Assembly: GCF_014850955.1 (NCBI RefSeq)
Contig: NZ_JACXSS010000001.1
Coordinates: 1,984,001-2,048,000, forward strand
DNA length: 64,000 bases
Origin: Methylomonas albis
GTDB taxonomy: Bacteria; Pseudomonadota; Gammaproteobacteria; Methylococcales; Methylomonadaceae
Direction: 5' to 3'
The notes under the pieces: model-generated
The model's database searches: none
The model's input: the letters and a program-made list of their open reading frames with translations, nothing else
Told to the model about the DNA's origin: nothing
Shown: positions 1 through 64,000 of the stretch, in pieces
How the letters are laid out: every line of letters begins with the position of its first letter
Numbering within the stretch: position 1 is the first letter of the stretch
Made by a program: the position numbers and the translations under genes

Positions 1-3000
1 AGTTGTGAAACAGGTTAATAGACAGCGGGACCTGATGTGAGGCGACACTGCGCGGGTTCGACGAGTCCAAGCTATTTACGACAAACTCCCGTTTGAATTT
101 TTCGAAGCGATATTCGCTTTTCAAGGTTAACCAATCGCTAGGCGACCAATAAAGGTAAGCCATGTGGGTTGCTTCGCTCCGGCTAAATTGCGAGGAAATG
201 TTATTGATAGACTGCTGACTGTCACGCCAGATAATTTCCCCGCCCATAAATAAACTATTCGTGGGTTTGTAATCAATACCTGATGCATATTGCCATGCCG
301 CAGCGCCATTATTCTCGTCGTAAAATTGATTGAAACCAGCTACTTGTGTGGGTTCTATGGTTTGATTGTTGGTTAGTGGCCTTTTGATGGTACGGAATGC
401 GGCGCTGCGTAAGGTCAAGTTTTGCGTGGGATTCCATATAATCCCAAACTTGGGATTTAATTGATATTTCTTGAATGTACCAGCTTCATAAGAGTCGTAG
501 CTCAAACCTAATGTGGTATTTAAGTTAGGTAAGAATTTATATTTTAAATAACTGTAGACATTGAAATATTCAGTTTGACGTTCACCAATATTTGAGAAAG
601 TAAGGCTACTTTGAACAGTAAACGGCGAAAGTCGGCGACGCGTTAAGCTGCTTAATAGTGTATCGTCATCGGCATTAATATAACCGGCACCACTGGTTAC
701 ATCGAATTTTTCAGCATTGAATATATATTGCAACTCGCTTTGATAGCTTTTGACTTCTGATTCATTATAGGTAAATTGGTTTAAGGGAACAGGACCAGTA
801 CGGCTGAGGGCATCGAATTGTGCAAGGTCATTGATACTGTTCTTGCGGGTGGTATAAAAAGAAGAAAACAGTAAGTCTTGGCTGTTGTCGATTCGGTAAT
901 GTCCGCCAACTCGCACAGTATCTTGTTCTATTGCTTGTCGCTGGTTTAACGCTTGCGTGCCATTCAACCGAAAAGGCGTATCCCCACTCCGTACGTCCTC
1001 GGTCTTCAATTCAACCTGCACATTCAAATCCTGGGTAATAGCATACTGAGCAAACGCATTGTAAATGTCTTGTTTGTAGTCGTCGTTTTGCCGAAAGCCG
1101 TCGGTTTGATAATGAAATTGCCCAAAACTCATCGAGAGTTTATCGTAGACGCCGGAAACGATAGCGTTGTCGGTGAGGGTGTTGCGGCTGCCGTAGGCAC
1201 CGTTCAATACCATGTGCGCACCGTTGCCGGTGTAAAGGGAATCGTATTCGTTGACCGACAAACTGCCCGGCCCGGTGCTGTTTAGTATGCCAATATTCTC
1301 GCCGGTCAGTTGCGGTTGTACCGGTGTAATATTGATCGGTTGCAGCAATTGGGCCTGCAACAACTCGCTGGCGCGGGCGACGCGGTAGCGCGGTTGACCG
1401 ATGTAAGCATCGGATAAAAAGCGGTGCGCGGAGGGATCGGTAGCGTCGTGGCCCAGAGACTTCCAGGCTTCCTTCAACGCTACCCGGCCAAAGCCCAGGT
1501 CGTTATAGATACGTGCCAAGTTGGCGGTGCGCGCGGCGGCGTCTTCGTCCAACAGCAGTTTGGAGCGGTATACGCCGCGGTTGTCGTTCAGCTCTATAGC
1601 TTGTTGCATGTCACGCAACGCTTCGACCGGGCGATTCAAGGATTGCTTGCGTAGTGCATCGTAAAAATAAGGCGTTGGGTCTTTCGGGTCGTGTTGCTTT
1701 GCCAAGTCGAATTGATCGCCGGCCAACGCGGGGCGCTTTTCTTCGTAATAGGCTTTGCCCAGATAGCTGCGTAGCAATGAATTATTCGGGTCCAGAATGG
1801 CGGCGATTTCCAGGTCGCGGCGGCCGGCTTCCAAGTCGCCGCTGCGGATTTTCGTTAAACCCAAGCCCAGGCGTGGTAGCGGCGCAGTAGAATCCAGCCG
1901 GACGGCCGATTCGAAATGCTGCAGGGCTAGGGCGGTATCCACTCGAAACAAATGCGAAAAGCCCTGTACGGTTTGCGTTCTTTCCAAATTCGGATCGAGC
2001 ATAAAGGCTTTAGTCGCCGATTGTGCGCTTTCTTCGCGTAAGCCCAGCGCCAATTGCAGCTCGGACAGCCGTGCCCAATGCATCGCATCGTTAGCTGCTA
2101 GCTGGCTGGCACGCTGCGCCGCTGCCAAGGCTTTTTCCAGTTCGAATCCGGCTTGTTGGCTGTAGGATAGTGCTGAGTAAGCAGTCGCCGATTGGGGATT
2201 TGCGCTCACTGCACGCTCGGCCAGATTCAGTGCGTCGACTTTGCGGTTTTGGGTCAGTGCCAGAATACTCTCTAGCGCTAAAGCCTCCGCGTCATTTGCA
2301 TTGCCGGAGAGTAGGGCTTGAATATCCTGCATCGCCAGTTGGCTTTGCCCGGCTGTCAGCCTGATTGCTGCACGGATTTTCAAAAACTCCGGCGACTGTT
2401 CAGCTAGTGGCGTCCGCTCTAAACTGCTTAGCGCCAAATCGACCCGGCCTTGCCGATAATTCTGAATCGCGGCACGCAGAGCCGGTGCTATTGGCGCGTC
2501 CGGCTCGGCATAGGCTGATAGCGGGGGGTAATACAAGGCCCAATTCACCGCATCGGCGGGCTTAAGATCGATTTGCGCGCGCGGAGCCTGGCCCAGCAAG
2601 GTTTGTCCTGCTTCGCCGGCCTTCAGGTGAATGTCGCCGTAGGTGTTGAAAAAGCGCACCGCGCCTTCGTAAACCCATAACTCGGCGCTGGCATCATCGG
2701 CGCGTAACGCAAATTCGGTGCCTTCCGGGCCGGCGTTGGCGATGGGGGTAGTGATTTGTAGCTGTTTGGGCGTGCGGCTGATGAAATGTACAAAGCCCTT
2801 CAGCAAATCGACCAAGGTGGGTTGGCTGGGGGCGATGCCGTTCAAGGTTAGTACGGTGCCTTCGGCTAGACGGAGGGTGATACCGTTTGGTAGTAGCAAG
2901 GAGGCACGGCTGTATGCTTCTATCCTAACCCGACTGCCTTCGCAGAGTGTTTGCTCCAGTTGCGCCGGTTGCCATTGCCCTTTGGCGCCAGCGTCGTAAA

Positions 3001-3127
3001 ACAAGCTACCTTGCAGCGAAACCAGTTTGGCGGCGTTTTCCACGCTACAACCTGTCGCAGTTGCATCGGTTTCCGCCAAACACATTGGCGTAAATAAAAC
3101 CATGAAGCAAATCACAAGGTGACGCAT
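1..3127 (-). CDS. FecR-TPR-beta-barrel outer-membrane protein, C-terminus off the left edge
   Basis: An open frame of 1042 codons runs from an ATG at 3127 to the window edge with no stop; frame was checked at several places along it. Residues 1-20 look like a signal peptide (MRHLVICFMVLFTPMCLA). Residues about 55-175 fit a FecR domain (GTEFALR, VYEGAVRFF). Residues about 190-590 are alanine-rich helical repeats of TPR type (AFMLDPN, EAWKSLG). From about residue 610 the sequence becomes alternating and aromatic-rich, like a TonB-dependent-receptor or porin-like beta-barrel (YSYLKYKFLPNLNTTLGLSY). The FecR domain is normally a periplasmic sensor, so this looks like sensor, scaffold and outer-membrane pore in one chain. 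Its ligand is unknown. The architecture is known in proteobacteria but poorly characterised. It lies 153 bp downstream of a Crp-type regulator on the same strand. Confidence 0.8.
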   Translation of the reverse strand, partial: MRHLVICFMVLFTPMCLAETDATATGCSVENAAKLVSLQGSLFYDAGAKGQWQPAQLEQTLCEGSRVRIEAYSRASLLLPNGITLRLAEGTVLTLNGIAPSQPTLVDLLKGFVHFISRTPKQLQITTPIANAGPEGTEFALRADDASAELWVYEGAVRFFNTYGDIHLKAGEAGQTLLGQAPRAQIDLKPADAVNWALYYPPLSAYAEPDAPIAPALRAAIQNYRQGRVDLALSSLERTPLAEQSPEFLKIRAAIRLTAGQSQLAMQDIQALLSGNANDAEALALESILALTQNRKVDALNLAERAVSANPQSATAYSALSYSQQAGFELEKALAAAQRASQLAANDAMHWARLSELQLALGLREESAQSATKAFMLDPNLERTQTVQGFSHLFRVDTALALQHFESAVRLDSTAPLPRLGLGLTKIRSGDLEAGRRDLEIAAILDPNNSLLRSYLGKAYYEEKRPALAGDQFDLAKQHDPKDPTPYFYDALRKQSLNRPVEALRDMQQAIELNDNRGVYRSKLLLDEDAAARTANLARIYNDLGFGRVALKEAWKSLGHDATDPSAHRFLSDAYIGQPRYRVARASELLQAQLLQPINITPVQPQLTGENIGILNSTGPGSLSVNEYDSLYTGNGAHMVLNGAYGSRNTLTDNAIVSGVYDKLSMSFGQFHYQTDGFRQNDDYKQDIYNAFAQYAITQDLNVQVELKTEDVRSGDTPFRLNGTQALNQRQAIEQDTVRVGGHYRIDNSQDLLFSSFYTTRKNSINDLAQFDALSRTGPVPLNQFTYNESEVKSYQSELQYIFNAEKFDVTSGAGYINADDDTLLSSLTRRRLSPFTVQSSLTFSNIGERQTEYFNVYSYLKYKFLPNLNTTLGLSYDSYEAGTFKKYQLNPKFGIIWNPTQNLTLRSAAFRTIKRPLTNNQTIEPTQVAGFNQFYDENNGAAAWQYASGIDYKPTNSLFMGGEIIWRDSQQSINNISSQFSRSEATHMAYLYWSPSDWLTLKSEYRFEKFKREFVVNSLDSSNPRSVASHQVPLSINLFHN

Positions 3128-3280
3128 TTTATCTCCGGTAAGTAATTTTTCCCGGATGATAAAGTCTGAATCCCTAACTGAGCAAGGTAATATTTAACTT
3201 TGACTAAGAAATTTTTGTTTTTGTCAATTGGCCTAATGTACGCCGGCGATAGCGCATCGGCGCAAATCGCCTGATTTAGC

Positions 3281-4021
3281 TCACCACGCGGCCGGCGGGG
3301 TGTTCTCGATTCTGAGGAGTTTTTCTTCCACGCTGATATAGCCGCCTTTGGTCAATTCCTTCATGACCTTGTTAATCATTTCCCGAGACGAACCTACCAT
3401 TGTCGCCAGCTCTTGCTGAGTCGGGCGGTTATGAATCACATAGACATCGCCGTCTTTTTCCGCCATGTCTTGCAGCACCTTAATGGTACGTTCATAAACA
3501 TTCGATAGGGCCATTTGTTTGACTTTCTCGGTCAAAAAGCGGACTTTTTCAGACAATACTTTCAGTAAGGCAATCGCGGCATCCGGGTGTAGTTTCAACC
3601 ATTGGATAAAATCAGCTTTGGCGATCACCGCACAAACGGTCTTTTCCTGGGCCTCCACGGCGGCGGAGCGGGGTTCGTCGCTTAGCAAGGCCAATTCGCC
3701 GAAATACGAGCCGGCTTCCTGAATCAACAAGGTTACTTCTTTGTCTTTGTCGTTACTGCCGAAAACCCTGACCTTGCCGGACAAGATGATGTAGAGCGAA
3801 CTGGTCTGGTCACCTTCGGCGATGATCATCGCCTTTTTCGGGAATTTAATGACCTTGGCTCTTGCTGCCAAAGCGTCCAAAGCCTCCTCTGGCAGATCGG
3901 CGAGAAAGGGAATGTTGCTCAGACTGGCGATGACTTCTGCTTGCATAATGAGGCTATAACTGCTTGGTTTAGTGGAGTGCCGCTTTCGACAACGGTCTGG
4001 TTTGTATGAGACGCTTAGCAT
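3281..4021 (-). CDS. Crp/Fnr family transcriptional regulator
   Basis: A 246-residue protein with an N-terminal cyclic-nucleotide-binding jelly roll (about residues 30-150; GSYFGELALLSDEPRSAAV corresponds to the phosphate-binding cassette) and a C-terminal winged helix-turn-helix (about 185-235; QQELATMVGSSREMINKVMKEL). The cassette with its GELAL...RSA pattern suggests it can bind cAMP or a related ligand. No cysteine cluster of the Fnr type is visible. Start: ATG at 4021 has GAGG 10 nt upstream, but the first 25 residues are basic and atypical. An ATG at 3946 (MQAEVIASL) would give the usual family length but lacks a clear ribosome site. It lies between the GGDEF-EAL gene and the FecR fusion gene, all on the same strand. 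Regulation of the FecR gene is plausible but unproven. Confidence 0.9.
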   Translation of the reverse strand: MLSVSYKPDRCRKRHSTKPSSYSLIMQAEVIASLSNIPFLADLPEEALDALAARAKVIKFPKKAMIIAEGDQTSSLYIILSGKVRVFGSNDKDKEVTLLIQEAGSYFGELALLSDEPRSAAVEAQEKTVCAVIAKADFIQWLKLHPDAAIALLKVLSEKVRFLTEKVKQMALSNVYERTIKVLQDMAEKDGDVYVIHNRPTQQELATMVGSSREMINKVMKELTKGGYISVEEKLLRIENTPPAAW

Positions 4022-4171
4022 ACTAAGTTTGCCTCGTGGTAGTGAAGTATTTCACAGATTGCCGGCCAATTAAATCACAGACACACCAGTTTTGTGGTGA
4101 AAGAGGGAATAGAACTCAGTGAAGTGGCAGGCGTCAACTTTGCAAAAGCCATCCCGCCAAGCGCCTGCCGT

Positions 4172-7100
4172 TTATACCAAGCGTTTGCCAGTGCGCAGCA
4201 AGGCCTCGAATGCCGATGCCGGTAATGGTTTGCTGAAGTAATAGCCTTGTATCTCATCGCAGTGGTGTTCGCGCAGAAATTGACAGTGTGGTTCGGTTTC
4301 CACGCCTTCGGCGATCACCTTGAACTCCAGGTTGTGCGCCAGTGCAATCACCGCCAGTACAATAGTGGCGTCTTCCGGGTCGGTGAGCATGTCGCGGACG
4401 AAGGATTGATCAATTTTCAGGGTATCTACGCGAAATCGTTTCAAATAGCTGAGGCTGGAATAGCCGGTACCGAAATCGTCGATAGACAGCTTCACGCCGG
4501 CACTCCGGAGCTGGGTAAAAGTGGCGATGACCTTCTCGACATCCTGAGCGATCAAACTCTCGGTCAGTTCCAGTTCCAGTTGAGAGGCCGGCAGGCCGGT
4601 GTCTTGGAGCGTATTCATCACCCAACTGATCACATCCTGCTGTAGAAACTGGCGCGCGGATATGTTCACCGCCACACAGACCGGCGGCAAACCGGCGTCT
4701 GTCCAGGCTTTTGCCTGAGCGCAAGCCGCGCGCAACACCCAATCGCCTATGGGTACGATAAGCCCGGAGTCTTCGGCGATTGGAATGAACTGGGCGGGAG
4801 ACACCACACCCATCTCGGGATGTTGCCAGCGCAATAAGGCTTCGCAGCCGGAAATTTGCCCGTTTTTCAGGTTGACCTTGGGTTGGTAGACCAACTGAAA
4901 CTGCCCCGCCGCCAACGCTTCCCGCAAGCGTGTTTCTATATTGACACGGCGCAGGGTTTCCTCGCTCATCTCGCGGGTGAAGAATTGACAGGTGTTACGG
5001 CCTAGGTCTTTGGCGCGGTACATCGCCACGTCAGCGTTGTCGATCAGTGCCTCGGCGGTTTCGCCGTCCTGCGGAAAAACGCTGACGCCAACACTGACGG
5101 ACAAATGGATATTACGCCCCTGAACCAGGAGTGGACAATCAAGATGCTGGACAACTTTTTGGGCGAGGAAATAGGCATCGCTATCTTTGTTTAGATCAGT
5201 CAGCAAAATTAGAAACTCGTCACCGCCCAGGCGAGACACGGTATCCCCGTCCCTGATCAGACTGCCTAGCCGTTCGGCGGCTACCTTCAACACCGCGTCG
5301 CCGAATGGATGGCCGTAGCCATCGTTGACTACCTTGAAGCGATCCAGATCCAGATATAACAGTGCCAGCTGGCTACCGGCGCGACGCGCATGGGCAATGG
5401 CTTGGGCAATGCGGTCCTGGATCAGGTCGCGGTTAGGCAGGCCGGTCAGGCCGTCGTAGGTGGCAAGATAGCGAATCTGTAGTTCGGCCTGTTTGCGCGC
5501 GGTGATGTCCTGGATGGCGCCTATCATCCGCACGCCGCGCCCCGTGTCGTCACAGAGTAATTGGCCTCGATCAAACAAGTCTGCATAGCTGCCGTCCTTT
5601 CTCCGAAAACGGTATTCCTCGGACCAGTTGTTCGCGCTGCCGGCTACTGTGGCTTGAAGGTGTGCTACCACGCGGTCGCGGTCGTCGGGGTGAATGCGGC
5701 GAGCCCAGAAGTCGAATGAAGGCAAAATCTCGTCAGCGGTGTAGCCGAACACAATTTGAAAGTTCTCGCTCCACCAGATTTCGTTGCTGGCGAAGTCCCA
5801 GTCCCACACGACATCGCCTGTCGCGCGGGTTGCGGCGTGGAAGCGGGCCAAGCTTTCCCGCAACGCGGCATCCGCGCGTTTTCGTTCCGAGATGTCGTTT
5901 AGAAACAACGTACGGACTTCCAAGCCATTGCGTCTAAAAGCCGCTACCCGCAATTCCGCGTCGAACACGCCTTGGGCGCCTAGAAATTGAAACGCGCCGG
6001 AATCCGTGGTGCTCAGAATCTCCGCCCAATCAGCGCGGCCGTCGGGCGCGAACACGGCATCGGTGATGTTCTTACCAAGAATGTATTCACGCGCCAGGCC
6101 AAACAAACGTTCAGCGGCCGCGTTCCATTCTATAACGGTAAGCTGGTGATCCAGGCTAAAGATTGCGGTGTGAGTGGAGTCGAAAATAGCGCCTTTTAAG
6201 GCCAGCGAAGCGGCTTGCTGTTCCTTAGCTTCCAACAGTTGTTTAACGGCCACAGCCATGTGGTCGAGTGCTTCACCCAGAATTTGGGTTTCCCGGAATT
6301 CGTTTGTGGCGAAAGTGGCGGCCGCCGGGGCTTCCAGCTCGGTATGGCCGATGCCGGCAACTCGGCGTTCCAGCACCGCCAGCGGTTTGCCGAAGCGCCT
6401 GGCCATGCGCATCGAGACCAGCACCAGTCCCGCGGTAATTGCCACACCCATGCCGCCCACCTGAATTAACTGGCGGCGCAGCATGTCCTCTATATACGAC
6501 ACTTTTCGCGAGGTTATGACCAACCAAGACATGCCGCCTTTCAGCGGCATGCGCCGGGCGGCAACCCAGCGTTGCTCGCCTTCCAATACCATACGGTCTA
6601 GGAATAATTCGCCGACGAAATTCAGCAAAGGGTTCAACTCGGCAGGCAAGGGCAGTGGTGCCCGGCCTACTTGCAGCGGATCGCCGATTAGACGTGGAGC
6701 GGCTCCCAGCTCTAGGATCTGAAACCGGGAGTGATATTCCGTACCTATAGCACGTAGAAAGCTATTCAGTGCTGGGATGTCGAAGTCGGCATCCAGAACG
6801 CCGATCAAGCGACCGCCGGCATCTTTGAGCGCTTTGCCGTAGCTGAAGCCCCACAAGGGCTCATTGCCGGTGAAAGGAGCCGCCCAGCGGTAAGCCGGAA
6901 CCCAGGTGTCGCCGCTCGGACTGCGCAAAGCGGCTTCGTAGAACGCGTCGCTGCGGGGATCGTAGTATTGGTTGTAAAGCTGTTGATGAAGCACGAATCC
7001 CTGCTCGGTCAATATGAACTTTCGCGCCAGCGGGCCTTCCGTGCGGTTGCCCGGGAATAGCCAAAGTAAAATCTCGCCATTTGCAGTGCGTTCCAACGCG

Positions 7101-7489
7101 CCGTATTCGCCTGAAGCCGCCAAGGAGATGCCCAAGTAACTTAATTCCGGGCGCTGTTCAAACGCAGCCAGTGAATATTGCAGTGTCGATTGTAAAGTGG
7201 CGCCCGTTACTTCCGGCGACAGTGCAGCACGTTCAGCGGATTCGGCTGTCATCTCAGCCGCTCGAATCAAGGTCTGCAGGCGTTCGGTCGCGCGGTCCAA
7301 AGTTTCTTTCACTTCGCGCCGGGTGGTTTCCTCGGTGCTGGTGACGCTTTGCCACGTCATTCCAATTAAAAGCGCCAGACCAAGCAACATCACCAAACCC
7401 ACGATATTGGAAATTAAAACGCGGGTAAATGAGGGAGCAACTGCCTCGGATAACATTGTTTGTTCGGCAGGTGAAGGCGTGTCTTTCAT
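4172..7489 (-). CDS. Membrane-bound PAS-GGDEF-EAL cyclic-di-GMP enzyme
   Basis: A 1105-residue protein that probably both makes and degrades cyclic di-GMP. A first membrane segment at about residues 24-47 is followed by a periplasmic sensor region of about 290 residues (Cache-like), a second membrane segment at about 340-360, a HAMP-like linker, two PAS domains (about 430-545 and 560-670; the second ends in a PAC-type segment FRRKDGS), a GGDEF domain with the intact motif RLGGDEF, and an EAL domain with intact EALLRW and DDFGTGYSSL motifs. Both catalytic motifs are conserved, so either activity is possible. The periplasmic domain suggests that an extracellular signal sets the balance. A perfect 14-bp palindrome lies about 60 bp upstream. 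No partner gene adjoins it, but a PgaCD pair, activated by this messenger in E. coli, lies further along. Confidence 0.92.
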   Translation of the reverse strand: MKDTPSPAEQTMLSEAVAPSFTRVLISNIVGLVMLLGLALLIGMTWQSVTSTEETTRREVKETLDRATERLQTLIRAAEMTAESAERAALSPEVTGATLQSTLQYSLAAFEQRPELSYLGISLAASGEYGALERTANGEILLWLFPGNRTEGPLARKFILTEQGFVLHQQLYNQYYDPRSDAFYEAALRSPSGDTWVPAYRWAAPFTGNEPLWGFSYGKALKDAGGRLIGVLDADFDIPALNSFLRAIGTEYHSRFQILELGAAPRLIGDPLQVGRAPLPLPAELNPLLNFVGELFLDRMVLEGEQRWVAARRMPLKGGMSWLVITSRKVSYIEDMLRRQLIQVGGMGVAITAGLVLVSMRMARRFGKPLAVLERRVAGIGHTELEAPAAATFATNEFRETQILGEALDHMAVAVKQLLEAKEQQAASLALKGAIFDSTHTAIFSLDHQLTVIEWNAAAERLFGLAREYILGKNITDAVFAPDGRADWAEILSTTDSGAFQFLGAQGVFDAELRVAAFRRNGLEVRTLFLNDISERKRADAALRESLARFHAATRATGDVVWDWDFASNEIWWSENFQIVFGYTADEILPSFDFWARRIHPDDRDRVVAHLQATVAGSANNWSEEYRFRRKDGSYADLFDRGQLLCDDTGRGVRMIGAIQDITARKQAELQIRYLATYDGLTGLPNRDLIQDRIAQAIAHARRAGSQLALLYLDLDRFKVVNDGYGHPFGDAVLKVAAERLGSLIRDGDTVSRLGGDEFLILLTDLNKDSDAYFLAQKVVQHLDCPLLVQGRNIHLSVSVGVSVFPQDGETAEALIDNADVAMYRAKDLGRNTCQFFTREMSEETLRRVNIETRLREALAAGQFQLVYQPKVNLKNGQISGCEALLRWQHPEMGVVSPAQFIPIAEDSGLIVPIGDWVLRAACAQAKAWTDAGLPPVCVAVNISARQFLQQDVISWVMNTLQDTGLPASQLELELTESLIAQDVEKVIATFTQLRSAGVKLSIDDFGTGYSSLSYLKRFRVDTLKIDQSFVRDMLTDPEDATIVLAVIALAHNLEFKVIAEGVETEPHCQFLREHHCDEIQGYYFSKPLPASAFEALLRTGKRLV

Positions 7490-7547
7490 GGTTGTTTGGT
7501 CAATGGCTATAGCTATAAAGTGATCTTGTTAGGGTATTTCGGGCAGT

Positions 7548-7561
7548 ATGCTGTACAGCAT
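7548..7561. promoter_or_regulatory. Perfect 14-bp palindrome upstream of the GGDEF-EAL gene
   Basis: ATGCTGTACAGCAT reads the same on both strands and sits 58 bp before the start codon at 7489. Its position and symmetry suit an operator for a dimeric regulator. The core CTGTACAG recalls half of a LexA-type site but lacks the usual 8-bp spacer. Function is inferred from position only. Confidence 0.3.
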
Positions 7562-8248
7562 TTAAATAAGCAAAAGCGGCATTTAATGTCGCTCTAAACG
7601 ATATTGTGTTTTGACGGTATCACCATCTTTACGGTCCAAGCGGTCCGGCTAATGTGGTTGGGATTAAGCCAGGGCCGCCGGTTTTCTCTGCTAGCCGCCG
7701 CCGATCAGTTTGCCTAAACCTGCTTGGCTTACGCGGCAAAGCCGGAATCGTGTCGACTTTGGGCAATTGCCTAAGCGGCTTCTCCCGACCAATTTGGCTA
7801 TGAAAAGCTACCAGTTTCAATAAATATCGTCATTTATAGAAAAGAAATTGCCATTCAAATCGGCCCTATTTATCCCTGGTGCCTCGTTCGGGCTGAGCTC
7901 GTCGAAATCTGAGATGGTTGGTCATTAAATAGACTCAATACCCTCAAAGGCATTAAGGCGAACAGTACCTAAGGGCCGTGCTCATAATTGTAGATGCTGA
8001 AGACGATCTTTAAATTTAGCCGGCGAAAAAGTTTCGCAATATATACATCCAGCCTAGTACAGCGTTTAGGGTAGCCGCAATAGCCGCACGAATACCCGGC
8101 AAATGAAAAACTACCCCGATTCGCAGTGGAATTTGTCACAGCTTACCGGGGTGGCGAACGCCTAAAGTATCAATACCCGCTCAAGTTCACAAACCGGTAG
8201 ACGGGGATGCGGCTGGCAAGCAGTTTTGTCGGTATCGCAGGCGTTGGG

Positions 8249-8263
8249 CCGGCGGTGTGCCGG
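8249..8263 (+). promoter_or_regulatory. Leader hairpin before the peptide operon
   Basis: CCGGC-GGTGT-GCCGG forms a 5-bp GC stem. It is followed by an AT-rich stretch and then by the strong ribosome site AAGGAG of the first peptide gene. It may be a 5' untranslated-region structure or a weak attenuator. Confidence 0.3.
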
Positions 8264-8291
8264 ACTCGTAACTTTATTAAGGAGAAAGACA

Positions 8292-8477
8292 ATGTCTGAA
8301 AAATCCAAATTCGATCAAGACCTGAAAGTCTTGCCAGCAGAGTATTTAAATCGGGTGTCCGGCGGCTTGATTGGTCCGGATCAAGATTTAAGTCAATTTC
8401 CGCGCAAATTTTGGCCGGTCATCAATCCCGGCGCGTTCAACGTCAAAACTGTTGTAGCCAATCTCGTCGTGAGATAA
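8292..8477 (+). CDS. Double-glycine leader peptide precursor 1
   Basis: A 61-residue peptide starting at the ATG preceded by AAGGAGAAAGACA, an excellent ribosome site; in-frame codons upstream have no such site. Residues 1-25 form a leader ending in a double glycine (EYLNRVSGG, Gly24-Gly25), the signal cut by C39 peptidase exporters such as the one encoded downstream. Cleavage would release a 36-residue cationic, cysteine-free core (LIGPDQDLSQF...). The core shares GP, a following aromatic stretch and a VI-NPGA motif with the second precursor, so the two are probably paralogues. The lack of cysteines argues against a lanthipeptide or disulfide-rich bacteriocin. Bacteriocin or signalling peptide are both possible. 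Confidence 0.75.
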   Translation: MSEKSKFDQDLKVLPAEYLNRVSGGLIGPDQDLSQFPRKFWPVINPGAFNVKTVVANLVVR

Positions 8478-8506
8478 GGCTTTTTAACTTATTTAGGAGA
8501 ACTGTT

Positions 8507-8782
8507 ATGTCACACAAAACCAATCGAATCTCATCTGACCAATTATCAGCTTTTGCCGCCCAAGGTATCGAACGTGCTCTGCAAGCGCGTGAGGCTGCCG
8601 GCGTCGAATTAGACCAGGACCAATTAGATCAAATCAGCGGTGGCTTAAGCACTCTGCTAAGCAGAGGCATTATCGCCGGCGGCCCCTGGTTCGATCAGTT
8701 GAAGGGATTTAACAATGTCATTACCAACCCAGGCGCCGGTGGCCTGACTGGCGGCATTCAAGGAGCAACCCTGCTGGGTTGA
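8507..8782 (+). CDS. Double-glycine leader peptide precursor 2
   Basis: A 91-residue peptide with ribosome site TTAGGAGA before ATG 8507, 29 bp after precursor 1. The acidic, hydrophobic leader ends in ELDQDQLDQISGG (Gly45-Gly46), a textbook double-glycine signal of the ELxxxxLxxxxGG type. The predicted 45-residue core is glycine-rich and cysteine-free, begins LSTLLSRGIIAGGPWFDQL and ends GGIQGATLLG. GGIQG is a GxxxG helix-packing motif, as seen in two-peptide class IIb bacteriocins. The 46-residue leader is longer than is usual for bacteriocins. Export and trimming by the downstream ABC protein is very likely; biological activity is unknown. Confidence 0.8.
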   Translation: MSHKTNRISSDQLSAFAAQGIERALQAREAAGVELDQDQLDQISGGLSTLLSRGIIAGGPWFDQLKGFNNVITNPGAGGLTGGIQGATLLG

Positions 8783-8789
8783 TAGGGCC

Positions 8790-9224
8790 ATGACCTCGGA
8801 TAACCCAGTGTTATGCCCCAGCGCGCAGCCGGAATGGGAGGGCGCCCAAGTCATCGGCGTGATGACCGGCACCGCAGATAAGCCGGAAATGGCTTATCTG
8901 AATGCCCCGCAACCCGTGACTGAGCAATTGCTCGAATTGGCTGGCCCTGTCAGTCCGGCGGAAGTATTTCGCTTCTCCGCGCCATGCGCCTGCACAGGTT
9001 GTGGGCACTACGCGGAGGCGGAATCAAAATGTCGGCTGGCTGAAAAAGTCGTGCGTTTTACGCCGACAGTCACCGAGCAATTGCCGGTTTGCGCGATTCG
9101 TTCTGACTGTCGTTGGTGGCTACAGGAAGGCCGCTCGGCATGCTTTAGATGTCCGCAAGTGGTGACCAATAACCTCAAGCCGACCGAAGACATGCGGCGG
9201 GCAGCCGACTACGGCGTTCTCTGA
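8790..9224 (+). CDS. Cysteine-cluster protein of the peptide operon, unknown function
   Basis: A 144-residue soluble protein starting 7 bp after the stop of precursor 2, so very likely co-transcribed. Nine cysteines; eight form two quartets: Cys66, 68, 71 and 81 (CACTGC...C) and Cys101, 107, 118 and 121 (C-x5-C-x10-C-x2-CP). A conserved-looking stretch around CRWWLQEGRSACFRCPQVV lies in the second quartet. Such spacing suits two zinc sites or iron-sulfur clusters. There is no signal peptide, membrane segment, radical SAM CxxxCxxC motif or YcaO/LanM-like region. It could be a maturation factor, a leader-binding protein, a regulator or an immunity protein. I do not recognise a characterised family, and the position between precursors and exporter is the main clue. 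Confidence 0.75.
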   Translation: MTSDNPVLCPSAQPEWEGAQVIGVMTGTADKPEMAYLNAPQPVTEQLLELAGPVSPAEVFRFSAPCACTGCGHYAEAESKCRLAEKVVRFTPTVTEQLPVCAIRSDCRWWLQEGRSACFRCPQVVTNNLKPTEDMRRAADYGVL

Positions 9225-9270
9225 GGACTTTGGTCTATATGCTTCAATTGGGTGAGAAGGAATCGGCGCT

Positions 9271-10518
9271 ATGAAACATGAGTTATTTCGACAACAAGCC
9301 TTGGACTTTAAAAAAGACAAGCCGCTCGGGGAGGTTATTCACGTGGAGTCTTTGTCGTTTTCTTTTCTCACCGCTTTAGCCGTATGCAGTGCTGTGTTAC
9401 TAATTGCCTTTGCTTTGTGGGGCGAGTACACCCGTAAATCGCATGTGAGCGGTTATTTGTCGCCGAGCATGGGCTTAATCAAGGTATATGCACCGCAGGC
9501 CGGCACTTTGATCGAAAAACACGTACGCGAAGGGCAGGCGGTGAAGGCCGGCGATACCTTATTCGTGTTGTCCACTGAGAGCAGTTCGCGGGAAACCCCG
9601 CAAACCCAAGCGGCGGCGATAGAACAACTGAAGCAACGCCGGGAAAGTCTGGAGACCGAACTGGTCAAACAAGAGCAAATCGACCGGATTCAATACCTTT
9701 CTGTACTGGATAAGCTGCATGGTATGCAACGCGAGTTGCAACAAGTGAATAGTGAGCTGGACACTCAGCAGCAGCGCTTGGCCGGTGCCGCCGCAACCTC
9801 GCAACGTTATCAGCAGCTGCTAAGCACGAAATTCGTTTCGGCGGTGCAAGCTCAGCAAAAGCAAGACGAATGGCTGGATCATCAAGCCAAGCTGCAAGCG
9901 CTGCAACGGGTACAAATGACCTTACAACGCGACATCCATTCCGCACAGCTGGAAGCGGACAGCAGCCAAATGAAGTTTAAAAACCAACGTGCAGCCATCG
10001 AGCGCAATATTTCCACGCTGGCGCAAAACATTACCGAATCCGAATCGCGCCGCAACATAGTGATTACCGCACCACACGACGGCACAGTCACCACCATCCT
10101 GGCCGAGCAGGGGCAAAACGCCACGACCGCCAATCCCTTGCTGTCCATCTTGCCGCAAGGTGCCAAGTTACAAGCTCAGTTATTGGTGCCTTCCAGCGCG
10201 GTAGGTTTTGTCGAGCAGGGGCAAATGGTTTCGGTGCGCTATCAAGCCTTTCCTTATCAACGCTTCGGTAGCCACCAAGGCCGTATCGTCGAAATCGCCA
10301 AAACCTTGATTACCCCAAAAGAAGCCGATCTGCCGGTGACGTTACAAGAACCGGTGTACCGGGTCACTGTCGAGATCGATAAACAAGCGGTACAAGCCTA
10401 TCGCCAGGATATACCGCTGCAATCCGGCATGCTGTTGGATGCCGACATCTGGCTGGACCATCGCCGCTTGATCGAATGGGTATTCGATCCTCTTTACAGC
10501 ATTCTAGGACGGGTTTAA
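9271..10518 (+). CDS. HlyD-family periplasmic adaptor (CvaA-like)
   Basis: A 415-residue membrane-fusion protein. A single membrane segment at about residues 33-50 (FLTALAVCSAVLLIAFALW) is followed by a first biotinyl-lipoyl half (GYLSPSMGLIKVYAPQAGTL), a long glutamine-rich coiled coil at about 105-245, and the returning lipoyl half with the beta-barrel (ITAPHDGTVTTI...). The family bridges an inner-membrane ABC exporter to an outer-membrane TolC channel. Its stop is separated from the exporter start by 2 bp, indicating translational coupling. No TolC homologue is encoded here, so a chromosomal one elsewhere must complete the pump. Confidence 0.93.
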   Translation: MKHELFRQQALDFKKDKPLGEVIHVESLSFSFLTALAVCSAVLLIAFALWGEYTRKSHVSGYLSPSMGLIKVYAPQAGTLIEKHVREGQAVKAGDTLFVLSTESSSRETPQTQAAAIEQLKQRRESLETELVKQEQIDRIQYLSVLDKLHGMQRELQQVNSELDTQQQRLAGAAATSQRYQQLLSTKFVSAVQAQQKQDEWLDHQAKLQALQRVQMTLQRDIHSAQLEADSSQMKFKNQRAAIERNISTLAQNITESESRRNIVITAPHDGTVTTILAEQGQNATTANPLLSILPQGAKLQAQLLVPSSAVGFVEQGQMVSVRYQAFPYQRFGSHQGRIVEIAKTLITPKEADLPVTLQEPVYRVTVEIDKQAVQAYRQDIPLQSGMLLDADIWLDHRRLIEWVFDPLYSILGRV

Positions 10519-10520
10519 CC

Positions 10521-12650
10521 ATGACTATGCTCCACATCCTCGATTTTTCCGGCCGCAGAAAAACCCCGCTGATTCTGCAAACCGAAGCGGCAGAATGCGG
10601 CTTGGCCTGTCTGGCGATGGTGGCTAATTTTCATGGTCACCGGGTCGACTTAGCCAGCCTACGGCAGAAGTTTTCCCTGTCCTTGAAAGGCTCAACCTTG
10701 AATCATCTGATCCAGATCGCCAACCAATTGCATCTGGGCTCGCGGCCGGTGCGGGTGGATTTGAACGAGCTGAGCAAACTGAGTCTGCCGGCCATCTTGC
10801 ATTGGGATTTCAATCATTTTGTGGTGTTGACCCATGTCAAACGTGGTGTGGCGACGATACTCGATCCAGCCAAAGGCAGCGTCCACTTAGCCTTTACCGA
10901 AGTCTCCAAACATTTCACCGGCATCGCCTTGGAGTTGCAGCCCACGCAAGCGTTTACCGCAAAAACAGAACGTCAACAAATCAAACTATACCGCCTCATC
11001 GGCCAGTTAAATGGTGCCTCCAGCGCTACCTTGCAAATCATTTTATTGGCTGCAGCCATAGAAGTGTTTGCAATCGTAGCGCCTTTTTTTATGCAACTGG
11101 TGGTGGATAACGCGGTGGTGGCCAGGGATACCAATTTATTGACGGTATTGGGTTTGGGATTTTTATTGCTGGCCTTGATTCAGATCGGCATCACCGCTTT
11201 GCGCTCCTGGGTAGTGCTGGTACTCAGTACGTCGGTGAACTTGCAGATGATGAGCAATCTGTTCGGACATTTATTGCAGTTGCCGATGAATTTCTTCGAG
11301 AAGCGGCATCTGGGCGACATCGTCTCCCGTTTCGAATCGTTAAACGTGATTCAACGCACCCTGACCACCAGCTTTCTGGAAGCCATCATCGACGGCGTGA
11401 TGGCATTGGTTACCCTGGGCATGATGCTGGTGTACAGCTGGAAGTTGGCGGCCATCGTCAGCTTGGCCGCGCTGCTTTATGGCCTGCTACGCCTGGCTTC
11501 GTTCGCGCCGTTGCGCACCGCCAGCGAAGAACAAATCCTGCGCGCCGCCAAGCAGCAAACCAATTTATTGGAAACTGTGCGCGGCATGCAAAGCGTGAAG
11601 TTATTTAACCGCCAGTTGCAACGCCGGCACGGTTATCAAAATTTGATGGTCGATCATTTCAACGCCGGTATTCGCGTGCAAAAGCTGAATATCATTTACC
11701 GGGGGTTGAACAGCTTGTTGTTCGGGGTGGAAAATATCGCGGTGATCTGGCTAGGAGCCTTGTTTATTTTGGACGGCGGCTTTTCGGTAGGGATGCTGTT
11801 TGCCTTTATGTCGTTTAAAGATCAATTCACGCACCGGGTCGGTAGCTTCATAGAAAAAGGTATCGAATTCAAAATGCTGGGCTTGCACACCGAGCGCGTC
11901 GCCGATATAGCGCTGGCGGTAGCCGAGGATGAGCATGTTAGCGGTGCCCGTCACGAGCAACTCGCCGCATCGATCCAGATCCGCAATTTGGATTTCAGTT
12001 ACGCGCCATCCGAGCCGTCGGTACTGAAAAATCTGAATCTGGATTTTGCCGAAGGCGAGTCGGTGGCGCTCATCGGCCCATCTGGCTACGGCAAAACCAC
12101 GCTGGCTAAACTGATTCTGGGACTGTTGCAGCCCAGTGCAGGCGAAATCCTGATCGGTGGCGTGCGCTTAAACCGCATCGACAGCCACGATTACCGCAAT
12201 ATGGTGGCGGCGGTGATGCAGGAAGATCAATTGTTCGCCGGCTCGATTGCCGACAACATCTGTTTCTTCGATCCGGAACCGGATCAAACCTGGATAGAAA
12301 CCTGCGGGCAACTGGCTGCGGTGCATCAGGATGTCATGGCTATGCCCATGGGCTACAACACACTGATCGGCGACATGGGTACGGTATTGTCCGGCGGTCA
12401 GAAACAACGGGTGTTACTGGCTCGTGCCTTATACAAACGCCCTAAAATTCTGGTGCTGGACGAAGCCACCAGCCATTTGGATGTGGCCCGTGAAAAACTG
12501 GTGAACGGCGCGGTGCAGCAACTAAAACTCACCCGCATCATCATTGCGCACCGGCCGGAAACCATCGCGTCGGTGGATAGGGTGATCGATTTACAAGCCA
12601 TCGCGGACGCCGCGCTTGGCGAAACTGGTTACGTATCGCAGGCTGCTTAA
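10521..12650 (+). CDS. Peptidase C39-containing ABC exporter (CvaB-like)
   Basis: A 709-residue protein. The N-terminal C39 peptidase (about 1-140) has Gln20, catalytic Cys26 in QTEAAECGLACLAM, the His in FNHFVVL and the Asp in ILDPAKG. It should cut the leaders of the two upstream precursors after their double glycine. The membrane domain spans about 150-440. The nucleotide-binding domain carries GPSGYGKTT (Walker A), LSGGQKQR (signature) and ILVLDEATSHLD (Walker B). All catalytic residues are present, so the transporter looks active. The ATG at 10521 is preferred over an upstream in-frame codon at 10476, which lies inside the adaptor gene. Confidence 0.94.
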   Translation: MTMLHILDFSGRRKTPLILQTEAAECGLACLAMVANFHGHRVDLASLRQKFSLSLKGSTLNHLIQIANQLHLGSRPVRVDLNELSKLSLPAILHWDFNHFVVLTHVKRGVATILDPAKGSVHLAFTEVSKHFTGIALELQPTQAFTAKTERQQIKLYRLIGQLNGASSATLQIILLAAAIEVFAIVAPFFMQLVVDNAVVARDTNLLTVLGLGFLLLALIQIGITALRSWVVLVLSTSVNLQMMSNLFGHLLQLPMNFFEKRHLGDIVSRFESLNVIQRTLTTSFLEAIIDGVMALVTLGMMLVYSWKLAAIVSLAALLYGLLRLASFAPLRTASEEQILRAAKQQTNLLETVRGMQSVKLFNRQLQRRHGYQNLMVDHFNAGIRVQKLNIIYRGLNSLLFGVENIAVIWLGALFILDGGFSVGMLFAFMSFKDQFTHRVGSFIEKGIEFKMLGLHTERVADIALAVAEDEHVSGARHEQLAASIQIRNLDFSYAPSEPSVLKNLNLDFAEGESVALIGPSGYGKTTLAKLILGLLQPSAGEILIGGVRLNRIDSHDYRNMVAAVMQEDQLFAGSIADNICFFDPEPDQTWIETCGQLAAVHQDVMAMPMGYNTLIGDMGTVLSGGQKQRVLLARALYKRPKILVLDEATSHLDVAREKLVNGAVQQLKLTRIIIAHRPETIASVDRVIDLQAIADAALGETGYVSQAA

Positions 12651-12894
12651 ATTTTGACGGGCAGTAAACGCCATACAATTTTAGATTCGCCCTCTGCAGC
12701 TTTAACATTCTTCATGATGAGGTTCCACTAGTGAAACAGAATCGGATGAATTTTACGCCTCCATTCCTCCGAATACGCTTCGCTAATCGGAGCTACGCGG
12801 GCTTGGCATTAAAATCCGGCAGACAGTGTTGAATCTGACGAAAACTGCGAACTTCATTGCGCGACTATTAGCGTGCCGAACTGAGCTTCGAAAA

Positions 12895-13099
12895 AAAGGA
12901 TATAGCGCACTTGCCTTTCGGGGCGTTTCCGTTTTTCGGCTGATGCCGTGATCTGTGAATAATAGTGGATAATCGAGCGGTTCAAGGTGGCATGGTCAAC
13001 CTGAATGCCCCGCTCTTCCATAATGTCTTACAAATCACGATACGAGACGGCGTAAAGAATAATATCTTTGGGGAAATGAGCACCTTTAAAACTGATCAT
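12895..13099 (-). pseudogene. Remnant of an IS6-family transposase
   Basis: On the minus strand from ATG 13099 the translation reads ISFKGAHFPKDIILYAVSYRDL, a stop, then DIMEERGIQVDHATLNRSII and SAEKRKRPERQV. This matches the N-terminus of IS6-family DDE transposases (SYRDLEEIM.ERG..VDH.T..R), with a nonsense codon, a small deletion before SYRDL and loss of the whole catalytic domain. No inverted repeats were found. It is a dead relic marking the start of an accessory segment. Confidence 0.7.
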
Positions 13100-13184
13100 A
13101 GGACTGCACTAGGCTAAAAAGTCCCGCATTGTCTCTGATTTCGAGAAATTTTGCGACACACCCCTTTATCCAAAGGTTCATCAA

Positions 13185-14225
13185 TTATGTCGTGGAACGC
13201 CTGCCGAATGCCGAGCTGCAGCGGCTGCGCATCGCTACTGCGATTAAACCGGAGAGCATCAATAACACACTTGGCGGTAATGGCACGCTTGTCAGATAAT
13301 GGGTTCCCGAGGCGGCATTCAAGGTAAAATTCGTTATCTGCTGATGATTGATGTCGAATAATTCAATACCGGTTAATTTCGCGGTTAATGAAGAATCTGC
13401 GGTGCCGTGTGCCCAGGCCAGCAGGCCGATCTGCACGCTCCACGGTTGATCCCACACTATGGGCAGATCCAGACTGTAAAACGTACTGCTCCCGCTTAGG
13501 CTACCTATGCCGGCAGTCCAGCCCGCAGGTGGCGTCGTGTTAGAGATGGTACTGAGATCCCCGCGCCTGGCATGCGCATTGAGAACCTCATACAGCGGGC
13601 CGCCCTGGTTCTGGACATCGAGCACAGCATAATTTTCACCGAAGAAATAGGGAGCCGGGGTGCCGAGCGAAGTCAGGCTGCCGTCGACAGCAAATTGATA
13701 GCGCACAAAGCCATTGCTGAGATCGGCCACCTGCGAGCTCGATGCCGTCAGCGTATCGGAAAATTGCGCCGCTCCCGTCGATTCGAATAGCCCCCCCGTG
13801 GGGTAGCCTGGAATGCCGCCTGAAATAGCTGCGTGCGCTGAAGCGCTAAGTTTGCCGTAATTAGCGATCGAATCGCCTTTGCCGTCGAAATAACCACTGC
13901 CCGGATTACCGAGACTAACAGGCGACAGGCTTTTCGTATAGGTCAGGGGTCCGGTCGCGGCGCTAACGCTCGAAACACCGCCGCTATACCCGCAGGGGCC
14001 GATACCACCTACCGGAACCGAGACTCCACCAAACGTAAATATGCCTGAAAACGCCGGACTGTAGCTGGTGCAACCCTGGGCAATGGAGCCCCCCCCGCCG
14101 ACTACGCCGGCATAGGCATTTAGTTCGGCATAAGCTTGGGGCGCTGAAAGGGTAATTGCCAGGCCGAGAATGATTTTTATAATCGGTGCAATAGGCCAAG
14201 CAGTATGTTTACTATTATTCACCAT
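13185..14225 (-). CDS. Secreted protein with a PEP-CTERM-like (VPLPxS) sorting tail
   Basis: A protein of about 346 residues from ATG 14225, chosen because AAAGAGAG precedes it; an upstream in-frame codon at 14336 would add 37 residues lacking signal-peptide character. The signal peptide runs to about residue 32 (IIKIILGLAITLSAPQAYA). The body is a Gly/Ser/Thr-rich beta protein without known domains. The tail has VPLPPSVLLMLSGLIAVAM followed by Arg/Ser residues, a variant of the tripartite PEP-CTERM/VPLPA signal recognised by an exosortase. Probably a surface or matrix protein. No exosortase is encoded in the window. It lies between two transposase remnants. Confidence 0.75.
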   Translation of the reverse strand: MVNNSKHTAWPIAPIIKIILGLAITLSAPQAYAELNAYAGVVGGGGSIAQGCTSYSPAFSGIFTFGGVSVPVGGIGPCGYSGGVSSVSAATGPLTYTKSLSPVSLGNPGSGYFDGKGDSIANYGKLSASAHAAISGGIPGYPTGGLFESTGAAQFSDTLTASSSQVADLSNGFVRYQFAVDGSLTSLGTPAPYFFGENYAVLDVQNQGGPLYEVLNAHARRGDLSTISNTTPPAGWTAGIGSLSGSSTFYSLDLPIVWDQPWSVQIGLLAWAHGTADSSLTAKLTGIELFDINHQQITNFTLNAASGTHYLTSVPLPPSVLLMLSGLIAVAMRSRCSSAFGRRSTT

Positions 14226-14477
14226 TATTCTCTCTTTCTGAGTTACCGCCCAGTTAGTACGAGGGTTCCAATGGGATGACGTAGGCCTCTGTTGGTAAAG
14301 GCTGAATTTATTATTCTTAATCGTAGGGATTTTCATGTTATTGACCTAAGTATTGAATACCAATTTAATACCAATTGAATGCCATGCTAGATTTATTCAA
14401 TGTCTATTGTCAACTTATTTTTTACGTCAATTTTTGTTTTTTGATTGGATGACCCAATTTTGGCCCGTGAGTAATCT

Positions 14478-15280
14478 ATCGCATTCTAAAAGCCGCCCGG
14501 CAACTGAAACACCGCCGCAGTGAACGCCCCAGCCAGCCTCGCACCAAGCCCAAAGCCTTGAGCGCGACAGCACCGAACCAACTTTACAGTTGGGACATTA
14601 CCTATCTGCCGACCGCCATCAAAGGCCAGTTCTACTATCTCTACCTGTTCCTCGATATTTTCAGTAGCCAGATCGTCGGCTGGCAGGTGTTTGCAGAAGA
14701 AAGCAGCCACTACGCCAGCGAGCTGTTGCGGGATATTGTTGGGCGCGAAGGTCTACAACCTGGGCAAAGTCATCCTGCATTCCGATAACGGTAGCCACAT
14801 ACCCACAGGGCACAAGTGAAAGGTGCCACCATACTGGCCACACTGCAACAGCTCGGCGTCATGCCCTCGCTGAGTCGCCCGGCGGTGAGTAACGACAATC
14901 CGTTTTCGGAATCGCTGTTCAAAACCTTGAAATATCGGCCGCCATACCCGTTGAAACCGTTGGCCGATCTGAGCGTCGCTCGTGAATGGGTGGCCGATTT
15001 AGTGCATTGGTATTTATGACCTTCAGGATATAACCACGAGCATCGGCATGGTGCTATTGGTTTCGTGACCCCGGCCCAACGCCATACTGGATTGGACGAG
15101 GCGCTGTTGAATCAACGCAAAGCGCTTTATGAAGACGCCCGTCGCCAAAACCCTCGGCGCTGGAGCCAAAACACCCGGAACTGGAACAGAGTCCATACCG
15201 TGCACTTAAATCCGGATCATGCCGAAACCCAAAACAAACCAACTCAGGAAATTGCTAACCAGGCGCAAATTGCTGCATAA
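14478..15280 (+). pseudogene. Broken IS3-family transposase (OrfB)
   Basis: The integrase core is spread over three frames. The first part reads APNQLYSWDITYLPT and SSQIVGWQVFAEESSHYASE, then the frame shifts near 14760. VILHSDNGS and SRPAVSNDNPFSESLFKTL follow, a stop lies at about 15017, and a last part (TPAQRHTGLDEALL, then HLNPDHAETQNKP) runs to 15280. The DDE-type pieces DITYLP, HSDNGS and NDNPFSE are recognisable. A roughly 20-bp insertion follows HSDNGS. No intact element ends were found. This is inactive transposon debris. Confidence 0.85.
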
Positions 15281-15307
15281 GATTTTCACATTGAGGCGAC
15301 AACTAGC

Positions 15308-15457
15308 ATGAAATTTTCCGTGGGTTACCAAACGCCCGATGATGTGTATTGGACGGCTGTAGGCGGCGGCGTCAAGATTGTGGATAAATTTAACGGGAAG
15401 GCGGAAGCTTGTTCCCGTGTAGAAGAATTGGGACAGCGCCATTCAGCTGGAGTATGA
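15308..15457 (+). pseudogene. C-terminal fragment of a second IS3-family transposase
   Basis: The frame reads VGYQTPDDVYWTAVGGGVKI and ends VEELGQRHSAGV before a stop. This is the C-terminal signature of IS3-type OrfB proteins (LGYQTPDxVY...GQRxSA). It follows the preceding broken transposase but belongs to another copy or subgroup, since that transposase already has its own C-terminus. Only about 45 codons remain. Confidence 0.6.
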
Positions 15458-15625
15458 ACAGGGTTCTATCTCAAACTGAATCATAATTTGTCTGGACAAT
15501 GGGGTCCACTTTAGTCAGCGGCGCAGGCGGTTTTTTTGTGGGATTTAAACTAGGGTAAATCGGTGTTTGCTTACCCGGTTGCGGGTTGATAATGTGGCTC
15601 AGCCAGCAGCTTGTTTTGTCTAGCC

Positions 15626-15658
15626 ACATAGTTCCCACTTTTTTCGTGGGAGCTATGT
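15626..15658. terminator. Hairpin downstream of the tail-collar gene
   Basis: ACATAGTTCCCAC and GTGGGAGCTATGT form a 13-bp stem with one G-T pair around a T-rich loop. It lies 64 bp beyond the stop of the minus-strand tail-collar gene, so it may end transcription of that unit, although no clean U-tract follows on the minus strand. Confidence 0.4.
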
Positions 15659-15721
15659 GTGTTGTGAATATCACTTCAGACTATTTGCTATCAACAGGGC
15701 GGATTTATACTATCCCAGCTG

Positions 15722-16387
15722 TTATGGGTGGGAAGGAAAAATACCTTGCGTGGCTATGCAGTATTTGATACCCAAAGCAGGTGAACGGTTATCAAACGGC
15801 TCGCTGGCTCCCGCAATTTCAATGGCAGTGTTTGGCGTACCCGTAAACTTTATGATGTTTGCCTTTAGGGAAACATTGGGGGTATCGCTTGAATAGATGT
15901 TATCTCTCGATGTCGAGGCCGCTAATACATTGCCGGTGGGAGTACTCTTATTGCCGGTTGTACTTACAGCTTCAATCGTAGCAAAAACATTATCTAAAAA
16001 AGTTTGCGCAAGATGGGTGTGTCTAGGCATTTGGCCTTGGCTTAGAGTTACACTGTCTCTGCCAACTTCTTCGCCAACCGATATTGGCAATAGCCCCGGA
16101 CCTTGCCCGGCCCCAATCGGCGAACGGCCGCGCAGGTCCGGCAACGCGAAGGTCTGCACCCCATCGCCGCCATACTGCGTACCTAATAAGGAAAACAAGG
16201 CTGTATTTTGCGCAATGCTCAGGGTCTGTCCGGCGGCTTCCAAATAACCGCGCGGACAAAAATTATAGGTAAATGTGCAAATCTCGCCCAGAAAGGGGTC
16301 GGAACCGCAAGCGGAGGCTGACACTGGTAAGCCGGTGATAGCGATCATGGCCAGTTTTAATAGTGGTTTGAATGTTGGTTTTGACAT
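15722..16387 (-). CDS. Phage tail-collar / microcystin-dependent-protein family, secreted
   Basis: A 221-residue protein. A signal peptide of about 26 residues (LAMIAITGLPVSASA) precedes a tail-collar domain: PFLGEICTFTYNFCPRGYLEA, then TALFSLLGTQYGGDGVQTFALPDLRGRSPIG, the hallmark of the family, and a C-terminal SPALGIKYCIATQGIFPS. Such domains come from phage tail fibres, but many bacteria carry stand-alone secreted copies of unknown role. Cysteines in the N- and C-terminal parts may form disulfides. Only 15 bp separate it from the upstream PEP-CTERM gene on the same strand, so the two are probably one operon. Confidence 0.88.
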   Translation of the reverse strand: MSKPTFKPLLKLAMIAITGLPVSASACGSDPFLGEICTFTYNFCPRGYLEAAGQTLSIAQNTALFSLLGTQYGGDGVQTFALPDLRGRSPIGAGQGPGLLPISVGEEVGRDSVTLSQGQMPRHTHLAQTFLDNVFATIEAVSTTGNKSTPTGNVLAASTSRDNIYSSDTPNVSLKANIIKFTGTPNTAIEIAGASEPFDNRSPALGIKYCIATQGIFPSHP

Positions 16388-16402
16388 GATGAGTACCTTT
16401 AA

Positions 16403-17368
16403 TTAAATGTTAGCCAATGCAACGTTAGCGCGGCGTTTGGATGCGTATAGGGAGATAAAGCCGATGGCCAGCAAAGCTAGGCTTTGCGGTTCAGGGACAG
16501 TCGAAACACGTTGGTTGACGACTGAGTCGACGGTAATCAGCGTCGAAATGTTGCCAAAGAAACTACCGGAATCGGCGGCGCCACGTAACGACACTTCGGC
16601 TGCGCCATCGCCTAAATTGATCAAATCGCCGGGTTTTAATAGAAAAGTCAGCAACAAGAAACCGCTATCGGTCAATGTGCCGCCAAAACCGGTAGCCGAA
16701 TCGACCAGATTATTGGTGAACAGAAATTGTTGATTGTCATTGATAGTATCGGATAACGCTTTCGCAAATAGCAACTCCGTGCCGTCTTGTTTATGCAGCG
16801 TTACAAGGGATTCAGCAAACTCCCCATTGTCGGTAGTAGACCTTGTCGTGTCGGTGGCGCTGGCTTGAAAACTGAAGTCAAACTTCAGACTGACCAGGAA
16901 ACTATCCAAAGCTGAATTGTTTTTTAGCGAAAACGTATAGTCGCCAAATAGCGGATTAACGGATGAAACGCCGTTTGCGGAGTTGCCGCTAGCGTTAAAA
17001 CCAATCCCGAACCCATCGCCAAGATGCGTCAAATTTCCCTGAAGGGGATCGGAACCGCTAATTGTTGCACCACTCAAAGTAGTGGTCGTCGTCGCGCCGC
17101 TAATGATGCTGCTCAACGAACCGTTTTGCGTGGCATTGGTCGGGGCCGATGGGCTGCCGGTACTGTCGAACTCAGCCGAGCCGTGTATCACAATATTGCT
17201 ATCAAACGCAGCGGCCGATGCTGTCGTGGCGTGCACTCCCAGCAGTAACGTCATCAGCATCGCGGCGCCGGAAAATTTTCCAATGTCATGGCTTATCAAT
17301 GTCGATTTTGTCGACGGCTTCGTCTTAAAATCATTATAAAAGCGTTTGTTAAATTTAATTGAATCCAT
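16403..17368 (-). CDS. PEP-CTERM surface protein
   Basis: A 321-residue protein with a long N-terminal region before the hydrophobic stretch AAMLMTLLLGVHATTASA, a Ser/Thr/Gly/Asn-rich body predicted as beta structure, and a C-terminal PEP-CTERM signal: VPEPQSLALLAIGFISLYASKRR. In this family an exosortase cuts at the motif as the protein reaches the surface or biofilm matrix. No catalytic domain is visible. It is co-directional with the tail-collar gene 15 bp downstream. An AT-rich upstream region (17369-17700) probably holds its promoter. Confidence 0.85.
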   Translation of the reverse strand: MDSIKFNKRFYNDFKTKPSTKSTLISHDIGKFSGAAMLMTLLLGVHATTASAAAFDSNIVIHGSAEFDSTGSPSAPTNATQNGSLSSIISGATTTTTLSGATISGSDPLQGNLTHLGDGFGIGFNASGNSANGVSSVNPLFGDYTFSLKNNSALDSFLVSLKFDFSFQASATDTTRSTTDNGEFAESLVTLHKQDGTELLFAKALSDTINDNQQFLFTNNLVDSATGFGGTLTDSGFLLLTFLLKPGDLINLGDGAAEVSLRGAADSGSFFGNISTLITVDSVVNQRVSTVPEPQSLALLAIGFISLYASKRRANVALANI

Positions 17369-18127
17369 TTTAAACCTCTTTATTTGATTAGATTTATCAT
17401 TCCGGTTATTTATTACTTTGATTTATATAAAGAACAAATTTATTTCATAAAAACCGAGAGTTTATTATTTTTTACAGCTTATAAAAAAATTAAAATCACT
17501 GGAAGTATGTAACTATTTAACGGCAGTTAATCTAGAGTGTTTTCTTCTGCCAATTAAAATATCAGGCACTAAGTTTTTGAATTGAGTCATGTAAGGTATT
17601 GCCTATTTCATTTCAATAATTTTTTCTTACATGAATTAATAGCCAATTCTTGTGCCCGTTATTACTTGATAGTGTGAAAATAATATAACTTGCTGTTATT
17701 TATTGGTTTTATTTGATGGCGCTTGGCCAAGGCCCGCTGCGCGGCGACCGGATGTAGAATCGGTTAGGCACGATATGTCGCACGAAGTACGATATATCGT
17801 TTTTGTGTCTTGATGAGCCGTGGGTCAATCTATCCGAGTGATGTGGAGCGACCATGACATCGTGAGGATGAAAATACCTGTTTTAGCAGAACCGAGCGTA
17901 TTGGGGATGGGAATAAGGGTATGCAAGGTTTGAGCTGTCTCTGTTCACTGTGTGGTCAGTGGCTTTGCTCTGTTATTAGAAACTGTGACCTGGACACAGA
18001 ATCCCGGAAACAAGTGCGATTGGACAAAAGCCTGTCTGCGTTCGCTACGCTGCACGATTGCTTGCAACCGCACCGCGCCGGGCAGCGCTGCCGCCAAATC
18101 CATCGGCTACACGCTTATCACCCACAG
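17369..18127. other. Intergenic, AT-rich then decayed sequence
   Basis: The first 330 bp are very AT-rich, consistent with a promoter region of the PEP-CTERM gene. An inverted repeat lies at 17770-17800. The stretch from 17920 to 18127 keeps open frames on the plus strand, but they show no recognisable protein and run into the DUF2130 remnant. Confidence 0.4.
17770..17800 (+). terminator. Inverted repeat followed by T-tract
   Basis: ACGATATGTCG and CGATATATCGT pair with one mismatch around a 9-nt loop, followed by TTTTTG. The shape is that of an intrinsic terminator on the plus strand, but no intact plus-strand gene lies upstream. It could be a leftover terminator or an operator. Confidence 0.35.
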
Positions 18128-18385
18128 GCGTTCAGCTTGCAGTTGTTTGGCGACTTGCTGCGCGACTTGATCGTCCAGGCCGCGCTTGGCTTCGGCGAGT
18201 GGCTTTTCCTGATCTTTAAAGCCTTGCTCGCGTAATGCGATAGCTTGGTCTTTTTGCTGGAGTTGTTGCTCGAACTATTTGCGGGTGGCGGCCAGTAATG
18301 GCGCGGCTAGCGATTCGGTTAACGGTACGGTACTGCTGCAATTGGGGCAGGTGATGGTAGTTTCGGTGATGTGGCTTGGTTTTTA
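18128..18385 (-). pseudogene. N-terminal remnant of a DUF2130 gene
   Basis: The minus strand reads TETTITCPNCSSTVPLTESL, then AAPLLAATRK, a stop, FEQQLQQKDQAIALREQGF and AEAKRGLDDQVAQQLQAE. This is the start of DUF2130 proteins: a zinc-ribbon half-site CPNC and a long coiled coil. One nonsense codon interrupts it and the conserved C-terminal domain is gone. There is no ribosome site or intact start. Confidence 0.6.
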
Positions 18386-18491
18386 GATAGGAAGTGCATT
18401 CGATCCAGGCGTCCGGACCCCGGCACCCGATAGATTGTGTGCCGAGGTAAGGTTTAGACGCAATTAATGGATGTTGCTTGTAAGTCCTTAT

Positions 18492-20114
18492 TTATCTGCG
18501 CTGTCTAGCGGCTAAAGCATGGTCGCCTAACGATTCCAGATCGGCCAGTCCATGGATTTCGCAACGCCCGCCACGAGCGATGTAGTCTTCCTGGTAATGG
18601 GCGATGAACTCCATGACAGTGTGGTCGATCAGGTCGGCGGCGCTGAGATCAAACACTATGGTTTGGCCGTCGCTTAGATTGGCGACCTGGCTTTTTAGCG
18701 CCAGAAAGTTAGAGAACAGTGCCGCGCCACTGACTTTGATTATCCAGCTATTCGGGCCATTGGCTTGCAGTTTGTAGGAGAGTGACAACAGGTTGCCCAG
18801 GGACACGCCGCGACCGATATGCAGCAATAATTTAGCGGCAATGCCGATCAGCACGCCGATCAACAAATTGCTGGCCAGTATCGCCAAGATGGTAATCACA
18901 AACAAAGCCAATTGTTCCTTGCCCAAGTCCATACTTTTGGCAAAGGCTTGTGGCGAGGCTAGTCTGAAGCCGGTATAGACTAGTAGGGCGGCCAGCGAGG
19001 CTAAGGGTATCGTCGAGATCAAATCGGGAAACAACACCACGAATAACAGTACGAAGCCACCGTGAAAGAAATTGGCCCAACTGCTGCGGCCACCGGCATC
19101 GATGTTGGCCGAGCTGCGGACAATTTCGGCGATCATCGGCAGGCCGCCAATCATGCCGGAGACTATATTGCCAATGCCGACCGCGCGCAGTTCTTTGTTT
19201 AAGTCGGAATAGCGTTTTTCCGGATCGAGTTTATCAACTGCCGCGGCGCTGAGCAGGCTTTCCAGGCTGCCGACCAGGCAGATCGACACCACGCTTTCCC
19301 AAAAGGCAAATGCGCTCAATTTGCCGAAATCCGGCAGATAAAAACTGGCCAACAGGCTATCCGGGAAGGTCACCAGAAAGTGCGGCGCAAACAGGATGTC
19401 TTTGGGGACGATAAACGCTGAGCCAGGCTGCAATTGATCGAGCTGGAACAAATGGCCGAGCAGGATGCCCGAAGCGATAACGATAATCGGCGCCGGAATC
19501 TTGCGCAGCAAGGGCTGTTGAATTTGCGGCCAGCCGATCAGCACCACAATGCCGGCCAATGCAATCAAGCCGATTTGCGGCATGAAATAAATCAGGCTGT
19601 GCGGCAAGGCAGCGATGCCGGACAGGATGCTGGCACCTTGATTTTGCACGCCAGCCATCACCGGTAACTGTTTGCTGATGATGATAATGCCAATCGCCGC
19701 GAGCATGCCGTGTACCACCGAGGCTGGGAAAAATGCCGCCAACCGGCCCGCCTTGAAGTAACCCAGCACAGTTTGCAAGGCGCCGGCGATGACGATTGCC
19801 GCCAAGGTGTAACGGTAGCCCGTCATGGCGTCGCCGTCACCAAGGGTTTGCACCGAGGTCAGAATCACGACTATCAAGCCGGCTGCCGGGCCGGTAATCG
19901 TGAGTTGCGCGCCGCCGATGCGCGATACCAGCAAGCCGCCGACGATAGCGGAAATGATGCCGGCCATCGGTGGGAAGCCGGAGGCGACAGCAATGCCTAG
20001 ACACAATGGTAAGGCGATCAGAAATACCAAAAAACCGGCCGTGAGGTCTTGTCGCCAATGATTGGTTGAGCTCAAGCCTATCAGTAATGGACTACTTAGC
20101 GAGGGTTTTTGCAT
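18492..20114 (-). CDS. SulP-family inorganic anion transporter with STAS domain
   Basis: A protein of about 540 residues: ten or more membrane segments (about 20-410, beginning DLTAGFLVFLIALPLCLGIA) and a cytoplasmic STAS domain (about 435-530; QTIVFDLSAADLIDHTVMEFI). The motif GGAQLTITGPAAGLIV is the substrate-site region of SulP proteins. Members carry sulfate, bicarbonate or other anions. The substrate cannot be read from sequence; bicarbonate or sulfate are the usual candidates. ATG 20114 is chosen because CTGGAGAATTC precedes it; the in-frame ATG at 20147 has no ribosome site. It is divergent from the pga operon. Confidence 0.9.
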   Translation of the reverse strand: MQKPSLSSPLLIGLSSTNHWRQDLTAGFLVFLIALPLCLGIAVASGFPPMAGIISAIVGGLLVSRIGGAQLTITGPAAGLIVVILTSVQTLGDGDAMTGYRYTLAAIVIAGALQTVLGYFKAGRLAAFFPASVVHGMLAAIGIIIISKQLPVMAGVQNQGASILSGIAALPHSLIYFMPQIGLIALAGIVVLIGWPQIQQPLLRKIPAPIIVIASGILLGHLFQLDQLQPGSAFIVPKDILFAPHFLVTFPDSLLASFYLPDFGKLSAFAFWESVVSICLVGSLESLLSAAAVDKLDPEKRYSDLNKELRAVGIGNIVSGMIGGLPMIAEIVRSSANIDAGGRSSWANFFHGGFVLLFVVLFPDLISTIPLASLAALLVYTGFRLASPQAFAKSMDLGKEQLALFVITILAILASNLLIGVLIGIAAKLLLHIGRGVSLGNLLSLSYKLQANGPNSWIIKVSGAALFSNFLALKSQVANLSDGQTIVFDLSAADLIDHTVMEFIAHYQEDYIARGGRCEIHGLADLESLGDHALAARQRR

Positions 20115-20454
20115 GAATTCTCCAGGGATGGTGTGCTGGTCCGTCATAGATAGAGTTAATCGGTTGGCGGATTAGCTGAGATTTTTTATTCAATCATAAC
20201 CAGTTTTTTCCGAGAGTTATGAAGTTTGTGAGGGCTGGTGCCGTTCGAGCTTTTTGCTGTGGGTATTGCTAAATTTGAATTGAGGACCTTAGTCGATGGC
20301 TAGTTTTAATGTTTGGATATGCCTACCACAGTGCCCGGCACGGACAAATAAAAAGGGCCTAACCTTATGATTCGGGTAAAATGCGTCGGCCAATTCTGGT
20401 CTTTTTTTAACACTGAGAACCAGTTGTTTCCAGTTTCTTTTCCCGCTTAAATTA
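20115..20454. other. Divergent promoter region between sulP and pgaB
   Basis: About 340 bp without a gene. It must serve both the minus-strand SulP gene and the plus-strand pga operon. A T-tract at about 20402-20408 follows a GC-rich segment (GGGCC at 20347, GGCC at 20388) that could pair as a weak attenuator before pgaB. No clear promoter elements were assigned. Confidence 0.35.
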
Positions 20455-22374
20455 ATGAATATGCAGATTGTTGCTCGTGTAATTTTTGTCTTTTTCTGTT
20501 TGTTCGCAGGGTCCTTGCTAGCCGCCGATTCGGGTAACTCCAGCTTTTTGGTATTGAATTATCACGACATTCTCGAAGAAGAAGAGCGGGTGCCGCCATT
20601 TGATCGGATCGCGGTGAATAAAGACCATTTGGCCGATCATTTTGCCTGGTTGAAGCAGAACAACTACCACGTTATCAGCGTCCAGGATTTACTGGATTGC
20701 ATGAAGGGTGACAAGGTTTTACCGACTAAAGCCGTGATGCTGACCTTTGACGACGGCTACCTGAGTTTTTATACTCGAGCCATGCCCTTGCTGAAAAAGT
20801 ACAAATATCCGGCCACCTTGGCGGTAGTCGGTTCTTGGCTGGAGCAGCAGAAGGTGCCCGGCGTTAAACCGTTGATGACGCCGGCGCAAATTCGTGAGGT
20901 GGCGGAGAGCGGTCTGGTCGAGATTGCTTCGCACACCTATGATTTACATCACGGCATCATCGCCAATCCGCAAGGCAATCAGCAAAGTGCGGTGACTTCA
21001 CGTTTGTACAGTAGCGAATACGACGAATACGAAAAAGACGAGGACTATCGAAAACGAATTTTTCAGGAAGTGGATAAAAGCTCCGAGCGCTTGTTTCAGT
21101 TATTGGGCAAGCGGCCGCGGGTCATGGTTTGGCCTTACGGCGAATATAACGCCATTGCGCTGGAAGCGACCAAATTGGCGGGCATGCGTCTGACTATGGG
21201 CCTGAATGACGGCGCCAATACCTTGGCCGATGCCTACGTGATGAAACGGATGATGATCACCGACGACGCCAATGCCAAACAATTCGGCGAAATCGTTAAA
21301 AATCAGCGTGTGGGACAGGAGTTGCGGGTGGCACACGTGGATATGGATTACATCTACGACGACGACGAAGAACAAACCGAAAAGAATTTGGCCTTGGTGG
21401 TGGATCGAATCAAAGCCAGCGGCGCCAATACCGTCTATCTGCAAGCGTATTCCGACCCGGACGGCGACGGCAATGCCGACAAACTGTATTTCCCTAATCG
21501 GCATTTGCCGGTGCGCCGGGACATGTTTAATCATGTGACCTTACAATTACGCACGCGGGCCGGCGTGCGCGTCTATGCCTGGATGCCGATCATGGCCTAT
21601 AAAGCCGATGTGCCGCTGAAATGGTATGTGAAGGAATGGCGCGATGGAGAACCGCAGTTGTCCCGGCATATTTACACGCGTTTGTCACCGTTTAACCCGG
21701 AAGCACGGCAGTTTATCGGCGAGATTTACGAAGATTTGGCCAAGCATTGCGACTTTAACGGCATTCTGTTTCACGACGACGGGATTTTGTCGGACTTTGA
21801 AGACGTCTCGCCGCTGGCGATGGAATTTAGCCGCAACGTCTGGGGTATGCCGGCCGAGTTCGATACCATTCATGCGTCTAGCGAGTTGCGTTTGCGCTGG
21901 GCGCAGCATAAAACCGAGTTGATCGGCCAATTCACCGATTATTTGGCCGACAAGGTCAGGTTCTACCGGCCTTATATCAAAACCGCCCGCAATTTTTACT
22001 CTTTGCCGCTATTAAAGCCGTATAGCGAAGAATGGTATGCCCAGTCTTTCCCGGCGTTTTTAAAGCATTATGATTACGTGGCGGTAGAGGCGATGCCTTT
22101 CATGGAAGAAGCCGAAAATCCCAAACAATGGTTGGTAGAGTTAGTCGAAAAAACCGCGCAATATCCGGGCGGCCTGGACAAGATGGTGTTTGAATTGCAG
22201 GCGGTTAATTGGAAAACCAAGCAGGATATTGCTATGCCCGTCTTCGCCGAGCAATTCGAGTTGTTGAAAAAACACGGTGCCAAACACATCGGTTACTATC
22301 CCGACAACGTGTTTAACGATCAGCCCAAGTTGGCGGAGCTGAAAAAATTCTTTCCGGTTTCGAAAAAGGATTAA
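20455..22374 (+). CDS. pgaB: Poly-beta-1,6-GlcNAc N-deacetylase PgaB
   Basis: A 639-residue two-domain enzyme that partially deacetylates the biofilm polymer in the periplasm so that it can be exported. A signal peptide (VIFVFFCLFAGSLLAA) ends without a lipobox cysteine, unlike the lipoprotein of E. coli. The polysaccharide deacetylase domain (about 30-280) has LNYHD, LTFDDGY and the metal-site stretch SHTYDLHHG. The C-terminal glycoside-hydrolase-like domain (about 295-630) has FHDDGILSDFED with the catalytic-type aspartates. pgaC and pgaD follow at 7 bp and a 4-bp overlap. A pgaA porin is absent from this locus. Confidence 0.95.
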   Translation: MNMQIVARVIFVFFCLFAGSLLAADSGNSSFLVLNYHDILEEEERVPPFDRIAVNKDHLADHFAWLKQNNYHVISVQDLLDCMKGDKVLPTKAVMLTFDDGYLSFYTRAMPLLKKYKYPATLAVVGSWLEQQKVPGVKPLMTPAQIREVAESGLVEIASHTYDLHHGIIANPQGNQQSAVTSRLYSSEYDEYEKDEDYRKRIFQEVDKSSERLFQLLGKRPRVMVWPYGEYNAIALEATKLAGMRLTMGLNDGANTLADAYVMKRMMITDDANAKQFGEIVKNQRVGQELRVAHVDMDYIYDDDEEQTEKNLALVVDRIKASGANTVYLQAYSDPDGDGNADKLYFPNRHLPVRRDMFNHVTLQLRTRAGVRVYAWMPIMAYKADVPLKWYVKEWRDGEPQLSRHIYTRLSPFNPEARQFIGEIYEDLAKHCDFNGILFHDDGILSDFEDVSPLAMEFSRNVWGMPAEFDTIHASSELRLRWAQHKTELIGQFTDYLADKVRFYRPYIKTARNFYSLPLLKPYSEEWYAQSFPAFLKHYDYVAVEAMPFMEEAENPKQWLVELVEKTAQYPGGLDKMVFELQAVNWKTKQDIAMPVFAEQFELLKKHGAKHIGYYPDNVFNDQPKLAELKKFFPVSKKD

Positions 22375-22381
22375 GCGATAA

Positions 22382-23728
22382 ATGGAAAAATTGTTAGACC
22401 AAGCTTGGGCACAGCAATTTATCGATTGGTGGTTGATCACCCAGGAAAATTTGCAGGAAGTGCCATGGTGGCAGTTCAACGAATGGCTGTCGCGCTTCGT
22501 GTTTTATTATCCGCTGCTCATGGCCTACGTCTGGATGTTGGGTGGCATGATTTATTACGTGCGCTGGGAGCGTAATCGCGGCAATGTGTTATCCGATTTG
22601 CCGGAGTTGTCCGAATATCCGTCGGTATCGATTCTGATCCCTTGCTATAACGAGGGCGAGAATGTCCGGGAGACCATCGAATATTTGTTGCATCAGCAAT
22701 ATCCCCATGTCGAAATCATTGCAATCAACGACGGCAGCAAAGACAACACGCTGGATATTTTGCATGAATTGGCCGACCAGCATCCGCAAATTCGAGTGGT
22801 TAATTTAGCCAGCAATCAAGGTAAGGCGGTGGGTTTACGCACGGCGGCGTTGTTAGCCAATAGTGAGATTTTGATTGGGATTGATGGCGATGCTTTGCTG
22901 GCGCCGAATGCCACGGCCTGGATAGTCCGGCATTTTCTGGAAGACCCGCATGTCGGCGCGGTGACCGGTAATCCGCGCATCCGCAATCGTTCCACTTTGC
23001 TGGGCAAAATTCAGGTGGGGGAGTTTTCGGCCATAGTTGGCATGATCAAGCGCGCCCAACGTTCCTACGGGCATGTGTTTACCATCTCCGGCGTGATTGC
23101 CGGGTTTAGAAAAACCGCGTTGCACGATGTCGGCTATTGGAGTCCGGACATGGTCACCGAGGACATTGATATTAGCTGGAAATTGCAGCTGGCCGGCTGG
23201 GCAATTCGTTTCGAGCCGAATGCCTTGTGTTGGGTGTTGATGCCGGAAACCCTCAATGGTCTGTGGAAGCAACGCAGTCGCTGGGCGCAGGGCGGTGTCG
23301 AAGTGCTGTTGCGCTATTTTCGGCCGCTGTTTCGCTGGCGTTCCCGTGGCATGTGGCCGCTGTATCTGGAATGCTGCATCAGTTTGACTTGGGCGTTTCT
23401 GGTAGTAGCGATGTTGGCCCAGGTGCCGTTCGAGTGGTTTAGCAGCGAACCACAGGAAGCCCTGGAAGATTTGTCGCCGCATTGGACCAGCATGTTGTTA
23501 TGCGTCACCTGTTTGATTCAGTTTGCGGTCAGTTTAACCATCGATTCCAGTTACGAACGTAAAAGCGGCGGCTCCGCGCAGCATTATTACTGGATGATTT
23601 GGTATCCGATTATCTATTGGCTGATCAATGTTGGCACCACGATCAACGGCTGTATCATGGCCTTACGTAAAAAACGCGGCCAGCGGGCGGTGTGGGTGAC
23701 CTTGGATAGAGGTTTGAGGCAGAAATGA
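22382..23728 (+). CDS. pgaC: Poly-beta-1,6-N-acetylglucosamine synthase PgaC
   Basis: A 448-residue membrane glycosyltransferase of family GT2 that polymerises UDP-GlcNAc. Membrane segments lie near 42-60 and in the C-terminal third. The GT-A domain shows SILIPCYNEGENV, the aspartates in INDGSKDNT and GIDGDALLAP, the acceptor-side TEDIDISWKL and the QRSRW motif, so the enzyme should be active. It overlaps pgaD by 4 bp (ATGA). In E. coli the PgaC-PgaD pair is switched on by cyclic di-GMP, which would link it to GGDEF-EAL enzymes such as the one at the left of this window. Confidence 0.96.
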   Translation: MEKLLDQAWAQQFIDWWLITQENLQEVPWWQFNEWLSRFVFYYPLLMAYVWMLGGMIYYVRWERNRGNVLSDLPELSEYPSVSILIPCYNEGENVRETIEYLLHQQYPHVEIIAINDGSKDNTLDILHELADQHPQIRVVNLASNQGKAVGLRTAALLANSEILIGIDGDALLAPNATAWIVRHFLEDPHVGAVTGNPRIRNRSTLLGKIQVGEFSAIVGMIKRAQRSYGHVFTISGVIAGFRKTALHDVGYWSPDMVTEDIDISWKLQLAGWAIRFEPNALCWVLMPETLNGLWKQRSRWAQGGVEVLLRYFRPLFRWRSRGMWPLYLECCISLTWAFLVVAMLAQVPFEWFSSEPQEALEDLSPHWTSMLLCVTCLIQFAVSLTIDSSYERKSGGSAQHYYWMIWYPIIYWLINVGTTINGCIMALRKKRGQRAVWVTLDRGLRQK

Positions 23729-24162
23729 AAGACATCATCATCAACCAACCGCATTTACAAAGTTTCCAGCAAAAATGTGGCTCGGCGTTTATGTCAGTAT
23801 TAAGCTGGGCGCTTTGGCTGTATTTTTTATGGCCTTTGTTTACGCTCGGCGCCTGGTTGCTGGGTTTGAAAAGCCTGTCCGACGAGATTCGCTGGTTTGG
23901 CGGTTATAAAACGCTATTGGAATTATTGCAGTTGTACGGCGAAATCGTGGTGATCATTGCCGGTGTTTGGTTGTTTTGGACTTTGTATTTGTCCTGGCTG
24001 CATTCCGGCGTCGCCCCAAAGCGGACCGTACCGGTAACGGATCAACAGTTGGCCGTGGCATTCAAAGTCGATGAGGCTTTAGTATCGGCGGCACGAGCCA
24101 GCAACAAAGTAACGGTACACTTTGATAATCATGCAGTGATTACCGATATAGATTCGCAGTAG
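23725..24162 (+). CDS. pgaD: PgaD accessory subunit
   Basis: A 145-residue protein with two membrane segments (about 27-50 and 70-95) and a short cytoplasmic tail. It has the length, topology and position of PgaD, the small partner that forms the cyclic-di-GMP-responsive complex with PgaC. Sequence conservation in this family is low, so position after pgaC with an ATGA overlap is the main evidence. Confidence 0.85.
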   Translation: MKDIIINQPHLQSFQQKCGSAFMSVLSWALWLYFLWPLFTLGAWLLGLKSLSDEIRWFGGYKTLLELLQLYGEIVVIIAGVWLFWTLYLSWLHSGVAPKRTVPVTDQQLAVAFKVDEALVSAARASNKVTVHFDNHAVITDIDSQ

Positions 24163-24240
24163 TCGGGATTGCGTGGCCGCGGTTCTGCTTTTCGCGGTGT
24201 TGATGTTACACTGCGCTCGGCGTATTCAAGGACTTATTTT

Positions 24241-24765
24241 ATGCAACTTGCAATCACAGTGTTGGGCAATAAGTCCAACGGTTTTATCGCGGAAATCCTG
24301 TCGGCGCTGAGTGCCTGTCAATGCAGTGTCGTGGAGCTGCGCACCTCCAATCTGACCCAAATCACTGCGGCTTACGTGTTGATCGCCGGCAATTGGAATC
24401 ATATCGCCAAACTGGAAGGTATGCTGGAGGCGATAAAAGTTCGATTTGAAATTCAAATGACTTTTCTACGGCCGGATGAGACCCCGCCGGTGCTGGAGGG
24501 GGTGCCCTATACATTGGAAACTATTTCCATGGATAAGAACGATGTGCTGTTCGCGGTGACTTCGTTTTTATTCGACAGAGGCATTTGTATCGAAGAAATC
24601 AATGCCAGCCGCCATCAGGCTGCATTTTTTAATACGCCGGTGTTTTCCACAAGGTTTGTGTTACTGGTGCCGCCGGAAGTGCGCATTTTATCGTTGCGCG
24701 AAGAGTTTCTGGATTTCTGCGACGGCTTGAACATCGACGCTATTCTCGAACCCATCAAAAGGTGA
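24241..24765 (+). CDS. gcvR: Glycine cleavage system repressor-like ACT protein (GcvR)
   Basis: A 174-residue protein from ATG 24241 (MQLAITVLGNKSNGFIAEIL); earlier in-frame codons lack coding character. It has two ACT-type halves (about 1-80 and 90-170), like GcvR, which in E. coli binds glycine and restrains the activator GcvA. The bcp gene follows 4 bp after its stop, reproducing the gcvR-bcp arrangement of enterobacteria, which supports the call. In this organism the regulatory target is unknown. Confidence 0.8.
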   Translation: MQLAITVLGNKSNGFIAEILSALSACQCSVVELRTSNLTQITAAYVLIAGNWNHIAKLEGMLEAIKVRFEIQMTFLRPDETPPVLEGVPYTLETISMDKNDVLFAVTSFLFDRGICIEEINASRHQAAFFNTPVFSTRFVLLVPPEVRILSLREEFLDFCDGLNIDAILEPIKR

Positions 24766-24769
24766 TCTC

Positions 24770-25243
24770 ATGACTTTAGCCGCTCTCGGCTCTGCCGTTC
24801 CCGATTTTGAAATTGCCGCAACCGGCGATAAGACGGTCAAACTTAGCGATTATCGCGGTAGAAAAGTTGTTTTGTATTTTTATCCCAAGGACAACACGCC
24901 GGGCTGCACCCAGGAAGGACAAGGGTTCAGGGATAATATCGAACAGTTCAAGCAGTTAAATGCGCTTATCTTCGGGGTATCGCGTGACAGCGTGAAAATG
25001 CACGAAGGGTTTAAATGCAAACAGGCATTTCCGTTCGATTTACTATCCGATCTGGACGAGAGTCTGTGTAGTTTATTCGATGTCATTAAAATGAAGAACA
25101 TGTATGGCAAGCAAGTGCGGGGTATAGAACGCAGCACTTTCGTTATCGACGAAGCCGGTGTGTTGGTCAAGGAATGGCGCAAAGTTCAGGTTAAAACGCA
25201 CATCGCTGATGTGTTGAGCTATCTGCAATCGGCCACTGAATAA
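24770..25243 (+). CDS. bcp: Thioredoxin-dependent peroxiredoxin Bcp
   Basis: A 157-residue AhpC/TSA-fold thiol peroxidase. The motif YPKDNTPGCTQE holds the peroxidatic cysteine with its conserved Pro, Thr and Glu neighbours. IFGVSRDSVKMHEGF and RSTFVIDEAGVL are typical of the Bcp/PrxQ subfamily. The usual nearby resolving cysteine (GCTxExCxFRD) is replaced by Gly (QEGQGFRD), so it is probably a one-cysteine type or uses a distant cysteine in the FKCKQ stretch. It detoxifies hydroperoxides in the cytoplasm. It is probably co-transcribed with gcvR. Confidence 0.93.
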   Translation: MTLAALGSAVPDFEIAATGDKTVKLSDYRGRKVVLYFYPKDNTPGCTQEGQGFRDNIEQFKQLNALIFGVSRDSVKMHEGFKCKQAFPFDLLSDLDESLCSLFDVIKMKNMYGKQVRGIERSTFVIDEAGVLVKEWRKVQVKTHIADVLSYLQSATE

Positions 25244-25395
25244 ACTGATGTCCGCTTGTCTGGGTTGCTGACTCTCTTCACATAACATCCGGGTTCATCG
25301 GCTACGTTCATTAAACCCTTCGCGCCGCTCAGGATTGTTTAATCCGGCGGTTTTGGCGATAATGAACACAGTTTTTAATCATTGGGACGAAACAC

Positions 25396-25635
25396 ATGAA
25401 CGAAATGTTGTCCTCAGGGATTGAGCTGATGCTGCTAGGCATGGGCATGGTCTACGCGTTTTTGGCCATGTTGATAGTGGCTATCAATGTGATGTCCAGG
25501 TTGGTACGCCGCTATTTTCCGGAAATGCCTGCCAAATTTTCGGATCAAGCTATCGTGGCAGGAAACGATAAAGCAGTCATCGCCGCTATTACCGCAGCCG
25601 TTCATCAATACCGCAAAAAACATAATCACGGATAA
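25396..25635 (+). CDS. oadG: Oxaloacetate decarboxylase gamma subunit (OadG)
   Basis: A 79-residue protein with one membrane segment (about 9-33, LMLLGMGMVYAFLAMLIVAI) and a short polar tail ending in basic residues and two histidines. This is the pattern of OadG, which anchors the alpha subunit to the membrane beta subunit and assembles the complex. It is followed 53 bp later by oadA and then oadB, the classical gene order. Confidence 0.9.
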   Translation: MNEMLSSGIELMLLGMGMVYAFLAMLIVAINVMSRLVRRYFPEMPAKFSDQAIVAGNDKAVIAAITAAVHQYRKKHNHG

Positions 25636-25688
25636 TCATACCCACAAGGTAGCTGTACTCGACCCAAAAACGTCATTAGGAGAAAAGA

Positions 25689-27506
25689 GTGGAAAAGGTA
25701 AATAAGCCCCTAGGAATTACTGAGGTGGTATTACGTGACGCCCATCAGTCAATTCTGGCGACCCGGCTTCGTATCGAAGACATGCTGCCTATTTGTGAGC
25801 AGCTTGATCAAATCGGTTACTGGTCTATCGAGTCTTGGGGAGGCGCTACCTTCGATGCCTGTATTCGCTATTTGGGTGATGATCCTTGGGAACGCTTGCG
25901 CTTGTTGAAGAAAGCCATGCCCAATACGCCGCAGCAAATGCTGTTCCGTGGCCAAAATATTTTGGGCTACCGACACTATGCCGACGATGTGGTCGATAAA
26001 TTTGTCGAACGTTGCGTGGTCAACGGTATAGACGTATTTCGGATTTTTGATGCAATGAACGATATGCGCAATATCGAACGTGCGATCAAAGCCGTGCTAC
26101 ATACCGATGCCCATGCTCAGGGTACTATTTCTTACACTACCAGTCCGGTGCACACCATCAAGAAATGGGTTGAGCAAGGCAAGCAGATCGAGGACATGGG
26201 TGCGCATTCCATCTGTATCAAGGATATGGCCGGACTGTTGACGCCATACGACGCATACGAACTGATCAGCAAACTGAAAAAAGCCGTGGCGATTCCGATT
26301 CACATGCAATGCCATGCCACCACAGGCTTGAGCGTGGGAACTTACATCAAAGCAATCGAGGCCGGTGTGGATAACCTCGATACCGCGATTTCTTCGTTAA
26401 GTATGACCTATGGTCACAGTCCTACCGAAACCATCGTTGCCGCTATGGCTGGGCAGAAGCGCGAAACAGGCCTGGATCTGATTAAGCTGGAAAAAATCGC
26501 CGCTTATTTCCGCGAAGTGCGCAAAAAATATGCGAAATTCGAAGGCAGCTTGAAAGGTGTTGACGGGCGGATTTTAGTCTCGCAAGTACCGGGCGGCATG
26601 CTCACCAATATGGAAAGTCAATTGCGCGAGCAGGGCGCCGCTGATCGTTTTGACGCAGTGTTGCAGGAAATTCCGTTGGTGCGCAAAGACTTGGGTTATA
26701 TCCCCTTGGTCACGCCAACCTCGCAAATCGTCGGCACCCAGGCGGTGTTGAACGTGCTGGCCGGCGAGCGGTATAAAACCATCAGCAAGGAAACTGCCGG
26801 CGTATTGAAAGGCGAATATGGCGCTACGCCTGCGCCTGTTAATAAGGAATTGCAGGCACGTGTGCTGAATGGCGCCGAGCCGATTACCTGCCGGCCAGCG
26901 GATTTGCTGGAAGCGGAAATGGACAAGTTGGTAGCCGAAGTAAAAGCTAAAGCCACCGCGGAAGGTGTGAAGCTGGCCGAGAGTGTCGAGGAAGATGCAC
27001 TGATCGACGGTTTATTTGCGCTAATCGGTTGGAAATTTATTCAAAACCGGGGCAACCCGGCGGCTTTCGAACCGGTTCCGGGATTGGAGCCGGCACCCGC
27101 AGCAGCTTCCACCCCCGTGCCTGCAGTTGCGCAAACCGCTGGTGTGACCGAGACATATACAGTTAATGTCGATGGCAAAAACTATCATGTAGCCGTGGCA
27201 CCCGGCGGTGCTGATATAGTCGTCAAACCGGCTGTGGTTCATTCCGTTTTGGATAGCGGTCCGATGTTAGCGGCTACCGCACCTATAGTTAGTGGCAGTG
27301 GGTTTGTGGAATCTCCACTCGCCGGTGTGGTGCTTAAAGTCAACGTCAATGTCGGCTCTCATCTCTCCGAAGGGGATGTAGTTTTGATCATGGAAGCGAT
27401 GAAAATGGAAACCGAGATCCGCGCCAAAGTCGCTGGCATCGTCAGCGCGGTAAACGTCCGTCAGGGTGATTCCGTCGGGGTTGGCGATGTGCTGGTCTCT
27501 TTATAA
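25689..27506 (+). CDS. oadA: Oxaloacetate decarboxylase alpha subunit (OadA)
   Basis: A 605-residue protein starting with GTG, preceded by AGGAGAAAAGA. The carboxyltransferase domain (about 1-300) has LRDAHQS and HMQCHATTG, which carry metal-binding residues, followed by the conserved PYC_OADA region. A Pro/Ala-rich linker (about 460-490) leads to the biotinyl domain (about 530-605) with the biotin lysine in MEAMKME. It decarboxylates oxaloacetate to pyruvate and, with OadB, couples this to sodium export. It could instead act on a related oxoacid, but the oadGAB order favours oxaloacetate. Confidence 0.96.
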
Positions 27507-27527
27507 AAACTCTTACCGTTAAAAGTA

Positions 27528-27558
27528 GTCTCGGCCCGCGATAGCTTACGGCCGAGAC
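27528..27558. repeat. Hairpin between oadA and oadB
   Basis: GTCTCGGCC and GGCCGAGAC form a perfect 9-bp stem around a 13-nt loop, 22 bp after the oadA stop. No T-tract follows, so it is more likely an mRNA-stability or differential-expression element than a full terminator, since oadB lies 94 bp further on in the same direction. Confidence 0.5.
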
Positions 27559-27651
27559 CTAAGTAATCTTCTGATCAGCTATTCGGGCCGCACTGTTGGC
27601 TGACTCGGGTAATGGTGATTCTGATCAAACAACCGACTTAATACATACTCC

Positions 27652-28779
27652 ATGGAAAATCTTAGACTGTTGTGGGAAAGCACGGGTATCTATAACGTTA
27701 CCGGGCCGCAAGTCGTTATGATGGCTGTCGGATTTTTATTACTGTATCTCGCCATCAAGAAAGGCTTCGAGCCTCTACTGCTATTACCGATAGGCTTTGG
27801 CGCGGTGCTTAGCAATATACCGATGGCAGGCATGATAGATGAAGGCGGCATCCTTTATTACTTGTATGGCGGTATCAAGGCCGGCATCTTTCCACTGCTA
27901 ATTTTCATGGGCGTTGGTGCGATGACCGATTTCGGGCCCATGCTGGCCAATCCCAAAACCTTGTTTTTAGGCGCCGCAGCCCAATTCGGTATTTTTGCGA
28001 CTTTATTCGGCGCGCTGGCGTTAAATGCGGTTCCGGGTATGGACTTCACGCTTAAGCAAGCTGCGGCGATCGCTATTATTGGCGGCGCTGACGGCCCGAC
28101 AGCCATCTATGTGGCCTCCAAATTGGCACCTGAGTTATTGGGTGCGATTGCGGTGGCCGCCTATTCGTACATGGCTTTGGTGCCTTTGATCCAGCCCCCG
28201 ATCATGCGTGCATTGACCAGCGAACAAGAGCGACGGATAGAAATGCAGCAACTTAGAGTGGTTAGCAAAGCCGAAAAAATCGTATTTCCTTTGATGTTGC
28301 TGGTGTTGACCGCGATGTTGCTGCCTTCGGCGGCGCCACTGGTCGGCATGTTCTGTTTGGGGAATTTAATGAACGCCAGTGGCGTGGTGGACAGGCTGAG
28401 CAAAACCGCGCAAAACGAATTGATTAATATTGTCACGATATTCCTGGGCTTGTCGGTCGGTTCCAAACTGAGCGCCGAAGCGTTCTTGAAAATGGAAACG
28501 CTGGGTATTTTAGCTCTAGGCGCAGTCGCTTTTTCCATTGGCACCGCCAGTGGCGTGCTGATGGCCAAAGTCATGAACCGATTTAGCAGTACGCCGATCA
28601 ATCCTTTGATTGGCGCTGCCGGTGTCTCTGCGGTGCCAATGGCTGCACGGGTTGCAAATAAGATCGGTCTGGAAAGCAATCCACATAATTTCTTGCTAAT
28701 GCACGCGATGGGACCGAATGTGGCCGGGGTAATTGGCTCGGCGGTGGCGGCGGGGGTGCTGTTGAGTTTGGTGCGCTAA
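27652..28779 (+). CDS. oadB: Sodium-pumping decarboxylase beta subunit (OadB)
   Basis: A 375-residue integral membrane protein with about nine to eleven hydrophobic segments. The family's conserved ion-channel segment reads [19 protein letters not shown]. The C-terminal half repeats the fold ([20 protein letters not shown]). It carries out the decarboxylation of carboxybiotin coupled to sodium transport. It completes the oadGAB unit and suggests a sodium-motive energy circuit. Confidence 0.95.
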
Positions 28780-28931
28780 CGATTTAGAGTAATCTGACCT
28801 ATGTCGATATCGGCACCATTGTCCCAGCTTAACAGGTGAAAATGCCAGAACAAAAAACAGGACTTAATTGATTTATTCTGGTTTTCTGTGCGGTAAAACA
28901 GCTTTAAGGTGATTTAGGGGCCAAAAAAATC

Positions 28932-30083
28932 TCACTGCAATAACTCATGACATTCCTTGGATACGTTCTCACCAAATAATATCCATGAAAATTTTGCTGC
29001 ATGGTGTTTGCAGCTTTCTTGTGTAATTCCTTCATGTTCTTTCGAGCCAATAATAAATTGAATTATGTTTTCTGTCAGACTCTGATAATCATCTGATTGA
29101 AACAAATAGCCGGACACATTGTCGGCTATAGCATCGGGTACCCCGCCGACCGCAAACGCAAATGTAGGAAGTCCGTAAGCCGCAGCCTCAATTGCGACCA
29201 TGCCGAACCCTTCAATATCGTTTGGCAGATCAATAACAGGAAAAATATGTAGCTGGCTGACTTTAAAAGCGGCTTCAAGTGTATGTTCTGTGACGTGGCC
29301 TAAGAGCATAACGTGATTTTCAAGTTTATCCTTTTTAACCATTTTTAGAATCTTATTTTTTAAGCCTGTTTTATGGCGAAAAGCATTGCTTGGTTCGTCT
29401 CCGATAATAACTAATATCGTTTTAGGATGAGCTTTTACTATGTCAGCAAGCGAATGGGAAATAAATTCTACAAGCCCCTTTCGCTCAGTCAATCTGCCTA
29501 CGCTGAGCAGAATGGCGGTATCTTCTGGGATTCCAAAAGTAGTGCGAAAATCACCTCCCTTATCATTAAAAATATTTTCTAATGGAATTCTAACGCCGGG
29601 ATGAATTACCTTGATTTTATGCGCGGCGACCCTCTGGCTGACGGCAAGCCTAGCGGTGCTGTTGCTGTTAACCAATATTCTATCGCTTGCACGAATTGCT
29701 GGAAAAAAAAAAGCACGATAAATAGGGTGTCTTTCAATAATATCCAAGCCATGAAGAAAGGTTATAACTTTTGCATTGAATAAATAGCCGACTAACCGTG
29801 CAGATAATGCTGTGATTCCACTACCAGCAATAATAATGTCGGGTCTTTTTCGTAAGGCAAGTCGTAATGTTGCCCAGAAAGAGTAAAAAAGAAATGCTGC
29901 CACCGGGCGGTGAGGGAATTCGTGATATTGGGTGTCCGCATCCAGATATTCTCGACAACCTGCGGGGCCAGCTATCGATACATAGAATGTTTTATTTAAT
30001 TCAAAATACAGATGTAGATTGAGCCGTTCCATACCTCCGGTAAGTGGTGGAAAGTTACGGGTGACTAGCAGAATATTTTTCAT
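28932..30083 (-). CDS. Glycosyltransferase family 4 (GT-B)
   Basis: A 383-residue GT-B enzyme. The N-terminal half opens with TRNFPPLTGGMERLNLHLY, typical of GT4 acceptor domains. The C-terminal half has SVGRLTERKGL and the nucleotide-sugar site EGFGMVAIEAAAYGLPTFA with its E-x7-E pattern. It most resembles PimB/WcaL-type sugar transferases. Donor and acceptor cannot be assigned. It is the promoter-distal gene of the minus-strand polysaccharide cluster and lies 108 bp from the next gene. Confidence 0.9.
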   Translation of the reverse strand: MKNILLVTRNFPPLTGGMERLNLHLYFELNKTFYVSIAGPAGCREYLDADTQYHEFPHRPVAAFLFYSFWATLRLALRKRPDIIIAGSGITALSARLVGYLFNAKVITFLHGLDIIERHPIYRAFFFPAIRASDRILVNSNSTARLAVSQRVAAHKIKVIHPGVRIPLENIFNDKGGDFRTTFGIPEDTAILLSVGRLTERKGLVEFISHSLADIVKAHPKTILVIIGDEPSNAFRHKTGLKNKILKMVKKDKLENHVMLLGHVTEHTLEAAFKVSQLHIFPVIDLPNDIEGFGMVAIEAAAYGLPTFAFAVGGVPDAIADNVSGYLFQSDDYQSLTENIIQFIIGSKEHEGITQESCKHHAAKFSWILFGENVSKECHELLQ

Positions 30084-30191
30084 GATCCTTTGCGCCTAAG
30101 GGTGTGGATTAGTTATTGGAATATTATCCAGATTAGGGTAACGAATACCATTATTGAGTAAGCAGAATACTCTAGGTGATCCCCTAACAAT

Positions 30192-31280
30192 TCAGTGACC
30201 TAGTAAATCCTTAAATAGTTTTGAAGAAAACGCCCAATCATGACTGGAATTGTATTCTTTAGTTTTCCAGGACAGCGCTTGATGAATCCGTTTCGCGAAG
30301 TTCACAGAGTCACCACTATCGGCTAAGCATTCTGGATGACCTTGCAAAATCCACTTTGCGCCAGCCGAGTCTGAAGCAATAACAGGTTTCTGACAATGCA
30401 TGGCTTCATACAACTTAACGGGGTAACTGTATTCGCCAAATGCTGAATGACGGTTGATTACCACTAATACGTCTAACGCATTGATCAGCAGCGGCATGTC
30501 ATCATCTGCCAGATAACCAAGCTCGATAACAGCATGCCGCAGATCTATAGGTATTTTTATGCCTTGTTCCCGACGTCCGGAAATCACAAGCTTAGCTTCT
30601 GGAAGCTGGTTTACTAAATATCTCATTGCTTGAAATAATGTTTCTACACCCCGGTTTTCATAAAGAGAGCCGCAATAACCAATGAGCGGGACTCCATTAG
30701 GCAAGTTAAAGCGGTTTCTTACATAACAATCATTCAGCGGGTGGAATATCGGATCGGCTGTCATAGGGATAACCGTGGAAACGTTATCCGCTCTGCTGCG
30801 CGCCATTAATTTAGCTAATTGAGGGCCGGCGGCGCTTACCGCAGTGCATCGCCGCAAAGAGTGACGCCAAAGCCAATGTAAGGGTTTAAACCAGGGGATA
30901 TAGCTTTCATAATTGTCATAAGCGTCAATTAGAGTTTTTACGCCGTATCGCTTCCCTAAATATGCCGCGAGAATACCGTACCAAGTATCTGAAAATCCGA
31001 TTATCCAATCAGGTGTCTGCGTGTTAACTATCTTTTCTGCTTGCCTAAGATAAGCCATGGGTCCGCTTGCCTGTTTCAGTGGCTGAACGCTCACTGAAAA
31101 CCATTTTATACCGTGAGCGTGGTGATAGATTGGGTCGCCAGCATGATAATCCAGTAACAATAAGGTGATATCGTGACCTTGTTGCGCAAGATAATATGGC
31201 AAATAAAAAAAACGCCCATAAGGTCGAGTTAGAAGGTCTCTTCCTTGTGGGCGGCGTTTACATAGAAATAATAGACGCAT
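30192..31280 (-). CDS. Glycosyltransferase family 4
   Basis: A 362-residue GT-B enzyme. It begins MRLLFLCKRRPQGRDLLTRP and shows GYCGSLYENRGVETLFQAM (start of the donor domain) and YEAMHCQKPVIASDSAGAKW (the donor-site loop). The E-x7-E pattern is altered, as in some GT4 subfamilies. It lies 18 bp after the Gmd-like gene on the same strand, so it is in the O-antigen transcription unit. Confidence 0.85.
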   Translation of the reverse strand: MRLLFLCKRRPQGRDLLTRPYGRFFYLPYYLAQQGHDITLLLLDYHAGDPIYHHAHGIKWFSVSVQPLKQASGPMAYLRQAEKIVNTQTPDWIIGFSDTWYGILAAYLGKRYGVKTLIDAYDNYESYIPWFKPLHWLWRHSLRRCTAVSAAGPQLAKLMARSRADNVSTVIPMTADPIFHPLNDCYVRNRFNLPNGVPLIGYCGSLYENRGVETLFQAMRYLVNQLPEAKLVISGRREQGIKIPIDLRHAVIELGYLADDDMPLLINALDVLVVINRHSAFGEYSYPVKLYEAMHCQKPVIASDSAGAKWILQGHPECLADSGDSVNFAKRIHQALSWKTKEYNSSHDWAFSSKLFKDLLGH

Positions 31281-31298
31281 CTGTTGTTAATAATGCCA

Positions 31299-32264
31299 TT
31301 ACATAGGTACTTTTAACTCGGTGTCTTTACACATAAAATTTACAACAGCATCAACATCACTTTGATATTTCCAGCCCAACTCCTTTTCTGCTTTGCCAGC
31401 GTTACCTTTACTAGTTCTAATATCTAGTGGTCTTGAGAGTTTTTTATCTTGTATAACGTGGTCTGTCCAATCCAGTCCGAAATAACTAAATACGCTTTCG
31501 ACAAAATATGCCAAAGATACCGTTTTGCCTGTGGCGATAATATAATCCTCTGGTTTAGTAGCTTCTATCATTAACCACATGGCCTCCACATATTCAGGTG
31601 CCCACCCCCAATCTCTTTCAATATCTAAATCTCCAAGACTTAATTTTTTACAATTCCCAGAAGCTATTTGCGCGGCGCCACGTACTATTTTTTGTGTCAC
31701 AAAACGTTCAGGCCGTAAAGGGGATTCGTGATTAAAAAGAATACCTGTGCAGGCAAATAAGCCGTACGCTTCCCGATAATTAGCCACTAGGCCATGTGCA
31801 GCGGCTTTAGCGACTGCGTAAGGGCTTCGAGGGTAAAAAGGCGTGGATTCGGTGGCAGCCGTCTCTCCGGTATTACCAAAGCATTCGCTCGAGCCTGCGT
31901 TATAGAAACGCGTGGTGAAATCGATAAATCGAAGGGATTCCAATAAATTCAACGTACCCGTGACGATGCTTTCCATAGTTTCAACGGGTTGCTCAAACGA
32001 TAAACCCACTGAAGTTTGGCCTGCTAAATTGTAAATTTCGTCTGGTTTATGTCGTAGTATTGTCGAATAAACGCTCCGAAAATCGTTAAGCGCCATGGAT
32101 ACCGTTTCGACTTGTTCCTTAATACCCAGAGATTGAAGATTGTTAAATGAACTCGCCATCGAGTCTCGGGATGTACCAATCACCGAATAGCCTTTTGTTA
32201 ATAAATGGCGGGCTAAATAAGCGCCGTCTTGACCGTTAATTCCACAAATTAATGCACGTTTCAT
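31299..32264 (-). CDS. GDP-mannose 4,6-dehydratase-like enzyme
   Basis: A 321-residue extended short-chain dehydrogenase. The nucleotide-binding loop is GINGQDGAYLARHL. The SSE triad segment and the Y-x3-K catalytic pair (SPYAVAKAAAH) are present, and the IERDWGWAPEYVEAMW stretch is the Gmd signature. Gmd makes GDP-4-keto-6-deoxymannose, the precursor of GDP-D-rhamnose, GDP-fucose and GDP-perosamine. It is about 50 residues shorter than E. coli Gmd but retains the catalytic elements. Together with the related enzyme at 35.0 kb it suggests a GDP-deoxyhexose in the polymer. Confidence 0.88.
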   Translation of the reverse strand: MKRALICGINGQDGAYLARHLLTKGYSVIGTSRDSMASSFNNLQSLGIKEQVETVSMALNDFRSVYSTILRHKPDEIYNLAGQTSVGLSFEQPVETMESIVTGTLNLLESLRFIDFTTRFYNAGSSECFGNTGETAATESTPFYPRSPYAVAKAAAHGLVANYREAYGLFACTGILFNHESPLRPERFVTQKIVRGAAQIASGNCKKLSLGDLDIERDWGWAPEYVEAMWLMIEATKPEDYIIATGKTVSLAYFVESVFSYFGLDWTDHVIQDKKLSRPLDIRTSKGNAGKAEKELGWKYQSDVDAVVNFMCKDTELKVPM

Positions 32265-32266
32265 GG

Positions 32267-33379
32267 TTAATTATTTAAAAGTTGGTGATAGGTGTTAAGC
32301 GTATCTTTGGCACATTTGTCCCAAGAAAATAGTTTAACGCGTTGCTTTCCTTTCGCTATCAGTTGTGCAGAGTAATCTGGCGATGAAACCACTCGTTCAA
32401 TCGCCAATCGCATTTCGGTCGTATCCTCGGGATTAAATAGCTCAGCAGCGCTCCCCACTACTTCCGGTAGCGAACTGTTATTAGAGCACACCACTGGGCA
32501 GTCGCAAGACATGGCTTCTAGGGGAGGGATTCCAAATCCTTCATACAACGAAGGATAAATAAAAACCGCTGCTGAACGATACCAAGCAGCTAACTCATTG
32601 TCATCGCCGGATGCGTAAATGACATTGTCAGGGTTAATAGTTAGAGCTTTAAAAAGTTTCAATTCAGCCGAAGTAAAGCTGCCGCCGCCAAAACAAGCGA
32701 TAGAAAATTCGTTTTTTAGCAATTTTGATTCCGAATAAGCCTTAAGTAAGTTTGCAAAGTTTTTGTATCCGTTGCGTTTACCTACATATAATAAATGAGG
32801 TTTATTTTGCCTATTTCGCTTGAGAGATGGAGCGTAGGTAGAAAAGGAATGTCCAAGATATATTACAGAGATTTTCTCGTTAGGTATATCGGTCAATTCG
32901 AGCAAATCTCTTTTAGTGTTTTCAGAAATGCAAATGATGTGGTCTGCACGATGCAGTGAACGTGCTTTAATTTCGCGTGTTTTATCCAAAATTGAAAAGT
33001 TTTCTGGAAATTTCTCATGAATCATATCGCATACGGTGATTATTCGCTTTGCTCCAGGCGGACAACAATCAAAAAGTGAATAATAGGTTTCATGAAAAAT
33101 GTCAGGGTGAAGCTTGTCTTTAAGCAAACTGAATGATATTACGTTTGTTAACGAGGAAATTCTTCGCGAGAGCATTTGCGGCATAGCTCTTGGTAGTCTC
33201 ATGCCGCGAGGACGAATTTGGTTATTCTCGTAGAAATATTCATTAGTATGGAGAGGGCAAAATATTTCGACAGAAGTTTGATCCAGCTTTCTTAAGTTAT
33301 TCGCCAATTCATAAAAGTAGCGAGATATGCCGCCATATTTTTGGATACAAAATATTTGGTGGTCGAACAAGATATTCAT
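32267..33379 (-). CDS. Glycosyltransferase family 4
   Basis: A 370-residue GT-B enzyme. FDHQIFCIQKYGGISRYFYELANNL at its start is characteristic of O-antigen mannosyl- or rhamnosyltransferases of the WbdB/WbpY type. The donor domain has LLYVGKRNGYKNFANLL and the site SLYEGFGIPPLEAMSCDCPVV. Its stop lies 2 bp before the Gmd-like gene start, so the two are translationally coupled. Confidence 0.9.
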   Translation of the reverse strand: MNILFDHQIFCIQKYGGISRYFYELANNLRKLDQTSVEIFCPLHTNEYFYENNQIRPRGMRLPRAMPQMLSRRISSLTNVISFSLLKDKLHPDIFHETYYSLFDCCPPGAKRIITVCDMIHEKFPENFSILDKTREIKARSLHRADHIICISENTKRDLLELTDIPNEKISVIYLGHSFSTYAPSLKRNRQNKPHLLYVGKRNGYKNFANLLKAYSESKLLKNEFSIACFGGGSFTSAELKLFKALTINPDNVIYASGDDNELAAWYRSAAVFIYPSLYEGFGIPPLEAMSCDCPVVCSNNSSLPEVVGSAAELFNPEDTTEMRLAIERVVSSPDYSAQLIAKGKQRVKLFSWDKCAKDTLNTYHQLLNN

Positions 33380-33473
33380 TTATTTTGGCGATATGGATAA
33401 TTTTTTTGTTCTAAAAAAATAAATTTTAACATTAAATATTTCGTTTATATCGTGGGTCAATCCATCTATTTCC

Positions 33474-34790
33474 CTATTTAACCAAGTTTGAGTTAATGAC
33501 ATTTGTTTCTATAATATTCAGTATTTCGGCAGTGCATTCCTTCCACGTGGGCCATGAAAAGTTTTCGGTATTCTCACAGCTAACGACTTGACTAGACTTA
33601 TGGATTAATGATACGAGTTCATCCTTATTTGTGAGGGAAAAATAAGAACAATAATTGCCGCCAATTTCATGAAACACCGGTATATCGCTTGCGAGAACCG
33701 GGCACTTAAATGATAGCGCTTCAACCAGTGGCAAGCCAAAACCTTCAGTCATGGATGGGAAGATTAATGCTTTTGCATTTTTATAGCAAAATGATAGTTC
33801 ATTATCCGAAAGGTCTTGAAACCATATCAAAGACGATCCAAACATTGGATGCGATTTTATTCTTGCAATAGTAGCGTCTGATTCCCACCCGTATTTTCCA
33901 ATGATACATAGCTTAAGGTCAGGATGTGTTTGCCAAATGCATTCAAAAGCATCTAACAAAAAATTATAGTTTTTTCGTGGTTCAATGGTGCCGACAGATA
34001 TGTATACAGTGTTTTTTTCAAATAATTTATGAAGATATTCCCTTGTTTTTAAAGAATCACTGATTAAATCAAGATCGGCTCCCAATTTGAAGGCCACAAT
34101 GTCTTTTTTATGGATATCGGGGTGGTCTGATATGTATTGTTCAATAACTTTTGCCGTATCGTGAGATATGCTCAATATCAAATCAGATGACGCTAGTGCA
34201 AAGTCTATTTTTGAGGAAAAGTTTTTTTCGTGTACTTTTGTTACAAAATTACGATGAGTAATTGGAATAAGATCGTATATGATAGTAACTATCTTGGCGT
34301 TGTTATTTTTTGTCTCTGCAACAGCATTGCTGTAGAACGCTGACCACCAAGATGAGCCGGGAATGAATAGTATGTCTTTACTTGATGGCTTCCATATGTT
34401 TTTTGGCGATAAATGAGTAACTAGATTGGCTATTAAAATTATTGGTATGGATGCTGGTAAAAATATCGGTAAAATGAGGAGGCGAGTGTATTCCCCCCAT
34501 ACTCTATCTATGAAGGTTGGTGACAAAAATAAAAATACTTTTTTAAATAAATTCTTTAGTCGTAAAAACTGCCGCGTGGCGAGGCTAATGGAAGTGAAGT
34601 AGCTGATTCCTTTGCTGGAGTCAGCTGCAATAATGAAACCATAAAACGGATCGTAATAGGCCATTTGACATGGAATCGCCCTATCCGTGCAAATTGAAAG
34701 CATATTTATAATTACATTTCGCTCAGTTCTACGAATGCCTGTGTTGCCATCTCCGCGAAAAAAATCTGTACAATCAATATAAATAGTCAT
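33474..34790 (-). CDS. Glycosyltransferase family 4
   Basis: A 438-residue GT-B enzyme. A hydrophobic stretch at about 105-135 may attach it to the membrane. The donor domain has SVGTIEPRKNYNFLLDAF and MTEGFGLPLVEALSFKCPVL. WbpZ/WbdA-type mannosyl- and rhamnosyltransferases look similar. The coding sequence is distinctly AT-rich compared with the genes outside the cluster, suggesting acquisition by transfer. Confidence 0.88.
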   Translation of the reverse strand: MTIYIDCTDFFRGDGNTGIRRTERNVIINMLSICTDRAIPCQMAYYDPFYGFIIAADSSKGISYFTSISLATRQFLRLKNLFKKVFLFLSPTFIDRVWGEYTRLLILPIFLPASIPIILIANLVTHLSPKNIWKPSSKDILFIPGSSWWSAFYSNAVAETKNNNAKIVTIIYDLIPITHRNFVTKVHEKNFSSKIDFALASSDLILSISHDTAKVIEQYISDHPDIHKKDIVAFKLGADLDLISDSLKTREYLHKLFEKNTVYISVGTIEPRKNYNFLLDAFECIWQTHPDLKLCIIGKYGWESDATIARIKSHPMFGSSLIWFQDLSDNELSFCYKNAKALIFPSMTEGFGLPLVEALSFKCPVLASDIPVFHEIGGNYCSYFSLTNKDELVSLIHKSSQVVSCENTENFSWPTWKECTAEILNIIETNVINSNLVK

Positions 34791-35021
34791 TAGTTATCCT
34801 TTCTGGTTTTATAATGTTGAGTGTTTCACGAAATACATGGAGTATTAGATATGTTTTCAATTTATGATAAGGATGGGCTATGGATAGATGAATAAAATTT
34901 TTTCACTTCCTTATGGAGGGAATTAATAGCAGAATTTAATCTAATAGCCCGATATATTGCTTAAAAATAATTCAGCACGAAGCTCGGTATTTAATGCTCG
35001 ATAGATCGTCGTGGCACGAAT

Positions 35022-35897
35022 CTAGGTCGATGACATCATTATTTTCGCCAAATCTGGAAAAGTCACATTTGGACGCCAACCTAGTGCATTTATCGTTTCA
35101 GAATTTGACACCAGTTGTTTATATTCCGGAATAAAGCCTTCTCGAATACGCACGTGTTCGCGCCAGTTTTTTCCGATGATTTCGAAACATGCTTCAAGCC
35201 AATCCTGAATCGAATAGGTAATACCGGAACCAATGACGGCTTCGAATATCTCGTCCTGTTCAACCAAAGTAAAAATTCCTTGTGCGACATCGCCAGCAAA
35301 GGTCCATTCCTTTTTCACAGAAATATCTCCTAGCTCAATGAGTTCGTTACTTCCTCCTGCGATACGTTGTGCTGCTAGTGCAATCATCTTGCTGACGTGA
35401 TTCGGTTTTCGAAACGGACTTTCGTGATGGAACAAATATCCAACATAAGCGCGAATCCCCAGCGACCGGTAATACCTAGCCGCATACACGGATTGAATTC
35501 GCGCCACAGAATAAGCGCAGCCTGCTTCAAATTCATCGTGTTCTGAAATGGGGGTTCCGGTATTGACGAATTGTAAACCGCTGCCCGTAATGAATACCTT
35601 GGTATCTGGGCTATGCCTTTTAACAGCCTCAAGAATAATCAATGTACCTGTAGAAATGGTCTCGTGATTTTCAAACAGGGCATCGTGCCGCGTGGTTGAA
35701 TTGGCTGCAAGATGAAAAAGGTATTGGGGTTTGTGAGTTTTTATTAAAGATTCGGTTTGTTCACGAATAGAGATATCTCCTTTTATCCAGCTTCCCTCTG
35801 ACCTGGAAACCCCAATTACCGACATATATTTTGCTTTGCAAAGCTCACTTAGATAATGGCCGTCTTGGCTGTTTATGCCGAAAACAATTGTTTTCAT
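35022..35897 (-). CDS. NAD-dependent epimerase/reductase, Rmd-like
   Basis: A protein of about 291 residues from ATG 35897, preferred over an upstream GTG because AAGGAATTAAAA precedes it. Rossmann loop GINSQDGHYLSEL, then VTGSGLQF, the Y-x3-R pair YSVARIQSVYAARY (arginine where the catalytic lysine is usual) and ELIELGDISVKKEWTFAGDVA. It resembles the Gmd family and GDP-6-deoxy-4-keto-mannose reductases (RMD). With the Gmd-like enzyme it could make GDP-D-rhamnose. The altered YxxxK motif makes the exact activity uncertain. Confidence 0.75.
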   Translation of the reverse strand: MKTIVFGINSQDGHYLSELCKAKYMSVIGVSRSEGSWIKGDISIREQTESLIKTHKPQYLFHLAANSTTRHDALFENHETISTGTLIILEAVKRHSPDTKVFITGSGLQFVNTGTPISEHDEFEAGCAYSVARIQSVYAARYYRSLGIRAYVGYLFHHESPFRKPNHVSKMIALAAQRIAGGSNELIELGDISVKKEWTFAGDVAQGIFTLVEQDEIFEAVIGSGITYSIQDWLEACFEIIGKNWREHVRIREGFIPEYKQLVSNSETINALGWRPNVTFPDLAKIMMSST

Positions 35898-36165
35898 TTT
35901 TAATTCCTTCACGCGATATTTAAATCGATTTGTAGATAGTTAGCCCAGTACCTAATTTTTTAAAGTTACTACATTGGTGTATAGATTTCGGCAAATTATT
36001 TCTTAGATAACACCTTGGCTTTATTTAATTGTAGTGGCGATTTTCATGGAAACAACGAAAGGTTAAAGTTAAAATATATAATGGATACTTTTTTTCGTCA
36101 TTAATATCTTTAATGAAAATGGAGGCGTGATGGCTAAGTTAGTTTATAATACATGCTAGCTATTT

Positions 36166-38670
36166 TCAAAATTCATAATTTGCCATTTCAGTATCTAATG
36201 CATATACGTTTGCAGCAAATTTCTGAAAGCTAAAATGCTCAATTATCTCATTCTTTAACAAATTCTGATTGTCAAGCACCTCATTTCGATACTCTATGGC
36301 GTGTAAAATCAATTCAGCAAATTTACCTACATCAGCAAATGGAGCATGCAATAGTAGCTCCATGTAACTACATAATTCAAAACGAATCAGAGGATTATCC
36401 ATGCAAACTATGGGGCAATCATTAATTAGTGCGTCTAATAGCTGTGTAGGGAAATTGCCTTCCATTTCGGATGAATATCCCAAACAGGATGCATTTTTAT
36501 AAAGCCAAGCCAAAGTTGTATCATTGACTTTATTGAAAATAAATAGTTTGTCAAGTAAGCCATTACTCCTAATTTCATTCTGCGAGACCTCAGGAATAAA
36601 GCTAGCCGTCAAAACCAAAAAAAGTTCTGGTAAACTTTTTACGGCCAGACACCAACTTCGAACCAGTAAATCCAAACGTTTGTTAGGATGGTATTGCGCT
36701 GGATAAAACACAAATTTACGTCCATCAAGCTTTTGAATCAAATTAATTGGAATAGCCATAAGGTCATTTTGCTTATTCGATGCACCAAAATAAGGCGTAA
36801 GAAACGATACGATCTTATCTGCAGGTACTTTCAATGCAGAGTTAGGTAAGTATTCTTTAGAAAAAGCAGAGTCTGTTAGAACTTTTTTAGCCTTTTTAGC
36901 CAATTTCACCCCTATTGCAACGTTTTTGTTACTTTTAGGAAAGCATTCTCTGCCAGTAAAGAAGTGTGGTATATAATCTGGAATATAGGCTAACAAAGGA
37001 GCATTTAGGCTAATTGCCTCAGGAAAATTATAATAATGGGGGACGACAGCATACCTTAACTTTGGGGAAATAGATGAAAATAGTTTACTTATTTTTTTTG
37101 AAGCTACATAAGCTATAATAATGTTCTGAAATAAAAGAAATAAATACGTTAAAATGGATTTTATTAGTCTATAAAACGATTTTATGTTGCGGATTTTACG
37201 CTTTCCTTTTATTGTATCCAATATCCTCAGAAAATGCTCATTTGACCTATTTCCGCATCCATTGATCAGACTTTTTATAAATCTATTGCTCGCATTTTCT
37301 AAGTAGTATATGCCTAGCTCTGATAATGGGATTACCTTAACTAAATCTGGGCTAGCGCATTCAGCTGCGTAAAATCCATGTACAACAGTAGCCTCATTTT
37401 CTAGTGCCGTGACCATAACAGGAATGTCTTTTAAGTTTAAGGCCTTAACAAACTGCTGCATTACTCTTGGAGTTTCCTCAATAGAGGAATACAGCCCATT
37501 ACAATGCACATAAGTATTTTTAAAATGACTGAGTATTAATACTGGATCATAATCAAAAATTTCTTGCTGATTTAAATCGTAAATAATCTTGGGAGTAACA
37601 GAAGAGCTAGAGCTCTCCAATAAGGCCTTTATGGTGTTTTCAAATATAGGTTGGCCATATTCTTTTAAATAACGTCGTCTAATTGACTCTTGGCTATCAA
37701 TTATCTCAGATATGAGAGCTTTATCGCCATTTATAATAAGTTGGGCAACCCGCAGTGCATCTTCTTCATTCTTTACCAATCCAGGGGAGTTAAATCCGAA
37801 ATATCGATGCAATAACGAATTTGGGAAATACAGAACAGGACCTCCTAACATCATCATTTCGATGGGGGGAAGATAGCAAACATTTCTCTCTCGATAGGTA
37901 TAGATATAACCAGACTCTTTTGAGAATTCTGACAAAAATGCTGCACGTGAAAGCGTACCAACAACATTCGGATCGGCATTGGGTTCTAACTGAACACCGT
38001 AATACCGAAATTTCCTTTGCTCAAAAAATTCCTTTAGATAACGAAAGTGAGTTTGATAATAAGCGTTCGTAATATTTGGGCATGAGAGGGCGATTGTTTG
38101 CCTGCGAATTTCTGTAGTTGCCCAAGTGTCTTTAAGATCAAGTACATCATCAGTTAACCAGTAAGGCACAACATGCCCCACATTTTGAAGCCATATCTGC
38201 TCGTCAGATAAACATTCATTTGCGTGTGGCAAGAACCAGAAGTTCTCTCGTCCTTGGATTAAATCGAAAGCGCCATTTTCGTACAGCTTTTTACTCACAA
38301 TCCCAATTTGACCGTAGCAACGATATAATACTGTCCCACTAAAAACCTTCAGTACGCTAAGTAACCAATCAGGATGAATTGTTACGATAACAACATCAAA
38401 GTATGTATTTAATATTTCCCCTATTTCGTGAGAGATAGAATTATAAAAAAAATTATATCGACATAGCTTATTAAGCACATTTCTTGGAAGTGTTGTATCG
38501 CCAACTTCCCATTTATCAGAAACAGATTGGTCTTGGATGTTGCTAAGATAAGGCGGGCGAAAAACCTCGTATCCCATTTTTTTTAACATAGGGAATTCGG
38601 TTTCAACTAGCACCTTATGCATTCCAAGCCAAAATATTCTTTTCTGGTGCTGTAATTTTATTTTGGACAT
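36166..38670 (-). CDS. Large tandem glycosyltransferase (two GT-B-like halves)
   Basis: An 834-residue protein. The first half (about 1-350) looks like a GT-B fold with IEMMMLGGPVLYFPNSL as a degenerate donor site. The second half (about 370-830) is a GT4-type enzyme with FVFYPAQYHPNKRLDLLVRSW and SEMEGNFPTQLLDALINDCPIVC. A hydrophobic stretch at about 510-530 may contact the membrane. Fused transferases of this kind often add two sugars or set chain structure. The ATG overlaps the stop of the FkbM-like gene by one base (TAATG). AT-rich like its neighbours. Confidence 0.82.
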   Translation of the reverse strand: MSKIKLQHQKRIFWLGMHKVLVETEFPMLKKMGYEVFRPPYLSNIQDQSVSDKWEVGDTTLPRNVLNKLCRYNFFYNSISHEIGEILNTYFDVVIVTIHPDWLLSVLKVFSGTVLYRCYGQIGIVSKKLYENGAFDLIQGRENFWFLPHANECLSDEQIWLQNVGHVVPYWLTDDVLDLKDTWATTEIRRQTIALSCPNITNAYYQTHFRYLKEFFEQRKFRYYGVQLEPNADPNVVGTLSRAAFLSEFSKESGYIYTYRERNVCYLPPIEMMMLGGPVLYFPNSLLHRYFGFNSPGLVKNEEDALRVAQLIINGDKALISEIIDSQESIRRRYLKEYGQPIFENTIKALLESSSSSVTPKIIYDLNQQEIFDYDPVLILSHFKNTYVHCNGLYSSIEETPRVMQQFVKALNLKDIPVMVTALENEATVVHGFYAAECASPDLVKVIPLSELGIYYLENASNRFIKSLINGCGNRSNEHFLRILDTIKGKRKIRNIKSFYRLIKSILTYLFLLFQNIIIAYVASKKISKLFSSISPKLRYAVVPHYYNFPEAISLNAPLLAYIPDYIPHFFTGRECFPKSNKNVAIGVKLAKKAKKVLTDSAFSKEYLPNSALKVPADKIVSFLTPYFGASNKQNDLMAIPINLIQKLDGRKFVFYPAQYHPNKRLDLLVRSWCLAVKSLPELFLVLTASFIPEVSQNEIRSNGLLDKLFIFNKVNDTTLAWLYKNASCLGYSSEMEGNFPTQLLDALINDCPIVCMDNPLIRFELCSYMELLLHAPFADVGKFAELILHAIEYRNEVLDNQNLLKNEIIEHFSFQKFAANVYALDTEMANYEF

Positions 38671-39470
38671 TATGAATTAAATTTCTTTAGTTTTTTCTTA
38701 ATAAATAGAAATGGTCTCAATATTTGCCAAACTATACTTGTATGTATCGCATGGATATCACTTTCCAATTGCTGAATTCTTTTCAATTCAGCATATCGTG
38801 TAAAATTATCAAAACAATTTGGAGGGGCATGAAAGCCTTTTTGAAGGGCATATTGCTCTTTAGCAAGATAAAAACGGTTTAATCCATCGAAATAAACAAA
38901 TTCATAGCCTCTGTTAACTATAAGTGACTCCCACTTCTCGTGAGTTGTAATAACTGAATTGGGCTCTGTTGCCTCAACTAATATTACCCATGGTCGAATA
39001 CGATTTAAGTCAATCCCTTGTAAAACTAAGGCTTCAGCTCCTTCCACATCGATTTTAAGAAAGCTGATTTCCTTAAATCCAAATTCGTCAATCACATTAT
39101 CTAAGCGGCGCGCAGGAACAGTTATTTTTATAACTTTATGTGAATTGGCTTCATGGCGATAAGCATATTCTTGATTAATGGTTGACATTCCTGTATTAGT
39201 AACTTCGTATAAAGTCAGTTCACCGTCCTCTGCCGCACAAGCTATATTCAGATTAATATCTAGAGGTCTATCAGAAACAATTTGTTCAAACAAATATTCA
39301 ATCGGCTCAATATTGATACCTCGCCAGCCCTTTTCATAAAATGCTTTAGTAACCGAGTCAGTAATTGGATGTGCAGCACCAACATCAATGTAGATACCAT
39401 TCTCAACATGATTTAACACTCGCCAAAGCATTACATCTTCAAAATTTTGTGAATAGGACATAAAGGTCAT
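38670..39470 (-). CDS. FkbM-family methyltransferase
   Basis: A 266-residue SAM-dependent methyltransferase. SYSQNFEDVMLWRVL followed by GIYIDVGAAHPITDSVTKAFYEKGW is the signature of the FkbM subfamily found in O-antigen loci, and FLKIDVEGAEALVLQG is the core motif. These enzymes O-methylate sugars, sometimes at the chain end. A terminal methyl cap would fit the cap-recognising exporter ATPase of this cluster. One-base overlap with the gene downstream, 11 bp after the gene upstream. Confidence 0.9.
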   Translation of the reverse strand: MTFMSYSQNFEDVMLWRVLNHVENGIYIDVGAAHPITDSVTKAFYEKGWRGINIEPIEYLFEQIVSDRPLDINLNIACAAEDGELTLYEVTNTGMSTINQEYAYRHEANSHKVIKITVPARRLDNVIDEFGFKEISFLKIDVEGAEALVLQGIDLNRIRPWVILVEATEPNSVITTHEKWESLIVNRGYEFVYFDGLNRFYLAKEQYALQKGFHAPPNCFDNFTRYAELKRIQQLESDIHAIHTSIVWQILRPFLFIKKKLKKFNS

Positions 39471-39481
39471 AAATTGATGCT

Positions 39482-40741
39482 CTATTTTTTTATGATCTCA
39501 ATTGTAGGTAAAGGAAATATATACCCAACCCCACATTCCAACATGTCTTTTTCACGGTCGATAAATTCTTCTTTGAAATGCCAAGGAAGAACCAGGTAGT
39601 AATCCGGACTCATCAATCTTGACTCTGCTTCGCTTACAATCGGGATGTCCGTGCCAAGGGTGTGCGCCCCATATTTGTCGGGATTGCGCTCCGCCGCCAC
39701 ATCTATCAGTCTGTTATCAATTCCGCACCACTGCAAAATGGTATTTCCCTTTGTTGAGGCGCCGTAGATATGAATTTTCTTGCCTTCTTTCTTCAACTTC
39801 TTTAATAGCGAAATCAATTCTTCCTTGTGTACGTTGATCCGATCTTGAAAATGCTTGTACGGTTTATCGGTATCCAATTCAAGGTCGAATTCTTGCTGGC
39901 GTATTTCCTTTATATTCTCAAGATATTGTTCATTCTTGTAGTTAAAATTATTAGCATGAGTAGCGTAACAGCGAAGACTTCCACCATTGATAGAGTTATG
40001 AATAACATTGAATACCTTCATTCCCGCGCATTTGAGAATATACTCAATCACAGCCAGGCTGTAATATTCCAAATGTTCATGGCATATAGTGTCGTACGAC
40101 GTCATTTTGAGCATGGTTGGCATATAAGACATTTCAAATATCCATATGCCGTTGGAAGATAGAATATTCTTGATTCCGTTGGTAAAAGTGATTGGATTCT
40201 CCAAGTCATAAAACATCGCGATCGAGGTAATGATATCGAACTTATTACCATTTAGGCGTGCTAGCAGTTCTTCCGATGGAAAAATATCTTGTATAACCTT
40301 AATTTCACCTCTAATTTCCTGAGCTATATCGGAAGGATCAACGCCATATTTTTCGAATGTTGTAGGATAAAATCCTAGCAGAGTTCCATCGTTGCAACCT
40401 ATATCTAGTGTCCTACCAGATGTCATGTTAATAATCTGCATAGCATCACCTACAATGCCTTTCAGATGTTCGCGCATAGTATTGTTGGTTCCAGAACGAT
40501 ACCAATAGGCGGAATATAGGATGTCTGGCGGAACTGTGTGCTCCATTTGCAATAACCCGCAAGCTTGTTCATCGCGTGTTGGATCACATCGGATTAACGT
40601 CATTGGTATCTTGCGCATCGGGGGAATCTCTTTACCCGGTTTTACAAAAGACCCTTGAAGGAATTGTTCGCCTAAATTGATTACTGGTGTTAAAGCCGAT
40701 GAACCGCATACGCGACATGTTGTACGGTGTATTAAGTGCAT
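39482..40741 (-). CDS. Zinc-containing sugar C-methyltransferase-like protein
   Basis: A 419-residue protein with three parts. An N-terminal zinc-binding segment begins CRVCGSSALTPVINLGEQFL. A SAM-binding core (about 95-260) has LDIGCNDGTLLGFYP. The C-terminal domain (about 290-410) has KIHIYGASTKGNTILQWCGI and the motif AAERNPDKYGAHTLGTDIPI. This is the Methyltransf_13/14 architecture of NDP-sugar C-methyltransferases such as TylC3, which make branched deoxysugars. Substrate is not known; a branched sugar in the O-chain is a possibility. Confidence 0.88.
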   Translation of the reverse strand: MHLIHRTTCRVCGSSALTPVINLGEQFLQGSFVKPGKEIPPMRKIPMTLIRCDPTRDEQACGLLQMEHTVPPDILYSAYWYRSGTNNTMREHLKGIVGDAMQIINMTSGRTLDIGCNDGTLLGFYPTTFEKYGVDPSDIAQEIRGEIKVIQDIFPSEELLARLNGNKFDIITSIAMFYDLENPITFTNGIKNILSSNGIWIFEMSYMPTMLKMTSYDTICHEHLEYYSLAVIEYILKCAGMKVFNVIHNSINGGSLRCYATHANNFNYKNEQYLENIKEIRQQEFDLELDTDKPYKHFQDRINVHKEELISLLKKLKKEGKKIHIYGASTKGNTILQWCGIDNRLIDVAAERNPDKYGAHTLGTDIPIVSEAESRLMSPDYYLVLPWHFKEEFIDREKDMLECGVGYIFPLPTIEIIKK

Positions 40742-40742
40742 A

Positions 40743-41110
40743 TAAATCCTACCATTTAGTTATGATTTTTTCCATGTAAACTTTTTGCAAAAGCATGCAA
40801 TTTTTGTTGATTTTATCTATACACTGATTTCGCTCCAGATTGAGCAAATCCAACTGCTTTAAGACAGAATCTTTTTGTTCAATGGGTACTTTGTCAAACT
40901 CGTAGACCTGTTCCTGCCATAACTCAATATTGACATCATCCAGTCTAGAAAATACATCGCTAATACTTCAATCAATTGCCCTGATATCATTTCCGTCTTT
41001 CTTGTAAACTTGTTGGCAGTAAACGTGAGCTTATCTGTGGAGATTTTTCCGTTGATCGCGGCTACCGCAAATACGTTAATCTCATTTTGAAGTTGGTTCT
41101 CATGCTTTGC
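40743..41110 (-). pseudogene. Frameshifted relic inside the polysaccharide cluster
   Basis: The minus strand encodes HENQLQNEINVFAVAAINGK and, after a frame change near 40970, SISDVFSRLDDVNIELWQEQ, DSVLKQLDLLNLERNQCIDK and then a stop just before the methyltransferase gene. Codon use looks like coding sequence in each segment, but no single frame spans it. The second part (LW...LDLLN.ERNQ.IDKIN) resembles small helical proteins such as the DUF4254 or DUF6165 type found in polysaccharide loci, though I cannot assign the family. A sequencing error could mimic the frameshift. Confidence 0.5.
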
Positions 41111-41196
41111 TAGACTTACAAGTCTAGCAAAGCCGGAATTGTAGTTTGTCGCAAAGTGTTCCGAGTGTTTCTGTCACAATGTGATCCGCTTTGTGC

Positions 41197-42450
41197 TTAA
41201 TCTAATTCCCATTGGCAATCCGCAAAAACACATCCATAATCAAAACCCTCATAAGAAGCAAAGACTGTCCCTGCATCAAGCACGTTAATCAATATAACAT
41301 CTTGGGCGGTATCAATCGCTCTAACATGATGTACGCTAATAGCGAACGTACAATAGTACTGTCCGGGCACTAGAAAATTCTTGGGTATGGTTATCGTCAT
41401 GTTTACCACATCTCCATCATTACCCGTCGCAGGCCATTTATTATTATTATTAGTAAAAACTTTTCTGCCTCTTTGATCTATTAGATAAAAGCCAATTACG
41501 CTTTCAGTCACCCAGCGATTAACTACGCAGCGGAGTGCTATTGTGATCGATTCATTATGAAGAAAAGTTGCTGTCGGCATCCCCTGCGCATTTATCGCCT
41601 GAATTGTTTCAAAAAACATATCGTTACTATATTTATTCGTTGCAATATATCCTTTGTTACTTTCCAAAGTGGCCTTCTCTAAATAATACTTAACCACATC
41701 TTGAGTAGTACCTGAACTCAAAATACTCCCTTTCCCTAACAAAATTGTACGACTACATAATTCGGAAATCATCCCCATGCTATGGCTAACAAAAATTATT
41801 GTTTTGCCATCTTTGGCAACCTCTCCCATTTTTCCTAAACATTTCTTTTGAAACTGCGAATCCCCTACCGCCAATACTTCATCCACAATCAATAATTCCG
41901 GTTCTAAATGCGCCGCCACTGCAAATGCCAATCGCACATACATACCACTGGAATAATGCTTAACCGGTGTATCAAGAAACTTTTCAACTTCGGCAAAATC
42001 GACGATTTCATCGAATTTCTTTTGGATTTCATGTTTTCGCATACCTAATACCGCGCCATTAAGAAATATATTCTCTCTTCCGTTCAGTTCAGGATGAAAG
42101 CCTGTACCCACTTCCAATAAACTGGCTACTCGACCATTGATGGTTACTTTGCCGGTTGTCGGTGCGGTAATCCTGCTCATGATTTTGAGTAAGGTTGATT
42201 TGCCCGCGCCATTACGGCCGATAATGCCTACCCGATCGCCTGGCTGAATTTCGAAATTAATGTCTTTTAGTGCCCAGAATTGCTCGGTTCCACCGCTATG
42301 TTGAACTGGCTGTAAAGGATGGCGTAAATGATGGCCTATTGAGCGGACAGCTTGACTCAGTTGGTCGCGTAGCGTGCTGTAACGCGTTTGATTTTCATGC
42401 TTAATGGTGTATTTTTTACCGAGATTTTCAATTTTTATCGCAGGCGTCAT
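41197..42450 (-). CDS. wzt: Polysaccharide ABC exporter ATPase with C-terminal cap-recognition domain (Wzt)
   Basis: A 417-residue protein. The ATPase domain (about 1-250) has GRNGAGKST, YSSGMYVRLAFAVA and LLIVDEVLAVGD. The extra C-terminal beta-sandwich (about 265-417) matches the Wzt carbohydrate-binding domain that recognises the modified non-reducing end of the finished O-chain. Its presence implies chain termination by a cap such as a methyl or phosphate group. The methyltransferases of this cluster are the obvious candidates. It forms a complex with the permease encoded 24 bp upstream. Confidence 0.93.
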   Translation of the reverse strand: MTPAIKIENLGKKYTIKHENQTRYSTLRDQLSQAVRSIGHHLRHPLQPVQHSGGTEQFWALKDINFEIQPGDRVGIIGRNGAGKSTLLKIMSRITAPTTGKVTINGRVASLLEVGTGFHPELNGRENIFLNGAVLGMRKHEIQKKFDEIVDFAEVEKFLDTPVKHYSSGMYVRLAFAVAAHLEPELLIVDEVLAVGDSQFQKKCLGKMGEVAKDGKTIIFVSHSMGMISELCSRTILLGKGSILSSGTTQDVVKYYLEKATLESNKGYIATNKYSNDMFFETIQAINAQGMPTATFLHNESITIALRCVVNRWVTESVIGFYLIDQRGRKVFTNNNNKWPATGNDGDVVNMTITIPKNFLVPGQYYCTFAISVHHVRAIDTAQDVILINVLDAGTVFASYEGFDYGCVFADCQWELD

Positions 42451-42474
42451 TTGATGTCTAGTGCGGATAGGTAA

Positions 42475-43296
42475 TTATAATTTATCGGCAAACTGTCTTT
42501 CAGTCTTTAAAAAATAACGAATACCAATACCCAATAACAAGAATGACACTCCGACAGATATATTAAATCCCTGGAAAAGAAAAATGGTTTCATCGCCTAT
42601 TATGCTCCAACGAAATCCATCAATGACGCCCACCATGGGGTTAAGATAGTAAATCAGTCGCCATTGTTCAGGAATGATCTGGCTGCTGAATCCGACTGGT
42701 GAAATATACAGCCCCATTTGTACAATAAAGGGCACAACATAACGGAAATCTCGGTACTTAACATTGAGTGCCGATATTAGATAGCCTAAGCCCATTGCTG
42801 TAATCGCCGCCTGTAATAAGAATAATGGCAGAAACAGAATATTGATTGAGGGTATAAACCGATACCAAATCATCATTCCCATCAATAATACAAATGAAAT
42901 AAGGAAGTCTATTAAATTAACAAACAATGGCGTAGTAGGAATAATGATTCTGGGAAAATAAACTTTACTGATCATCGCCGAGTTATCGACGACTGCATTA
43001 GCGCTTTCGCTGAGAGAGTTGGCGAAAAAATACCAAGGCAGCATAGCGGTAAATACCAATATCGGGTATGGCGTATTCGCATCGCTAGGCAGGTGTGCAA
43101 TCTTTCCAAAAACCACCGTGAAGATAAGCATGGTCAATAGTGGCCTCAATACTGCCCAGGCGGCACCGATGACTGTTTGTTTATACCTGACTTTAAAATC
43201 GCGCCAGGCGAGGATGAAAAACAAATCCCTATACTCCCAAAGCTCCTTAGATAGATGGAGCATAGTCTTTTCCGGGGTAATGATGGTTTGTTGCAT
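42475..43296 (-). CDS. wzm: Polysaccharide ABC exporter permease (Wzm)
   Basis: A 273-residue protein with six membrane segments, of the ABC-2 polysaccharide type. LFFILAWRDFKVRYKQTVIGAAWAVL at the start is the typical amphipathic entry of Wzm/KpsM permeases, and the C-terminal part has YYLNPMVGVIDGFRW. It moves the undecaprenyl-linked O-chain across the inner membrane together with Wzt. It is the first gene of the minus-strand cluster, so the promoter should lie at 43297-43435. Confidence 0.93.
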   Translation of the reverse strand: MQQTIITPEKTMLHLSKELWEYRDLFFILAWRDFKVRYKQTVIGAAWAVLRPLLTMLIFTVVFGKIAHLPSDANTPYPILVFTAMLPWYFFANSLSESANAVVDNSAMISKVYFPRIIIPTTPLFVNLIDFLISFVLLMGMMIWYRFIPSINILFLPLFLLQAAITAMGLGYLISALNVKYRDFRYVVPFIVQMGLYISPVGFSSQIIPEQWRLIYYLNPMVGVIDGFRWSIIGDETIFLFQGFNISVGVSFLLLGIGIRYFLKTERQFADKL

Positions 43297-43435
43297 CTGA
43301 ATTGATAGTAAAGCGTTTGATTTTAATGGGAGAAATCGTTTTCCGGAATTTTTACGATTGCAAAACAGCCGGCGGGTTCATTGCTGGGCCGATTTCGTAA
43401 GTCGTTTAGCATAGTCGTATGTCGGAGAAATACAA

Positions 43436-45517
43436 TTAACGCTTGGTTTTGAATTGTCTAGTTTTCGACTTGTTTGGAATAGAGTTGCCATCGCTTTTCG
43501 GCTGAAAACTCGGCACCAAATGTTGTTTACCATTCCCAATCAAATCCGCCCGGCCCATATCTTTCAACGCGTCGCGTAGCAAAGGCCAGTTTTTCGGGTC
43601 GTGATAGCGCAAAAATGCCTTGTGCAAGCGCCGTTGTTTGATGCTTTTGGGGATGGAGATGTCGGGACTGTTCCGCGCGACTTTGTGCAAAGTGTCTTTG
43701 CCGGAATGGTACATTGCCGTGGCGATCGACATAGGCGAAGGCAAAAACGCTTGGACCTGGTCTGCGCGGAAGCCATTGCGCTTCAGCCATAAAGCCAGAC
43801 TCAGCATGTCCTTATCTTCGGTACCCGGATGGGCGGCGATGAAATAGGGGATCAGATATTGTTCTTTACCGGCTTCTTTCGAATACTTATCAAACATCGC
43901 CTTGAAGCGGTCGTAAGTGCCCATGCCGGGTTTCATCATTTTTGACAGTGGGCCTTGCTCGGTGTGTTCCGGGGCGATTTTTAGGTAACCGCCAACATGG
44001 TGCATGACCAGCTCCTTCACATATTCCGGCGTCTCCACGGCGATGTCGTAGCGCAGGCCGGAGGCGATGAAGATTTTTTTGATGCCCGGTAGCTTGCGGG
44101 CGCGCCGATACAGTTTGACCAGCGGAGTTTGGTCGGTATCCAGGTTGTGGCAAATGCCGGGATAAACGCAGGATGGCTTGCGGCAGGACTCTTCGATTTT
44201 CGAGTCTTTGCAAGCCAGGCGCCACATGTTGGCAGTCGGGCCGCCCAGATCGGAGATATGGCCGGTAAAATTCGGCGAAGTATCGCGGATGGCTTCAATC
44301 TCGCGAATGATGGAATCCTCCGAGCGGTTTTGGATGATGCGGCCTTCGTGTTCGGTGATCGAACAAAAGCTGCAACCGCCGAAACAACCGCGCATGATCA
44401 ACACCGAATGCTGAATCATTTCAAATGCCGGTATGTTGGCTTTGCCATAAACGGTATGCGGCAAGCGCGAGTAGGGCAGGTCGAAGACGCCGTCCATTTC
44501 CGGCGTGGTCAACGGTAGCGGCGGCGGATTAATCCACACTTCGCGATTGCCGTGGCGTTGAATCAAGGCTCGGGCATTGCCGGGGTTGGTTTCGCCGTGC
44601 ATCACTCGTGAAGCGTGCGCGTATAAAATCGGATCGTCCTTTACTGCTTCGTAATCCGGCAAGCGGATCACGGTTTGCGTGCGCTGCTTGTTGGCGATGG
44701 GTTTGAATTGAATGACCTGTTCGTTTTCAGCTAGCGAAGGTTTGTCTTCACATGCCGGTTGTTCTTGATATGGATTTACATGCGAAATCACCGCACCCGG
44801 CTTGTCGATGTCGGTGGAGTCTTTCTCCATCCAACCTTGCGGGATTTGTTTGACAAAATGTACCGTGCCGCGAATGCCCTTCAAATCCGCAATGGTTTCG
44901 CCTTTCGCCAAGCGCTGAGCGATTTCCACCACTTGCCGTTCGGCGTTGCCATACACCAGCAAATCAGCTTTCGAATCCAGCAAAATGGATTTTCGCACTT
45001 TGTCCGACCAATAGTCGTAATGCGCGATACGGCGTAAGCTGGCTTCAATGCCGCCGATGACGATAGGCACGTTCTTGTAGGCTTCCCGACAGCGGTGAGC
45101 ATAAACATTCACCGCCCGGTCCGGACGTTTGCCGGCAGCGCCGTCGGCCGTATAGGCATCGTTGGAGCGGATCTTCTTGTCCGAGGTATAACGGTTGACC
45201 ATAGAGTCCATATTGCCGCCGGTCACCCCAAAAAACAGCTTGGGTTGGCCCAGTCGTCTAAAGTCCTCGGCGCTCTGCCAGTCGGGCTGGGAGATGATGC
45301 CAACCCGGAAACCTTGCGCTTCCAACACCCGACCGATCACCGCCATGCCAAAACTGGGATGATCGACGTACGCATCGCCGGTTACTAAGATCACGTCGCA
45401 AGCGTCCCAACCCAGAGCTTCCATTTCCGCGCGGCTCATCGGCAATTCCGGTGCCGGCCCGAAGCGGTGCGCCCAGTATTTTTTGTAGCCGAAGATGTAG
45501 GGAGCGTTGTGTATCAC
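43436..45517 (-). CDS. YgiQ-family radical SAM protein
   Basis: A 693-residue protein. The radical SAM cluster motif is in [18 protein letters not shown] (C-x3-C-x2-C). The N-terminal part resembles the YgiQ region that begins [20 protein letters not shown]. Members are widespread and of unknown substrate. The start overlaps the stop of the spermidine-synthase-like gene by 4 bp (ATGA), so the two are coupled. The C-terminus is a basic tail ([11 protein letters not shown]) typical of the family. Confidence 0.93.
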
Positions 45518-46317
45518 GATTTTATAATCCGGTTGAAAGCGTTGGGGTTGTGGCGTTTTAAATCCAGCAGATAGGTGGGAAATTCCAGCTGATACATCTG
45601 TTCCAGATGTTTGGCTTTGTCGATCAGTTGTTTGATGCCGGGCTTTGGCATGGCTTCGCCAAAAGCAAGACCTATAACATTACCTCGGTTGCGTACCGGC
45701 AAAAACAACATGCGTCTTTCGAATACGCGCCCCAGGTTCCAGGCCACTTGCTGGAACATATCCTTGTCGGTACCCCATAAATTGATCACCAGCAGACCGT
45801 TTTTGGTCAGCATGGTTCGGCAATCGTCGAAAAAAGTTTCGCTACTGACTTCCGGTGCCATGCCGTCATGGTCGTAAGCGTCGATGACGATCAAGTCGTG
45901 TTGTTCGCTTTGCACTTGGCTGGCTTGACGCACATGCTGCGCGCCGCAGCCGATTTTGATTTTCAGGCGTGGATCGAAAGGTAAACCAAAATGGCTGCGC
46001 GCGACTTTTAACACGCTACCGCGAAATTCCACCACCTTTAGCCGGCAATCGGCAAATTGATGCAGCATGAATTTGGCGATGGTACCGCCACCCAGGCCTA
46101 TCATCAGCACTTCGCGAGGCGTGTCATTAAACATCAGGCCGGCCATCATGGCCCGCGCATACAGGGAGTGCAGGCGGTCCGGTTCAGCCAACAGCATACT
46201 GCTTTGCCTGGCGTGCGAACCAAAATGCAAGGCTCTGACGCCTTCTTTATCAACGATTTCTATGATGCCTTCGTCGTCGTGGCTTTGGTGTATCACCAGG
46301 CCTTCATATTTGTACAT
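45514..46317 (-). CDS. Spermidine-synthase-like methyltransferase-fold protein
   Basis: A 267-residue protein with the spermidine synthase fold: [17 protein letters not shown] (nucleotide/SAM-site loop) and [18 protein letters not shown] (the D-x-D region). The acidic site is close to that of real aminopropyltransferases, but the N-terminal tetramerisation part is short. It could be a true polyamine aminopropyltransferase or a relative with another role. It overlaps the YgiQ gene by 4 bp; that pairing is the only contextual clue. Confidence 0.8.
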
Positions 46318-46558
46318 GCGGTGTAGCGAACGGAAAAGAGACGGCTATTTTCCTTGAAAATCCGGCGCTTGTCTTGTTAATAGTGCGTTGGCGATTTTTT
46401 AGTCACCCCGTAAATATGAGGGGATATTGCGGTGATGCCGTTGATTTTAGGTGGGTAGGTGCGAATTTTTTTGCACCGTAAATAGAAGGCCTGACAAAAC
46501 AAGAAAATTCAGCAGCCCTAGCAAAGCCGCGAAATTTCGAAGAGTGGGACGCTAAAAA

Positions 46559-47179
46559 TTACTCTACTCGATAACCTTCCTCCATCAACACCCGTTTAAC
46601 AACCGGACGAGACAGCATCAAACGATAGTGTTTCAAGCAGTTTTCCGGCAAGGTAACGCCGGTTTTATCCGCCCAAAACTCCACGTAAAACAAAGCGGCA
46701 TCGGCGATGCTGAAATTCCCCAGTGCATAACCTTCGGTGGGCAATTGCGCGTTTAAGATCGCAAATGCTTTAGTGACAATGTCCAGTCCTTGGGCTTTTA
46801 CTGCGTCGTGATCGGCTGGGCTTGGGGTGAATTTCTCGGTGGTAAAAATTCTGGCAAAACCTTGGCCGTGAAGTGTGCCGACCGCGTAGTCCATGAGTTC
46901 CATTACTTTCGCATCGCCATCCGCATCGCCGGGTAATAGCTTGGCTTTGGGGTAAGTGCGGGCCAGCCAATAGGCTATGGCTTGGAACTCGGTCAAGGCA
47001 GTACCGTCATTGCGGACCAGGGTTGGAATGCTGGCTTTGGGGTTCAACGCCAAATAGTCAGGCTGGTGTTGATCGCCGGCCATTAAATTGATCAGATGAG
47101 CTTCGAAAATCAGATCCAGTTCTTCCAGCAAAATATGGATGCCGGTGGTGCAGGAGCCGGGTGTCATGTAAAGTTTCAT
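46559..47179 (-). CDS. Glutathione S-transferase, beta-class-like
   Basis: A 206-residue protein. The thioredoxin-fold N-terminus reads MKLYMTPGSCTTGIHILLEEL, with Cys10 at the position of the catalytic cysteine of bacterial beta-class enzymes, then ASIPTL with the cis-proline and the TEFQAIAYWL segment. The C-terminal helical domain follows from about residue 85. It probably conjugates or reduces electrophiles with glutathione. It is the last gene of a four-gene minus-strand unit with a flavin amine oxidase. Confidence 0.9.
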   Translation of the reverse strand: MKLYMTPGSCTTGIHILLEELDLIFEAHLINLMAGDQHQPDYLALNPKASIPTLVRNDGTALTEFQAIAYWLARTYPKAKLLPGDADGDAKVMELMDYAVGTLHGQGFARIFTTEKFTPSPADHDAVKAQGLDIVTKAFAILNAQLPTEGYALGNFSIADAALFYVEFWADKTGVTLPENCLKHYRLMLSRPVVKRVLMEEGYRVE

Positions 47180-47207
47180 AAATTATCCTGTCGGAAAAAC
47201 ATTAGCC

Positions 47208-47669
47208 TTAACGGCGTTCCAGAAAGTAAGCATTAATATCCAGCGCAAAGTTCCGCCAAAGTAAGGCGATATCGCTGCGCACTGCGCTGAGGTAGACCTG
47301 GTCGGGTTTATGTTCGTCCGGGAAATTGGATAAAGCGCAGGATGTGCGATGTTTATCGACCACTATCAACAAAAATTCGTCGATGAAGCCATCGAATACT
47401 GCCAATACCGATTTGGTTAAGTCGGCCAAGCCCTGATTGATTGTGCCGGCGGCATGATCAAAGGGCAGGGTATTTAACTGGTTTAGGGCTTGTTCATAGG
47501 TAGTTTCCAAAACGATCAATACATTGCGTTGAAAACAACCGTCCCAGAGTTGCTGTGATAGATCATGGGCTAATAATTGATCATACTGCTGCTTCATACG
47601 GGTTTTCTGCTCGGTTATAAATCGGTTAAATTCACCGATGCTGGTCGCGTTAAGCGCTGGGTTGTTCAT
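47208..47669 (-). CDS. Unknown 153-residue helical protein
   Basis: A predicted all-helical soluble protein without membrane segment, cysteine cluster or recognised motif (two cysteines only). It starts NNPALNATSIGEFNRFITEQ and contains the hydrophobic helix SVLAVFDGFIDEFLLIVV. It lies between the amine oxidase (16 bp) and the glutathione S-transferase (28 bp) on the same strand, so it is almost surely co-expressed with them. I do not recognise a family. Confidence 0.75.
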   Translation of the reverse strand: MNNPALNATSIGEFNRFITEQKTRMKQQYDQLLAHDLSQQLWDGCFQRNVLIVLETTYEQALNQLNTLPFDHAAGTINQGLADLTKSVLAVFDGFIDEFLLIVVDKHRTSCALSNFPDEHKPDQVYLSAVRSDIALLWRNFALDINAYFLERR

Positions 47670-47685
47670 ATCTAAAATCCTAAAG

Positions 47686-48771
47686 TTAAAGTGTCAATGC
47701 CCTGAAAACCCGATCAGCAGCTTCCAAAGCGCCTTCTAAATAGCCGCCGGCTCTGCTCGCTGTTTCGGTGCCGGAGAAATACAATTTGTCTTGCCAATGG
47801 TCCAATTGCAGCGCACGGTGACCGTAAACGGGATGCTCGAATAGTGGCAAACGATCTTCTGCAGTCGCAGTAAAAGGTTCCTGGCTCCAATCCTGAATCA
47901 CCACACTGAGCGGATTTGCGGCAGCAGGACCGAATAAGCCGGCCATTTGGCGAATGATCAGCGCCGGCAAGCTGTCGCTATACTGTTCGCGGATTTCGGC
48001 GGGCAAACCAAAAAAGCCGAATAGGGCCGCTACGTCCTCGGTGCAGGCGTCGTAGACTTCGGCCAATACTGCGCTCGGATAGGGCGAACGGACGTTGCCG
48101 GAATAGCCTTGTTGACGCCAGAATGCCTCCTCATAAACCAACACCGCCTTGGCATGCCCAGCCATCCAGGTGGCGGTCTCTTGCATCAATGACAGCAAGC
48201 CAGGCGCTAGCGCCGGTTCGAAGCTAATGCTTTGGGCCAGCAAGCGCGGTGGGGCGGCCAGCACGACTTGACGGGCTTGGTGAGTAATAACGGCGTTATC
48301 GGTGGCAAATGTTAAGTCGATGTGACTGCCTTGATCGCTGAGCGCCAGCAAACGGTGCCCCAGGTGTAAAGCGCGCTCCGGTATCTGTTGCAAGAGGCCG
48401 TTGATCAATTGTTGACAGCCGCCGGCAATGCGTCTGGCCTCCGCGTGAGTTTGGGTATCGATATAGCTTGCAGGCGCGGCGTCCGCTTGCACTTGGTAGA
48501 GGCTATGGCCGCGGTCCCACTGTGGCAATAGCGTCAATCCCAAGCGTTGTGCTAATGTCGTAATGCGCGGTTGATCAGCGGGCCACAGCCATGTGGGGCC
48601 CAGGTCTGCGGCAAAAACTTGGGCCGGTATGGACGCGGCAAGAATCCTGCCGCCGCAGCGCTCTCGCCCTTCAAATACGCCGATATTGGATTGGTGTGGA
48701 AGCAGCTTCTCCGCCAAGGACAAGCCGGATAGGCCGGCGCCAATAATCGCCACGTCCAACATTTGCGTCAT
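47686..48771 (-). CDS. FAD-dependent amine oxidase-like protein
   Basis: A protein of about 361 residues from ATG 48771, which overlaps the upstream stop by 4 bp (ATGA); the frame also opens earlier inside the upstream gene. The FAD Rossmann loop is VAIIGAGLSGLSLAEKLL with the following E and the GGRI motif. The C-terminal FAD-binding segment is YFSGTETASRAGGYLEGALEAADRV, diagnostic of flavin monoamine oxidases. It is short compared with the usual 450 residues of monoamine oxidases. The substrate is unknown; amines or a residue of the adjacent 322-aa protein are both possible. Confidence 0.85.
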   Translation of the reverse strand: MTQMLDVAIIGAGLSGLSLAEKLLPHQSNIGVFEGRERCGGRILAASIPAQVFAADLGPTWLWPADQPRITTLAQRLGLTLLPQWDRGHSLYQVQADAAPASYIDTQTHAEARRIAGGCQQLINGLLQQIPERALHLGHRLLALSDQGSHIDLTFATDNAVITHQARQVVLAAPPRLLAQSISFEPALAPGLLSLMQETATWMAGHAKAVLVYEEAFWRQQGYSGNVRSPYPSAVLAEVYDACTEDVAALFGFFGLPAEIREQYSDSLPALIIRQMAGLFGPAAANPLSVVIQDWSQEPFTATAEDRLPLFEHPVYGHRALQLDHWQDKLYFSGTETASRAGGYLEGALEAADRVFRALTL

Positions 48772-49736
48772 ACGGTCAGCGTCGGTTGGCACAGCAGTGA
48801 ATTGCTATGCCATAAGGGCAACGCCGGTGCTTCGGTCGACACGCTCGGCATGATCAGCTTCTTGCGGAAAATATCCCAAACGCCGTCATAGCGTTGTTGT
48901 ACCCGGATACTCCAACCCCAGACGATAGGTAAATGCACCGGTACCCAAATATAGTGATCCGGCCGGTCCGGTCCGGCGTTTTGCATGAAATACACCGTGT
49001 ATTTTTCCAAAACACTAACCGAAGCAACCGAATTGCCGGCAATTTCGGATGGAATGGCTTGCGTCACGGCTTGACTGAATACCAATCTTTGCTGCTGGCT
49101 TTGCTGTTGAAACGCGCCAAGCGGTGTGACCGGCAGATTGTTTGCAGTGTCGGATAGATACAAAACCGGGTCGTTGCCCACCGTCTCGGTATCAATTAAT
49201 GTCATTGTTTCGCCGTCGGTAAAGTGTACTGTCCGGGTTGACTCCACCAGCTGCACTACGCCCAGTTGACTGGCATATGCGGCAGTCATCCATTCCAGTT
49301 CGAAACAAGGCGTCATCCTTAGCGTTGGTGTATTGTCCACCACGCTTACTTCCGGTGCGGCCGTGCTGGTGTCAAGCAAGGTCAAATGGTTGTGACCGGC
49401 TAGCTGCGGGTTTGCGGAGGTATTGTGGAAGCAATTTTTCAACTTGTTGCTCAGCAAGTCGCTGTTCCAAACAAATGCCTGAACCGGCGATTCTTGGATA
49501 TTCACTGCGGTCGTCTCGGCCTGTTCGACGCTGAGCCGGTAATGGCCAAGCAGACCGTTTTGTAGATCATGCTCCAAATCACCGAGTGAGTTATCAGCCA
49601 ATTTTTCTGTGTCTATGTGGTAACGATGGCCGGCTTGTATGACGGGTTTGCTCAGTTTAGGCGGCGCCGGGGTCGCTCGGGGCAGTGGGAAAATGTATTC
49701 CATGGTTTGGCTGTTACTTTGAATGCCATCAGGCAT
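48768..49736 (-). CDS. Unknown 322-residue protein paired with the amine oxidase
   Basis: A protein with no recognised domain, rich in beta-strand-like stretches, no signal peptide or membrane segment. It has a Pro-rich N-terminus (PLPRATPAPPKLSKP). The start is ambiguous: 49736 or the in-frame ATG at 49703 (MEYIFPLP); neither has a convincing ribosome site. It is the first gene of the four-gene unit and is coupled by ATGA to the amine oxidase. Such pairing suggests a partner or a substrate. Confidence 0.65.
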   Translation of the reverse strand: MPDGIQSNSQTMEYIFPLPRATPAPPKLSKPVIQAGHRYHIDTEKLADNSLGDLEHDLQNGLLGHYRLSVEQAETTAVNIQESPVQAFVWNSDLLSNKLKNCFHNTSANPQLAGHNHLTLLDTSTAAPEVSVVDNTPTLRMTPCFELEWMTAAYASQLGVVQLVESTRTVHFTDGETMTLIDTETVGNDPVLYLSDTANNLPVTPLGAFQQQSQQQRLVFSQAVTQAIPSEIAGNSVASVSVLEKYTVYFMQNAGPDRPDHYIWVPVHLPIVWGWSIRVQQRYDGVWDIFRKKLIMPSVSTEAPALPLWHSNSLLCQPTLTV

Positions 49737-49979
49737 TCAAGAATGAGGCCAAGTCCCTAAATAGCCGCATTCACAGCTAATGTGTGTGAAAGTCATTGAT
49801 AGATAGGGAGGGTTGCGCTAATTCAAATTGCCAAACGATGTCGTGGATGCGACAAAATCAGCGCGCTTGTCACAATTAGCGCTAACCTCCGCCGCTTTGC
49901 CTACCTTAATCGTATTGGCTTGCCATACGAGGAGAAGGGTTTTACAGTGCTAGCACTTTCATATTTTTTGGGGAAAATC

Positions 49980-50378
49980 ATGCGAAATTTACTCATAACG
50001 ACGCTATTGCTAGTGCCAATGGCCGCTGCCGCTGAAAACGAGGCATTTAAAAATATGGACAAAGCGCAAATGGAGCAGGTGATGCAGCAAATGCAAACCA
50101 TGCAAAACTGCGTAAAGAACATCGATAAAGCGGATATGCAGGCCTTTCAAGCGCAAGCCAAACAGATGAGCGCCGAAGTTAAGAGTTTATGCGCGGCGGG
50201 AAAACGCGATGCGGCGATGGCCAGAGCGATGGACTTTGGTAAAGACGTATCGGCCAATAAAGCCATGCAGCAAATGAAGCAATGCGGGGAAGGCATCACT
50301 GAAGTCATGCCCTTGCTGCCCGACGTTGCTAAGGACCAAAGCCAACAAGGTTCGCCGCGGCATGTTTGCGATCACTAA
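49980..50378 (+). CDS. Small secreted methionine/glutamine-rich protein
   Basis: A 132-residue protein from ATG 49980, chosen because GGGGAAAATC precedes it and because it begins with a clear signal peptide (MRNLLITTLLLVPMAAAA, cut near AAA-EN). The mature part is helical and rich in Met and Gln (MEQVMQQMQTMQNC), with four cysteines, including one in the C-terminal CDH. The cysteines may form disulfides in the periplasm. Function unknown; it is similar in kind to the secreted protein at 51187. Confidence 0.75.
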   Translation: MRNLLITTLLLVPMAAAAENEAFKNMDKAQMEQVMQQMQTMQNCVKNIDKADMQAFQAQAKQMSAEVKSLCAAGKRDAAMARAMDFGKDVSANKAMQQMKQCGEGITEVMPLLPDVAKDQSQQGSPRHVCDH

Positions 50379-50486
50379 ATTTTAGCGCACCATTTTGGTT
50401 AGTTTTTTCTCAGTAAAATTTTACGGTTATATGCTTCAAACCCGCACCAGCCCTGATATAATCGAATTTTTGACCTGGGGGTTTGT

Positions 50487-50747
50487 ATGGCTGTTGATCT
50501 GGTAGAGTTAAAAGCAGTATTGGCTCGGATGGAAGCTGCTTTGAATAGCATCACTGAAATGGATTCTGAAGTACTTGAATTTATCGATGCAAATTATACG
50601 GATTTATTGAACGATCAAAAAATGGTGCAGGTGTTCAAAAATGTCGGCGATGCCGAGGATGAACTGCAAAGGCAGTTGAACTTCTTGCGTGTCCGCTTGA
50701 CTGCCGGTATCCCGGAGTTTAAAGAAGTGTGCGACGTAGCGGCTTAA
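50487..50747 (+). CDS. Small helical protein, unknown
   Basis: An 86-residue acidic, helical, probably coiled-coil protein (ELKAVLARMEAALNSITEM). GGGGG lies 6 bp before the ATG. No signal peptide or cysteine pattern; one cysteine near the end. No family recognised. It lies 109 bp after the secreted-protein gene and is followed by a long inverted repeat. Confidence 0.65.
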   Translation: MAVDLVELKAVLARMEAALNSITEMDSEVLEFIDANYTDLLNDQKMVQVFKNVGDAEDELQRQLNFLRVRLTAGIPEFKEVCDVAA

Positions 50748-51186
50748 GCTGGTTTCAATCGCCAATCATTGTTTGAAGTAAACAGCGGGAAGCAACGCGA
50801 TTTTGCTGGCTCTATCTGCATAATCGCGTTGCTTCCCCCTTATGTTCTTAGCTATTTCCCTCCCGCTCACCCATCCCGTTCATCATTCCGGTTTTGCCGG
50901 CGCTGCAGTGCCTCAAATCCAAACAGGATAAGGGATTATTCTACTTTGTCGCCGCTTTTCACTTGTTGCCTGGTATCTTACTGGGTCTGGGCTGAAACCT
51001 AAGACTCTCAAAGGCCGACTCGATCAATATCGCGCTGAAATGCGATGACGACAAGTCGAGACGCTTTTCGATTAAGCTCAGTACAGCTTTAATTTGCCTT
51101 AGGCATTAAACAGCCGACCTTTCCCATTTGATCCCGCATCGCGTAAAATCGCCAGCCAATATTAGGCCCCCTTTGGAGAGCAAATC
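50748..51186. other. Intergenic region with a long inverted repeat
   Basis: About 440 bp. It holds the 16-bp inverted repeat at 50787-50837 and otherwise no convincing gene on either strand. The final 60 bp must contain the promoter of the secreted protein at 51187. Confidence 0.45.
50787..50837. repeat. Perfect 16-bp inverted repeat
   Basis: GGGAAGCAACGCGATT at 50787-50802 is exactly complementary to 50822-50837, with a 19-nt loop. It follows the small helical gene by 39 bp, so it could act as a terminator even though the trailing sequence is C-rich rather than T-rich. A stem this long without mismatches is also seen in dispersed repeats and structured mRNA ends. Confidence 0.6.
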
Positions 51187-51573
51187 ATGAAATACCGTTT
51201 AATTGTCGCGCTGATGATGGTCGCAGGTTTCGCCTGGGCGGAAGAGGCCAAGGAAGAGTGGAATGCAACTACCTTAAAAGACGAGACCATTCAGAAAATT
51301 CAGCAAGCCCAGTACACTTATAAGAAATGCGTGGTGGATACCATGCAAAAACCGGAGTTTGCCAAGCTGGAAAGCCGTAATGCTACCGATGCGATCATTA
51401 GATTGTGCGAGCCGACGCTCGCCGAAATACGCAAAGTGTATACCGATGCCGAAGTGCCGGCCGTCGTAGCGGATCGGCATTTAAAGAAAATGCGGATACA
51501 GGTGACACGTAATTTGCTGCAAGAATTGATGTATGCGGAAGCCGCCAAGAAGTCCGGTATGCCTGGCAACTGA
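51187..51573 (+). CDS. Small secreted protein, unknown
   Basis: A 128-residue protein with a signal peptide (MKYRLIVALMMVAGFAWA, cut near WA-EE), a ribosome site GGAG 7 bp before the ATG, and a helical mature part with two cysteines (KKCVVDT and RLCEPT) that probably form one disulfide. The pattern is repeated in uncharacterised periplasmic proteins of gammaproteobacteria. No enzyme motif is visible. Confidence 0.75.
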   Translation: MKYRLIVALMMVAGFAWAEEAKEEWNATTLKDETIQKIQQAQYTYKKCVVDTMQKPEFAKLESRNATDAIIRLCEPTLAEIRKVYTDAEVPAVVADRHLKKMRIQVTRNLLQELMYAEAAKKSGMPGN

Positions 51574-51809
51574 TCGTCTTAGGCGATTTATGGCAATACA
51601 TGTACTCAAACCAAGCAATTTGCCGTTCGCTTCGGCTCCGCTCAGCGGACGACATATTGAATGGGTACAAACGTTCTCAAAAATCGCCTTAATACTGTCT
51701 CCAATGGAATTGTCATACCAGTTTAATGCCGGCAGGGTTTACCCTTTGACAAGCTTGAACAGCAGACGATAAAGCCATTGTTTCAATTACTAATCATCAC
51801 TCGTTTTTC

Positions 51810-52454
51810 ATGAATACCTACACCATTGATTTATCCTTGCGTCCAACTACCTTCGATTTATGGCATGTGTGTTTGGCCGGCACCGCCGCGCTGTTGGCTT
51901 TGATCTTAATTATGGTCTTAGTCTCGGTCCTGCTGGGCATGCGCCGTTGCAAATCCGCCGTGCCGGCTGTCGCCCCTGTCGCGCCGCCACCTGAAATCAA
52001 AATCGTCGAGAAGATCGTCGAAGTGGAAAAAATTGTCCAAGCCCCGGCGCCGGAACCGGTGGTTTTGAAAGAAGCGACGCCTGACGCGGCCTTGCAATTA
52101 TTGAGTTTGCTGCAAAAAGAAGCCCGTTTTATCGACTTTATCAAAGAAGATGTTAGCGCTTTTTCCGATGCCGAGATCGGTGCGGCGGCGCGGGTGGTGC
52201 ATCAAGGCTGCAGCAAGGCGGTCAGCGAACATTTCACCTTGGCCGCCGTTAGTAACGATCCGGAAGGCAACCGTGTCACGCTCAACAAAGGCTTCGATGC
52301 CGCGTCATTTCGTTTGACCGGCAATATCGTCGGCGAAGCGCCGTTCACCGGCACCTTGGTGCATAAAGGCTGGCAAGTCACCGATCTGCGTTTGCCGAAA
52401 TTAACCCAAGGCCATAATGCCAAAATCGTCGCGCCGGCCGAGGTGGAATTATGA
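51810..52454 (+). CDS. DUF2760 membrane protein paired with Hsp70
   Basis: A 214-residue protein with one membrane segment at about residues 20-46 (VCLAGTAALLALILIMVLVSVLL), a Val/Lys/Glu linker (EIKIVEKIVEVEKIVQ), then a conserved soluble domain (about 85-214; LLSLLQKEARFIDFIKEDVSAFSDAEIGAAARVVH) that matches DUF2760. Such proteins are encoded directly upstream of an Hsp70-like protein, as here, with a 4-bp overlap. The molecular role is unknown. A membrane anchor for the chaperone is a reasonable guess. Confidence 0.85.
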   Translation: MNTYTIDLSLRPTTFDLWHVCLAGTAALLALILIMVLVSVLLGMRRCKSAVPAVAPVAPPPEIKIVEKIVEVEKIVQAPAPEPVVLKEATPDAALQLLSLLQKEARFIDFIKEDVSAFSDAEIGAAARVVHQGCSKAVSEHFTLAAVSNDPEGNRVTLNKGFDAASFRLTGNIVGEAPFTGTLVHKGWQVTDLRLPKLTQGHNAKIVAPAEVEL

Positions 52455-54286
52455 CGGCGCGTTATTCGGTCGGTATCGATTTGGGGACTACACATTGTGT
52501 ATTGTCTTATGTCGATCTGGAAGCCGGCGACGATAACGTGCTGCTGGAGGTATTGGCCATTCCACAACTAACCGGGCCGGGCACCATAGAGGATAAGGCG
52601 CAACTGCCGTCTTTTACCTATTTGGCGCATCCGGCCGAGATTGCCGAAGGCGCCACCGCCTTGCCGTGGACAGCGCATCCTGAGTATCTGGTTGGCGAAA
52701 TCGCCCGCAATCTGGGCAGCAAAACCCCTATTCGCTTGGTATCCAGCGCCAAAAGCTGGTTGTGCCATGCCGGCGTCGATTGCAAACAGGCGATTTTACC
52801 GGCCGAGGCGCCGGAAGATGTGGCGCGGATTTCGCCGTTTGCGGCCACTAAAGCCTATCTGCAACATTTGCGCGACGCCTGGAATCATCATTTCCCGGAA
52901 CACCATTTACAAGATCAAGACGTCACCATCACGGTGCCGGCTTCGTTCGACCCTGCGGCTCGGGAATTGACGGTGGAAGCCGCGCGCTCGGTGGGCTTGG
53001 GCCAGGCGGTATTACTGGAAGAGCCCCAAGCGGCTTTATACAGCTGGATCGAAAACAGCGAAGGCGACTGGCGCAATCATGTGCAAATCGGCGATGTAAT
53101 TTTGGTGGCTGACATTGGCGGCGGTACTACCGACTTGTCGTTGATTGCGGTGACCGAGCTGGACGGCAATCTGCAGCTGACGCGAGTCGCGGTTGGTGAT
53201 CATATTCTGTTAGGTGGCGACAATATGGACTTGGCCTTGGCCTATACCGTCAAAGCTAAACTAGAACAAGAAACCGGTAAGCGCTTGGAGTCCTGGCAAT
53301 TGCAGGCTTTAACCCATGCCTGCCGGGAAGCCAAAGAGAAACTGTTCAATCAACCCGAGCTGGCTAGCATGCCCTTGGTGGTAGCCAGCCGAGGATCGTC
53401 CTTGATCGGTGGCACTTTGCGCACCGAACTGACCCGCGACGAGTTGAACCGCATCTTGGTGGAAGGCTTTTTGCCGTGGATACCGGTCAGCGAAAGACCC
53501 GTGGTGCGGCCGCGTAGCGGTTTGCGTACCGCCGGTTTGCCTTACGCCCAGGACGCCGGCATCACCCGTCATTTGGCGGCCTTTTTGGCACGGCAGAAAG
53601 AAGCGACCGGTGAATTGCCGGATCATGTCTTACCTGAACACGCCAGTTTCTTGCACCCGACTGCGGTGTTGTTCAATGGCGGGGTGTTAAAAGCCGGTTT
53701 AATGGCCGAGCGTTTGCTGCAGATATTGAATAATTGGTTAGAAGCCGAACAGGCCGCGCCGGCCAGACTATTGCAAGGCGCCGATCTGGATTTGGCGGTG
53801 GCTCGCGGAGCTGCCTACTATGGCTTTGTGCGACAAGGCAAGGGCGTACGGATCAAAGGCGGCACGGCGGCGGCCTATTATGTCGGTATCGAGAGCTCCA
53901 TGCCGGCCGTTCCCGGCTTACCTGCTGAAATCGAAGCACTATGCATCGCGCCGTTTGGCATGGAAGAGGGTAGCGAACAAGAGTTGCCCAACGACGAATT
54001 CGGTTTGATCATCGGCGAGCCGGTACGCTTCCGCTTTTTCGGTTCGAAAACCCGCCGCGACGATGCCGTGGGAGTACGTTTGGAATATTGGCAAGACGAC
54101 GAACTGGAAGAACTGGACGAGATTGAGATTACCCTGCCGGAAGAAGGCCGCCATGCCGGCGACATCGTGCCGGTACATTTGTCGGCGGCGGTGACCGAAG
54201 TAGGGACCTTGGAATTAAAAGCCATTTCCAAACGCGACCAACAGCGCTGGAAAATCGAGTTTGATGTCAGGGCTGGCGAAGCTTGA
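52451..54286 (+). CDS. Hsp70-family protein (DnaK-like, non-canonical)
   Basis: A 611-residue protein with the actin-like ATPase fold: GIDLGTTHCVLSY (phosphate 1), VADIGGGTTDLSL (phosphate 2) and VLFNGGVLKAGLM (adenosine loop). The C-terminal substrate domain (about 450-611) is beta-rich and lacks the usual DnaK lid. These proteins form a subfamily found beside DUF2760 proteins, often with a second, larger Hsp70 next to them. That second copy is missing here. It starts at the ATGA overlap with the DUF2760 gene. Confidence 0.9.
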   Translation: MTARYSVGIDLGTTHCVLSYVDLEAGDDNVLLEVLAIPQLTGPGTIEDKAQLPSFTYLAHPAEIAEGATALPWTAHPEYLVGEIARNLGSKTPIRLVSSAKSWLCHAGVDCKQAILPAEAPEDVARISPFAATKAYLQHLRDAWNHHFPEHHLQDQDVTITVPASFDPAARELTVEAARSVGLGQAVLLEEPQAALYSWIENSEGDWRNHVQIGDVILVADIGGGTTDLSLIAVTELDGNLQLTRVAVGDHILLGGDNMDLALAYTVKAKLEQETGKRLESWQLQALTHACREAKEKLFNQPELASMPLVVASRGSSLIGGTLRTELTRDELNRILVEGFLPWIPVSERPVVRPRSGLRTAGLPYAQDAGITRHLAAFLARQKEATGELPDHVLPEHASFLHPTAVLFNGGVLKAGLMAERLLQILNNWLEAEQAAPARLLQGADLDLAVARGAAYYGFVRQGKGVRIKGGTAAAYYVGIESSMPAVPGLPAEIEALCIAPFGMEEGSEQELPNDEFGLIIGEPVRFRFFGSKTRRDDAVGVRLEYWQDDELEELDEIEITLPEEGRHAGDIVPVHLSAAVTEVGTLELKAISKRDQQRWKIEFDVRAGEA

Positions 54287-54347
54287 TTTAAGTAAACCGG
54301 CCTATTTCCCGCGATACTCCGTTTGGGCTGAGCGTGTCTCTAAAATA

Positions 54348-54382
54348 AAACCCGCTTCTTTCCAGGAAAGCAGCGGGTTTTT
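54348..54382. terminator. Bidirectional intrinsic terminator
   Basis: AAACCCGCTTCTTTCC and GGAAAGCAGCGGGTTT form a long stem around a single A, with a T run on the plus strand and an A run preceding it, so it can end transcription from both sides. It lies between the converging Hsp70 and OmpA-like genes, which fits its role exactly. Confidence 0.85.
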
Positions 54383-54405
54383 TATGATCAGCTCAATCTG
54401 AAACC

Positions 54406-55356
54406 TTATTGCTGTTGATAGTAAGGCTGCTGTTGGTACTGCTGCTGATATTGTTGGTTCTGTTGCGGATACCCCTGCTGTGGGTACTGCTGATATTGTG
54501 GGTTCTGCTGCGGATAGCCTTGCTGCGGATTCCCCTGGTATTGCTGATTCTGCTGAGGGTAGCTTTGCTGTTGCGGGTAGCCCTGCTGATACGGTTGGTT
54601 TTGCTGCGGATAAGTTTGTTGTGGATAGCCGCCTTGTTGTTGATACGGTTGGGTTTGTTGTTGCGGGTATCCTTGCTGGGGTGGTTGCGCGGCCCCGGCA
54701 TTTTGATTGGCGTTAATCGCCAGTTCTACCCGGCGGTTGAGCGCGCGGTTGGCGTCGCTGGTGTTAGGTACTTTAGGTGAGCTTTCACCCATGCCTTGCT
54801 GCGAAATTCGCATACGGTTCACGCCGCGTTGTCCCAAAAAGTTAGCAACGCTGGTGGCCCGTGCTTCGGATAAACGTTGATTGTCCGCATCCGAACCCAC
54901 ATCGTCAGTGTGGCCGGTGACGGAAATAGTTGACTCGGGATAACTGCTCAACACTCTAGCCACCGGATCCAGAGCGTTTTGCGCTTCGGGGGTTAAATCG
55001 GCTTTGCCAAAGGCGAACGTGACGTTGCTGGTGCTGGGCATGTTGAGCGTCAATTGGTTTTGGGCGGTACGCTGTACTTCAATGCCGGTGCCTTGCAGCG
55101 ATTGCTGCATCTCTTCTTGCTGTTTATCCATGTAATAACCGACACCCGCGCCCACCGCGGCGCCCGCCAATGCCCCCAGTCCGGCGTTTTTCCAGTCGTT
55201 GCCGCCGAATAAGGTGCCGGCACCCGCGCCGACCGCCGCGCCGACACCGGCACCCTTGCCCAGGTTACTCATGCCTGACTGGCCGGTATATGGATTGGTC
55301 GTGCAAGCCGTGCTTAATGCAGCGATGATGGTTGTTATAAGTATTTTTTTTGTCAT
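54406..55356 (-). CDS. OmpA-family lipoprotein with glycine zipper and Gln/Pro/Tyr-rich tail
   Basis: A protein of about 316 residues from ATG 55356 (GGAAAAGACT precedes it); the frame also opens at a TTG four codons earlier. A lipoprotein signal ([12 protein letters not shown]) anchors it to the outer membrane. A glycine-zipper segment ([20 protein letters not shown]) is followed by a coiled linker and an OmpA-like peptidoglycan-binding domain (about 110-225; [23 protein letters not shown]). The last 90 residues are a low-complexity tail of PQQGYPQQ-type repeats. It probably ties the outer membrane to the cell wall. The tail is unusual for the family. Confidence 0.92.
54410..54680 (-). repeat. 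Low-complexity Gln/Pro/Tyr/Gly coding repeat
   Basis: About 90 codons with many short imperfect repeats encoding [17 protein letters not shown] and YQQYPQQ. The DNA is built mainly from CAG/CAA, CCG/CCT, TAT and GGC codons. Such tracts can vary in length by slippage. It explains the spurious reading frames on the other strand (a plus-strand frame rich in LL, RI and LV repeats). Confidence 0.85.
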
Positions 55357-55611
55357 AGTCTTTTCCAACGTAATTGCTTAAAAACCCTTAAATTGTCCGC
55401 TGAGTTAGCAAACCCCAAAAGTGCGGGTGAATTAAAACCAAGTTCGCTTAATCGTGGCTTAAAGCGGAGTGGATAGTGTGCCAGCTTAAAACGCCTTCCT
55501 CCTTAGTACCCGAGTATGCCAGGAATGCTGAGCGCATTGGGACGGTGCAAGTAAAAACCCACTTAATGGCGGATCAAATCAGCAGTGTTCGAGTTATTTT
55601 CTCCATCAGTC

Positions 55612-56945
55612 GAGGGTGTAAGAATTTTTGTGTAAACGGCCATGAGGTAGGAAACTACCGATCCTGATGAGGATGAAAAAATGACCGTATCACCCAAAGC
55701 CATTCCTGATGAATTACTCGATGCCTTAATGTCGAACTATCAAACACCCGAAGACCTGATCGGTGCCAATGGACTGTTAAAGCAGTTGACCAAAGCCATT
55801 GTCGAACGCGCCCTGGAAGCGGAAATGACCGCGCATTTGGGCCACGGCAAGCATGAGGCGGTGACCAACGCCAATAGCAATGCCCGTAACGGCAAGAGCC
55901 GGAAAACGCTCAAAGGCGACTTCGGCGACTTACCCATCGAGATTCCCCGTGACCGTCATGGCGAATTCGAACCCCAGATTATCGCCAAGCATCAACGGCG
56001 CTGGACGGGCTTCGACGACAAGATCATCTCGTTGTACGCCCGCGGCCTGACGGTACGGGAAATCCAGGCCCATCTATTGGAGATCTATCACACGGAGGTG
56101 TCGCCCACCTTGATTTCCTCGGTGACCGACGCGGTCCTTGAGGAGGTGAGCGCCTGGCAAACCCGTCCGCTGGATCCGATTTACCCCATCGTCTACCTCG
56201 ACTGCCTACACACCAAAGTGCGGGACAGTGGCAGTGTGCGGATCAAGGCGGTCTATCTGGCTATTGGTGTCAATCTGGACGGCCACAAAGAGGTGCTGGG
56301 GCTGTGGATTGCCCAAAGCGAAGGCGCCAAATTTTGGCTGCAAGTGGTCACCGAGCTCAAGAACCGTGGCGTCAACGACGTTTTTATCGCCTGTGTCGAC
56401 GGTCTAAAGGGGTTTCCGGAAGCGATCGAAACCGTGTTTCCCAAAGCCACTGTGCAGTTGTGCATCGTGCACTTGGTCCGTAACAGCCTTAACTACGTCA
56501 GCTACAAAAGGCGCCAGTCGGTCGCCGACGACCTCAAGCGTATCTATCAAGCCGCTACCGTCAGGGAAGCCGAACAAAAACTGGCCGAATTCGAGGCCAA
56601 CTGGCACGAAGCCTATCCCACCATTGCCCCGATCTGGCGACGAAACTGGGACCGTATCATCCCGTTTTTCGACTATCCGCCCGAGATTCGCAAGGTGATC
56701 TACACCACTAATACCATCGAATCGGTGAACCGAAGCCTGAGAAAAATCATAAAAAATCGCGCGATCTTCCCCAGCGATGACGCATTATCCAAGTTGCTCT
56801 ATCTGGCATTGAAGAATATCAGCCAAAAGTGGACCATGCCCGTCTATGACTGGAAAGCCGCATTAAACCGGTTTAGTATTCAGTTCGAAGACCGAATCCC
56901 TAACCGATAACTTAAACCCGTTTACACAAAATTCGGGATACCCCC
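55612..56945 (+). mobile_element. Intact IS256-family insertion sequence
   Basis: A 1334-bp element. Imperfect inverted repeats of about 26 bp lie at the ends (GGGTGTAAGAATTTTTGTG at the left, the complement of CACAAAATTCGGGATACCC at the right). An 8-bp direct repeat, CATCAGTC, flanks it (55604-55611 and 56946-56953), as expected for IS256-family insertion. It contains one complete transposase gene. It has inserted in the 21-bp repeat tract. The preserved target duplication suggests a fairly recent insertion. Confidence 0.9.
55681..56910 (+). CDS. IS256-family transposase
   Basis: A 409-residue DDE transposase of the mutator type. The catalytic residues are Asp174 in YLDCLHTK, Asp239 in ACVDGLKGFPEAI and Glu346 in TNTIESVNRSLRK. 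The CIVHLVRNSLNYV stretch with C260 and H263 is the family's insertion-domain signature. Length is normal and there is no frameshift, so it should be active. GATGAGGATGAAAA lies before the ATG. Confidence 0.95.
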   Translation: MTVSPKAIPDELLDALMSNYQTPEDLIGANGLLKQLTKAIVERALEAEMTAHLGHGKHEAVTNANSNARNGKSRKTLKGDFGDLPIEIPRDRHGEFEPQIIAKHQRRWTGFDDKIISLYARGLTVREIQAHLLEIYHTEVSPTLISSVTDAVLEEVSAWQTRPLDPIYPIVYLDCLHTKVRDSGSVRIKAVYLAIGVNLDGHKEVLGLWIAQSEGAKFWLQVVTELKNRGVNDVFIACVDGLKGFPEAIETVFPKATVQLCIVHLVRNSLNYVSYKRRQSVADDLKRIYQAATVREAEQKLAEFEANWHEAYPTIAPIWRRNWDRIIPFFDYPPEIRKVIYTTNTIESVNRSLRKIIKNRAIFPSDDALSKLLYLALKNISQKWTMPVYDWKAALNRFSIQFEDRIPNR

Positions 56946-57213
56946 CATCAGTCAGGGTTGGAACTGCAACGCTCGAGAAAGTTTCTTGAACGACCGAGCT
57001 CAGAACTCAATTGGCCGAGAAATTTTCTCAATTGATCAGGTTCTGAACCAGAACGTCCGAGCTATTTTCTCGATCATTCTCCCTTAGAACTGCATCAATC
57101 AAGCTCTTAGCTAAAACGTTGGTGTTATTTTGTCCATTGACGGAGAAAATAGCTTGGCCGGCGGAGAAAATTTGTCCAACGGCCAAGAAAATAAGTCAAT
57201 TAACGGAAATGGC

Positions 57214-57696
57214 TTAGTGAGCGGTTGTGGATGTGGCTTGGCCGGTTGTGCTGGTTGATTTTCTGGCGAAGCGCCGACTCAAGCCGTCCAGGTGTTGTTC
57301 TAAAGCGCCGTTTTTGCCGGCCAGTTTCGCCGCTTGATAAACCAGTAAGGTCTGGCTATAAGCATCGCTGCCCGCCGCTAAAAAGGTATCTTCCAACCGG
57401 CCTTGCAGTTGGGCCAAGGCCAAAACCAGCGGCTCTAACTGCCGGACCAAAGTCACGTCGCGCTGATATTCGTCCAGATCGAAATTGCGCGGCAAGATAC
57501 CGGGATTTTGCACGGCCAACACCAAACCTTGGTCCACAAACGCCCGGCTCTTGTCGCCCAGCTTGGGCAACGCCCGGCGCTCTTCGGCGTTTAAATCGAT
57601 CAAAAACGGTAATAGGCTTTGAATTTGCCCAATCAAACCCAACACGGCATTTTGCTGGTCGGCGGACAATTCGCCCTTGACTAAGTCGTTGTTCAT
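57214..57696 (-). CDS. Conserved hypothetical protein, 160 residues
   Basis: A soluble, mainly helical protein. It has the pattern LIDLNAEERRALPKLGDKSRAF, then FDLDEYQRDVTLVRQLEPLVLAL, then GSDAYSQTLLVYQAAKLAG, which I recognise as a widespread uncharacterised bacterial family. No catalytic motif or membrane segment. The Thr/Ser-rich C-terminus (TSTTGQATSTTAH) lies in the last unit of the 21-bp repeat tract, so it may be a late extension. Confidence 0.8.
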   Translation of the reverse strand: MNNDLVKGELSADQQNAVLGLIGQIQSLLPFLIDLNAEERRALPKLGDKSRAFVDQGLVLAVQNPGILPRNFDLDEYQRDVTLVRQLEPLVLALAQLQGRLEDTFLAAGSDAYSQTLLVYQAAKLAGKNGALEQHLDGLSRRFARKSTSTTGQATSTTAH

Positions 57697-58229
57697 AATC
57701 GCTCCTGGTCAAAAAAATTAATACCTGGTTTCATATCGATGCTGTGATTGCACCGATTGCAAGCCAGTAAAATAAGGGAAGGGGAATGGCGGTGGCCGTT
57801 CTACAGAGCTGAACTGCCCATTTCAACAACCGGCAGGCGGTGGCTTATAAGTAAACGCCTAGAGTTATTCGCCTTTGGGTTTCTGCTTGAGTCTAGATCA
57901 AAACTCTCATGGATTCAATGTAGAATTATCGCTTACTGGCGGATTGCTAATTCAATGGACAATATCAAAAGAAGTACGTGATTGCTGTATTTCCGCATAC
58001 CGGCAATAGAGCGGATTACATGGGTTACTGGCTGGTCGGAGTGCGCGGGTTCGGCTATGAGCAGCCCATTGGACAGTCGTATACCAAGCCAATGAAGGGC
58101 TGGTTTGCTCGGAGTTTCTGACATGCAAACGTAGGGTGGGCAATTTGCCCACCATTTCAATCAGCGTGGGCACAAACAGCGGTGCCCACCCTTGTATGAT
58201 GAATTTTAACAACCGATAGCGCAGAAAAA
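57697..58229. other. Intergenic region with a palindromic repeat
   Basis: About 530 bp. Frames are short and unconvincing on both strands. The repeat at 58131-58193 is the only clear structure. The right part leads into the leader of the IS110 element, whose exact left boundary could not be fixed. Confidence 0.4.
58131..58193. repeat. GGTGGGC-type palindromic repeat
   Basis: GGTGGGCAA-T-TTGCCCACC is a nearly perfect palindrome at 58135-58153, followed by GTGGGCAC...GTGCCCAC. This looks like a dispersed palindromic intergenic repeat of the REP class. Copy number elsewhere in the genome cannot be judged from the window. Confidence 0.6.
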
Positions 58230-58239
58230 CCGATTAAGC

Positions 58240-58440
58240 TGTCATCGTTCATTGGGAGGCCGTCCCACCCTGAGGACTGGTAGTTTACCAGAGCCTGTCC
58301 GTGTAGATTGGCCCCCGCCCTATTCACCCATACCGTGGAGTATCCGAGGCTAAGAGCCTGCATACACAAGGAAGGTAGGTGCATGTGCAGGGTCGGGAAC
58401 CGATGAATAGTGTACTTCCCTTTAACTGTATTCAAAAACG
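58240..58440 (+). ncRNA. Candidate IS110 bridge RNA in the element's left end
   Basis: The roughly 200 bp upstream of the IS110 transposase has no gene but several hairpins: CTGGTA-GTT-TACCAG (58277-58291), CCTGCA...TGCAGG (58357-58391) and GGGA...TCCC near 58254. IS110-group elements encode a structured bridge RNA in the non-coding left end that pairs with target and donor DNA. Position, length and structure fit. The guide loops could not be assigned because target and donor boundaries are unknown. Confidence 0.55.
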
Positions 58441-58443
58441 ATT

Positions 58444-59481
58444 ATGACGAACCGCCCGCTCAACACTACCGCTGAATCTGTCCATCGCCTGTTTGCCGGC
58501 GTGGATGTGGGAGCCGATGAATTGGTGTTGGTGATCCGCAAGAACGGCAAGCCGTTCGATCCGCAAAAATATGCCAATACCCGTAGCGACCGTACCCGGT
58601 TGGTCAATAAGCTGATCAAATTACCCGGCATCAAGGTGTGCCTGGAAGCCACCGGCATTTACCATTTCGATCTGGCGATTGCGCTGCATGACACCGGTAT
58701 TCCTGTGATGGTGGTCAATCCCAAGGCCTCGCATAACTTCGCCAAGGTATTGATGAAAAACAGTAAAACCGATGCTGTCGATGCCAATACCCTGGCTGAA
58801 TATGTCGAGCGCATGAATTTCGTCGCCTGGACTCGTCCGTCAAATCAAAGCCTAGCCTTGCGCTATTATGCTCGTCGCATCGATGCGTTGACCGGTCAAA
58901 AGGCCGCCGCGAAAAATCATCTGCATGCGCTGAGTGCGACAGAGGAAACTCCGAAGGCCTTGCTGCGCGATGCCAAGCTGGCGATTAGTCAACTGGAAAA
59001 GCGCATCAATACCCTGGCTAGCGAGGCGCTAGCGTTGATCGACAAGCATCCGGAACTTCAGCGCATATTCGAACTGTTGACCGGCATCAAAGGCATTGCC
59101 CAAACCAGCGCCATTGCCTTGATGGGCGAACTGCTGTTATTGCCGCCCAATCTGTCGCACCGTGAATGGGGCAAGTTTGCCGGACTCGATCCCAAGGCCT
59201 TTGAATCCGGCAAAAGCATACACAAGAAAATGCGGCTGTCCAAAGCCGGTAACCGGCATATTCGCTCCGCGTTGTATATGCCGGCCTTGAGTGCTAAACA
59301 GCATGATCCACATGTGCGAGCTTATTTCCAGCATCTGATCGACAACGGCAAGAAACCGTTACAAGCTGTCTGCGCTGTCATGCGTAAATTGTTGCATGCG
59401 ATCCATGGCATGTTGAAGCACGACCAGCCGTTCGATAACACACGGTTTTATGCCATCCCTGAATCGATCATCGCTGAGTAA
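58444..59481 (+). CDS. IS110-family transposase (recombinase)
   Basis: A 345-residue DEDD recombinase. The RuvC-like site is Asp21 (GVDVGADE), Glu67 (CLEATGIYH), Asp109 and Asp112 (KTDAVDANTLAEY). The C-terminal Tnp domain has LTGIKGIAQTSAIALMGEL and SKAGNRHIRSALYMPAL. Full length, no frameshift, so likely active. Upstream lies the candidate bridge RNA. IS110 elements leave no inverted repeats or target duplication, so the ends are not marked; the right end must lie within about 80 bp of the stop because an intact gene ends at 59560. Confidence 0.94.
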   Translation: MTNRPLNTTAESVHRLFAGVDVGADELVLVIRKNGKPFDPQKYANTRSDRTRLVNKLIKLPGIKVCLEATGIYHFDLAIALHDTGIPVMVVNPKASHNFAKVLMKNSKTDAVDANTLAEYVERMNFVAWTRPSNQSLALRYYARRIDALTGQKAAAKNHLHALSATEETPKALLRDAKLAISQLEKRINTLASEALALIDKHPELQRIFELLTGIKGIAQTSAIALMGELLLLPPNLSHREWGKFAGLDPKAFESGKSIHKKMRLSKAGNRHIRSALYMPALSAKQHDPHVRAYFQHLIDNGKKPLQAVCAVMRKLLHAIHGMLKHDQPFDNTRFYAIPESIIAE

Positions 59482-59559
59482 AAGATGATGAAATTTGTTG
59501 CTTTTGAACAGAGTATCTACCAGATTTTTGCGCGCGTCCGTGTTGAGCGAAAGGTTATG

Positions 59560-60390
59560 TCATTGGTTGTTAATTTTCTGAACATGCGCATCTATGCTCT
59601 CAGACAAATCTCGACATTGTGCAACCAGCTCATTGACGCTCGCCACCGACACTGAAACTTGCTTGCCATCCTTATCATACCCTGCCCTGTGAGCACAATC
59701 ATGCCTTAGACGTACGGCCTTGAATAGCCATGCAATGTCTCCAAAATCATAACCGAGTACATCTGCATACATTGGCTTTACCTTACGCATGTCGTGAAAA
59801 ATTATATCCTTCAGATACGCGGCTACTGTCGACTTGATATTGCTATATTGAGAGTAGATCTCGTTGATAGTGAATTTGCGACATCCAAACTCAGGGTCTG
59901 TTTCTATTAGCTTTCTCGTCAGGACATCCGAGTTAGTTACGTTGTGTATGAATGTTGCAGACAGGAATTGTTCAAGAGCGGAAACAATATGGACGTGCAT
60001 CATGACAAGAAGACTGAATTGAATATTCTCATCTACGTCGACTTGGAGGAGTTGCGGTACTTTGGATAAATGCTTGTTGAGCGTTTTAAGCTGTTCGGAG
60101 TTTTCAACCTCCCACTCAAGCTCATCCTCTTCAGGGTCATCTAGATCCCATGGCGACAAGCTCACATACGAGCCAGAATTAAGATCAACAATCTTTGACA
60201 TTATTGCTGGGTCGTTGTCGCCATCGAACCGCACAATGTGACCATACATCAACCCATCATTGCTGTGATCGACATCGATTTCGTAGCTGATCTGTTCAAG
60301 CTCGTCATCGGTGATGCCGAGTAGATCAGCCAACCGCTTGTTCCTCTTGGCTTCGATTTGGCCAAACCACCATTCCTTTGTGCTACTCAT
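59560..60390 (-). CDS. Protein with HEPN-type RxxxxH motif
   Basis: A 276-residue soluble protein. The N-terminal half is acidic (DLDDPEEDELEWEVE). The C-terminal half is helical and ends in KAVRLRHDCAHRAGYDKDG, where Arg229 and His234 form the R-x4-H motif of HEPN RNase domains, with a polar residue next to the arginine and the basic HR after it. HEPN proteins are common in toxin-antitoxin and phage-defence systems, but many are only structural. No antitoxin or nucleotidyltransferase partner is visible beside it. Its immediate neighbour is the IS110 element. Confidence 0.65.
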   Translation of the reverse strand: MSSTKEWWFGQIEAKRNKRLADLLGITDDELEQISYEIDVDHSNDGLMYGHIVRFDGDNDPAIMSKIVDLNSGSYVSLSPWDLDDPEEDELEWEVENSEQLKTLNKHLSKVPQLLQVDVDENIQFSLLVMMHVHIVSALEQFLSATFIHNVTNSDVLTRKLIETDPEFGCRKFTINEIYSQYSNIKSTVAAYLKDIIFHDMRKVKPMYADVLGYDFGDIAWLFKAVRLRHDCAHRAGYDKDGKQVSVSVASVNELVAQCRDLSESIDAHVQKINNQ

Positions 60391-60612
60391 TGCGCCTACT
60401 CCTGGTGAATGACATAACTAGTAATTAAATAGCTTCCGTATATCATCAAACCAAGATTCCACAGTGTGCTAACTGATTGGTTAACATATATTTTTCCGTT
60501 CTGTATATCAGAAATGATGGCCGCTAACGTCTAGAGTGCAGCCATTGAATCATTTCGTACGGCAGACTGCAACGTGTCGATAATGCCAATTCGCGAAACT
60601 CATAAGCCCGCG

Positions 60613-60688
60613 TAGCCTGGATGGAATCAAATGGAATCCGGGGAATGGGTTAGCAAATCCCGGATTGCGTAGCGCTGCATCCAGGCTA
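60613..60688. repeat. Nested inverted repeat (cruciform type)
   Basis: TAGCCTGGATG (60613-60623) pairs perfectly with CATCCAGGCTA (60678-60688), and AATCCGGG (60635-60642) with CCCGGATT (60659-60666) inside it. Such nested stems are typical of small dispersed palindromic elements in proteobacterial intergenic DNA. A related fragment (CTCCATTCCTCCGAATACG) may lie near 12760. Confidence 0.65.
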
Positions 60689-60732
60689 GGCCAGTTGGCC
60701 AATATAGATCAACCGGCCGTCATTTCGTCTTA

Positions 60733-60785
60733 ATCAGGTTTACTAAAGTCATAAGGATGCGTATCGGTGCCATAGCAAAGCACAA
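60733..60785 (+). repeat. Diverged direct repeat, copy A
   Basis: ATCAGG...ACTAAAGT...AAGG...ATGCGTATCGGT and AGCAAAGC correspond in order to a stretch at 63642-63700 on the same strand. Identity is clear but broken by several small gaps. It may be the remains of a duplicated gene start or a shared regulatory site. Confidence 0.45.
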
Positions 60786-61079
60786 CACACCCCGTTGCGA
60801 TGCTTCGATTCAGATAGGCGGCGCAATTTTATGTAGGCCCAAGCCGCGCAGGACTTGAAAACATGACTACTGGTTTAAGTTTCCGGCAGATGACTAAGCG
60901 CAACTGTTACCATTCAAACATCGACATTCCAACAGGTGCTTAGTTGTTACAAACGCAACATGGAAGCTGAGCCTTTTTTGTCCATTAATCAAGCACTTAA
61001 AAATTGGTGCAGAATGTGAATTAAGCGAGCTATACAAACGTTATTGCTACGTTCGCTTGCTTATCATTTTACGGTGCTT

Positions 61080-61397
61080 ATGTCCGAAATCATCCCGTTT
61101 CCCGTTTCCAATAGACAACAAAAATCCGATCTTGACTTGGTTATCGATGAAGCATTGAAGGTTATTCCGCGGCAAGACCGAGAAAAACTCAGGTTTGAGT
61201 TGATCAAAACGATAGACAGCTATGATGCCTTTTTTACTGAATGGTCCTTGAATCTACCCGAGGATAGTCACGAAACATTCAGAAAACAAATATACGATAT
61301 TGCCCATCAGGAACATGATAGAAAACTGCGTATGCTGAAAGACATTATGAGATTAAAGATTAAAGTGCTGGTTGCGGAATACCAGCAACGAAAGTAA
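61080..61397 (+). CDS. Unknown 105-residue protein upstream of the NifX-like gene
   Basis: The ATG at 61080 (MSEIIPFPVSNRQQKSDL) is preferred over the earlier in-frame codon at 61044, which adds 12 residues of no obvious use. The protein is charged and helical, with a basic end (RLKIKVLVAEYQQRK), no membrane segment and no known domain. It lies 121 bp before the NifX-like gene in the same direction. Confidence 0.6.
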   Translation: MSEIIPFPVSNRQQKSDLDLVIDEALKVIPRQDREKLRFELIKTIDSYDAFFTEWSLNLPEDSHETFRKQIYDIAHQEHDRKLRMLKDIMRLKIKVLVAEYQQRK

Positions 61398-61518
61398 TTC
61401 GGTTTGTACTTGTTGATCCGGCTGCGTATCCCGTGGATTGGGCAGGGCGTAAAGACAAGCGATTGTAAGATCTTACCTGGGTAGTTGTTTGGCCCAAATA
61501 TCTATTGAGGAGTGTTAT

Positions 61519-61995
61519 ATGAGTCAACTTGCTGATGTAAATTGTGTTGCGGAGCTTGAAGCCGATGTGAATAAGCTGTTAGTTGCTTTTGCCAGCTCGG
61601 ATGGTGAAATTGTCAATCAGCATTTCGGTTCGTCGTCGGGATTTCATGTCTATGGTATCGATGGCAGTACTGCTACGCCGCTGGCGGTTAAGTCGTTTGC
61701 TAAAGAACAACGTGACGGCAATGACGACAAGTTAAAGCCTAAGCTTGCCTGGTTAGCGGGGTGCGATATGGTTTATTGCGGTTCCGTGGGTGGCACTGCC
61801 ACCAATGAGTTGATCAAATTGGGCGCTCATCCGGTCATCGTTAAAGGCGGCCCTGACATTGAAGAAATTATTACCGAGTTACAACAAGAAATGACCGGGG
61901 CCATGTCGCCGTTGCTGGAACGCATTTTTAAACATAAAACGGCCAAAGATAGCAGCCGTTTTGAAGAGATGGCCGACGAAGGTTGGGATGAATAA
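61519..61995 (+). CDS. NifX/NifB-type dinitrogenase cofactor-binding protein
   Basis: A 158-residue protein from ATG 61519, preceded by GAGGAGTGTTAT; the in-frame ATG at 61489 has no such site. The NifX fold covers about residues 15-125: LLVAFASSDGEIVNQHFGSSSGF, then WLAGCDMVYCGSVGGTATNEL and HPVIVKGGPDIEEII. NifX-type proteins carry iron-molybdenum-cofactor precursors between NifB and NifEN. No other nif gene lies in the window, so this is an isolated family member that may still serve nitrogenase. Confidence 0.85.
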   Translation: MSQLADVNCVAELEADVNKLLVAFASSDGEIVNQHFGSSSGFHVYGIDGSTATPLAVKSFAKEQRDGNDDKLKPKLAWLAGCDMVYCGSVGGTATNELIKLGAHPVIVKGGPDIEEIITELQQEMTGAMSPLLERIFKHKTAKDSSRFEEMADEGWDE

Positions 61996-62073
61996 GGGTG
62001 TCGGCTTTTGCCTGAATCCAAGCTAAGCATCTATGCCACGCTTTTGAGTACATCAAACGCGTGCTAAGTTTGT

Positions 62074-62382
62074 TTACTCAATATCGCCTGATAGTGCCGT
62101 GTCCACAGCGCGCAAAATATAGTCATTGTCGCGAATATGCTGGGCGAGTTCTACGATCTCTTCGTAGGCATAATTGCGCAAACTGAAACTCATCTTGTCG
62201 ATTTGTTTGTCGTCGATAAATATATCGAGTACCAATAGCACAGCGTTGTCGTATTGATCTGCGTCATCAAGCACCTTAACGCTGGAGACGATTTTCATAT
62301 GTTCATCAATGTTATTGATGTATCGCAACGCCGATAAATGCTCGATTTGTGCGGGGTTTAATACGTTGTTTTGGGTCATCAT
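62074..62382 (-). CDS. Unknown 102-residue protein
   Basis: A small, acidic, mixed alpha/beta soluble protein (ALRYINNIDEHMKIVSSVKV and VLLVLDIFIDDKQIDKM). No domain recognised, no cysteines. It converges with the NifX-like gene and ends 78 bp from its stop. Codon use is consistent with a real gene. Two neighbouring Met codons leave the start uncertain by one residue. Confidence 0.6.
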   Translation of the reverse strand: MMTQNNVLNPAQIEHLSALRYINNIDEHMKIVSSVKVLDDADQYDNAVLLVLDIFIDDKQIDKMSFSLRNYAYEEIVELAQHIRDNDYILRAVDTALSGDIE

Positions 62383-62424
62383 GATTCTGAAATAAAGGCT
62401 GGAGCAATTGTCGTCTACTGGAAA

Positions 62425-62814
62425 CTATTCGTTCTTGGTAAGGAAAAGCTGGTCATACGATAAATGAAATAGTTGATTTGAAAACAGCGAATAGCTCTGC
62501 CGTTGTTTATCGGGAATCTTTGCCTTAACAATTTTCACGCCAGTTTTGGTTTCACAACTTGGTAGATAGTTTAATTTCTTCGTTACCGACGCCAGGCTTT
62601 CAAAAAGGGTATCTCTAACCTTAACGCGCTGGCCTTTGGGTGCGATCTCGCCCGATCTCGGGTATTGTTTTGTTGGTGTGCAATTTGCTTGCTCATTAAA
62701 TAATCCATTCGAACGGGCTATTTTTGTCGTGTTTACCTCAATCCATCTCACAATTGTTGTAACCTCCTGGGCCAAACATAACCGGCAGAGTCGCTGTGTC
62801 AGCGCCAGGTCCAA
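62425..62814 (-). CDS. Possible small gene, 129 residues, unknown
   Basis: An open frame without clear protein family, with a cysteine-containing N-terminus (RLCRLCLAQEV) and a basic middle (KGQRVKVRD). The C-terminus is polar. It lies between the 102-residue gene and the divergent J-domain gene, and could be a real gene, a degraded one or chance. No ribosome site was seen before the first codon. Confidence 0.3.
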   Translation of the reverse strand: MDLALTQRLCRLCLAQEVTTIVRWIEVNTTKIARSNGLFNEQANCTPTKQYPRSGEIAPKGQRVKVRDTLFESLASVTKKLNYLPSCETKTGVKIVKAKIPDKQRQSYSLFSNQLFHLSYDQLFLTKNE

Positions 62815-62849
62815 TAGGCATTGCAGCGGCGAAGCCGGAGGGACAGTTC

Positions 62850-63380
62850 ATGTATAACAGGTATACGGATCAGGAAGATTGGGTCATCTGGAATGGCGCT
62901 CTCGGCCTCGTCACTACGGTGGCGATTGAGCGGATCGAAGTCGGTACCGGCGGTAGTTACGCATGGCTGGAGGAACCCTTCGAGATGGTGGGTCCCTTCA
63001 GCTTCGACGAGCTAAAGACGCAGGGTCGAATCGCTTTCGCCGCCTGTATCGTTATGTCGCGCCAGAGATGGCAAGACGACCAAGTGGAACTGCGGCGGGA
63101 GTCCCTGAAAATTCGTCGCGCAGAAGAAGAGCGTATAAACGAGCAGTTTGAACGCCTCTATGGCAACCGTGCTCGGCGCCAAGGCAATCGCAATCCGTTC
63201 GACGAGCGGCAACATCGTGAGACGCTCAATCTGCCCATCGACGGGGTGCTTGAGTCATCACAGATCAAGGCTGCTTTTCGACGGCTCGCCCAAAAGGCGC
63301 ATCCCGATGTCGGGGGCAGCCATGAACAGTTCATTCGGATTACCGAAGCGCGCAAGGCGTTGCTGGAATACATTGCGTAG
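62850..63380 (+). CDS. J-domain (DnaJ-like) protein
   Basis: A 176-residue protein from ATG 62850, chosen because GGAGGGACAG precedes it; the frame is open earlier. Residues 1-120 are unknown and include a charged helical stretch (RRESLKIRRAEEERINEQFERLYG). Residues about 128-176 form a J domain: SSQIKAAFRRLAQKAHPDVGG with the HPD tripeptide needed to stimulate Hsp70. The J domain is C-terminal, unlike in DnaJ. It probably recruits an Hsp70 to a specific client. Confidence 0.85.
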   Translation: MYNRYTDQEDWVIWNGALGLVTTVAIERIEVGTGGSYAWLEEPFEMVGPFSFDELKTQGRIAFAACIVMSRQRWQDDQVELRRESLKIRRAEEERINEQFERLYGNRARRQGNRNPFDERQHRETLNLPIDGVLESSQIKAAFRRLAQKAHPDVGGSHEQFIRITEARKALLEYIA

Positions 63381-63683
63381 GCACTGTATTAGTTTGTTGG
63401 TATTGTGGAATGTGAAGTTTCGGCCATTAATGAAGTTTCCTTATAGCTTGTTCACACCGTATATATTGATTTATCTGTACAACATCGGCTAATTCTCAAT
63501 TTGCAGACGCTTGCAAAACTAGAGTGACTGCCATTTGTCGGTTGATGATGCCTGTCCGCTAATTTCCAAGCTGAATCATTTCGGCGCGGCTACGTTCAGG
63601 CTTTGTTGTGAAGATGTATCGCACTATCGGCATTCGTCTCGATCAGTTGTAACTAAAGTTACAAGGACGATGCGTATTGGTAG
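63381..63683. other. Intergenic region with copy B of a diverged repeat
   Basis: About 300 bp without a convincing gene. It holds most of a stretch (63642-63700) resembling 60733-60785, with ACTAAAGT, AAGG, ATGCGTATTGGT and GGCAAAGC in the same order. The end of the truncated minus-strand gene adjoins it. Confidence 0.4.
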
Positions 63684-63700
63684 TTATGGCAAAGCGCTAA
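63642..63700 (+). repeat. Diverged direct repeat, copy B
   Basis: Second member of the pair described at 60733. It differs by several gaps and substitutions but keeps the order of ATCAG, CTAAAGT, AAGG, ATGCGTAT and GCAAAGC. Its right end overlaps the stop region of the neighbouring minus-strand gene. Confidence 0.45.
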
Positions 63701-64000
63701 TCATTCGAGAGCATGTAGCATAATATTCGCCGCCTTCCCAGGCTAAGGTAACCAAGCTAAGCGCCTTCCTATCGGTATCAGTCGTTGGATCGGTAATTAG
63801 CGATATTTGGGTTTGCCAGTACCAATTAACCGACTCCACCGATTTAGTGCAATCTCCCAAAGGAGACACGACATCGCCAAACAACGTTTCAGCTTTTACG
63901 CGCAGGGATTTCAGCAATTCGGATAGTTCTTCGCGCTTCAAATTGCTTTTTAACACGATCCCGTCGCGGGTCATGTCTTGGGCATCGGTAAATGCATTCA
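63684..64000 (-). CDS. Unknown protein, N-terminus off the right edge
   Basis: The frame runs from the window edge to a stop at 63684, about 105 residues (visible start NAFTDAQDMTRDGIVLKSNL); the first Met is internal and not necessarily the start. The C-terminus has YWQTQISLITDPTTDTDRKA and ends MISALP. Soluble, with no recognised motif. Confidence 0.55.
   Translation of the reverse strand, partial: NAFTDAQDMTRDGIVLKSNLKREELSELLKSLRVKAETLFGDVVSPLGDCTKSVESVNWYWQTQISLITDPTTDTDRKALSLVTLAWEGGEYYATCSRMISALP

Follow-up and report, generated by a model that had tools for sequence, protein, structure and literature searches.

A cysteine-rich protein of 144 aa and a small peptide form the conserved unit at this locus, and an exporter is added to this unit in Methylomonas, some cyanobacteria and Spirosoma. 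We put at roughly 0.55 the probability that the cysteine protein is a dedicated partner that acts on the peptide precursor, either as an enzyme or as a chaperone. In distant bacteria, too, the protein adjoins small peptides, which suggests that it specifically assists or modifies a family of peptides not studied so far.

A five-gene row for peptide export

In the window, i.e. the whole 64,000-nucleotide stretch analysed, which comes from a methane-consuming Methylomonas, five open reading frames are packed in one row on the + strand, as originally predicted. The row opens with P1 (8292..8477), a 61-aa precursor with a 25-aa double-glycine leader (8292-8366) and a 36-aa cationic core (8367-8474), followed by P2 (8507..8782), a 91-aa precursor with a 46-aa leader (8507-8644) ending in ISGG and a 45-aa core (8645-8779). 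The cysteine gene (8790..9224) begins 7 bases downstream of the P2 stop. Behind it lie an HlyD-family periplasmic adaptor of 415 aa (9271..10518; Pfam PF13437, E 4.6e-16; TIGR01843, E 2.9e-42, below its cut-off) and a peptidase-containing ABC exporter of 709 aa (10521..12650), whose start is probably 10521, right behind the HlyD stop, rather than 10476. The Pfam matches to HlyD_3, Peptidase_C39 (PF03412, E 3.4e-35), ABC_membrane (PF00664) and ABC_tran (PF00005) are strong and bear out the assignment of the two transport genes. The peptidase and ATPase residues were also correctly described as intact, as the exporter translation contains TEAAECGLACLAM, NHFVVL, GPSGYGKTT, LSGGQKQR and ILVLDEATSHLD, words that we take to be the named motifs of these domains.

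The adaptor and the exporter are of ordinary kinds, and the idea of a new export system is therefore not supported; the new part of the system is the cysteine protein. What stands is a coherent peptide-export gene row that includes a cysteine protein without a nameable function. The reported lack of a lanthionine, YcaO or radical SAM enzyme held among the operon proteins and 10 of the 11 flanking ORFs (Pfam, E 1e-5; ORFs of at least 90 aa within 1-24.2 kb of the window, leaving out the 104-aa ORF at 17921-18232), 2 of these 10 having no Pfam match at that threshold. Thus, no enzyme of the lanthipeptide, YcaO or radical-SAM classes was found near the precursors, and elsewhere in the genome the search covered PlpX only. 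Rfam gave no match at gathering score, and the promoter and terminator scan did no better than shuffles.

All five genes occur in the same order in 15/15 other complete Methylomonas loci examined, and strain LW13 (locus L004) is among the carriers of the cassette. Their flanks differ, with the gene at 4172-7489 adjoining the cassette in 5 of the 15. Since the five-gene order is kept while the flanks change, the gene row is not a chance arrangement.

Two double-glycine precursors

The leaders of P1 and P2 end in NRVSGG and DQISGG, respectively, confirming two double-glycine precursors, and both cores are free of cysteine as anticipated. The precursors had also been called paralogous, which is not borne out: BLASTP of P1 against P2 aligned six residues at E 0.14. 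The GG is retained in the 15 further P1/P2 pairs of Methylomonas, except for one P1 with SGA (locus L028). Of the features of C39-exported peptides, the Gly-Gly leader is present, and so is a cognate exporter that carries both the C39 peptidase and the ATPase domain. The same row of GG leader, C39 ABC exporter and HlyD is described for cyanobacterial bacteriocin clusters (PMC3140520); this locus adds the conserved cysteine protein, and in the main text of that paper the terms 'cysteine' and 'hypothetical protein' occur 0 times.

The export genes also resemble those of NHLP/Nif11 (NHLM) systems, the exporter being nearest to TIGR03796 (E 4.5e-145) and the adaptor matching TIGR03794 (E 1.1e-19). 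However, these matches stay below the cut-offs (for the exporter, 484.6 of 853.3 bits with TIGR03796 and 345.4 of 709.4 bits with TIGR03797), the row has a single ABC protein, and no NHLP or Nif11 leader was detected on P1 or P2 with Pfam/NCBIfam models up to E 1.

Both cores are small and cationic (pI 10.0 and 8.8), with calculated average masses of about 4036.7 and 4454.0 for P1 and P2, respectively, in the unmodified form. Among 16 sequences, the P1 core is invariant at DL-QFP---WP-INPG, and most other positions vary. P2 weakly resembles class IIc/IIb bacteriocins, in that it scores 20.8 bits against Bacteriocin_IIc PF10439 (E 3.9e-4; cut-off 27.1 bits) and 14.3 bits against TIGR03949 (cut-off 21.5 bits), whereas P1 matched no class II bacteriocin model in Pfam or NCBIfam. 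The two small cationic cores and this weak likeness would suit an unmodified class II-type two-peptide bacteriocin with the cysteine protein as its immunity protein, a reading that we consider unlikely given the properties of the cysteine protein described below.

The cysteine protein belongs to a family with eight conserved cysteines

The 144-aa protein has nine cysteines, as noted originally, but only eight of them are kept (C9, C66, C71, C81, C101, C107, C118 and C121), C68 being the variable one. In an alignment of 49 family members, C9 is present in 47/47 and each of the other seven in 49/49. We infer that the eight form two sets of four. Searches of Pfam, NCBIfam, PHROGs and PADLOC gave no significant match to the protein, and no relative was found among PDB sequences or viral contigs; word searches of the literature, whose coverage leaves out most subscription papers, returned no description of it. 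AlphaFold models were of low confidence, with a mean pLDDT of 51.9 (9 rows) and 37.6 (6 rows).

The maximum 19-residue Kyte-Doolittle mean is 0.8. Because there is no long hydrophobic stretch, the protein is probably cytoplasmic, and the missing membrane segment argues against an immunity protein. No catalytic motif was recognised. A PqqD-like RRE leader-binding protein was tried as its identity and rejected for the PqqD-like type, as hhalign found no similarity between the family and a set of 29 PqqD-like sequences from Methylomonas (E 0.59, probability 0.1%). This set was obtained from 35 rows by dropping 6 that did not qualify as PqqD-like, and the outcome was the same with all 35. Two weak genome-search matches, L026 and L027, were also rejected as relatives because stops follow soon around the matched stretch; L026 alone shares the short word CAIRxxCxWW, with the other cysteines absent, and L027 lacks it.

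The cysteine protein is conserved while the peptides change

A P2 profile matches 16 of 37 Methylomonas genomes, exactly those with an exporter orthologue (75-100% identity), and the cysteine gene is found in the same 16 and additionally in one MAG, in which the contig breaks off within HlyD. Identity to the window's proteins across the eight closest Methylomonas loci is 96.5-99.3% for the cysteine protein, 75-82% for P2 and 66-98% for P1. The cysteine protein is therefore the conserved partner and the peptides change faster, P2 above all. Its conservation among close relatives is not special in itself, since HlyD and the exporter are equally conserved (95-96%).

Typical immunity proteins are not so conserved across phyla. 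The cysteine protein is more conserved than P2, extends across phyla and occurs with very different peptides, all of which speaks against an immunity function.

Peptide and cysteine genes keep company in other bacteria

Relatives of the cysteine protein were found in Cyanobacteria, other Pseudomonadota, Streptomyces and Spirosoma plasmids and an actinobacterial-looking contig. The proposed check, that homologues co-occur with double-glycine peptides and C39 exporters, came out positive for the peptides: the co-occurrence is seen in other phyla, and a small peptide gene lies beside the cysteine gene nearly always, including at loci outside Methylomonas. Some loci deviate, such as L105, with no clear partner, or L096, with a truncated protein. 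For the exporter the outcome was different, as the HlyD/C39 pair was not found nearby at two Streptomyces loci, the A. vitis locus, 6/6 non-gamma Pseudomonadota and 12 of 21 cyanobacterial loci, counts in which several stretches end at contig ends. The refuting condition set beforehand, a wide occurrence of the protein without exporters or precursors, thus had a mixed outcome. In Spirosoma, the relative is encoded downstream of an operon annotated for NHLP export.

The cysteine gene was found in 19 of 339 cyanobacterial genomes, and a profile of the cyanobacterial partner peptide matches 16 genomes, all of which belong to these 19 (Fisher p about 1e-24, counting genomes as independent despite their relatedness). 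By hhalign, P2 resembles the cyanobacterial peptides in the leader (E 2.8e-5). The L159 peptide, from the actinobacterial-looking contig, resembles the P2 leader (E 3.7e-4) and the G507, G779 and A. vitis peptides (E 6.9e-5). In the cyanobacterial genome G203, for which one cysteine gene was found, two further partner peptides lie on other contigs, one with the core PPITAGIF; since these contigs are not that of the cysteine gene, action in trans is plausible there.

The eight conserved cysteines and the adjoining peptide gene at nearly all loci could also be expected of a redox or metal sensor regulating the peptide operon, or of a small electron-transfer protein. We regard this as quite improbable, as the position between precursors and exporter and the unlinked G203 peptides fit action on the peptide better, and neither a DNA-binding nor any other domain was matched.

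At many cyanobacterial loci the cysteine gene stands beside Nif11 peptides with xYG (LYG/MYG) cores and often PlpX, recalling spliceotides, which are formed by PlpXY tyramine excision (PMC10533398). PlpX is over its cut-off in 16 cyanobacterial genomes, of which 12 carry the cysteine gene, compared with 7 of the remaining 323. The protein might thus be a passenger of spliceotide clusters that serves PlpX-type tyramine excision. This is very improbable, because 7 of the 19 cysteine-positive cyanobacterial genomes have no PlpX over the cut-off, nor does the window's own genome (TIGR04103, best 75.9 vs 725 bits), and P1 and P2 contain no YG.

On a Nostoc plasmid, the cysteine gene also adjoins genes for an NHLP precursor and for a maturase of the PlpX type. 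Its place beside precursors of these other RiPP classes would fit a true peptide-modifying metalloenzyme, with P1 and P2 as the modified substrates of a new RiPP class. In the window and in 15/15 other complete Methylomonas cassettes it is the sole gene that encodes neither a precursor nor a transport protein, and short conserved core blocks occur in P1 and in the cyanobacterial cores. Yet the protein has no homology to any enzyme, and the short blocks might just as well serve as a site for binding a target or a chaperone, so that we hold this reading only tentatively.

Proposed mechanism

A dedicated partner of the precursor, enzyme or chaperone, could work as follows. The operon, presumably co-transcribed, would make, process and export two small double-glycine-leader peptides. 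The cysteine protein, its fold held by two putative four-cysteine metal sites (zinc or iron-sulfur), would physically bind the precursor in the cytoplasm and ready its hydrophobic core by covalent modification or dedicated chaperoning. This action probably precedes cleavage and export, in which the C39 domain of the exporter would remove the leader by cutting behind Gly-Gly and the ABC/HlyD pair, together with a TolC encoded elsewhere, would release the mature peptides, which may be biologically active.

A broader claim, possible but doubtful at present, is that of a new ribosomal-peptide maturation class, in which a small protein that has two metal sites of four cysteines each and no relation to known RiPP enzymes would modify hydrophobic-core peptides of Methylomonas, cyanobacteria, other Pseudomonadota, Bacteroidota and Actinomycetota, in trans where the peptides are unlinked, and would repeatedly have been combined with different machineries for export or RiPP formation. 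Searches of genomes for ribosomal peptides rely on marker enzymes. The cysteine family, absent from the searched libraries and tracking peptides strictly, would be a new marker, revealing peptide loci in methanotrophs, cyanobacteria, Streptomyces plasmids and Bacteroidota that may be missed by present rules or filed as plain bacteriocins. An enzyme would mean new peptide chemistry in a small, readily expressed protein, and a chaperone a new route for handling hydrophobic peptides.

A possible shared core motif

In the cyanobacterial cores, P65 and G69 are conserved to at least 90%. The cyanobacterial core motif PPIxxGLIA is not significant in P1 (p 0.45) or P2 (p 0.34) of the window, and two small ORFs tested upstream of the cysteine gene in Streptomyces do not match it. 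With a scoring matrix built from 12 core words that were selected by eye from the cyanobacterial peptides, L159 (p 0.0004), L103 (p 0.004) and Spirosoma (p 0.007) stood out, and the other 8 of the 11 combined peptides, including P1 and P2, gave no signal (p 0.16-0.73). The combined p over the 11 is 1.4e-4 and becomes 0.007 when L159 is omitted; it does not include a second P2 (p 0.31) or the three controls (p 0.11-0.35) that were also scored.

Motif discovery is no more than suggestive of a universal core motif across the peptides. Twelve chosen peptides (6 cyanobacterial, some related) beat 40/40 shuffles at widths 6, 8 and 10, and 8 peptides (2 cyanobacterial) beat 100/100 at width 6, narrowly, and 99/100 at width 8, in runs that gave the real set more EM starts than the shuffles and so favour it. 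With equal EM starts, the 8 peptides beat 60/60 shuffles at width 6 and 59/60 at width 8, and the 12 peptides 60/60 at both widths.

A conserved five-gene cassette in Methylomonas

The window (G000:C1:1984001-2048000, part of a 5.4-Mb genome) carries five consecutive genes on its plus strand, encoding two small double-glycine (GG) leader precursors, P1 (8292-8477) and P2 (8507-8782), a 144-residue cysteine protein (8790-9224), an HlyD adaptor (9271-10518) and a C39-peptidase ABC exporter (10521-12650). In gene order the gaps between them are 29, 7, 46 and 2 bases, and an AGGAG was read before the ATG of both precursors. Using Pfam and NCBIfam, HlyD and the exporter gave clear matches to families of ordinary kinds and P1 gave none; P2 showed a sub-threshold Pfam match to Bacteriocin_IIc. 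The same five-gene order was found in all 15 other complete Methylomonas loci taken (five contigs and ten genome stretches), with varying flanks (the gene at 4172-7489 lies beside 5 of the 15). With gene set and order constant and surroundings changing, the cassette is real, which confirms the original observation of a five-gene peptide-export row containing a cysteine protein.

The exporter orthologue occurs in 16 of 37 Methylomonas genomes and P2 in the identical 16. The P1 core block DL-QFP---WP-INPG is strongly kept among 16 Methylomonas sequences. The cysteine gene occurs in these 16 and in one more, a metagenome-assembled contig (L007, G030:C61) that ends inside HlyD. P1 and P2 were not found on this contig; a short ORF upstream of its cysteine gene begins like P2 but differs in its tail. 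The window's own genome has one cysteine gene. It also holds a second HlyD/C39-ABC operon (L120, G000:C1:2265000-2280000), with an exporter 55% identical to the window's, a TolC-like ORF by reading, a possible peptide with the leader end VSGAD (L120:11920-12231) and no cysteine gene in its ORF list.

The cysteine protein family

The cysteine protein found no match among the models of Pfam, NCBIfam, PADLOC and PHROGs, nor any PDB sequence below E 0.25. Its relatives gave weak matches to PF25339 (best E 0.024, 4 of 8 members), NF002010 (E 0.16, 1 of 12) and PF10868 (E 0.048, one relative). As far as searched, it therefore appears to represent an undescribed family. Relatives were found in at least 19 of 339 cyanobacterial genomes and at least 7 of 398 Pseudomonadota genomes (own genome included). 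The class to which G779 belongs gave at least 4 in 352 genomes, each of them also one of those seven; all three counts are lower bounds, as only some candidates were scored per genome. Nine of 72,556 plasmid records carry one (Agrobacterium vitis, 3; Streptomyces, 3; Nostoc, Spirosoma and Polymorphobacter), and so does one phage record (L159) out of 50,697, an unverified entry named 'Bacteriophage sp.'. The latter, GenBank MT836289 of human faecal origin, reads like a piece of high-GC actinobacterial chromosome rather than phage.

Seven cysteines are invariant across 49 aligned members, many of them closely related; C9 is present in all 47 that cover the position, and C68 is a cysteine in only 16 of 49. 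Outside this alignment stand L159, two Streptomyces loci (L044 and L160) and a Polymorphobacter plasmid locus (L043). The L044 copy is degenerate: one or more of the cysteines are missing. The L043 copy (~9850-10200) is unannotated and adjoins an opposite-strand radical SAM protein closest, below cut-off, to the cyclophane-forming YhhB/FxsB maturases.

A small peptide is the constant neighbour

The constant neighbour of the cysteine protein is a small peptide. The co-occurrence with peptides that had been proposed as a check held in cyanobacteria: 20 of 21 loci (L080-L099 and L008) encode a short EINDLI/ISDL...GG-type peptide no more than ~600 bases from the cysteine gene. At 18 of them a copy lies upstream, and at two (L095 and L098) the downstream copy is the only one. 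At L099 the upstream copy ends in GD and the downstream copy in GG. At the one remaining locus, L096, the cysteine gene is truncated and a GG peptide of another kind lies downstream. A profile made from 15 EINDLI/ISDL-type peptides matched 16 of 339 genomes (E 1e-4), all cysteine-positive, and none of the 320 cysteine-negative genomes; because it was built from neighbours of cysteine genes, the absence elsewhere is the informative part. The three cysteine-positive genomes without a match are G166 (a 55-residue match containing a stop), G386 (truncated) and G199, whose divergent peptide is that of L095. Across the alignment of the 15 peptides, core variation spares words of the PPIxxGLIA type, and P65 and G69 are conserved at 90% or more. 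Genome G203 has two further family peptides on other contigs (L157, G203:C50; L158, G203:C91), where no cysteine gene was found.

Other groups mostly have partners of their own. Among other Pseudomonadota, genomes G779 and G507 and the A. vitis plasmid share a 105-110-residue peptide with FPDIGTVGLIW-type words, the G627 and G637 peptides have FPxEWLGLI in common, and G527 has a leader peptide ending in GA downstream of the cysteine gene; no clear partner was seen at the G539 locus. A GG peptide lies directly upstream of the cysteine gene in Spirosoma, with an annotated NHLP export operon farther upstream, and an NHLP precursor lies upstream in Nostoc (C057). The L159 peptide has 62 residues, a leader resembling that of P2 and the core GPILVGIIAWPE. 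At each of four Streptomyces plasmid loci (L040, L042, L044 and L160) the cysteine gene instead follows a small ORF whose last residue is a cysteine. By reading, two of these ORFs have Sec-like N-termini and GID...C ends; the four cysteine-protein relatives lie near condensation-domain, NRPS or PKS-type genes.

Comparison with hhalign related the P2 leader region to the cyanobacterial peptides (probability 74%, E 2.8e-5), and the L159 peptide to the P2 leader (36%, E 3.7e-4; 39% over 28 residues) and to the G507/G779/A. vitis peptides (63%, E 6.9e-5). The remaining pairings were weak (0.7-8%), and motif scoring did not demonstrate the cyanobacterial-type core motif in P1 or P2. Because each E-value refers to one comparison and GG leaders offer few residues to align, the leader alignments support, rather than prove, that the partners may form one family.

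The exporter is optional

The window's HlyD and exporter were searched against the fetched stretches (E 1e-10, ORFs of at least 150 residues), several of which end at contig ends. Exporters accompanied the cysteine gene at some loci only: among the 21 cyanobacterial ones, nine showed both genes and two more HlyD alone. At this threshold HlyD matched none of six non-gammaproteobacterial Pseudomonadota loci and the ABC exporter two; neither gene matched in the fetched stretches of A. vitis, two Streptomyces loci or the Nostoc plasmid, although the edge of the Nostoc stretch carries an annotated NHLP secretion protein. The two ABC matches in Spirosoma lie inside the annotated NHLP operon. The exporter is thus optional beside the cysteine gene. 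Rather than a new export system, as originally proposed, the cassette is better described as an ordinary exporter probably serving a family of peptides to which an apparently undescribed eight-cysteine partner is tightly linked.

Association with PlpX-type spliceotide clusters

In many cyanobacterial loci a GG peptide is followed by the cysteine gene, then by Nif11 peptides bearing LYG/MYG cores and a radical SAM protein; some additionally carry a small LLPRSAW protein, which we take to be PlpY. TIGR04103 (PlpX type) exceeded its cut-off in 16 of 339 cyanobacterial genomes, one match (G353) having internal stops. The cysteine gene is present in 12 of these 16 versus 7 of the 323 others (Fisher p 2e-14, kinship ignored), and PlpX lies <2 kb from it in 11 of the 12 genomes with both, G203 having them on different contigs. 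PlpXY targets MYG and LYG sites (PMC10533398). However, 7 of the 19 cysteine-positive cyanobacterial genomes, as well as the window's Methylomonas genome, have no PlpX over cut-off. These absences assign the cysteine protein to the GG peptide rather than to PlpX.

Proposed role of the cysteine protein

Hydropathy indicated no membrane segment in the cysteine protein, and it changes more slowly than P2. Its gene is kept wherever the partner peptide is found, and in Methylomonas it lies between precursors and exporter. On these grounds the protein is most likely a cytoplasmic partner of the precursor, acting ahead of cleavage and export. It may be an enzyme or a chaperone, with two putative Cys4 metal sites; no catalytic motif was recognised in it, and the family showed no similarity to PqqD-like sequences.

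Other genes in the window

Downstream of the cassette, 13188-14336 encodes a secreted-looking protein with no Pfam match and, by reading, a PEP-CTERM-like C-terminus, adjoined by short ORFs that read like transposase pieces (14558-15280). A phage tail collar domain protein (PF07484) follows at 15725-16387; eight of the 15 other Methylomonas loci carry a copy of it, 70-84% identical, close to the cassette. The genes at 20455-24159, with matches to polysaccharide deacetylase/GHL13, glycosyltransferase 2 and PgaD, look like a poly-beta-1,6-GlcNAc operon.
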